Positions 1 to 34,318 of a stretch of DNA of 34,318 bases are shown here, piece by piece. The notes under the pieces were generated by a model, which did not search any database, was not told the origin of the DNA, and saw nothing but the letters and a program-made list of their open reading frames with translations. Numbering within the stretch: the stretch's first letter is position 1; the number at the start of each line of letters is the position of its first letter. Both the position numbers and the translations under genes were made by a program. The DNA is from Acidimicrobiales bacterium. GTDB taxonomy: Bacteria; Actinomycetota; Acidimicrobiia; Acidimicrobiales; Aldehydirespiratoraceae. Location: positions 81,909 through 116,226 of the forward strand of contig JAJCXZ010000059.1 in assembly GCA_029263175.1 (NCBI GenBank). Direction: 5' to 3'.

Positions 1-38
1 CATCAGTACGTCTTTCACGCCGTTATTGCTAGCGCCCG

Positions 39-44
39 TAGGCT
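39..44 (+). promoter_or_regulatory. Leaderless -10 box for psuG
   Basis: TAGGCT lies 6 nt before the GTG at 51, so transcription would start at or next to the start codon. No Shine-Dalgarno sequence and no clear -35 are visible. The same spacing recurs before many genes in this window. Confidence 0.5.
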
Positions 45-50
45 CCGATC

Positions 51-962
51 GTGCATTCGAATCTGCGAATCAACGACGAAGTTGCGGACGCCTTGACGCA
101 GGGCCGACCGATCGTTGCCATGGAGTCCACGATCTACAGCGGCATGGGTCTGCCCTCGCCGGCCAATCGTGAATGTCACGAGCGATGTGATGCTGCGATT
201 CGTGCCGGCGGTGCCGTGCCGGCATTGACCGCGGTGCTCGATGGCGTGGCCGTGGTTGGCGTGACCGCGGGCGAGCTCGATCGGGTGTTGGAGGGTGAGG
301 CCAAGATCGCGGCCCGCGACCTTCCGCGGGCCCTGGCATCGGGGTTGGGTGTGGGTGTCACGACAGTCTCTGCCACGGTGACGATCGCGGCCGCCGCGGG
401 TGTCGAGGTCTTCGCCACCGGCGGAATCGGCGGCGTGCATCGAGGCAGCGAACTCACCGGCGATGTCAGCCACGATCTTTTGGCGATGTCTCGTCACCCC
501 GTGGTCACGGTCTCCGCGGGAGCGAAGGCATTCCTCGACCTGGCCCGCACTCTGGAGGAGCTCGAGACGCTGGGTGTTCCGGTCGTCGGCTGGAACACCG
601 ATCGATTCCCCGCGTTCTACGTCCGTGACAGCGGCTTTCCGGTTCCGGCGACGGTTCGACGGGGGAGCGATGTGGCCGGCATGGTGCGCTCGGCGGCTGC
701 GGTTGGTCACCCGGGCGGAATCCTGGTCGCCAACCCGATTCCTGAGGCCGACCAGCTCGATCCGGCTCGAATCAACGCGGCGCTCGAACGTGCATTGGCA
801 GAGGTCGATGCCAACGCCATCGCCGGCCCCGGCGTCACTCCGCTCGTGCTTGCCGCGATCGCCGAAGCGACCGAAGGCGACAGCATTCCCGCGAACCTGG
901 CGCTGGCCGAGAACAACGCGAGCGTCGCCGCCGAGATTGCAGTGGCTCTGGCGGCGACCTAG
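51..962 (+). CDS. psuG: Pseudouridine-5'-phosphate glycosidase
   Basis: Cytoplasmic enzyme that reversibly splits pseudouridine 5'-phosphate into uracil and ribose 5-phosphate, used in pseudouridine breakdown. The 303-aa protein has the family's full length and motifs: AMESTIYSGMGLPSP near residues 23-37 (Glu25 matches the catalytic Glu), AKIAARDLP at 84-92, FATGGIGGVHRG at 121-132, and SAGAKAFLDLA near 155-165 with Lys159 at the Schiff-base position. The C-terminal GPGVTPL and AENNASVAAEIA segments are also typical. The GTG start at 51 is supported by the TAGGCT box 6 nt upstream. The usual partner kinase psuK is not next to it; the next gene is a P450 only a few bases downstream. Identification is secure from motifs; pairing with the P450 is only positional. 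Confidence 0.93.
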   Translation: MHSNLRINDEVADALTQGRPIVAMESTIYSGMGLPSPANRECHERCDAAIRAGGAVPALTAVLDGVAVVGVTAGELDRVLEGEAKIAARDLPRALASGLGVGVTTVSATVTIAAAAGVEVFATGGIGGVHRGSELTGDVSHDLLAMSRHPVVTVSAGAKAFLDLARTLEELETLGVPVVGWNTDRFPAFYVRDSGFPVPATVRRGSDVAGMVRSAAAVGHPGGILVANPIPEADQLDPARINAALERALAEVDANAIAGPGVTPLVLAAIAEATEGDSIPANLALAENNASVAAEIAVALAAT

Positions 963-971
963 ACCTTGGCG

Positions 972-2201
972 ATGTCGACCGCTGCCCTGTCCGACTTCGA
1001 CCCGGATGCCACGCTCATCTCGTTGTTGACGGATCGGGCCGCTATCGCCGACCCATATCCCCGGCTTCGTTCGATGCGCGAACACGCGCCGATTCACCAG
1101 ACGGCGCTCGGCAAGACATGGGTCGTGAGCCGGTACGACGAAGCCCGAGCAGTGCTTCGCGACCCTCGCTGTGGGAATCCGACGCCGGAAATGTTCGAGG
1201 AGGGTCGCGCCGGACTCGATGGTTCGAGGCGCCGACCTCGCGCCCGCGAGTCGCTCTCGATCCTGCAGTTGAATCCGCCCGATCACGGACGGATCCGTGG
1301 GCTCGTCGCCCGAGCGTTCACCCCTCGCCGCGTTGAGCAGCTGCGCCCCGAAATCGAGGCGATCGCCGATCGGTTGCTCGATGCGATGGGCGGTACCGGC
1401 GACCTCGTCGACGGCCTCGCGTTCCCGCTTCCCGCCAATGTCATCTCGGCGCTCGTCGGTGTGCCCGAACGGGACCGGCAGTTCCTGCGTCCGCTCATCG
1501 GTGACCTCACGGTGGGGATCGAGCCGACCGCATCCGACGACGAGATTGCTCGGGCGGACGCGGCCGGGGCGACCATGCGGGAGTATCTCGCCGACCTCAT
1601 CGCCGCCCGGCGCGCCGACCCCGGTGACGACCTGCTCAGTGTCCTCATTCATGCCAACGATGACGGCGATCAGCTCACCGAGAACGAGATTCTCGTCAAC
1701 ACGTTGTTGATCTACGCCGCCGGGTTCGAGACGACGACACACCTGATCGGCAACATGTTCCGAGCGTTTGTGGCCAACCCTGCTCAGCTCGACCGTGTGC
1801 GAGCCGACCGCTCGCTTGTCCCGGGAGCGGTCGAGGAGGTTCTCCGCTACGACCCGCCGGTTCAGCTTGATGGTCGCTACGTTCACGAGACGATCGCGAT
1901 CGGCGGCCACACACTCGCTCAGGGAGACTCGGTCATCACCTTGATCGGCGCGGTGAATCGAGACCCCGCCCACTTCGAGCAACCAGACGACTTCGACATT
2001 GGCCGCACCAATACTCAGGTGCTCTCGTTCGGCTCAGGCATTCATTTCTGCCTAGGTGCCGCACTGGCCCGTCTCGAGGGGCAGGTGGTGCTCGGCAAGC
2101 TGTTGGATCGGCACGAGACCTGGGAGATCGTGGGGGAGCCGACCTGGCGGCCCCGGATCACCCTGCGAGGCGTCGAGAGCATGCAGGTCGCGCTCTCCTG
2201 A
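972..2201 (+). CDS. Cytochrome P450
   Basis: Soluble bacterial class I-type cytochrome P450, about 409 aa, predicted to hydroxylate an unknown small molecule with electrons from a separate ferredoxin system. Numbered from the TTG at 966, the I-helix oxygen-activation motif AAGFETT is at 251-257, the ExxR pair is Glu291/Arg294 (EEVLR), and the haem loop FGSGIHFCLG is at 355-364 with Cys362 as thiolate ligand. No membrane anchor is present. The start is ATG 972 or TTG 966, 3-9 nt after the psuG stop, so the two are probably co-transcribed. No ferredoxin or reductase gene lies nearby. Family assignment is firm; the substrate cannot be told from sequence. Confidence 0.93.
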   Translation: MSTAALSDFDPDATLISLLTDRAAIADPYPRLRSMREHAPIHQTALGKTWVVSRYDEARAVLRDPRCGNPTPEMFEEGRAGLDGSRRRPRARESLSILQLNPPDHGRIRGLVARAFTPRRVEQLRPEIEAIADRLLDAMGGTGDLVDGLAFPLPANVISALVGVPERDRQFLRPLIGDLTVGIEPTASDDEIARADAAGATMREYLADLIAARRADPGDDLLSVLIHANDDGDQLTENEILVNTLLIYAAGFETTTHLIGNMFRAFVANPAQLDRVRADRSLVPGAVEEVLRYDPPVQLDGRYVHETIAIGGHTLAQGDSVITLIGAVNRDPAHFEQPDDFDIGRTNTQVLSFGSGIHFCLGAALARLEGQVVLGKLLDRHETWEIVGEPTWRPRITLRGVESMQVALS

Positions 2202-2235
2202 GACGCGTGTGCGGCGAGGATGCAAGACTCCCCCG

Positions 2236-3090
2236 ATGAGCGACACCACGACCGACGCCGGGCCCGAAGAGCGGAATCTGATCCTCGACGAATTCGACGA
2301 GAAGCTCGCCGCCTTCAACGCGTTCCGCAAGAGCGATGATGCGAAAGCCGATGAAGTCTTCAAGGATCTCGGTGGTTCCGATCCTGTCGGTCGCGACATC
2401 ATCCTGCAGCTGGCCGGGAAACGGCCGCTCGGCCATCCCGAGAAGTTCATGTCGGCGCACACCGGCGCAGTCCGATCGCTGGAGGTCCTCGACCGCAACG
2501 GTGCCCGTGGGGTGCGGATCAGAATTCTCGGTCCGCTCAATCCGGTAGCGGGCTTTCTCGTTCAGCTCGTCACCCGGTTCATCGTCAGCAACCATCAGAA
2601 GTCGCTGGTCAACAACATACGAAAGCTCTACGCCCGGCGCGAGGCGAACTGCATGCCCGATGATTCGAGCCGTCGTCTGCTCTGGCGGGCCCGTCGCGAC
2701 GCCGACCTGGTCTATGAGGGCTTCAAGAAGAACCCTGTCGGTGTTCCCAGCTTTCTGCTCGGCGGCGCAATCTTCAGCGCGGGGATCTCGGCCGCGATGG
2801 ATGCGATCGTCAACAGCGCGAGCGGTCGCTGGACCCGGCTTGTGCTGGCTCTCGGGCTCTTCGCCTTGCTGGGCGCCGTGAGTTGGATCATCCTGCGGGG
2901 CGCTGCCGTCGCTCGCCGGCGAATCTCGCTTGCCACCGATCGGCCCTTCAGCGCGCTCTACGAGACGATCGGACGTTGCGGGAACCCTCCGAAGGATCAG
3001 TCGAAGACGTTCGCGTTGATCGCCATGATCATCCTGGCGGTGAGCTGGGTCCTTATTCCTGTTGGGCTGATCGGAATCCTCTTCGAGTAG
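2236..3090 (+). CDS. Unknown membrane protein
   Basis: I do not recognise this 284-aa protein. It has a charged, probably cytoplasmic N-terminal half (about residues 1-165). Three hydrophobic stretches follow: one around FLLGGAIFSAGISAAMDAIV, one around LVLALGLFALLGAVSWIIL, and a C-terminal one around FALIAMIILAVSWVLIPVG that ends almost at the C-terminus. The ATG at 2236 is chosen because the open frame upstream lies inside the P450 gene, and because an AAGACT box (weak match to TANNNT) sits exactly 6 nt before it. It could be a membrane-anchored accessory protein. No catalytic motif is visible. Confidence 0.75.
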   Translation: MSDTTTDAGPEERNLILDEFDEKLAAFNAFRKSDDAKADEVFKDLGGSDPVGRDIILQLAGKRPLGHPEKFMSAHTGAVRSLEVLDRNGARGVRIRILGPLNPVAGFLVQLVTRFIVSNHQKSLVNNIRKLYARREANCMPDDSSRRLLWRARRDADLVYEGFKKNPVGVPSFLLGGAIFSAGISAAMDAIVNSASGRWTRLVLALGLFALLGAVSWIILRGAAVARRRISLATDRPFSALYETIGRCGNPPKDQSKTFALIAMIILAVSWVLIPVGLIGILFE

Positions 3091-3093
3091 GGG

Positions 3094-3099
3094 TAGCGT
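3094..3099 (+). promoter_or_regulatory. -10 box for the helicase gene
   Basis: TAGCGT lies 10 nt before ATG 3110, just after the stop of the membrane-protein gene. This implies an untranslated leader of only a few nucleotides and its own promoter. No convincing -35 is seen. Confidence 0.4.
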
Positions 3100-3109
3100 C
3101 GCCAGCCGA

Positions 3110-4771
3110 ATGAACCGCAGCATCACGCTTCGAACCTGGCAGCACGACGCTTTGCGGGCATTCCTGGCGCATGATCGGCCCAACTTCTTGGCGGTCGCGT
3201 GTCCGGGAGCAGGGAAAACGACCTTTGCGTTGACCGCGGCGCGTCACTGGCTGCGCGGTGAACGGCAACCTCTGATAGTCGTTGCGCCCACCCGACATCT
3301 CAAGGTGCAGTGGGCATCGGCCGGCGAACGATTCGGGTTCCATCTCGAACCGGAATGGGACCCGACAACTGGCGGGATCCCCGATGACATGCACGGCATC
3401 ATCGTCACCTACGCCCAGGTGGCCTCCGCATCACGAGTGCTCAGCCAGGTCAGCCGCGACGGCATGGTGATTCTCGATGAGGTCCACCACGCCGGTGGAG
3501 ACATGACGTGGGGCGAGGGCGTTGCCACCTCGTTCGCCGACTCCGCGGTGCGGTTGCTGCTGTCGGGCACGCCGTTTCGCTCTGACGACTCACCAATTCC
3601 CTACGTTCGCTACACCCTGGGCGATCACGGGGACGCGGTCTCCGACTACGAGTACGACTATGGCGCGGCGCTCAAGGAGGGCGGCGTCGTGCGGCCGGTC
3701 TTCTTCCCTCGCTTCGATGGCCACATGGAGTGGATCTCGGCGGACGGCACCCACCGCGAGGCGAGCTTTGGCGACGACATCGCCCGCGAAGAACTCGGCG
3801 CCCGCCTTCGAACGGCCCTTTCTCCCGATGGTGACTGGTTGGCCACGGTCCTGAACCGCGCCGACCACAAGCTCCGGCAGATTCGTCAACAGGCTCCCAA
3901 CGCCGGTGGCCTCGTGATCGCGACCGACCAGGAGCACGCTCGCTCGATCGCCAAGCTCCTGCATCGGTGGACGGGTGAGGAGCCGGCTCTTGCGCTGTCG
4001 GATGACCCCAAGGCATCCCAGGTCATCGACAGCTACGCGAAGAGTGATCACGCCTGGGTGGTAGCGGTGCGCATGATCAGTGAGGGTGTCGACATTCCGC
4101 GGCTGCGCGTCGGCGTGCATGCCACCACGACAGCCACGGCACTCTTCTTTCGGCAGGCCGTCGGCCGCATCGCTCGCTGGACACCGGGCCACGCATCACA
4201 AAAGGCGTACTTCTACGTGCCCGATGATCCCCGCCTGCGGCACCATGCTCGCACGATGGCGGAGCAGCGCCGACACTCCATCGCCGAGCGGGTCGAGGCC
4301 GGTGACCAGAAGCAGTCGGCGCTCGACGACCTCGACCGCGCCGTGCAGATCGAAGAACAGCCGTCACTGTTTCAGGCACTCTCGTCCACCGCGATGGACG
4401 CCGACGGTGACTCGCCGGCAGCGGTCGACGATGGAATCGATCCGCACGAGGACCTGATTGTCGACGCCGAGGATCTGGCCGGCGAGCCCGTCGATCTCCC
4501 TCCCCCGCCGGCCCTGCCCGGCCGCGCTCCCGACGCGAAGTCGATGCTCGGAGGGCTGCGATCGAAGCACGCTCGTAAGAAGGATCTGCGCGAGTGGAAC
4601 GCCGATCGCGTGCTCGAATTGGTTCGGGCCACCGGCATGGACCATCGCCAGGTCAACTCCGAATTGAACCGACGCTCCAACGTCGACCGTGTTGCCGAAG
4701 CCGATGAAGTCGCGCTGCGGCGGCGACTTGATCAGGCCGAGGGATGGCTGGAGTCTCTGCGCGTTCGGTGA
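3110..4771 (+). CDS. SF2 DEAD/DEAH-type helicase
   Basis: Superfamily 2 nucleic-acid-dependent ATPase/helicase of 553 aa. Motif I is ACPGAGKTTFA at 30-40 (Walker A), motif II is ILDEVHHAGG (DEVH at 123-126), and motif III-like LLLSGTPFR follows near 150. In the second RecA domain, MISEGVDIPRL and QAVGRIAR are motifs V and VI. After an acidic linker (about 430-475), a C-terminal helical region of about 70 residues (REWNADRVLELV to EGWLESL) resembles the tail of a common actinobacterial helicase family of similar length. No nuclease or methylase neighbour suggests a restriction system, so a housekeeping DNA/RNA role is more likely. Substrate unknown. Confidence 0.9.
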   Translation: MNRSITLRTWQHDALRAFLAHDRPNFLAVACPGAGKTTFALTAARHWLRGERQPLIVVAPTRHLKVQWASAGERFGFHLEPEWDPTTGGIPDDMHGIIVTYAQVASASRVLSQVSRDGMVILDEVHHAGGDMTWGEGVATSFADSAVRLLLSGTPFRSDDSPIPYVRYTLGDHGDAVSDYEYDYGAALKEGGVVRPVFFPRFDGHMEWISADGTHREASFGDDIAREELGARLRTALSPDGDWLATVLNRADHKLRQIRQQAPNAGGLVIATDQEHARSIAKLLHRWTGEEPALALSDDPKASQVIDSYAKSDHAWVVAVRMISEGVDIPRLRVGVHATTTATALFFRQAVGRIARWTPGHASQKAYFYVPDDPRLRHHARTMAEQRRHSIAERVEAGDQKQSALDDLDRAVQIEEQPSLFQALSSTAMDADGDSPAAVDDGIDPHEDLIVDAEDLAGEPVDLPPPPALPGRAPDAKSMLGGLRSKHARKKDLREWNADRVLELVRATGMDHRQVNSELNRRSNVDRVAEADEVALRRRLDQAEGWLESLRVR

Positions 4772-4864
4772 ATCTGGGTCACCCGGCCCAAATGAAAAAC
4801 AGTACTTCTGCACTTTTTTCGAGCCTGAGCCCCGAATCACCCCCGCTAGCCTCACGTCCTCCGC

Positions 4865-4896
4865 TACGGTGACCGACCAGTCAATAACCGACTGGT
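4865..4896 (+). promoter_or_regulatory. -10 box plus 7-bp inverted repeat
   Basis: TACGGT at 4865-4870 is a candidate -10 box. It is followed by a perfect inverted repeat, ACCAGTC (4876-4882), 7-nt spacer, GACTGGT (4890-4896). With a start site near 4877 the repeat would either be an operator over the start site or form a hairpin at the very 5' end of the mRNA. GAGGAG at 4913-4918 then serves as ribosome binding site for the gene at 4924. Confidence 0.45.
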
Positions 4897-4923
4897 TGAA
4901 ATACCGAGTGGTGAGGAGACGTT

Positions 4924-5184
4924 GTGATGGGTATGGACGACCTGGAAATCACGATTCGCTCAATGCGAGACGACGTCGACGGCGATGTATGCAGCCGTTC
5001 GCGTGTGATGGACTCGCTCCTCGACCTGCGCCTGGAGGCAGGAAGCCGCCACGACATGTTGGCGGAAATCGATCGTGCGCTTGGCGAACTACCCGGCAAA
5101 AACATGGTGCCGGCCGGTTGGTGGCGTGAGCAGCTCGACTCCTTCGAGATGGTTGCGATCAACCCTGTCGAGACCGTCGGCTGA
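4924..5184 (+). CDS. Small acidic protein of unknown function
   Basis: Protein of 84-86 aa that I cannot assign to a family. It is acidic and predicted largely helical (DDLEITIRSMRDDV, MDSLLDLRLEAGSR, DMLAEIDRALGEL), with a single Cys and a WWREQLDSFEM segment near the C-terminus. No signal peptide or membrane segment. The start is well defined: GAGGAG at 4913-4918 precedes GTG 4924 / ATG 4927, one of the few clear Shine-Dalgarno sequences in the window. The gene has its own leader with an inverted repeat. Its 3' end overlaps the convergent HxlR-type gene by 26 bp. Translation signals make it credible as a real gene. Confidence 0.7.
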   Translation: MMGMDDLEITIRSMRDDVDGDVCSRSRVMDSLLDLRLEAGSRHDMLAEIDRALGELPGKNMVPAGWWREQLDSFEMVAINPVETVG

Positions 5185-5860
5185 AGCCGAAGAGTCGCTT
5201 CAACACGGCAATATCGCCGCGTCCGCCCTCCACGGCAAGCGCCCCTGAATCCAACGCCTCGGCTCCGCTGAGTTCGCCGCGCCGCACCCACAGCAGCGCC
5301 GCTACCGAGCCGGTGATTCGTGTTGGCGCGTTCGTTGCCGGTCGGTCGGGTGACACCTGCACACGTGCGAGCGCCGGGGTTCGGCGACCGGGCCCCGCTT
5401 GGGGAACCACGATCAGGCGGACAAAGCCCTCATCGAGATCGAGGTCGATCTCGATGCCGCTATCGGGGAGCTCCTCGATCAGCACCATGGTGGCGATGGC
5501 CTCCGGGAGCATCTCGTCGATCATCGGTTGGTCGTCGGTTGGCATGTCGAGATAGGGCAGCCCGAATCGGCCAACGGCGACGACAACGGGTCGAAGTTCC
5601 TCGCCGCGTTCGGTGAGCGAGTAGAGCGCCCGGGCGTTCGGATCAGCGATCTCCTCGCGGTGGACCAGCCCGGCGGCCTCCATCTCCGACAGTCGGTGGG
5701 CAAGGAGATTGGACGCCATCCCCGGAAGGCCGTCACGCAGGTCGGTGTAGCGCCGCGGGCCACGAAGCAGGTTGCGCACGATGAGGAGAGTCCACCGTTC
5801 ACCGATGAGATCGAGGGCGCGACTGGCGGGGCAGAATTGGTTGTACGAACGCTTTGGCAT
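5159..5860 (-). CDS. HxlR-type winged-helix regulator with SCP2-like tail
   Basis: Transcription regulator of 233 aa. The N-terminal 100 residues are a classical HxlR domain: RSYNQFCPASRALDLIGERW, then TLLIVRNLLRGPRRYTDLR, LLAHRLSEMEAAGLV (recognition region) and YSLTERGEELRPV. Cys10 is at the position used for redox sensing in some family members. Residues about 115-233 resemble an SCP2-type lipid-binding fold (RVQVSPDRPATNAPTRI, then GSVAALLWVRRGEL and LFGF), a pairing seen in actinobacterial regulators. The start at 5860 (MPKRSY) fits the family; ATG 5872 is possible. It is divergent from the VOC gene at 5913, so control of that gene and of itself is likely. A TACGCT box on this strand (complement of 5892-5897) lies in the shared region. 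Confidence 0.85.
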   Translation of the reverse strand: MPKRSYNQFCPASRALDLIGERWTLLIVRNLLRGPRRYTDLRDGLPGMASNLLAHRLSEMEAAGLVHREEIADPNARALYSLTERGEELRPVVVAVGRFGLPYLDMPTDDQPMIDEMLPEAIATMVLIEELPDSGIEIDLDLDEGFVRLIVVPQAGPGRRTPALARVQVSPDRPATNAPTRITGSVAALLWVRRGELSGAEALDSGALAVEGGRGDIAVLKRLFGFSRRSRQG

Positions 5861-5876
5861 GGGAAGAACCATCCCG

Positions 5877-5905
5877 TTGACAGGTTGAAAAAGCGTACCT
5901 AGCGT
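5877..5905 (+). promoter_or_regulatory. Consensus -35/-10 promoter of the VOC gene
   Basis: TTGACA (5877-5882), a 17-nt spacer, then TAGCGT (5900-5905), ending 7 nt before ATG 5913. This is the best sigma-70-type promoter in the window and predicts a leaderless mRNA. It overlaps the putative -10 of the divergent HxlR-type gene, so the two promoters cannot easily fire together. Confidence 0.75.
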
Positions 5906-5912
5906 CGCCGTC

Positions 5913-6689
5913 ATGCCCACAGTTGAATCACACGCCCCCGGTACCCCCTCATGGCTCGACCTGACGACCACCGATATGGACGGCGCCAAAGCCTTCTACG
6001 GCGGCCTGTTCGGATGGGACTTCTTCACCGAACCGGACCCCGAAGCAGGCGGCTACACCATGGCCATGCTCAACGGAAAGGCTGCGGCCGCGATGATGCC
6101 GCAACCTCAGGAGCAGATCGACATGGGGATTCCGGCGTGCTGGAACCTCTACGCCACGGTCGGCGACATCGATGCGGCGGTCGGAGCGGCCGCAGCGGCC
6201 GGTGGCGGGGTGATGATGGCGCCGATGGACGTGTTCACCGCGGGACGGATGGCCGTGATCACCGATCCTGCAGGCGCGGTGCTGTGCCTCTGGCAGCCCG
6301 GGGAAGCGATCGGCAGCGAGGTGGTCAACGAAGCCGGTGCCTTCACGTGGGCCGAGCTCCAGACCAGCGATCAGGCTGCGGCCGCGGACTTCTACGGCGC
6401 AGTTCTCGGCATGACCGCCGAGGTCATGGACATGGGTCCGATGGGGACGATGACCGGTCTGAAGGTCGCCGGCAAGGATGTGGCGAGCGCAATGGACATC
6501 CAGGGGGATGGTGTGCCGCCACATTGGGGCGCATACTTCGGTGTGGCCGACACCGACGCCGCGGTCGCCCGAGTTGCAGAACTCGGTGGTTCAGTGCTCG
6601 TGGCGCCGATGGACATCCCGCCCGGCCGCATGGCTGTTCTGGCCGACAACGTCGGCGCGGTGTTCTCGATCATTGCGTTGGCGGGCTAG
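5913..6689 (+). CDS. Two-domain VOC (glyoxalase-like) protein, CFP30B type
   Basis: A 258-aa protein made of two vicinal-oxygen-chelate modules, about residues 10-125 and 138-257. Each has the family opening (SWLDLTTTDMDGAKAFYGGLFGW; WAELQTSDQAAAADFYGAVLG, shown here as repeats of FYG-LFGW/FYG-VLG) and closing strands (GRMAVITDPAGAVLCLW; GRMAVLADNVGAVFSI). It resembles mycobacterial CFP30B and other tandem-VOC proteins of actinobacteria. The usual glyoxalase metal ligands are not obvious, so the reaction is unknown; small-molecule binding, detoxification or resistance are possibilities. It has its own strong leaderless promoter and is divergent from the HxlR-type regulator. ATG 5913 is fixed by the promoter. 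Confidence 0.87.
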   Translation: MPTVESHAPGTPSWLDLTTTDMDGAKAFYGGLFGWDFFTEPDPEAGGYTMAMLNGKAAAAMMPQPQEQIDMGIPACWNLYATVGDIDAAVGAAAAAGGGVMMAPMDVFTAGRMAVITDPAGAVLCLWQPGEAIGSEVVNEAGAFTWAELQTSDQAAAADFYGAVLGMTAEVMDMGPMGTMTGLKVAGKDVASAMDIQGDGVPPHWGAYFGVADTDAAVARVAELGGSVLVAPMDIPPGRMAVLADNVGAVFSIIALAG

Positions 6690-6692
6690 CTT
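6687..6692 (+). promoter_or_regulatory. Leaderless -10 box for the first PLP gene
   Basis: TAGCTT begins inside the stop codon of the VOC gene and ends 6 nt before ATG 6699. No Shine-Dalgarno sequence is present. Confidence 0.45.
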
Positions 6693-6698
6693 TACAGA

Positions 6699-8240
6699 AT
6701 GTCAAGTTCAATCGACGATGGAGAGATCGCCCGAGCGCACGCTTCGCTGGGCCTGACCACCGAAGTGGCCGATTCGGCGGTCTACGACCGTACGGTCGAT
6801 CGCTTCCGCAGTCGCGGGATCGCGTTGCCGACGTTTGGTGAGCTCGCCGATCCGTCCACCATTCCGGCCGCGCGGCTTGCGCCGCTGGCGGGGCTCGACC
6901 GCAACGAACCCGACAGCCGAAACCTCTTTCGGGTGCACTGGTTCGGTGGCCTCGATGGAAGCGGCCCTCATGACGTGCCCGACTACATCGAGTTGCCGTC
7001 GGAGATGACCGGCGTGGAGGCGCGAATCGTGCTCGCCTTCGGCAACCGTTTCCCGATGATCAAGGCCCACAAGGTGCTGGCGGCGTATGCCTGTCTCGTG
7101 CCTCGTCTTGTCACTGGACGGTTCGACCCCACTGCGCATCGTGCGGTTTGGCCATCCACCGGCAATTACGCCCGTGGCGGCATCGCCATCTCGCGCATCA
7201 TGGACTGTCGTGGCGTTGCCGTGCTTCCGGAAGGCATGAGCAAGGCCCGGTTCGACTGGCTCGAGCAGTGGACCCTCGACCCGGCCAACGACATCATTCG
7301 CACGCCGGGCACGGAGTCCAACGTCAAAGAGATCTACGACACCTGCAACGAGTTGGAGAAGGATCCCGAGATCGAGATCATCAACCAGTTCTCGGAGTTC
7401 TCGAACCACCTGGGCCACTACTCGGTCACCGGCCCCGCCCTCAGCCGGGTCTTCGAGCACGCCACTGCCGATTCCGGCGATGCCCGGCTCGCTGCCTATG
7501 TCTCGGCGAGCGGATCCGGCGGCACGCTCGGCGCCGGCGATTATCTCAAGGACAACTACGGTGCGCGCATCGTGGCGGTCGAGGCGCTCGAATGCCCGAC
7601 GCTTCTCGAAAACGGCTTCGGCGACCACAACATCCAGGGCATCGGCGACAAACACGTCCCGCTGATCCACAACGTCATGAACACCGACGATGTCGTTGCG
7701 GTGAGCGACCGCTCGACCGATGCTCTGGACGCACTCTTCAACACTCCCGCGGGCAAGGCGCATCTCGTCGATCGGGTCGGCCTCGATCCAGCCCTTGTGG
7801 ATGCGCTTCAGCACATGGGCTATTCGTCGAGCTGCAACGCGTTGGCCGCCATCAAGATCGCCAAGGAGCGCGGCCTCGGTCGTGACGACGTCATCGTCAG
7901 CGTCGCCACCGATGGATCCGAACTGTACGACGCCGAGCGCACCGAGTACCTCGCCTCCCATCACCCCAACGGCTACGACTCCGTGGCCGCGGCCGCGGAC
8001 TTCGGTCGGGAACTCGAGGCGGGCGATACGGCCAAGCATCTCGAACTCACCGAGCAGGAACGGCGGCGGGTGTTCAACCTCGGATACTTCACCTGGGTCG
8101 AGCAGCAGGGCACCGACTTCGGCGACTTCACCGCCCGTGCCGATCAGCGATTCTGGGATGGCATGCGCCACTTCGTGGCGGAGTGGGATGAGCAGATCGT
8201 CGAATTCAACGCCCGCACGGGCACCCGCGACGACGACTGA
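6699..8240 (+). CDS. Fold-type-II PLP-dependent enzyme (large, beta-subunit-like)
   Basis: 513-aa protein of the tryptophan-synthase-beta/cysteine-synthase superfamily, of the type often annotated only as 'PLP-dependent protein subunit beta'. The PLP lysine is probably Lys122 or Lys125 (RFPMIKAHKV). The substrate-binding loop is PSTGNYARGGIAI at 152-164, comparable to the TSGNTG loop of cysteine synthase, and the phosphate-binding glycine loop is SASGSGGTLGAGDYL at 269-283. An N-terminal extension of about 100 residues and a C-terminal extension make it much longer than cysteine synthase (about 310 aa). It likely makes an operon with a second fold-type-II enzyme 8 bp downstream and a transporter. 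The reaction is unknown; a lyase, replacement or racemase reaction on an amino acid would fit the fold. Confidence 0.85.
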   Translation: MSSSIDDGEIARAHASLGLTTEVADSAVYDRTVDRFRSRGIALPTFGELADPSTIPAARLAPLAGLDRNEPDSRNLFRVHWFGGLDGSGPHDVPDYIELPSEMTGVEARIVLAFGNRFPMIKAHKVLAAYACLVPRLVTGRFDPTAHRAVWPSTGNYARGGIAISRIMDCRGVAVLPEGMSKARFDWLEQWTLDPANDIIRTPGTESNVKEIYDTCNELEKDPEIEIINQFSEFSNHLGHYSVTGPALSRVFEHATADSGDARLAAYVSASGSGGTLGAGDYLKDNYGARIVAVEALECPTLLENGFGDHNIQGIGDKHVPLIHNVMNTDDVVAVSDRSTDALDALFNTPAGKAHLVDRVGLDPALVDALQHMGYSSSCNALAAIKIAKERGLGRDDVIVSVATDGSELYDAERTEYLASHHPNGYDSVAAAADFGRELEAGDTAKHLELTEQERRRVFNLGYFTWVEQQGTDFGDFTARADQRFWDGMRHFVAEWDEQIVEFNARTGTRDDD

Positions 8241-8248
8241 TCCGCCTC

Positions 8249-9502
8249 GTGGGTCCCTCCAGCTTCGAGCACTATCTCGACCGGCTCGATGTGGCGCACC
8301 TGGTCGACGATGGCACCATCTCGCGAGACGATCTCGTTGCTGTCATCCGACGGCTCGATGCTGCGGTCGCCGAGATCGATGGGCACGGTTTCGACCCGAC
8401 GCCGTTCGAGCCGCAACCTCGGCTTCGCGAATCCGTCGGCTTGCCCGATGGCGTTCAGCTCTGGGTGAAGGACGAGACGGGCAACGTTTCCGGAAGCCAC
8501 AAGGCCCGTCATCTCTTCGGCGTCGCGATCCGTGAATCAGTCGTGCCGTCGGGCGATGGAGCATGGGCGATCGCGTCGTGTGGCAATGCCGCCCTCGGGG
8601 CCTCGGTCGTCGCCGCGGCCGTCGACCATGAGCTCGAGGTCTTTGTCCCGACATGGGCCAACGATGCCGTCGTGGACCATATGGAGGGTCTGGGCGCACG
8701 GGTGGTTCGCGCCGATCGTGAGCCTGGAGTGCTCGGCGATCCTGCCCATCACGCCATGGTCGCCGCCGTCGCGGCCGGCGCAACGGCGTTCTCCTGCCAA
8801 GGCACCGACACCCCGGCGGCGATCGATGGCGGTCGCACGATCGCGTATGAGATGGTCGACACGCTGGCGGCTCGGGACGCGCCCGCCGCGCCGCAGCTCG
8901 ATCGCCTCTTTGTCCAGGTGGGTGGTGGAGCCCTTGGGACCGCTGTCGTTACCGGGCTTGCCCGTACCGAACTCGAGTCCCTGCCTGTCGTTCACGCCGT
9001 GCAGACTCTCGGCAATCACCCGCTGGTTCGGGCGTGGGACACCCTGGTGGCCGAGCTCACCGGGGCGACCGTGGAGCCGACGGTTGGTGGACGACTACGC
9101 GCCGCGAAAGAACTCGGCGTGCTCGACGATCCCGCCATCCGAGAAGCGCTGGCGCGTCTCAGTGCCAACCCTGCGGCCTACATGCGAGCCTGGGACGATG
9201 AACCGACGTCCTACGCCAGCGGCATCCTGGACGACATCACCTACGACTGGATGCAATTGATCGAGGCGATGCTGCGCACCGGCGGTTACCCGATTGTGGC
9301 GACCGAGGCGGCGCTCCGAGAGGCACACCAGGTTGCCCATCAACACACGGACATTCCCGTGTGTCCGACCGGCGCCGCTGGTCTTGGCGGGTTGATCACC
9401 CTCCACGAGAACGAGCCCGGCGCAATTGTCGATGGCGAACGGATCGCCGTACTGTTCACGGGCCGGATGCGACCAGGCGATCCGGATCCCCTCGCGAACT
9501 GA
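8249..9502 (+). CDS. Second fold-type-II PLP-dependent enzyme
   Basis: 417-aa threonine-synthase/diaminopropionate-lyase-like PLP enzyme. It carries KDETGNVSGSHKARHLF at 74-90 with Lys85 as Schiff-base lysine, SCGNAALGAS at 110-119 as substrate loop, and QVGGGALGTAV at 223-233 as phosphate loop. It is distinct in sequence from the neighbouring 513-aa enzyme, so the pair is not a simple tandem duplication. GTG 8249 starts 8 bp after the previous stop, and the MFS gene begins 7 bp after this one. Close spacing suggests that the two enzymes act in the same pathway or as a complex, with the transporter moving substrate or product. Substrate unknown. Confidence 0.85.
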   Translation: MGPSSFEHYLDRLDVAHLVDDGTISRDDLVAVIRRLDAAVAEIDGHGFDPTPFEPQPRLRESVGLPDGVQLWVKDETGNVSGSHKARHLFGVAIRESVVPSGDGAWAIASCGNAALGASVVAAAVDHELEVFVPTWANDAVVDHMEGLGARVVRADREPGVLGDPAHHAMVAAVAAGATAFSCQGTDTPAAIDGGRTIAYEMVDTLAARDAPAAPQLDRLFVQVGGGALGTAVVTGLARTELESLPVVHAVQTLGNHPLVRAWDTLVAELTGATVEPTVGGRLRAAKELGVLDDPAIREALARLSANPAAYMRAWDDEPTSYASGILDDITYDWMQLIEAMLRTGGYPIVATEAALREAHQVAHQHTDIPVCPTGAAGLGGLITLHENEPGAIVDGERIAVLFTGRMRPGDPDPLAN

Positions 9503-9509
9503 CCGCCCC

Positions 9510-10685
9510 ATGTCCGACCATCTCCGAGAGCGCCGCGTCGTGTCTTTGGCGATCATCATGTCGTCGGCCGCGGTGGCCCAGGCCTTCGGCCGCTTCACCT
9601 GGGGTGTGGTGCTCCCGAACGCACGTGACGATGTGCTCGACGGATCCAACACCCTCGCCGGGATGTTCGGTTCGATCAATGTCTTTGCCTACCTCATGGG
9701 CACGATCCTGGTGGCGTGGCTGTCGTCTCGGCTCACCCTTGTCTGGCTGATGCGAGTCGGGCTGATGATGTCGACCACCGGTTTGGCGCTCGCGTCATTC
9801 GCCCCTGCACCGTGGGTGCTGGGGGTCTCACTCTTCATCATGGGACTCGGAGGCGCCGTGATCTGGGTGCCGGCCCCCGGAATTGCGGCCCGATACTTCC
9901 CGGCCACTCGCCGAGGATTGGCATCAGGGATCGTCGGTTCCGGAATTGGCGTCGGCATCGTATTTGCCGGCCGTCTCGCCGGCTGGGTCGACGACGGCAC
10001 CGATGATGCCTGGCAACGCGTCTACAGAGTCGAACTCGTGCTGGCGGTGATCGTGCTGATCCTGGTCTTCGCCGCCCTCAAGTCTCGCGGCGAGCGGCCG
10101 TCAGTGGCCGGCGGCTTTGGTGGTTTCGGTGCTCTGCGCACCGTCGCCGCGTGGAAACCGATGACCCTTGCCTATACCGCGTACGGATTCAGCTACATCC
10201 TCATCATCTCGTTTCTGGTTGCCCGACTCGAGGACGACAGCGGGTTCACCGAAGGTCGGTCGGCGTTGGTGTTCTCGGTTGTGGGGCTTGCCATCATCGC
10301 CGGCGGTCTCACGATCGTGCCGCTTTCTGATCGGTTGGGCCGCCGTAACACCCTGGTTGTCGCGTTCTTGTCGTGGGCTGCCGCGTCCCTGTTGATCCTG
10401 ACCGGCAACACAGTTGCGGTATTCATCGCCGCGGTGATGATCGGGCTGATGTTCAGTGGAATTCCGGGCACGATCATCGCGCACATCGTCTCGCACACCG
10501 ACGAGACGAGCTACGGGCCCGCGTTCAGTGCGATGACGTTGGCATTTGGCCTCGCCCAGGCCATCTCCCCTCAGATCGGCGGTGCCATTGCCGATTGGCA
10601 GGGGTCATTCACCGCGGTTTTCGTGTTGGCGGCGATTGTGGCCGGGTTGGGTGCCGTCGCTTCAGCGAAGATTCCGTCATCTTGA
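9510..10685 (+). CDS. MFS transporter
   Basis: 391-aa inner-membrane transporter of the major facilitator superfamily with about 12 hydrophobic segments. The inter-domain loop (after ALKSRGERP, about residue 200-220) and the LSDRLGRRNTLV motif at the start of the second half (the family's D-R-x-G-R-R signature) are visible. YFPATRRGLASGIVGSG is the typical TM4-5 region. ATG 9510 (MSDHLRERRVV) is preferred over the more upstream ATG 9426, which lies inside the preceding gene. It follows the two PLP enzymes by 7 bp, implying transport of an amino acid or related metabolite handled by them. Direction and substrate cannot be told. Confidence 0.88.
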   Translation: MSDHLRERRVVSLAIIMSSAAVAQAFGRFTWGVVLPNARDDVLDGSNTLAGMFGSINVFAYLMGTILVAWLSSRLTLVWLMRVGLMMSTTGLALASFAPAPWVLGVSLFIMGLGGAVIWVPAPGIAARYFPATRRGLASGIVGSGIGVGIVFAGRLAGWVDDGTDDAWQRVYRVELVLAVIVLILVFAALKSRGERPSVAGGFGGFGALRTVAAWKPMTLAYTAYGFSYILIISFLVARLEDDSGFTEGRSALVFSVVGLAIIAGGLTIVPLSDRLGRRNTLVVAFLSWAAASLLILTGNTVAVFIAAVMIGLMFSGIPGTIIAHIVSHTDETSYGPAFSAMTLAFGLAQAISPQIGGAIADWQGSFTAVFVLAAIVAGLGAVASAKIPSS

Positions 10686-11313
10686 CGCTTTCTTTATCTT
10701 TGCTCTCCATACTGCCCACCTGATGCCCAACGGATCTTCCATGCCCGGACAGCCGCAACCACGAGAGACTGCGGCGCGCCTGCGCGCCAAGAAAGTGTTG
10801 ATCCTGCTGTTTCGACCGGCTGCGGCGCTCACTGAGCGGATCGGAACGCCGCTCGTTCGCTCCTGGCGTCACGCCCGACTCGCCGCCCATCTTTCGAAGC
10901 CGCTCCCCGTTTCCTGTGTGTTGGTCGGCCGCTTGATCGTTGACCGCAACATGAAGCTGACCGTCGGCGAACGCCTGCTCTGCTACGACGGTGTCGTCCT
11001 TCAGTCCGACATGGGCGGGCGGGTGGAAATCGGCGATGACGTGATCCTCGCCGGTGGCGTGCACATCGTCGCGTTCGAGCGGGTCACGATCGGGAACGGC
11101 GTGATGATCGGCGAACACGCAAGCATTCGTGATGCGAACCACGACACTGCCGCGCCCGAGCGCCTGCGCGATGCCGGTCACATCTCGACGCCAGTGGTGA
11201 TCGAGGACAACGTCTGGATCGGTCGTGGGGTCGCGGTGATGCCCGGTGTCACCATCGGGCGCGACAGCGTCGTCGGCGCGAACTCGGTGGTGACGAAGGA
11301 TGTGCCGCCTGGT

Positions 11314-14668
<3,355 letters not shown>

Positions 14669-14676
<8 letters not shown>

Positions 14677-17600
14677 GGTCGGCGCCGTTCACGGCGAGGT
14701 ACGGGGCGAGGTCGGGATCGTCGGCGATCCGGCGCCAGTCGCGGTGCTGATGGGAGAGCCCGAGGCCGTCGGGCTCACAGAACCAACAGTCGACCCATGG
14801 CCGGAAGCTCGGGGTCGCCGGATGCTGCGGGAACACACCGGCACCGATCCCGTCGCTGATCTCGGCGACGATGCCGAGCGCAGCGTCGGTGACCGGCTCG
14901 GTGATCGGATAGCCGACCGTGGAGAACTGGCCCCGAGAAGTGACGAACCAGTAGGCGCCGCGAGCAGGGTTGTCGATCCCCAGGACGCTGCGAGCGGCCA
15001 GGGCGTAGAGCACGAGCTGAAGATGCGCCCCGCCCGGCACGGGGTCCTCGGCGGTGAGCTTGTCGTAGCCGCGGGTAGAGCCGGTCTTGTAATCGATCAC
15101 GGTGAGCGTGCCGTCGCGGGCCTCGTCGATGCGATCGATCGCGCCTCGTAGGCGAAGCGAGCGACCGTCGGGAAGGGTGATCTCGATTGGTGGGGTCGAT
15201 GAACCGGGCATGCCGAACGGCAACTCGGTTGCGATGGGTCGCGTCCCGTGAGCCGCACGCTGGATGTTGTCGAACGCCAGGAATCCCGTGAGATCCTGGA
15301 GAAGCACCTGGCGCTCACGATTCCAGTAGACGCGGCGGCCGACCATGCCGCGAGCAGCCAGGCGATCCGCCTCCGCCTCACCCAGATCCCGCAGCCGGCG
15401 GAGCTGAGCCCCGGTCCAACCGATCCCTGGTTCGGGCACGGCATTCGTGATGATCTGTTCGTCGAGCCACTGGTCCAGGACGTCGTGAATCAGCGACCCT
15501 CGGGTGAGTGGGGTGATTCGGTAGGACTCCTCGGGATCCTCCACCGGATCGACCCGAAGTACATGGCGGACGAAGTAGGCGTGGGGACATGACGCCCACA
15601 TCTCCAGTCGGGTTGCCGATGTGATCTGGTCGGGGCTGATCGGCGAAGGCAGCGTGATGCCGCGGAGATCCCCGTCGGTGGCCAGGTTGCCGTCGAAACG
15701 GGTGAACCGCGGCGACTGTCGACCGGCCGTGAGAGCCACGGCCCGCTCGAGTTCGGGACGCTCGCGCAGCACCGGGTGCTGGGTGATGTCGCCGGAGTCC
15801 TCGGCGTGATCGAGTAGAGCGCGGACGTCGTACTCCTGAGGATGGGCAGGGAATCCCGCGGCTCGAAGACCGGCGATGAACGACGGAACCTCGGTGAGCC
15901 AGTCGCCGGTGCGCTGGTTGAGATCCTCAGCCGATGGTCGGCAGTGGTCCCGCTGTTCCACGGTGTCGAGTAGCCATCGAGACGGGGCCCGCTCGGCATT
16001 GCGCCGTAGATCGCCCCTCGGAAACGTGAATGTGGTGTGTTCGGCCGCACTCATCACCGCGAGCAGCGCCCGGTGCTGATCGTCGGCCGCGGCGGCCAAG
16101 AGCGGAAGATCGCGGCCTGCGATGCCGCGGATGCGGTCGGGTAGGAGTGGATCGTCGCGACGTCGCGCCGGCATAGAGCCCTCCGCCAGCCCGAGGATCA
16201 CTGCCGTATCGAGTTCGAGACCGATCGCATGGTCGACGGGTCCGACGAGAACGCCATGACCGAAGGTGCCGTGCCGACCGAGGTCGTCGCCGAGCTGGAG
16301 TTCGAGGGCTCGACGGAATGCAGATGTCGATGGGGAGGGGTCGATCCCGTCGAGATCGCCGAGCCGGTCGATGGCGGCATCGATCCGTTGACCGGCGGCG
16401 CGCTCTTCGGCGGGCCAGTGCTCCCGCAGGGACTCGCCGCCGAGATAGGTGCGGACCAGTGAACGACACCAGCCGGCGAGGCCCGACCACGACGCTGCTC
16501 TGGCGCCGGGATTCAGCGCTTGCGCGAGCGTGAGAACGAAGGTGCGGAGGTCGCCGGCGTGGCCGGCATCGCGACGGAGACGCGCTGCACGCCAGGCTTC
16601 CTCTTCGTGGAGTTCGAGCCGCTCGGCGTCGGATTCCAGGTCGACTCGGAGCTGATCGAGACGTTCGTCCCATTGGGTCGGCCCGGCCACGATGCCGGCG
16701 GCTCGCGACGCACGCTCCCAGGCCGCCACGGGTGCGGGCCGGTTGTCGAGTCCTCGAATAGGGGCGCCGGCCAGCCACGCGGCGACGTCGTGCCGCGAGA
16801 AGTTGTGGTCCGTGAGGCCGAGCAATGCGAGCAGCGAACGTCCGAGCAGCGACGCATCGGCGGTGCGCACTGATGTGCCGAACCACGGGATCTCGGCCGC
16901 GTCCAGGGCGTCTCCCACGAGTCGGGCGTAGGGCTCGCGGGAGCCGAACAGGATTGCCGTGCGATCGAAGGGTTGGCCGCGTCGGGCCGCGTCGGTGATG
17001 AGACGTACCGCGTGGCGGACTTCGTCATCGGCATCGGACACGCTGATGGCCTGATCGGCGATGGGTACAACCGGCGCACCCTCGACGCGCCATGTGAGCC
17101 CGAGCGTCTGGACGAGTTCGCGCACCGAGGCATCGGCCTCCACGACTCCGGTGACCCCGGCGACGACCTCGACCGATTGTGATTCGCTCAGCGCCCGGAT
17201 CAGGCGGGCCTGGTTGCTGGTGAGCCTCTGGGGGAGATGAATCAGGGTCGGGCCGAGCTGGCGTGCGACCGGAGATCCGGCGACAAGTTGCTCGATGGCG
17301 GCGGCGATGAGGTCCTGCTCGTCGGAGAACCCCGGCGCGAGCCGGGCGTGGACGCTCTCGTGGATTCGGACGACATCGGCGATGCGGACCGGTTGGTTCT
17401 TCAGTCGAGCGCGACCGCCCGCATCGACCTCGGACAGGGCCCGGTGGGCACGGACGAGCGACCGCTCGGTGGTCGGATGGGTGTGAACGCCGGCGAAGTG
17501 GCCGGGATCCTCGGCGAGCACGGCCCGTACGGCGCCGGCCAGGACGGGGGTCGAGACGGGTCGGCGTCCCGAGGCTGCGACTCGGCCGGCACCGAGCAGT

Positions 17601-17809
17601 TCGGCCAGGCGGTAGGGGGTGAGGAACGTGACGCCGGCGATGCCGCCGCGCCGGCCGAGCGCTCGCCGGGCGGCGATGCCGATCTGGTTGGAGTGCACCA
17701 CAACGGTGACCGGTGCCAGGGCATCGTCGGCCTTGTGGGTGGCGACCCGAGCCGCGAGCGTGTCGTGAGCGGCCGGTCCGTAGCTGGTCGTGGTGAGGGA
17801 GATGGCCAT
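14669..17809 (-). CDS. addB: AddB-like nuclease subunit with partial Fe-S cysteine set
   Basis: 1046-aa partner of the AddA-like subunit. The N-terminal two-thirds look like an inactive UvrD-like motor, because no Walker A motif is visible where one is expected (VVVHSNQIGIAARRAL). The C-terminal PD-(D/E)XK nuclease is intact: GAIDRIDEARDG, TVIDYKTGSTRG and HLQLVLYALAA. AddB nucleases hold a 4Fe-4S cluster with four Cys around the nuclease domain. Here Cys741 (WASCPHAYF) and Cys1008/Cys1011 (DCWFC) are present, but the last Cys is absent and His1020/His1022 lie nearby. The gene is first in a two-gene operon. A TACGAT box 9 nt before ATG and a 15-bp palindrome just upstream may form its promoter. 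Confidence 0.87.
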
Positions 17810-17818
17810 CCGTCAGTG

Positions 17819-17844
17819 ATCGTACGCACCTGCTGTGACAGCAG
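17819..17844 (-). promoter_or_regulatory. addBA promoter with 15-bp palindrome
   Basis: On the minus strand TACGAT (complement of 17819-17824) lies 9 nt before the ATG at 17809. CTGCTGT-G-ACAGCAG (17830-17844) is a perfect 7-bp inverted repeat immediately upstream, in the -10/-35 spacer region. It could be a repressor site for the DNA-repair operon or a tail-less terminator stem for the preceding DUF3097 gene; there is no T-run. Confidence 0.4.
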
Positions 17845-17853
17845 CAGGGTCGG

Positions 17854-18687
17854 TCAGTGTTCGGGTGGCGCCACGAAGTCGATGAGCTCTTCGACCGCGC
17901 CGAGCAGAGGGATCTCGAGGTCGGTCCACGACGTGACCCTGGCGAGGATCTGCTGCCAGAACTGGCCCGTGGATCCGGTGGCGCCGAGGCCGGACATCAC
18001 GCCTTCTTTCCACGGCTGGCCCCTGGGAACATCGGGCCAGCGTTCGATCCCGACGACGCTGGGCTTCACGGCCTGCCAGATGTCGATGAATGGGTGGCCA
18101 CAGATCTTCACGTTGGGGTCGTCGACCTCGGCGGCGATGTGTGACTCCTTGGAGCCGTCGACCAGATGGTCGAGCAGGATGCCGAGTCGCCGGTTGGGGC
18201 CAGGGCGGAACCCCCGAACCCGGTCGGCGAGGTCGTCGGCGCCTTCCAGTTGCTCCACAACCACGCCCTCCACGCGGAGATCATCGCCCCAGACCTTCTC
18301 GATCAGTTCGGCATCGTGGATGCCTTCGACCCAGAGCCGGCTGGCCCGAGCCATCCGAGCGGGCACGTGGCCTGCTGAGATCGAACCGCTCGCCGTGACG
18401 CCAGGCGCAACGGCCTCCCGGCGCGGGACCACCAGCTTGCACGGCACGCCCTTACCGTCGATATCGGCCCGCACGGAGCCGGGCTCGTAGCGGACCGAAT
18501 GATCGCGGCCATGTCGATCGCGCAGAACCAGTTTCGGGTCACTGAACTGCATGACAACGCCGACAACACCGCTCGCCCGATCCTCGAGCACAAGCCCCGA
18601 ACGCACAGCAACGACCGGATAGTCGCGCTTGGCCTTGCTCGGGCCATTGAGATCGAGTGGCTCCGAGAGCATCCCATCATGTGGCAT
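17854..18687 (-). CDS. DUF3097 family protein
   Basis: 277-aa protein of an actinobacterial family of unknown function (DUF3097). Typical blocks are the opening YPVVAVRSGLVLEDRASG, ASRLWVEGIHDAELIEKVWG near the middle, VVVEQLEGADDLADRV, and RLGILLDHLVDGSKES followed by CGHPFIDIWQAVKP. The central block recalls a TOPRIM-like arrangement (VEGIHDAE) with downstream acidic LLDHLVDGSK, so nucleic-acid work is possible but unproven. The start MPHDGM at 18687 is supported by a TACGAT box exactly 6 nt upstream. The gene is divergent from the MerR-MenF gene and shares its 109-bp control region. Family recognition is confident; function is unknown. Confidence 0.85.
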   Translation of the reverse strand: MPHDGMLSEPLDLNGPSKAKRDYPVVAVRSGLVLEDRASGVVGVVMQFSDPKLVLRDRHGRDHSVRYEPGSVRADIDGKGVPCKLVVPRREAVAPGVTASGSISAGHVPARMARASRLWVEGIHDAELIEKVWGDDLRVEGVVVEQLEGADDLADRVRGFRPGPNRRLGILLDHLVDGSKESHIAAEVDDPNVKICGHPFIDIWQAVKPSVVGIERWPDVPRGQPWKEGVMSGLGATGSTGQFWQQILARVTSWTDLEIPLLGAVEELIDFVAPPEH

Positions 18688-18693
18688 CGACCG

Positions 18694-18699
18694 ATCGTA
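18694..18699 (-). promoter_or_regulatory. Leaderless -10 box for the DUF3097 gene
   Basis: TACGAT on the minus strand lies 6 nt before the ATG at 18687. No Shine-Dalgarno sequence is present, so the mRNA is predicted to be leaderless. Confidence 0.5.
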
Positions 18700-18754
18700 G
18701 AAGAGTGTGTTCGCCTCGAGGTGGAGCGGGGTACCGGCACCACCATCAACGATC

Positions 18755-18789
18755 GGAGCTGTCACTCGGGGAGTCACAGCTCCTACTAT
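18755..18789 (+). promoter_or_regulatory. MerR-type operator/promoter of the men operon
   Basis: A 29-bp near-perfect dyad covers 18755-18783: arms GGAGCTGTCACT and AGTCACAGCTCC, one mismatched pair and a 5-nt centre CGGGG. It directly abuts the -10 box TACTAT (18784-18789), which ends 7 nt before GTG 18797. CTGTCA (18759-18764) matches 4 of 6 bases of TTGACA and gives a 19-bp spacer, the long spacer typical of MerR-controlled promoters. The first gene encodes a MerR-type domain, so autoregulation is the natural reading. Confidence 0.65.
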
Positions 18790-18796
18790 GGATCTC

Positions 18797-20791
18797 GTGC
18801 ACGAGTTCCGGGTTGAAGAGTTGGCTGAGGCGGCCGACATCGCGGTCGACACCGTGCGGTACTACCAGCGCCAGCAACTCTTGGCACCGCCGCGCCGAGA
18901 GGGTCGACGGGCCATCTACGACGCGTCGCATCTCGAACGTCTGGCCGAGATCCGGCGCCTCGCGGACGAAGGATTCAGCCTCACCCAGATCCGTAGCTTG
19001 TCAACCGAGGACGCGTCCGGGCTGCTCGCTGATCTCGCTGCCCAGAACGCTGCCGATCCGGAGCTCGACAAGGCCGAGCTGGCGCGCCGCGCCGACGTGC
19101 CGGAGTTCATCGTCGACGTGGTGGTCAGCGCCGGCTTGATCGCCCCTTCCGGCGATACGGGCGAAGAGCGCTTTCCCGCGGATGCCGTCGACATGCTGGT
19201 GGCCGCGAAGACGCTCGTGAACGCGGGCGTGTCGATGGAAGAGCTGACCGCGCTCGCCCTGCGTCATGCAACCCACATCGAGGATGTGGTCGACGACGCC
19301 ATCGGAGTTTTCAAACGCCAGAGCGATCGAAACGGCGAGGACCGGGACGAGCTCATCGCCCTGATGCATCGGCTCGTGCCGGTTGCCTCATCGCTGGTCG
19401 GCCAGCACTTCGAACGCACGTTGCGGACGCGTGCCCTCGCTCGCCTCGGCGATGAGACGCTGGACGACGACGGAGGCGTGGTCGTGTTCTCACGTCGACT
19501 CGTCGAACGGGTCGATCCCGTCTCCGTCTTCATGACCGCCACCGACGGCCACCGGGCCCTCTGGATTCGCCCCGAGCTCGGCCAGGCCATCGTCGGAATC
19601 GGGGCCGTCGATACGATTGAGCCGTATGGCGAGAACCGGTTCTCGGCCGCGTCGGCGGCCAGGGCTGCATTGGGTGCTCGGGTTCGCCGCCATGGCCCCA
19701 CCGATGCGCCTGCTCCGGTGCTGTTGGGTGGGTTTTCGTTCGCCACGGGTTCGAGCAAGCACGGACCTGACTGGACCGGTTTCCCCGATGCCCGCTGGGT
19801 GCTCCCCGAGATCACGTTCTACGACCGGCCCGACGGGTCCTGGTTGATCGCTGCTGCCCGCATGGCGTCCGGCGACGACGAACGCATCGTGCTCGAATCG
19901 TTGGAGGCTCGAGTCGACGCGCTGGCCGCGGCACCGGCGTCGCCGGTGGAGGCCACCGACGTATTGCAGGGTGAGCCGAACGCCGACGACCAGGTCTATG
20001 TCGATCTTGTGGCCTCAGCCGTTCGCGACATCCGGGCCACCGACATGGGCAAGGTCGTGTGCGCCCGCGTGCAGGAGCGGGAGTCGATCGACATCGGAGT
20101 CACGCTTCAGCGTTTGGTTCCTCGCTATCCGACGTGCGCGGTGTTCGCCTTCGGTGTCGGTGATCGAACGTTCCTCGGTGCCAGCCCTGAGCAGCTCGTC
20201 CTCCTCGATGGCCGTGAGGTGCAGACCGTGGCATTGGCCGGCACCACTGCTCGTGGGTGGGACGACACCACCGACGAGGCGCTCGGAGCCGAGATGATGG
20301 CCTCTGCGAAAGTCCGTGAGGAGCACCAGTTCGTGGTGGACGACATCACCACCCGTCTGGCGACCCTTGGATTGGTCGGCCGCACACCTGAGGAGCCAGG
20401 CGTGCTTCGCCTTGCCCGAGTGCAGCATCTGTGCACCCCGATCACTGCTCGTGTCGAACGCCGGCGCGGCGGGGTCAGCGACATGGACGTGATCCGAGTG
20501 GCGAGCGTGTTGCACCCCACGCCGGCCGTGGCCGGCACCCCCACGAAGGACGCCCTCGATTGGTTGCAGGACAACGAGAACCTCGATCGTGGCTGGTACG
20601 CCGCCCCGGTCGGGTGGTGCGATCTCGACGGGAATGGCGAACTACGGGTTGCCCTTCGCTCCGCCCTCGTGGATCCGGACCGGGTTCAGCTGATCGCCGG
20701 TGCCGGCATCGTGGCCGACTCGGTGCCGGAGGACGAATTGGCCGAGACTGCGGTCAAGCTTCGTGCTCTTCTCGACGTAATGGAGATGTGA
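18797..20791 (+). CDS. menF: MerR-type DNA-binding domain fused to isochorismate synthase
   Basis: One 664-aa open frame with two parts. Residues 1-75 are a MerR winged helix (FRVEELAEAADIAVDTVRYY, QLLAPPRREGRRAIYD, LERLAEIRRLADEGFSL). Residues 90-175 look like a second MerR-like helical unit (ELARRADVPEFIVDVVVSAG, VNAGVSMEELTALALRH). From about 228 onward it is a complete isochorismate synthase converting chorismate to isochorismate for menaquinone: DMGKVVCARV with Lys419 as the general base, FLGASPEQLV, AGTTARG, EEHQFVVDDI, LHPTPAVAGTP, GWYAAPVGWCD and the final AGAGIV/Glu-rich helix. GTG 18797 is chosen because a TACTAT box lies 7 nt upstream; ATG 18788 overlaps that box. GGAGG (19472-19476) 7 nt before an in-frame GTG at 19484 could also start a separate 435-aa enzyme. 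Heads the men operon. Confidence 0.88.
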   Translation: MHEFRVEELAEAADIAVDTVRYYQRQQLLAPPRREGRRAIYDASHLERLAEIRRLADEGFSLTQIRSLSTEDASGLLADLAAQNAADPELDKAELARRADVPEFIVDVVVSAGLIAPSGDTGEERFPADAVDMLVAAKTLVNAGVSMEELTALALRHATHIEDVVDDAIGVFKRQSDRNGEDRDELIALMHRLVPVASSLVGQHFERTLRTRALARLGDETLDDDGGVVVFSRRLVERVDPVSVFMTATDGHRALWIRPELGQAIVGIGAVDTIEPYGENRFSAASAARAALGARVRRHGPTDAPAPVLLGGFSFATGSSKHGPDWTGFPDARWVLPEITFYDRPDGSWLIAAARMASGDDERIVLESLEARVDALAAAPASPVEATDVLQGEPNADDQVYVDLVASAVRDIRATDMGKVVCARVQERESIDIGVTLQRLVPRYPTCAVFAFGVGDRTFLGASPEQLVLLDGREVQTVALAGTTARGWDDTTDEALGAEMMASAKVREEHQFVVDDITTRLATLGLVGRTPEEPGVLRLARVQHLCTPITARVERRRGGVSDMDVIRVASVLHPTPAVAGTPTKDALDWLQDNENLDRGWYAAPVGWCDLDGNGELRVALRSALVDPDRVQLIAGAGIVADSVPEDELAETAVKLRALLDVMEM

Positions 20792-20792
20792 G

Positions 20793-22523
20793 ATGACGGA
20801 TCCCGTGTACGACCCGATCGCCGCGTTCGCGGCCACACTCGCGGGCCACGGGGTCACCGATGTGGTCATCAGCCCCGGGTCGCGGTCGACCCCGCTCGCC
20901 GTAGCGTTCCATGCCCGCCCTGACCTCCGTACGACGATTCATCTCGATGAGCGGTCGGCCGGCTTCTTCGCGGTCGGTCAGGCCCGGGCAACAGGGCGGC
21001 CTTCCGTTCTGATCTGCACATCCGGGTCCGCGGCGGCGAACTACCTGCCGGCCGTGGTCGAGGCCAACCACGCCGGTCTTCCTCTCATCGTCTGCACCGC
21101 TGATCGCCCGCCGGAGCTGCGGGACTGGGGCGCCGGGCAGACCATCGACCAGGTCGGCATCTATGGCCGCAACACGCGCTGGTTCGCCGACCTCCCTGTG
21201 CCATCTGACTGGTCCGAGGCCGCGGCTTCGATCGCGGCGATGCGTGCCATCGAAATGGCCACGGCGCCCCGTCGAGGCCCGGTGCATCTGAACTGGCCGT
21301 TGCGTGAGCCGCTCGAACCGGCCGGCCCCGTCCCGGTGCCCGATGCGATCGCCCCTCGGCCCAACCGACACGCCGACTTCCGGCTGGCTGAAGATCCACT
21401 CGGCGACCTCCCCCAGTTGGAGAAGGGCGTGATCATCGTCGGCCCCGACGTGGCTCCGAGCATCGCCGAGCAACACAAGATCTCAGATTGGATCTTGCGG
21501 TTCGCCGAGTCCGTTGCGTGGCCCGTCTTTGCCGAGCCGATCACCCAGCTCCGTCGCGGCCATCGCTACGGCGAGGAGTATGTGATGAACGCGGTCGATC
21601 ACCTGTGCAAGCACGCAACCGTCGACAGCCTTCGCCCTGACGTAGTGGTGCGTCTGGGGGCCAGCCCGACCACGAAGCCGGTGCGTGAATGGCTCGAGCG
21701 GGTCCAGCCCGAACATGTTGTGCTCATTGATCACGAACAGCGGTGGCACGATGCCTCCTTCACCGCCACCGAACACCATTCGGTCCCGCCTGTCACCGCT
21801 CTCGGTCGAGCGCGACGTCTCGGCAACGGGGTGCGAAATCGCAGCGAGTGGCTCGACGCCTGGTGGAATCTTGACGACAAGGCGTCCACCGTCGTGGATT
21901 GCATCGTTGCGGCGGGGCCACGCCTCAGTGCCCGGGTGACCCGCGAGTTCGTCGATGCTCTGCCCGATGAGGCGGTTGTCATGACCTCCAACTCGATGCC
22001 GGTGCGTGATCTCGACAGCTTCCTCGCCAACGGCGGCCCGAACACCACCTTTGTCGGGAACCGCGGTGCCAGTGGGATCGACGGCATCATCTCAACGGGG
22101 CTCGGCCTTGCGGCCTCCCAAGACGGGCCGGTCGTCGTCTACACGGGCGATCTCGCCCTTCTGCACGATCTGACCGGGCTGGCATCCGCCGCTCGTCTCG
22201 GCCTGCACCTCACCATCGTCTGCATCGACAACGACGGCGGCGGCATCTTCTCCCTGCTCCCGATCGCCCACGGCGATCGGGGTATCGACTTCGAGACACT
22301 GTTCCGCACACCCCATGGCATCGATCTCAGCGGACTCGACGGCTTCGCCGGCATACGGGCTTCGGTCCTCGGTGAAGATGTCGACATCGGTGAGGCCGTA
22401 CGAGCCGCGATCGCCTCGACCGCGGCCGGGGTTGATCTGCTGATCGTGCCGGTTGATCGCGACGCCGACGTCGCCCAACGCCGCAGCATCACCGCCGCAG
22501 TCGGAGAGGCGTTGTCTCGATGA
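20793..22523 (+). CDS. menD: SEPHCHC synthase MenD
   Basis: 576-aa thiamine-diphosphate enzyme that joins isochorismate and 2-oxoglutarate to form SEPHCHC, the second step of menaquinone synthesis. The N-terminal domain has SPGSRSTPLAVAFH, the substrate Arg/Glu region HLDERSAGFFAVGQA, CTSGSAAANYLPAV and ADRPPELRDWGAGQTIDQ. The C-terminal ThDP-binding domain has GNRGASGIDGIISTGLGLA, TGDLALLHDL and IDNDGGGIFS, the metal/diphosphate motif. Length matches the family (about 550-580). ATG 20793 lies one base after the MerR-MenF stop, with GGAG (20782-20785) as ribosome binding site inside that gene. Its last codons overlap menH by 4 bp. Confidence 0.96.
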   Translation: MTDPVYDPIAAFAATLAGHGVTDVVISPGSRSTPLAVAFHARPDLRTTIHLDERSAGFFAVGQARATGRPSVLICTSGSAAANYLPAVVEANHAGLPLIVCTADRPPELRDWGAGQTIDQVGIYGRNTRWFADLPVPSDWSEAAASIAAMRAIEMATAPRRGPVHLNWPLREPLEPAGPVPVPDAIAPRPNRHADFRLAEDPLGDLPQLEKGVIIVGPDVAPSIAEQHKISDWILRFAESVAWPVFAEPITQLRRGHRYGEEYVMNAVDHLCKHATVDSLRPDVVVRLGASPTTKPVREWLERVQPEHVVLIDHEQRWHDASFTATEHHSVPPVTALGRARRLGNGVRNRSEWLDAWWNLDDKASTVVDCIVAAGPRLSARVTREFVDALPDEAVVMTSNSMPVRDLDSFLANGGPNTTFVGNRGASGIDGIISTGLGLAASQDGPVVVYTGDLALLHDLTGLASAARLGLHLTIVCIDNDGGGIFSLLPIAHGDRGIDFETLFRTPHGIDLSGLDGFAGIRASVLGEDVDIGEAVRAAIASTAAGVDLLIVPVDRDADVAQRRSITAAVGEALSR

Positions 22524-23275
22524 GCCTGCCTGTCGTGGTGCTTCACGGATTCACGGGAAGCGGCCTCGCGATGGCGCCCCTGACCGACCGACTCTCGGCG
22601 GCGTCCGACATCGAGCGGGTGATTGCCCCCGACCTCGCCGGTCATGGGTCCGGTCCTCACTCTGCAGACGAGGCGGACTACACCGTCGATGCGATGGCGG
22701 ACTCGGTCGCCGGCCTGGTGGAAGGACCGGTCCATCTCATCGGCTACTCCATGGGTGGTCGGGTCGCACTGACGCTGGCCTGTCGACGGCCCGAACGAGT
22801 GGTGAGCCTTTCGCTCATCGGCGCTTCGGCCGGGCTCGCCGACCCCGCTGCCCGCGCTGTCCGCGCCGCGTCCGACGATGACCTCGCCGCTGATCTCGAA
22901 GCGGACCCGCCGGCATTCATCGATCGATGGATGCACAACCCGCTCTTTGCGACGCAAGAACGGCTCGGCCCTGGCGCATGGGCGGTGTCTCGGTCGCAGC
23001 GACTGGCGAACGACCCCGTAGCCATGGCTCGCAGTCTGCGTATGGGTGGCACCGGTCGGATGGTGCCTCTGCACCACATTCTCAGAGCCTGCACGATGCC
23101 GGTGGGGCTCATCGTGGGTTCGCTCGACGAGAAGTTCCAGGCGATTGCCGCCGATCTTGCCTTGGTGCTGCCGTGCGCGGACATCACATCGATCGCGAAC
23201 TCCGGCCACGCCACCCACGTCGAGCAACCGGACGCCACCGCGGCTGCGGTGCTCGCGACGATCGGCCGAGTGTGA
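22520..23275 (+). CDS. menH: SHCHC synthase MenH (alpha/beta hydrolase)
   Basis: 251-aa alpha/beta-hydrolase that eliminates pyruvate from SEPHCHC to give SHCHC. The fold starts at VVLHGFTGSG (5-14). The nucleophile elbow is GYSMGG with Ser77; Asp203 (GSLDEKF) and His230 (SGHATHVEQP) complete the triad, matching MenH organisation. The helical cap region contains the Arg/Trp-rich segment DRWMHNPLFA and LRMGGTGRM, as in MenH proteins. ATGA overlap with menD (22520-22523) and GTGA overlap with menC (23272-23275) imply translational coupling. Its place between menD and menC makes MenH more likely than a generic hydrolase. Confidence 0.9.
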   Translation: MSLPVVVLHGFTGSGLAMAPLTDRLSAASDIERVIAPDLAGHGSGPHSADEADYTVDAMADSVAGLVEGPVHLIGYSMGGRVALTLACRRPERVVSLSLIGASAGLADPAARAVRAASDDDLAADLEADPPAFIDRWMHNPLFATQERLGPGAWAVSRSQRLANDPVAMARSLRMGGTGRMVPLHHILRACTMPVGLIVGSLDEKFQAIAADLALVLPCADITSIANSGHATHVEQPDATAAAVLATIGRV

Positions 23276-24300
23276 AGTTCTCGATCACGCCATACGACCT
23301 GCGTCTGGTGGCGCCGTTCACCACGGCCCGTGCGACCGTCGACCGTCGCTCGGGTCTGCTCGTCACGCTGGCCGACGGCGAGCACGCCGGTTTCGGCGAG
23401 GTGGCCCCTATGCCGGGCTGGTCGCCGATCGACATCGATCGGGCCGGTGCCATGCTGCTGGCCGCTATTGCGGGCATCGAGGCCGGCGGTGACTTCGATG
23501 ACGCTCTCGATGACCTCGAACACGCCCCTGAAGTGCGAGCCGGCCTGGCCGGCGCGGCAGCGGACCTGGCCGCCCGCCGCCGTGGGCTCTCGCTCGCCCG
23601 TTCTCTCGACCCGGACTCGTCCTCGACTGTTGCGGTGAACGCTGTCGTCGGGTCCGGATCGCCAGCGCACACGGCGGCCGCGGGCCTCGACGCGATACAG
23701 CGAGGCTTCTCGGTCATCAAGGTGAAGGTCGGAGTCGTCGAGCCCGAAGTCGACATCGAGCGGGTGGCAGCGCTCCGGCGCGCGGTCGGCACGGATATCG
23801 AACTCCGGCTGGACGCAAACGGGGCTTGGGATCCGCTGACGGCGCAACGCGTGCTCGGCAGCGTCGCTGTCGACGAGATCGCATTCTGCGAGGAACCCGT
23901 CCCCGGCATCGACGCGATCGCGGCGCTGGGCGCAGCGAGCCCGATCCCACTTGCGATCGACGAGTCAGCGCGCACCGTCGACGACGTCGCTCGGGCGCTG
24001 GGCACCGGTGTGATCGACGTCGTCGTGATCAAGCCGCAATCGATCGGCGGACCGGATCTTGCCATGAGGGCAGTTCGATTGACCCGAGAATTCGGCGCCA
24101 CGCCGATCATCACCACCATGATCGACAGCGCCATAGGGGTGCGCCACGCCGTCCACGTGGCCGCCGCCAGCGGGGTGGACTTGGCCCACGGATTGGCGAC
24201 GTCGTCGAGCCTTGCCGACGACCTCGCCACTCCACCGATGATTGTCGACGGAACCATCTCGGTCGGGTCGTCGCCTGGTCTCGGTGTGACCCCGCACTGA
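23272..24300 (+). CDS. menC: o-Succinylbenzoate synthase MenC
   Basis: 342-aa enolase-superfamily enzyme that dehydrates SHCHC to o-succinylbenzoate. Catalytic residues are all visible: the KxK pair Lys150/Lys152 (SVIKVKVG), metal ligands Asp181 (LDANGAW), Glu207 (FCEEPVPG) and Asp230 (AIDESA), and Lys254 (VVIKPQSIGG). The N-terminal capping domain (MKFSITPYDLRL to GFGEVAPMPGWS) has the family's form. GTG 23272 overlaps the menH stop; the longer open frame further upstream is inside menH. The gene is last in the cluster: menB, menE and menA must be elsewhere. A weak stem (CTCGGC/GCCGAG, 24330-24358) follows. Confidence 0.95.
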   Translation: MKFSITPYDLRLVAPFTTARATVDRRSGLLVTLADGEHAGFGEVAPMPGWSPIDIDRAGAMLLAAIAGIEAGGDFDDALDDLEHAPEVRAGLAGAAADLAARRRGLSLARSLDPDSSSTVAVNAVVGSGSPAHTAAAGLDAIQRGFSVIKVKVGVVEPEVDIERVAALRRAVGTDIELRLDANGAWDPLTAQRVLGSVAVDEIAFCEEPVPGIDAIAALGAASPIPLAIDESARTVDDVARALGTGVIDVVVIKPQSIGGPDLAMRAVRLTREFGATPIITTMIDSAIGVRHAVHVAAASGVDLAHGLATSSSLADDLATPPMIVDGTISVGSSPGLGVTPH

Positions 24301-24321
24301 GCGCTCGCCTACTCTCCGCCC

Positions 24322-24378
24322 GTGGATCACTCGGCATGGAACGCGAAGTGCTGCCGAGCGCTCTCGGAGGGCACCTAG
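24322..24378 (+). CDS. Candidate leaderless 18-codon leader ORF
   Basis: Speculative short ORF starting at GTG 24322, with TACTCT (24310-24315) exactly 6 nt before it, the same geometry as real genes here. It would encode MDHSAWNAKCCRALSEGT. Its TAG stop coincides with the TAG of the -10 box of the next gene, 10 nt before that gene's start. The adjacent Cys pair recalls cysteine-responsive leader peptides of actinobacteria. It may equally be a chance frame. Confidence 0.25.
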   Translation: MDHSAWNAKCCRALSEGT

Positions 24379-24381
24379 GGT
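24376..24381 (+). promoter_or_regulatory. Leaderless -10 box for the nucleotidyltransferase
   Basis: TAGGGT ends 6 nt before GTG 24388. No ribosome binding site is seen. This suggests that the gene is transcribed separately from the men operon. Confidence 0.5.
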
Positions 24382-24387
24382 TGCGGC

Positions 24388-25221
24388 GTGAGTCTCACTC
24401 TTGTTGTCATGGCGGCCGGCTTGGGTTCTCGTTTCGGCGGGACCAAGCAGTTGGCGGAAATCGGATCCAACGGCGAGGCGTTCCTCGATTTCGCGATCAC
24501 CGACGCGGCTGATGCGGGCGCCGACAAGGTCGTACTGGTCGTGCGGAGCGACATCGAGACAGATGTCCGGCATCATCTCGCCAAGCATCCTCACGACATC
24601 GAGATCGCGTTCGTGCTGCAAGACACGCACGGTCCGCGACGGAAGAAGCCGTGGGGCACCGGCCATGCCGTGCTCACGGCCGCGCCCGAGGTCGACGGCG
24701 CCTTCATCGTGATCAACGCCGACGACTACTACGGGCGCTCAACCTACGCGGCGGTCGCCGAAGCCGCCGTCGACCTGCCCGACGATCGTTCACTGCTTGC
24801 CGGTTTTCGACTCGATCAGACTCTTCCGGAAGCGGGCGAGGTGAGTCGAGGCATTTGTGGCGTCGAGGGCAGCGAGATGATCTCGCTCGTGGAGACCCAT
24901 GGCATCGGCCGCCGTGAGGATGGTTCGATCACCGCCACCGATCCCGCAGGCCCTCTGGCCGACGACGCTGTGGCGTCGATGAACTGCTGGGTGTTTCCTC
25001 ACTGCTTGTTCGATGAGCTGGATCGTGGCTTCGCCGACTTCCTCGCCGATCACGGACACGAGGAGAAGGCCGAATATCTGCTCCCTTCGGTCGTGCACGA
25101 GCTCATGGCTGCCGGCGAACTGACCGTCGGTGTGGTGCCTACGTCCGAGCCGTGGGTTGGCGTCACCAACCCTGATGACCTCGAGGTCGCCCGCCGCCGG
25201 ATCGCCGAACTACGCGGATAG
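24388..25221 (+). CDS. NTP-transferase-fold nucleotidyltransferase
   Basis: 277-aa protein with the nucleotide-binding signature of sugar-phosphate nucleotidyltransferases: LVVMAAGLGSRFGGTKQLAEIG near residues 5-25, here split as the G-x-G-x-R signature AAGLGSRFGG and the following Lys. The metal-binding aspartates are in VINADDYYG. PWGTGHAVLTAAP is the middle substrate loop. It would activate a sugar or alditol phosphate with an NTP, for a cell-surface glycan or a nucleotide-linked metabolite. No glycosyltransferase or kinase sits nearby to name the substrate. GTG 24388 is supported by the TAGGGT box. It converges with the DUF427 gene; the 133-bp gap holds no gene. Confidence 0.83.
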   Translation: MSLTLVVMAAGLGSRFGGTKQLAEIGSNGEAFLDFAITDAADAGADKVVLVVRSDIETDVRHHLAKHPHDIEIAFVLQDTHGPRRKKPWGTGHAVLTAAPEVDGAFIVINADDYYGRSTYAAVAEAAVDLPDDRSLLAGFRLDQTLPEAGEVSRGICGVEGSEMISLVETHGIGRREDGSITATDPAGPLADDAVASMNCWVFPHCLFDELDRGFADFLADHGHEEKAEYLLPSVVHELMAAGELTVGVVPTSEPWVGVTNPDDLEVARRRIAELRG

Positions 25222-25354
25222 GTCAGCACTCCGCCGAGCATTGTGGCGAGCGTTGCACCTGTGCACGAGATGCCGGCATCCGGGGAGGAACCCTCGACGA
25301 CACGCAGCATTCCCGGGCCTATCTCGACAGCGGCACGGGCGTCGTCTCATACTT

Positions 25355-25990
25355 TCAACTGAAAGGGGTGACTGGTCGCCACTCCGGATCGCCATCCACG
25401 ACGAGGTCGATCTTCTCGTTGTAGAAGCACACGAGTTCCTTGACGGGAGCAGACTCCGGGAGCGGGTCGTCGTAACCCCACACCAGGTCCTCGTAGAGCT
25501 CACCATCGATGGCGACGCTCCAATATCGGGCAAACCCCTTGTAGGGGCATCCGGTCGAGGTGGGCGTCGGCGAGAGGAGGTCCATGCGGACGTCTGCTTT
25601 GGGCAGGTAGTAGCGCGGCGGGAGTCCCGTCTCGAAGAGGATCGTCGGCCGACTCGAATCGGCGACGACGGTCCCGGCGACCGACACGACGACATGGCGC
25701 GATGATTGCAGGCAATCGATCCGAGCAAACGGGCTCCGGGGATGGATGATGACCTCTTCGTCCTCCTCCAACCAGCGATCGACGGCGTTCCAATCGACCT
25801 TCACATGCTCGGCGAGGTTGGCTGCCGTCGTGGTGGCAAGGCTCGCATCGACGTCGGCCACGGGAAAGTACCACCAGGGGTAGTACTGGTGTTCCCAGCC
25901 GAGCTTCGCCGCTCGGGAGTCGACTACGACTCGGTCACCGATCATCCCCCGGATCCACTTGCCGGTCGGTTCAATCCGAAGGAGTTCCAT
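25355..25990 (-). CDS. DUF427 domain protein
   Basis: 211-aa protein with the DUF427 fold. Typical segments are RVVVDSRAAKLGWEHQYYPW, VVADSSRPTILFETGLPPRYY (first strands and ligand pocket), and STGCPYKGFARYWSV near residues 145-160, the family hallmark. An N-terminal part (residues 1-100) contains a related, more divergent copy, so this is probably the two-domain form found in actinobacteria. Function of the family is not established. It is read with the M20 peptidase gene: its ATG 25990 is 10 nt after that stop, with GAGAGG as a recognisable ribosome binding site. A small inverted repeat CTTTCA-AC-TGAAAG (25352-25365) overlaps the stop codon. Confidence 0.85.
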   Translation of the reverse strand: MELLRIEPTGKWIRGMIGDRVVVDSRAAKLGWEHQYYPWWYFPVADVDASLATTTAANLAEHVKVDWNAVDRWLEEDEEVIIHPRSPFARIDCLQSSRHVVVSVAGTVVADSSRPTILFETGLPPRYYLPKADVRMDLLSPTPTSTGCPYKGFARYWSVAIDGELYEDLVWGYDDPLPESAPVKELVCFYNEKIDLVVDGDPEWRPVTPFS

Positions 25991-26000
25991 GGTCGCCCTC

Positions 26001-27353
26001 TCAGCCGAGGATGTCGGTGACGATGTCGTGGTAGAAGCGGGTCGTGAGGTGCAGCGATTCGGTGTCGATGCGCTCGTTGTGGCCGTGGAACCGCGTGGAG
26101 AAGTCGCCCTGCGTCACGGTGGGGCTCAGGAGCCCGGCGCCGTAGGCGACGGCGCCGAGGTCGCGGTGCACCCGGGCGTCGGTGAAGCCCACCGACATCT
26201 GCGGCACCAGGCGCGCCGAGGGGAACGGTCGACCGGCGGCACGCTGCAACGCATCCCACAGCGGTGTGTCGACTCGGCTCACCGAGGAGGGATCGTTCAT
26301 CAGCTTGGTGACCTCGACATGCTCGTAGAGATCGCCGAGCGCGGCACGTAGGTGGGCGTCGACCTCCTCGGTCGAGTCGCCGGGCACGGTGCGAATGTCG
26401 ACGTCAATGTCGACCGTGTCGGGGATGATGTTGGTCTTCGTCTGTCCTACGGCGACATTCGGCGAGAATGTCGTGTGCGTGCAGGAGTGCAGGAAGCTGG
26501 CGGCGGCAGCATTTGGCAGGGCGGCCAGAGCGGCGTCGATCTGGGTCTCGTCGAGCAGCACGGATTTGGCGTCGTCGTCGATGTCCATGGCCTCGACCTG
26601 GGGCCGCCAGAACTCGTTGAACCGCGGCGCGGGCCCGTAGTCGGCCAGGCGCTGGACCACCCCGGCCGCCTTGATCAGCGCATTGTCCTTGCGGAAGGGC
26701 ATCGAACCGTGACCAGGCACGCCGCGAATCCGAAGCCGACGCCATGCGACCCCCTTCTCGCCCACGGTCATGCTTATCGTCGGGCCGCCTGCGTCGCCCC
26801 CGTGCAGCCCACCGTTCTCCGTGAGCAGGTAGTCGGTGGTGATCACGTCGGGATGATTGTCGGCCATCCAGCGGGCGCCGTACGCCGAGCCGGCCTCCTC
26901 GTCGGCGACAGCGAAGTAGACCAGGTCGCCCGTCGGCTTGAAGCCGGTGACGGCGAGGTTCCGGAACACCACGGCCATTGACGACGTGAGGTTGAGCATG
27001 TCGACGGCGCCACGCCCCCAGACCTCGTCGGTGCCGTCGGCGTTGCGGATGATCTCACCGCCGAACGGGTTCGCGTCCCAACCGTCCTCGTTGACCGGCA
27101 CCACGTCGGTGTGGCCGTTCAGGCAGAGTGAGGGTGCGTCAGGATCCGACCCCTCGATTCGGGCCACCAGCGAGGTGCGCCCAGGAGCAGCGTCGTAGCG
27201 TTCGACGTCGATGCCGGCGCCCTCCAGGAAGGTCGTCAGGAGGTCGGCATTGCGGACCTCCTGGCCCGACTCCTCGGTGCCTTCGTTCACGCATGCGTTC
27301 TGGATCAACGCTTGCAGGAGTTCGATGGTTTCGTCGCCACGTGGTTCAGCCAT
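26001..27353 (-). CDS. M20 family metallopeptidase
   Basis: 450-aa zinc-dependent amidohydrolase/dipeptidase-like enzyme of peptidase family M20. Zinc-site motifs are present: LNGHTDVVPV (His ligand and Asp), GRGAVDML (bridging Asp; usual D-M-K is D-M-L here), ADEEAGSAYGARW (catalytic Glu and Glu ligand). The lid domain starts at RLRIRGVPGHGSMPF (dimerisation-domain His). A late His is in TRFHGHNERID near the C-terminus, the final metal ligand. ATG 27353 (MAEPRG) is chosen; a TTG at 27365 would add four residues. It is probably cytoplasmic as no signal peptide is seen. Substrate (N-acyl amino acid or dipeptide) unknown. First gene of a two-gene operon with DUF427. Confidence 0.9.
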   Translation of the reverse strand: MAEPRGDETIELLQALIQNACVNEGTEESGQEVRNADLLTTFLEGAGIDVERYDAAPGRTSLVARIEGSDPDAPSLCLNGHTDVVPVNEDGWDANPFGGEIIRNADGTDEVWGRGAVDMLNLTSSMAVVFRNLAVTGFKPTGDLVYFAVADEEAGSAYGARWMADNHPDVITTDYLLTENGGLHGGDAGGPTISMTVGEKGVAWRRLRIRGVPGHGSMPFRKDNALIKAAGVVQRLADYGPAPRFNEFWRPQVEAMDIDDDAKSVLLDETQIDAALAALPNAAAASFLHSCTHTTFSPNVAVGQTKTNIIPDTVDIDVDIRTVPGDSTEEVDAHLRAALGDLYEHVEVTKLMNDPSSVSRVDTPLWDALQRAAGRPFPSARLVPQMSVGFTDARVHRDLGAVAYGAGLLSPTVTQGDFSTRFHGHNERIDTESLHLTTRFYHDIVTDILG

Positions 27354-27456
27354 GGCGCCAGTCAACTACACGTGGCGTGGCGCTGGGAATCCGTCGCGTG
27401 TGCGGCGAGCCGCTCTGTTCCCGGGCCCGGCCTCGCTCTTCGGCCGGCGAACGCCC

Positions 27457-27462
27457 TACGAT
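27457..27462 (+). promoter_or_regulatory. Leaderless -10 box for the small lipoprotein
   Basis: TACGAT ends exactly 6 nt before ATG 27469. It supports a real short gene at this place even though the product is small. Confidence 0.5.
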
Positions 27463-27468
27463 CCTCGA

Positions 27469-27618
27469 ATGCGCGAGCGGCAGCACGGATCGACAACGCG
27501 CCGTGTGCTCGCGGCAGTCATCGTCTCAGTGCTGCTGTCCACCGGTTGCACTCGCGCCGCCGACGTCGAGCTCGGAGTTGCCCAACACCTCGGAGCAGCT
27601 GCAACTCCGCTCTACTAG
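27469..27618 (+). CDS. Very short putative lipoprotein
   Basis: 49-aa protein with a convincing lipoprotein signal: basic N-region MRERQHGSTTRR, hydrophobic core VLAAVIVSVLL, and lipobox LLSTGC with Cys27. The mature part would be only 23 residues. It may be a true small lipoprotein, or the front of a longer one cut short: another frame continues as SSELPNTSEQLQLRSTS, which looks like a typical lipoprotein linker, so a frameshift near 27560 is possible. Its TAG stop (27616-27618) overlaps the stop of the convergent inositol-phosphate synthase gene, which argues that the gene ends here. Promoter: TACGAT 6 nt upstream. Confidence 0.55.
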   Translation: MRERQHGSTTRRVLAAVIVSVLLSTGCTRAADVELGVAQHLGAAATPLY

Positions 27619-28916
27619 CCGACTTCGCTGTGGGTGACGGCTTGTTCGCCCATCCACTCGCGCAGGGTGTTCTTGAGCTTGGTCTGCTGGATGAAGAGAT
27701 CCTGCTCGGCAGGCGCATCGCCCGCTGACTGCGGGGCCTTCAGGTAGAAGCTGAGCCACTCCTGCACGCCGGACTCACCGGCACGGTGGGCGAGATCCAT
27801 GAACAAGGCCAGGTCGAGCACGATCGGCGCGGCGAGGATCGAGTCGCGGCACAAGAAGTCGATCTTGATCTGCATGGGGTAGCCCATCCAGCCGAAGATG
27901 TCGATGGCGTCCCAGCCCTCCTTGTTGTCGCCGCGGGGCGGGTAGTAGTTGATCCGCACAACGTGATCGACGTTGCCGTAGAGCTCGGGGTAGACGTCGG
28001 GTTCGAGGATCTTGTGAAGAACGCCGAGCTTCGACTCTTCCTTGGTCTTGAAGTTCTCCGGGGCGTCGAGCACCTCGCCGTCGCGGTTACCGAGAATGTT
28101 GGTGGAGTACCAGCCGCGAAGGCCGAGCATGCGGGCCTTGAGGCCGGGAGCGATGAGAGTCTTCATCAGGGTCTGGCCCGTCTTGAAGTCCTTGCCCGCG
28201 ATCGGCACTCCGCGAGTCTTGGCCAGCTCCATCATGCAGGGGAGGTCGGTCGAGAGGTTGGGTGCGCCGTTGGCGAACGGAACGTCGCTCTGGAGGGCGG
28301 CGTAGACGTAGAGCTGCGAGGGCGAGATGTTGTCGTCGTTGTCCTTCATGCCCTGTTCGAACGAAGCGACGGTCTCGTGGACGGCCGACGCCTGCTGGAA
28401 GGCTTCGGTCGAGCCGCACCAGACCATGACCAGACGGTCACAGTTGTTCTCGGTGCGGAAATTCTCGATGTCGGCCATGAGGGCCATGGCCTGGTCCCAC
28501 TTGTTGGTTTCCTTCTTGACCCGCGTGCCGTCGAGACGGCTCACCCACTTCTGGTCGAAGACGGCGTCCATGGCGACAACACCCTCGAGTTCGGCGGAGA
28601 TGGGCGCAAGGTCCCTCTCGTCGAGCACACCACAGGTGCGAGCGGCCTCGAGGGCGTTGGCGGAGATCGGATCCCAGCCGCCGAAGACGATGTCGTCGAG
28701 CTTGGCGATGGGGACGAAATCCTTGATGAGCGGGTTGCGGCCCTCGTCGCGTGTGCCGAGGCGGATATGCGCCATTTGTGAGACGGAACCCAGCGGGGCG
28801 ACGCCTTGCTGGCGGGCGGTGAGGACACCGGCGATGAATGTTGAGGCCACGGCGCCAAGCCCAGGCGTCAGAACGCCGAGCTTTCCGGTGGCGGGAGGGA
28901 TATCACGAGCAGTCAT
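27615..28916 (-). CDS. ino1: Myo-inositol-3-phosphate synthase
   Basis: 433-aa NAD-dependent isomerase making 1D-myo-inositol 3-phosphate from glucose 6-phosphate, feeding phosphatidylinositol, mycothiol and compatible solutes in actinobacteria. The NAD-binding loop is VLTPGLGAVASTFIAG near the N-terminus. Further signatures are VFGGWDPIS, VMVWCGSTEA, SDVPFANGAPNLS, IAGKDFKTGQT (active-site Lys region), GWYSTNILGNRDGEVL and the C-terminal DSILAAPIVLDLALFMDLA. Length is near that of the larger bacterial forms. A TATCGT box on this strand lies 7 nt before ATG 28916. The divergent LysR-type gene and the dyads between them suggest it is a regulatory target. Confidence 0.93.
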   Translation of the reverse strand: MTARDIPPATGKLGVLTPGLGAVASTFIAGVLTARQQGVAPLGSVSQMAHIRLGTRDEGRNPLIKDFVPIAKLDDIVFGGWDPISANALEAARTCGVLDERDLAPISAELEGVVAMDAVFDQKWVSRLDGTRVKKETNKWDQAMALMADIENFRTENNCDRLVMVWCGSTEAFQQASAVHETVASFEQGMKDNDDNISPSQLYVYAALQSDVPFANGAPNLSTDLPCMMELAKTRGVPIAGKDFKTGQTLMKTLIAPGLKARMLGLRGWYSTNILGNRDGEVLDAPENFKTKEESKLGVLHKILEPDVYPELYGNVDHVVRINYYPPRGDNKEGWDAIDIFGWMGYPMQIKIDFLCRDSILAAPIVLDLALFMDLAHRAGESGVQEWLSFYLKAPQSAGDAPAEQDLFIQQTKLKNTLREWMGEQAVTHSEVG

Positions 28917-28923
28917 GTGCAGA

Positions 28924-28995
28924 ACGATAAGAGCTATCGAACGCGCGGCATAGTCAGTGAAGAAAGACTGAACTGTCCTGCATCGGGTCTATCGT
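28924..28995. promoter_or_regulatory. Divergent ino1/LysR control region
   Basis: Both directions have a TATCGT box 7 nt before a start codon: complement of 28924-28929 for ino1 (ATG 28916) and 28990-28995 for the LysR gene (GTG 29003). Between them are two dyads: TCAGT-8 nt-ACTGA (28954-28971) and CGATA-AGAGC-TATCG (28925-28939), the second overlapping the ino1 -10 box. This matches the usual layout of a LysR-type regulator and its divergent target. Confidence 0.5.
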
Positions 28996-29002
28996 GAGTG
29001 GT

Positions 29003-29848
29003 GTGCTGCCGGACCTCTCTATTCGACAACTCGAGTATCTCGTGGCCGTCAACGAGGCCCCCAATTGGGCGACTGCGGCGGAGCGCGTTGGCGTGTCCCC
29101 TTCGGCCCTGTCGCAAGGACTCTCCGAGCTGGAACGAAGAGTCGGTGTTCCGCTGTTCGATCGCGATGGCCGCCGTCGAGTGTTCCGCCCGGCCGCGGCG
29201 GAGGTCTTGGCTCATGCTCGCCAGGTCGTTGCCCTCACCATCGATCTCGCATCCTGGGCGGAGCGAAGCCGCACGGGCGTGAGTGGACAGCTCAGGGTCG
29301 GGATGATCGACGCTGCTGCGGTCGGCCACTATCCCGATGTGATCGCCGGATTCCGCGAACGTTACCCAACGGTGGAGTTCCGCCTACAGGTCGCACCGTC
29401 GGGCGATCTGCTCGATGATCTCGTGTCGGGGACGCTCGACCTCGTGCTGTGTGTCGAGCCCGCCGAGCCGCGTCGGGGCATACGGATGGAACGCGTCATG
29501 GAGGAGGAGTTGGCGATCATCACCCGCGGCGAAGCGGTGCCCCGTGACCCGAAACGATGGGGGCCATGGGTGTTGTTCGCCGACGGATCGCACACCCGAG
29601 AGGTGATCGAACGTGCGCTCATCGAGCTCGGCGCGCCGGTGAATGTCGTGACCGAGTCGAACCAACCCGAGGTTCTTCGGGCGATGGTGGCGCTGGGGGA
29701 GGGTTGGACCGTGCTTCCGAAAGTGCAGGCCGGCGTCGGTCTCCGCGTCGGACGAGTCATAGCCGAGCGCAACCTGGTCCTGGCTCGTCGCGATGGCGCG
29801 GCCGTTGACCCGGTGGCCGAAATGTTCGCCGCCGCCGTCCTCGCCTAA
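29003..29848 (+). CDS. LysR-type transcription regulator
   Basis: 281-aa LysR-family regulator. The winged helix is at residues 5-65: IRQLEYLVAVNEAPNWATAA, VSPSALSQGLSELERRVG (recognition helix) and PLFDRDGRRRVF. The effector-binding domain follows, beginning SGQLRVGMIDAAAVGHYPDV and FRERYPTVEFRLQV, with GDLLDDLVSGTLDLVL. Starting at GTG 29003 puts the TATCGT box 7 nt upstream; the longer GTG 28994 start would overlap that box. It is divergent from ino1, so it may control inositol synthesis and itself. The effector is unknown. The MaoC gene follows with its own -10 box. Confidence 0.9.
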   Translation: MLPDLSIRQLEYLVAVNEAPNWATAAERVGVSPSALSQGLSELERRVGVPLFDRDGRRRVFRPAAAEVLAHARQVVALTIDLASWAERSRTGVSGQLRVGMIDAAAVGHYPDVIAGFRERYPTVEFRLQVAPSGDLLDDLVSGTLDLVLCVEPAEPRRGIRMERVMEEELAIITRGEAVPRDPKRWGPWVLFADGSHTREVIERALIELGAPVNVVTESNQPEVLRAMVALGEGWTVLPKVQAGVGLRVGRVIAERNLVLARRDGAAVDPVAEMFAAAVLA

Positions 29849-29851
29849 GGT
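29846..29851 (+). promoter_or_regulatory. Leaderless -10 box for the MaoC-like gene
   Basis: TAAGGT includes the TAA stop of the LysR gene and ends 7 nt before ATG 29859. Confidence 0.45.
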
Positions 29852-29858
29852 CGCGGCC

Positions 29859-30329
29859 ATGAGCAACGCAGCAGCCGCCTACGAAATCCTCAAAGCACAG
29901 GAAGGTGCCGACGAAGGCTCCGGCGAGTGGTTTGAGATCACCCAGGAGCAGATCAACCAGTTCGCCGACTGCACCCACGATCACCAGTTCATCCACCTTG
30001 ATGAAGAGCGGGCAACACCGTTGTTCGGCGGCACGATCGCCCACGGTTTCCTCAGCCTCTCGATGCTCGTTCACTTGAGCTCGACCGTGCCGAACAACAC
30101 CCCTCCGCTCGAGGGCGTGATGATGGGGATCAACTACGGGTTCGACAAGGTCCGCTTCATCAATCCGGTTCTCTCCGGCAAGCGTGTGCGTGCGCACTCG
30201 ACCGTGAAGTCTGTTGAGCTGAAGGGCAGCGCCATCAACTCGACACGCACGTACACCGTTGAGATCGAGGGCGAAGGCAAGCCTGCGCTGGTGGCCGATT
30301 GGATCGGACGCATGGTATTCGACAGCTGA
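29859..30329 (+). CDS. MaoC-like (R)-specific enoyl-CoA hydratase
   Basis: 156-aa hot-dog-fold protein of the MaoC dehydratase family, expected to hydrate trans-2-enoyl-CoA to (R)-3-hydroxyacyl-CoA. The catalytic block is FADCTHDHQFIHLDEERA at 35-52, with Asp41 and His46 as the expected Asp/His dyad. GGTIAHGFLSLSML at 57-70 is the second family block, and GINYGFDKVRFINPVLSGKRV the following strand pair. It is a stand-alone single hot-dog unit, normally a homodimer. The last four codons and stop (VFDS*) form the first copy of a 15-bp tandem repeat. ATG 29859 is supported by TAAGGT 7 nt upstream. Confidence 0.9.
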   Translation: MSNAAAAYEILKAQEGADEGSGEWFEITQEQINQFADCTHDHQFIHLDEERATPLFGGTIAHGFLSLSMLVHLSSTVPNNTPPLEGVMMGINYGFDKVRFINPVLSGKRVRAHSTVKSVELKGSAINSTRTYTVEIEGEGKPALVADWIGRMVFDS

Positions 30330-31879
30330 GTATTCGACAGCTGAGTATTCGACAGCTGAGTTCGTCCACACGGAATCGTCGCTTCATGTTCGCCGCAGTC
30401 GCCGCGGCGGCTCTTGTCGCGTCGAGCTGTACCTCCGATGACGGTGGATCTGCCGTGCCTCCGCTCGTCACGTCCTCGTTGGCGGTCTCGGTCGTCGAAG
30501 ACAGCTCAGCCGTGTCCTTGTTCGACATCGCGGCCGAGGTCCGACAGGTCGAGTGCCCTGGTGATCTTGCCAACGCCGACGTTGCCTGCGGGCTCGCGAT
30601 CGTGCCGCTCGACCGTCGCAACATCGACTTGGGCACGATGGAGGTCTCGTTCGCGACAGCGGCCGGCACGGGTCCGGTTGCTCGCCCGATGGCGGTTCTG
30701 CAGGGTGGCCCGGGCGGGGCAAGCACCGATCTCGCTCGCTGGTTCCCGTCCCGCAGCTTTCCGCAGGTGTTCGTCGACCAGCGGGGAACGGGTTTCGCTC
30801 CAACCGATTTCGACTGTCCGGAGTTCGACAGCTCGGTGCAGCAGTCGGCCGGCGAGGAGGCTGCCGAGGCGGTGGCGACGCTCAACGCGGGGCTCCGTGA
30901 GTGCGCGGCTCGCCTGGCGGATGACGTCGTGCTCGACCACACCACAACCGCGAACCACGCGAACGACGTCGAGGCGATCATGGCCGGCCTGGGTTATACC
31001 GAGTGGACGGCGTATGGCGTGAGCTACGGCAGCACGATCGGCTTCGAACTCCTCGCCGCGGCGCGCGGCGGGCTGGCGGGTGTTGTGTTGGACGGCGTCT
31101 ACCCGCCCGACATCGACATTGAGGCGGGCTTCGCCTTCTCTGCTCAACGTTCCCTCGATGCACTCGCCGACGCGTGTGCACAGAGCCCACGGTGTGCGGG
31201 GTTCAACGTGGATGTCACCGCTTCGATTGAGCGCCTCCTCGAGCGATTCGCCGCCGCGCCCGTGACCGTCAGCGTGGACGACACAGATGTTGTGATCGAC
31301 GATGTCCGCCTCGCCGAGTACGTCTTCTTGTTGTCGTACAGCGAGCAGCAGATGCGCTATCTGCCCGCAGCCCTGGCCGGTATCGAGCAAGACGATGACG
31401 ATGCTCTGCGCTGGCTCGCCCGCACCGGCACCTCGACGCTCGTGTCGGCCTACGGGGCCAACGACGAGGCCACGTACTACGCCGTGACCTGCCACGACCG
31501 CTTGCCGTTCATCGATGGGGAGCGCCAGGATCTCTCGCCGTACCAGGCTGCTCTCACCTCCACGCCGATCGCGGCGAGCTGCGGGATCTGGGATCGAGGA
31601 TCGGCGCCGGCCGCCGCGGGCACGCCCGTCGAGAGCGACCTGCCGGTCCTTCTCCTGTCCGGCCAGTTCGATCCGATCACCCCCTCGGTGTTCGCCGATG
31701 ACGCAGCGTCACGACTCTCGAATGCCACGCTGGTGACGCAGGACGGTCGTGGGCACGGCATCTGGGTGGGCGACGCCTGCATCGCTTCGATCGTGGCCGC
31801 CTTCGTGGCGGAGCCGGGCCGTGATCTCGATACGTCGTGTGCCGACGTCGGCGTGCCGATCCAGTGGGCGCAGCCATGA
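30299..31879 (+). CDS. Secreted alpha/beta-hydrolase, tripeptidyl-aminopeptidase type
   Basis: Lipoprotein-like exported hydrolase with a C-terminal TAP-like domain, probably cleaving peptides from the N-terminus. After FMFAAVAAAALVASSC (signal core and lipobox-like VASSC) the mature part has AVLQGGPGGASTDLARW (oxyanion region), VFVDQRGTGFA, the nucleophile elbow GVSYGST (Ser242 counted from TTG), VLDGVYPPD, and late LLSGQFDPITP (Asp) and DGRGHGIWVG (His). The start is uncertain. ATG 30386 would leave no basic N-region; TTG 30299 includes RNRR and three IRQLS units encoded by a tandem repeat; CTG 30356 would give a textbook signal but is a rare start. It overlaps the Nudix gene by 4 bp. Confidence 0.8.
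   Translation: MDRTHGIRQLSIRQLSIRQLSSSTRNRRFMFAAVAAAALVASSCTSDDGGSAVPPLVTSSLAVSVVEDSSAVSLFDIAAEVRQVECPGDLANADVACGLAIVPLDRRNIDLGTMEVSFATAAGTGPVARPMAVLQGGPGGASTDLARWFPSRSFPQVFVDQRGTGFAPTDFDCPEFDSSVQQSAGEEAAEAVATLNAGLRECAARLADDVVLDHTTTANHANDVEAIMAGLGYTEWTAYGVSYGSTIGFELLAAARGGLAGVVLDGVYPPDIDIEAGFAFSAQRSLDALADACAQSPRCAGFNVDVTASIERLLERFAAAPVTVSVDDTDVVIDDVRLAEYVFLLSYSEQQMRYLPAALAGIEQDDDDALRWLARTGTSTLVSAYGANDEATYYAVTCHDRLPFIDGERQDLSPYQAALTSTPIAASCGIWDRGSAPAAAGTPVESDLPVLLLSGQFDPITPSVFADDAASRLSNATLVTQDGRGHGIWVGDACIASIVAAFVAEPGRDLDTSCADVGVPIQWAQP
30315..30359 (+). repeat. Three perfect tandem 15-bp repeats
   Basis: GTATTCGACAGCTGA occurs three times head to tail. The first copy is the end of the MaoC gene (VFDS*); the other two repeat the same codons and stop. 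In the overlapping frame the copies encode repeated IRQLS units in the possible N-terminus of the exported hydrolase. Perfect identity indicates recent slippage. Confidence 0.97.
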
Positions 31880-32475
31880 TCGCGTCTGCTGACCCCGCGG
31901 CATCCCTTGTCGTCATCGACGACCGGCCGGACCTTCACGTGTTGATGGGTAGGCGCCTGACGACGCTGAGATTTGCGCCCGGAATGATCGTGTTTCCGGG
32001 CGGGGCGGTTGATCCCGAAGACTTCGAGACGGTGGAAACGGAGTCGATGATCAATGTCGAGGTGCCAGGAATGGACCGTGCTGCCGCAGCTGCGAACCTC
32101 TACGCCGCATTGCGCGAAACCAAGGAGGAAGCCGGAGTCTGGCTCGGCGGCGGATCGCCGATCGACGCAAGCCGATTCCCGTACGTTGGGCACTGGATCA
32201 CGCCCGAGAGTTCTCCCCGTCGCTTCGACACGAGGTTCTTTCTCGCCCGTTTCTCGGGTGGTGAGGTGCGCGCCGACCCTGACGAGTTCGAGGATCTGTG
32301 GTGGGCCCGACCGGTCGAGATCCTCAAGCGGGTCGAATCCGGAGAGTTGAGCGCCATCACCCCCACACTGTCGTTTCTCACCTCGCTGACTCAGTATCGC
32401 AATGTGGATAAGGCGTTTGCGGGCACACGGCGGGGCGTTACCCGGCGATTCCTGCATGATTCCGTCTACTTCTGA
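31876..32475 (+). CDS. Nudix hydrolase (NUDT7/19-like)
   Basis: 199-aa Nudix-fold pyrophosphatase. The Nudix box is split by an insertion, as in NUDT19-like members: FPGGAVDPEDFE at 40-51, then LYAALRETKEEAGVWL at 75-90 with the metal-binding REtkEE residues (Arg80, Glu81, Glu84, Glu85). It may hydrolyse CoA derivatives or similar diphosphates, which would fit the nearby acyl-CoA hydratase, but that is an inference. The ATG at 31876 overlaps the stop of the preceding hydrolase gene (ATGA), so the pair is translationally coupled. The next 226 bp contain the leader of the aquaporin gene. Confidence 0.87.
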   Translation: MIASADPAASLVVIDDRPDLHVLMGRRLTTLRFAPGMIVFPGGAVDPEDFETVETESMINVEVPGMDRAAAAANLYAALRETKEEAGVWLGGGSPIDASRFPYVGHWITPESSPRRFDTRFFLARFSGGEVRADPDEFEDLWWARPVEILKRVESGELSAITPTLSFLTSLTQYRNVDKAFAGTRRGVTRRFLHDSVYF

Positions 32476-32492
32476 AGCCATTGGAACCATAC

Positions 32493-32509
32493 GTTGCACT
32501 CCGGTTGCA
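32493..32509 (+). promoter_or_regulatory. Direct repeat of GTTGCA, 11-bp period
   Basis: GTTGCA at 32493-32498 and again at 32504-32509 puts the two copies one helical turn apart, upstream of the predicted promoter of the aquaporin leader. A third GTTGCA lies at 32573-32578. It could be an activator site. Confidence 0.3.
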
Positions 32510-32561
32510 ATTTCTTTACTTCGTGATTGGGAAACTCCATGCCGTTTGTACTAAGGTCGCC

Positions 32562-32676
32562 ATGGGTTCGGTGTTGCACGGGTGCAGGGCCGTGAAACAC
32601 CTAGCTCGGGAGCTCAGCTCCCGATCCCCCTCCAGGGAAACTAGGGCCCGGCCGACGGCGATCGCCGGCCGGGCCC
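32562..32676 (+). ncRNA. Structured three-hairpin leader or small RNA before the aquaporin gene
   Basis: Three strong stems in a row: stem 1 32570-32601 (GGTGTT, G/A mismatch, CACGG with loop GTGCAGGG closed by CCGTG and AACACC); stem 2 32606-32624 (TCGGGAGC/GCTCCCGA, loop TCA); stem 3 32644-32676 (GGGCCCGGCCG/CGGCCGGGCCC, 11-bp arms). A candidate promoter is TTGGGA (32527-32532) with TACTAA or TAAGGT (32549-32557), so transcription would start about where stem 1 begins. Stem 3 ends 25 nt before ATG 32702 and could act as a terminator or hide the start. It matches no riboswitch class I recognise. The same stretch is an open frame (32562-32705) that ends as ATGA at the aquaporin start. Confidence 0.5.
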
Positions 32677-32701
32677 AAGCCCCGGATTTCACACCATCGC
32701 C

Positions 32702-33364
32702 ATGACCGCGCCCCTGCCCCGCCGCCTCCTCGCCGAATTCATCGGCACTGCGTTCTTGCTCACCGGTGTCATCGGTTCGGGCATCATGGCCGAGCGACTG
32801 ACCGACGATGTCGGTCTGCAACTCTTGGCCAACTCGGGCGCCACCGCTGGCGTCCTCTACGCCATCATCCTCATGTTCGGGCCGGTCTCGGGCGCCCACT
32901 TCAACCCTGCAGTCACGCTGAGCGACGCTTCACTCACTGACCGTGCCTGGTCCGAGGTTGCGCCGTACATTGTGGCCCAAATCGCTGGTGGGGCCGTCGG
33001 CGTGATGGCTGCCAATGTCATGTTCGAACTCGATGCGGTGAACATGAGTGAGAAGGTCCGCGACGGCTCCGGGCAGTACATCGGCGAGATCGTGGCCACG
33101 TTCGGGCTCGTCTTCTTGATCTTCTCCCTCGTCCGGAGCGGCCGGGAGGCCCTCGCCGCCGGTGCCGTTGCCGCCTACATCGGCGGCGCCTACTGGTTCA
33201 CCTCGTCGACCTCGTTCGCGAACCCGGCGGTGTCGGTCACCCGAACCCTCAGCAATACGTTTGCGGGCATCGATCCCGGCTCCATGCCGATGTTCATCGT
33301 GATGCAACTCCTCGGCGCCGGTCTCGCTGTCACGGCGATTCGCGTGCTCTATCCGAGCGACTGA
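32702..33364 (+). CDS. MIP/aquaporin family channel
   Basis: 220-aa membrane channel of the aquaporin/aquaglyceroporin family with six hydrophobic helices and the two half-helix motifs: NPA at 68-70 (GAHFNPAVT) and NPA at 174-176 (FANPAVSVT), the latter followed by Arg181 of the selectivity filter. The sequence looks closer to the small bacterial group that includes arsenite-type channels (AqpS) than to GlpF, but no arsenic gene is near. ATG 32702 has no ribosome binding site. Upstream are a structured leader and an open frame whose stop overlaps this ATG, so expression may depend on RNA structure or coupled translation. Solute unknown. Confidence 0.9.
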   Translation: MTAPLPRRLLAEFIGTAFLLTGVIGSGIMAERLTDDVGLQLLANSGATAGVLYAIILMFGPVSGAHFNPAVTLSDASLTDRAWSEVAPYIVAQIAGGAVGVMAANVMFELDAVNMSEKVRDGSGQYIGEIVATFGLVFLIFSLVRSGREALAAGAVAAYIGGAYWFTSSTSFANPAVSVTRTLSNTFAGIDPGSMPMFIVMQLLGAGLAVTAIRVLYPSD

Positions 33365-33376
33365 GCCACCGGGCCG

Positions 33377-33564
33377 TCAGGAACGTTTCGATGAGCCGAT
33401 CCCAACCAGCAGACGGATGCGCTCGGCCAGCGACACATAGTTGAGCAAGTTCTCGATCCCGGCGAGTCCGACGCGGCGATGAACCGGCACATCGGAGGAG
33501 CGGAGGAGTCTCCGAAGAAGGGAATGACGACGCTGAGTGCGCGAATGCCGACAGAGTCGCCCAT
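33377..33564 (-). pseudogene. Small gene apparently broken by a frameshift
   Basis: On the minus strand ATG 33564 has TAGGGT (complement of 33572-33577) 7 nt upstream, the usual promoter geometry here. Its frame gives MGDSVGIRALSVVIPFFGDSS and then turns to unlikely Cys/Arg/Ser-rich sequence. The neighbouring frame from about 33490 gives VPVHRRVGLAGIENLLNYVS and AERIRLLVGIGSSKRS, ending at a TGA (33377-33379), with the codon choice of a real gene. The two halves together look like one protein of about 62 aa interrupted by a shift near 33490. A sequencing error, a true lesion, or two tiny genes are alternatives. Family not recognised. Confidence 0.45.
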
Positions 33565-33603
33565 TCACCGGACCCTAGAACATGGCCCCGGCAGTGGCCG
33601 AGC

Positions 33604-33609
33604 TACGGT
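33604..33609 (+). promoter_or_regulatory. -10 box for the histidine phosphatase gene
   Basis: TACGGT ends 8 nt before ATG 33618. It supports this start over the ATG at 33582. Confidence 0.45.
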
Positions 33610-33617
33610 GCGGCTGC

Positions 33618-34259
33618 ATGGAATTCGTTCTCGTCCGGCATGGGCGCCCCATGATCGAGCGCCGACGCTCAGGTATCGCCGATCCCGGATTGGATCCTTA
33701 CGGCGAGTGGCAGGCCCAGCGAGTCTCGGAGTGGTTGGCCCACGAACCTGTCGACGCCATCATCACCAGTCCGAAGGCGCGCGCCATCGAAACCGTCTCG
33801 CCATTGATGCGGCGCCTCGATATGGCCAACGAGGTCGTCACCGATCTCGACGAGATCGACCGAGGCGCGGCGACCTACATCCCAACCGACCTTCTCCCGA
33901 CCGAGGGCGGCGACTACTGGGAGAAGATCATCGCCCAGAAGTGGGACGAGATCGGCTGGGATCCACCCGAAGTGTTCTCCGCGAGGATTCGGGCCGCGTG
34001 GGACGATCTCGTCGCCGACCCGCGAGGTGACCATGTAGTGGTCGGCTGTCACGGTGGCACCATTCGTGCCATCCTCGCCGCCGTGATCGGAGAGGACAGC
34101 CCGGCATTCCACGTGCGGGCCCAGTTCGGGTCGATCACCCGGGTGATGGTCGAGAATGGCCAGCCACGAATCGTTTCGGCCAACGAAACCGGGCATTTCG
34201 ACGCTGATCGGATCGGGGTTCGGGGCCCGATGAATACCCACGCGGATCTGCGAGACTGA
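33618..34259 (+). CDS. Histidine phosphatase / phosphoglycerate mutase family
   Basis: 213-aa enzyme of the histidine phosphatase superfamily (branch 1). FVLVRHGRP at 3-11 carries the Arg-His catalytic pair (His8 is phosphorylated in the family), SPKARAIET at 51-59 holds the second Arg, Glu79 region LDEIDRG the proton donor, and VGCHGGTIR at 142-150 the second His (His145). It is probably a phosphatase rather than a glycolytic mutase because the sequence departs from GpmA outside the motifs. Substrate unknown. Start 33618 is chosen because the TACGGT box lies 8 nt upstream and the protein begins directly with the beta-strand. The next gene starts 4 bp after its stop. Confidence 0.9.
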   Translation: MEFVLVRHGRPMIERRRSGIADPGLDPYGEWQAQRVSEWLAHEPVDAIITSPKARAIETVSPLMRRLDMANEVVTDLDEIDRGAATYIPTDLLPTEGGDYWEKIIAQKWDEIGWDPPEVFSARIRAAWDDLVADPRGDHVVVGCHGGTIRAILAAVIGEDSPAFHVRAQFGSITRVMVENGQPRIVSANETGHFDADRIGVRGPMNTHADLRD

Positions 34260-34263
34260 TCGG

Positions 34264-34318
34264 GTGACCAAACCCCGAATCCTGATCTCGCCGTGGCTTC
34301 GCAACGTCAGCACCACGT
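34264..34318 (+). CDS. Start of a gene cut by the window end
   Basis: Only 18 codons are visible from GTG 34264: MTKPRILISPWLRNVSTT, 4 bp after the histidine phosphatase stop. The opening resembles class I glutamine-amidotransferase-like peptidases (C26, gamma-glutamyl-GABA hydrolase type), whose first strand often reads I-x-I-S-P-W/R. This is a guess from a very short stretch. Confidence 0.45.
   Translation, partial: MTKPRILISPWLRNVSTT

Follow-up and report, generated by a model that had tools for sequence, protein, structure and literature searches.

Several described proteins resemble parts of the gene reported here. PutA is a single chain that acts both as an enzyme of proline metabolism and as the DNA-binding regulator of its operon, the DNA-binding part being a ribbon-helix-helix domain. 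MerR proteins, which use a different DNA-binding domain, are able either to repress or to activate. Among isochorismate synthases, the known MenF, EntC and DhbC enzymes are not known to have a MerR part, and the chains compared here are 391–458 aa long. The isochorismate that they form is not reserved for menaquinone, since it can also leave for other products.

FtsR of C. glutamicum is a 252-aa protein with an N-terminal MerR helix-turn-helix, and FtsR/Rv1828 regulates ftsZ as a MerR protein, its gene lying beside odhI/garA (PMC6683498). The same source describes long spacing between the −35 and −10 elements as a feature of MerR promoters (PMC6683498). In CbpM, the MerR fold serves protein–protein control by binding a J-domain (PMC4063869). 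In menaquinone synthesis, feedback by DHNA on MenD is known; this is allosteric control of MenD activity, and the portions of the two papers drawn on here name no DNA-binding regulator of menF (PMC9835592; PMC12421875). MenD, not MenF, is termed the first committed enzyme of the pathway (PMC9835592), and the initial annotation of this DNA, which gave that place to MenF, has to be amended accordingly. A search of the literature outside subscription journals found, among the papers listed, no earlier description of a MerR regulator of menF or of a fusion between MerR and isochorismate synthase.

The window, i.e. the whole 34,318-nt stretch of DNA that was analysed (an Acidimicrobiales bacterium, contig JAJCXZ010000059.1), carries such a fusion. 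Comparison across relatives makes it likely that this gene encodes an autoregulatory ('trigger') isochorismate synthase, which would bind its own operator and set transcription of the men operon. The coding features are as follows:

18797..20791, plus strand: fused regulator–isochorismate synthase gene, GTG start, 664 aa plus stop
18803..19012, plus strand: DNA-binding MerR winged helix, residues 3–72 (Pfam MerR_1, predicted fold, R21/Y23)
19058..19234, plus strand: second, degenerate MerR winged helix, residues 88–146 (fold; DNA-contact residues lost)
19235..19453, plus strand: two long helices, residues 147–219 (predicted structure)
19481..20788, plus strand: isochorismate synthase part, residues 229–664 (TIGR00543 and aligned EntC residues)
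20793..22523, plus strand: menD (SEPHCHC synthase), ATG 1 nt past the menF stop (TIGR00173, 406.7 bits, cut-off 244.2)
22520..23275, plus strand: menH-like hydrolase, 4-nt overlap with menD (TIGR03695, 188.5 bits, below the cut-off of 208.55)
22927..24300, plus strand: frame with menC, MenC domain from about 23290 (TIGR01927, 162.1 bits, cut-off 130.55)

The initial annotation had described a single frame running from MerR to isochorismate synthase at the head of a men operon, and both points were borne out. The frame is open for 664 aa, both ends were recognized by Pfam and NCBIfam domain searches, and menD, the menH-like gene and menC follow. MerR_1 (PF13411) matched residues 4–68 (E 9.8e-22; 77.3 bits against a cut-off of 21.6), and PF00376 matched with 32.3 bits (cut-off 28.2). 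Chorismate_bind was found at residues 398–654 (E 6.9e-66), and the NCBIfam isochorismate synthase model TIGR00543 at residues 308–661 (288.4 bits, cut-off 224.75). An earlier in-frame GTG at 18707, giving a 694-aa frame, is thought unlikely to be the start because the operator would then be coding and because a stop lies just before the gene in two relatives (L028 and L030).

The top fold matches of the whole-protein model were the MenF structures 3gse, 3bzm and 3bzn. The fusion shares with MenF, EntC and DhbC the TIGR00543 match and four residues: K147, E197, E241 and E376 of EntC align with K419, E465, E509 and E650, which are invariant in 23/23 fused proteins (alignment A1, window included). 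From their EntC counterparts, these residues presumably have catalytic and Mg roles. The protein thus appears to be a full isochorismate synthase turning chorismate into isochorismate, a reading that the men gene context supports.

The N-terminal part had been described as two MerR-like units. Both stand as folds, but the second lacks the residues R21/Y22/Y23. A model of residues 1–230 shows two tandem MerR winged helices (mean pLDDT 86.9, pTM 0.55), the first of which aligns with known MerR structures at Z up to 12. The second consists of helices 92–98 and 103–111, a wing and helix 130–142; after it come the long helices 147–179 and 183–219, probably an element for dimerization or for contact with the enzyme. 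Pfam made no call for the second unit in the whole protein, and as a fragment it scored 16 bits, below the cut-off of 21.6. R21 and Y23 are present in 29/29 aligned first units, with Y or F at position 22. The corresponding helix of the second unit (103–111) has no conserved R or Y among 34 aligned rows, and its wing is acidic in the window protein. The DNA binder is probably the first MerR unit only, the second being MerR in fold and probably not in function.

In 13 pairs of fused genes, dN/dS was 0.00–0.27 in the first unit, 0.01–0.21 in the second part and 0.05–0.16 in the enzyme, the first unit having the highest value of the three in 9 of the 13. By this measure, the DNA-binding unit is under purifying selection, with no decay where it is present. 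Catalytic and DNA-binding domains in one chain that heads the operon make up, as read from sequence, the architecture of a trigger enzyme. The fusion differs from PutA in having a MerR instead of a ribbon-helix-helix domain and in serving menaquinone synthesis instead of proline metabolism. It also differs from FtsR, which controls ftsZ, in that the regulator here is tied or fused to menF. The FtsR model NF050798 was absent among the matches listed for the window protein (25 of 42 families), and two separate relatives without the DNA-binding domain (L207 and L092) scored 23 and 28.5 bits, far below its cut-off of 150.

The following elements lie immediately upstream of the gene:

18756..18782, no strand assigned: predicted operator GAGC-TGTC-ACTC-GGG-GAGT-CACA-GCTC, four GAGY-type quarter sites (dyad; family conservation)
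18759–18764: −35-like CTGTCA within the operator, 4 of 6 positions matching, 19-nt spacer to the −10
18784..18789, plus strand: putative −10 TACTAT, adjoining the operator and 7 nt before the GTG start (from sequence; transcript probably leaderless)

The dyad, GGAGCTGTCACTC-GGG-GAGTCACAGCTCC, covers 18755–18783, with 13-nt arms (18755–18767 and 18771–18783) that differ by one mismatch. It adjoins the putative −10, in agreement with the MerR-type operator that had been placed at the gene's own promoter. No standard sigma-70 promoter with a 16–18 nt spacer was found upstream of the fusion gene; the 19-nt spacer between the weak −35-like element and the putative −10 would be the long spacing of MerR promoters. 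The predicted operator architecture, GAGYN4ACTC-N3-GAGTN4RCTC, composed of two GAGYN4RCTC dyads, occurs upstream of fused and of separate genes in several families. Retention of the operator owing to a divergent DUF3097 gene was considered and rejected, since DUF3097 flanks 21 loci, all in family f1, and the operator is kept in other families.

Across 81 operator sites, the quarter-site positions carry 1.0–2.0 bits, values inflated at the pattern positions because the sites were picked with the pattern, and the spacers at most 0.4. At positions 28–30 of this table, start codons from loci beyond the order are pooled with the −10, and conservation of the −10 is therefore quoted for the order alone. 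There, the positions outside the pattern that are kept in the 56 sites are T29 (39 sites), A30 (55) and T34 (56), and TAnnnT directly follows the operator in 39 of the 56 strict sites. Outside the order, TAnnnT lies inside the operator centre in 23/24 strict sites and a start codon comes directly after the operator in 21/24. These positions put the operator of such loci 15 nt further downstream relative to the putative −10, which a bound protein would cover.

In the 4.4-Mb genome to which the window belongs, there is one exact operator site, and 8 further places lie within one mismatch of the 16-position pattern. At two mismatches, the pattern gave fewer hits than a reversed control, i.e. background, so that only the exact site stands out.

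Evidence for control by the fusion comes from the joint occurrence of operator and DNA-binding domain. For each locus, the 200 nt upstream were scored for mismatches to the operator at its 16 specified positions. When the first unit is present, fused loci had an operator at 0–1 mismatches in 33/33 cases, and separate loci (n = 24) had 0–4 mismatches. Without the first unit, the values were 5–7 in fused loci (n = 17) and 6–7 in separate loci (n = 4); they were 5–7 in loci with the enzyme only (menF-only; n = 12), and shuffled sequence gave about 6.4 on average. When all 144 loci with unit 2 were taken together, an operator with at most three mismatches was found in 80/92 loci with the domain and 0/52 without it, the loci counted being related and some nearly identical. 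In the 52 domain-less loci, no such operator was found up to 700 nt upstream (less where the locus was shorter), the best scores of 5–7 mismatches being those of shuffles; a separate upstream ORF bearing the lost helix-turn-helix was likewise not found within 700 nt of them. A scan of the window's family with a longer pattern, which included the TA after the operator and allowed one mismatch, found a site at the locus in 29 of 30 genomes with the intact fusion (all except G025) and in 0/16 with a fusion devoid of the first unit. A single additional hit, in G010, lay away from the men locus.

Twelve of the 92 domain-bearing loci have no strict operator; nine of these keep at least one GAGYN4RCTC dyad, and three (L159, L189 and L190) keep none. 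L098 passes as operator-bearing at three mismatches, yet has no GAGYN4RCTC dyad. One dyad is kept in six of the 52 domain-less loci, five of which have it beside the putative −10 in genus g2, perhaps as remnants. The sharpest contrast lies within genus g68 of family f59: locus L077 of one genome (G309) combines the first unit with a perfect operator, and locus L078 of another (G229) has neither; the first unit of L078 looks as if it was lost by an internal deletion.

With relatedness taken into account, independent contrasts between domain and operator on the enzyme tree were concordant in 3 to 4 cases and discordant in none, and on the weakly resolved unit-2 tree about 4.3 of 5 were concordant. 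Sign tests on either tree do not reach 0.05, the independent losses being too few. The enzyme tree and operator table leave aside L001–L006, L036–L038 and L042 (the window, other genes and duplicates) and the menF-less fragment L074; the window protein was added to the enzyme tree only. The unit-2 tree leaves aside L196, L197 and L199 (weak hits with no menF nearby) and 12 loci without unit 2. Counts for the order refer to the loci that were examined and not to every genome, as 40 places in the order were hand-picked.

From the co-occurrence of operator and domain we infer DNA binding by the MerR domain. The self-regulating loop proposed in the initial annotation is backed in the same way, by comparison, and these patterns lend strong comparative support to the proposed autoregulation of the men operon. 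In the proposed loop, dimers of the fusion, formed via helices 147–219, would bind the predicted operator and thereby set transcription of menF-menD-menH-menC. As a single exact site was found, the men operon would probably be the only target. The enzyme's state, in terms of substrate, product or oligomer, would reach the DNA-binding unit by way of the second MerR unit. Where relatives have the two genes apart, this regulator would work in trans, usually from a frame overlapping menF, and fusion would make the contact permanent and fix the stoichiometry. As to the sense of control, feedback repression, relieved by the state of the enzyme or a metabolite, seems more likely, because the operator of classes elsewhere in the phylum overlies the putative −10 and adjoins the start codon. 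If the loop is true, a dedicated DNA-binding regulator of menaquinone synthesis, sometimes fused to the first enzyme, would occur at many places across an actinobacterial phylum and represent a new layer of control.

An observation absent from the initial annotation is that the second MerR unit remains fused to the enzyme, or encoded beside it, where the DNA-binding unit has been lost. Families with loci that have lost the first unit are f1 (genera g2, g3 and g5), f59 (L078) and f35, together with several from outside the order. Within the order, 17 fused and 4 separate loci have unit 2 but no DNA-binding unit, and outside it 31 separate loci do; these loci were found with the unit-2 profile and so show the unit's persistence, which is partly a selection effect, and not its frequency. 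In each of the 31 outside loci, the same strand carries a match to isochorismate synthase downstream of unit 2; the estimated gap between unit 2 and the enzyme is −64 to 195 nt in 30 of them and could not be estimated in L205. Folds that align with the second unit include those of CbpM (residues 81–180; 97 residues at rmsd 6.4, Z 10.2), of CvkR and of the Rv1828 C-terminal domain (residues 88–211; Z 9.2, rmsd 4.7), all at Z 9–10, within the range (under about 13) for which the aligner warns that helical models may share a common arrangement only. Foldseek added Rv1264N, an adenylyl cyclase regulatory domain, at TM 0.48–0.53. CbpM itself is not fused to an enzyme, being a small free-standing protein whose partner is a J-domain.

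The persistence of the unit, the loss of its DNA-contact residues and its likeness in fold to CbpM suggest that the second MerR unit acts on MenF itself. The alternative that survives best goes further and takes the whole MerR part as a protein-binding allosteric domain for the enzyme, with DNA binding secondary or lost in many lineages. The same three lines of evidence, with the likeness to CvkR, the Rv1828 domain and Rv1264N, speak for it. However, where the DNA-binding unit is kept, it is conserved and matched by an operator and does not look vestigial, the fold likenesses and the persistence are to be read within the limits just given, and contact between unit 2 and the enzyme is a prediction. 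Much of 140–225 is modelled with low confidence in the full-length prediction, which gives no inter-domain error and therefore says nothing on that contact. We regard this alternative as rather unlikely, though the most serious of those considered. A reading that keeps the trigger enzyme and adds to it is tentative, and we would place it well short of even. In it, MenF would be the sensor of a phylum-wide control of menaquinone synthesis: unit 2 would hold the enzyme, either in trans or through fusion, and read its catalytic state, the first MerR fold would control the single men operator, and after loss of that fold unit 2 would be an allosteric subunit or domain of MenF. If unit 2 does live on in the enzyme, a transcription factor has turned into a part of an enzyme.

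Returning to the trigger enzyme as the preferred reading, the same gene might instead give two products, the fusion and a free enzyme made from an internal start near residue 230. The window does have a GGAGG (19472–19476) that is followed after 7 nt by an in-frame GTG (19484), but a ribosome-site match of at least 5 nt before an in-frame start is found in only 3/50 fused relatives. Synonymous shuffles gave 2.1 as the expectation and reached 3 or more in 18 of 50, and an internal start is improbable. It is also quite improbable, on the counts above, that the operator belongs to another regulator and that evolution has left the MerR part in the fusion as a remnant. The single dyads in six domain-less loci and the lack of any in four domain-bearing loci would fit such a regulator, but the strict operator is absent from 52/52 domain-less loci and from 16/16 family genomes with a domain-less fusion. 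In addition, about one site per genome is ill-suited to a global regulator, and a dN/dS of 0–0.27 in the domain is not that of a remnant. That the dyad is an RNA hairpin (an attenuator or terminator) and not a protein site is hardly credible: the arms in the window do pair over 13 nt with one mismatch, but in the set of 81 sites only 115/324 N4 positions pair between the arms, which do not co-vary, transcription from the putative −10 would start downstream of the dyad and leave it out, and no terminator was found.

The survey of related genomes that the initial annotation had called for found the same architecture, and separate genes as well. The whole three-part fusion is found in 30 of the family's 51 genomes, among them G028, which is a single contig; a further 16 have the fusion without its first unit. 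One has the enzyme alone (G023), two have fragments (G015 and G019) and two gave weak matches only (G010 and G021). The fusion is also present in a public MAG contig (JAERSO010000129.1) with 89% identity. An error of frame or assembly is ruled out by these 30 genomes, one of them a single contig, and by the public MAG. The window's genome (G000) has no second copy of the regulator, the unit-2 profile giving one match at E 1e-8.

In the order, 160/298 genomes had a match at E 1e-40 or better, and among the matches listed several other families have the regulator encoded on its own, immediately upstream of the enzyme gene. A possible start of the enzyme overlaps the regulator stop by 4 or 10 nt in 27/28 separate pairs of the order, L098 being the exception. 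Two separate genes in relatives had been named beforehand as speaking against the fusion; they do occur, yet they coexist with fused genes and the operator is common to both. In a sample of the phylum, the second-unit family was found in 63/296 genomes, three of them from the window's own order. The 66 further loci (65 outside the order plus L178, which belongs to it) include no fusion, and in 63 of them an isochorismate synthase match lies downstream of the regulator gene. There is room for one intervening gene in 16 of these 63, and in L161, the sole one checked, that gene is of the menG/ubiE type.

The four natural states (pair, fusion, and each without the DNA-binding domain) form a rare and testable record of the absorption of a transcription factor by an enzyme. 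The distribution indicates that the fusion is derived from the widespread two-gene pair. On the tree of the enzyme part (91 rows), three changes between fused and separate are needed among rows with the second unit. A single origin of all fusions was rejected by an AU test (p 4e-90) that used a quick tree with long branches and a group named after the tree had been seen. Because of these two results, the fusion is taken, by comparison of the sequences, to have arisen at least two times, in families f1 and f59.

For the tandem MerR unit at the N-terminus of the fusion (predicted structure, model m0b5b94e5a893), the Foldseek matches include a mycobacterial adenylyl cyclase, through its regulatory domain Rv1264N, at a TM score of 0.48-0.53. 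Like the tandem unit, Rv1264N is a fold of this kind placed ahead of an enzyme.

Within one genus, the fusion at locus L078 (G229:C32) has lost both the DNA-binding unit and its operator, and that at L077 (G309:C36) keeps the two. In family f59, a version of the operator with perfect 14-nt arms lies upstream of the start of the L041 fusion (G179:C27). Outside the Acidimicrobiales, for example at L163 and L170, the operator is displaced relative to the putative -10 by 15 nt compared with the window, a distance equal to one dyad plus the spacer, and covers that element.

At some loci outside the order, one gene separates the regulator from isochorismate synthase. At L161 (707-2202, minus strand), the sole locus of this layout that was checked, this gene is of the menG/ubiE type, and gaps of 550-760 nt between regulator and isochorismate synthase are found in 15 further loci. 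Where such a gene intervenes, menG may also be under the control of the regulator.

Neighbours of the fusion in the window include:

17854-18852, minus strand, DUF3097 gene, divergent from the fusion and sharing its upstream region
11314-17809, minus strand, two large adjacent genes, one encoding a UvrD-type helicase that carries a PD-(D/E)XK nuclease domain, the other a further PD-(D/E)XK protein

Of the loci examined, 21 were found to have the DUF3097 neighbour, and every one of these is in family f1. The helicase/nuclease and PD-(D/E)XK genes look like an AddAB-type pair.
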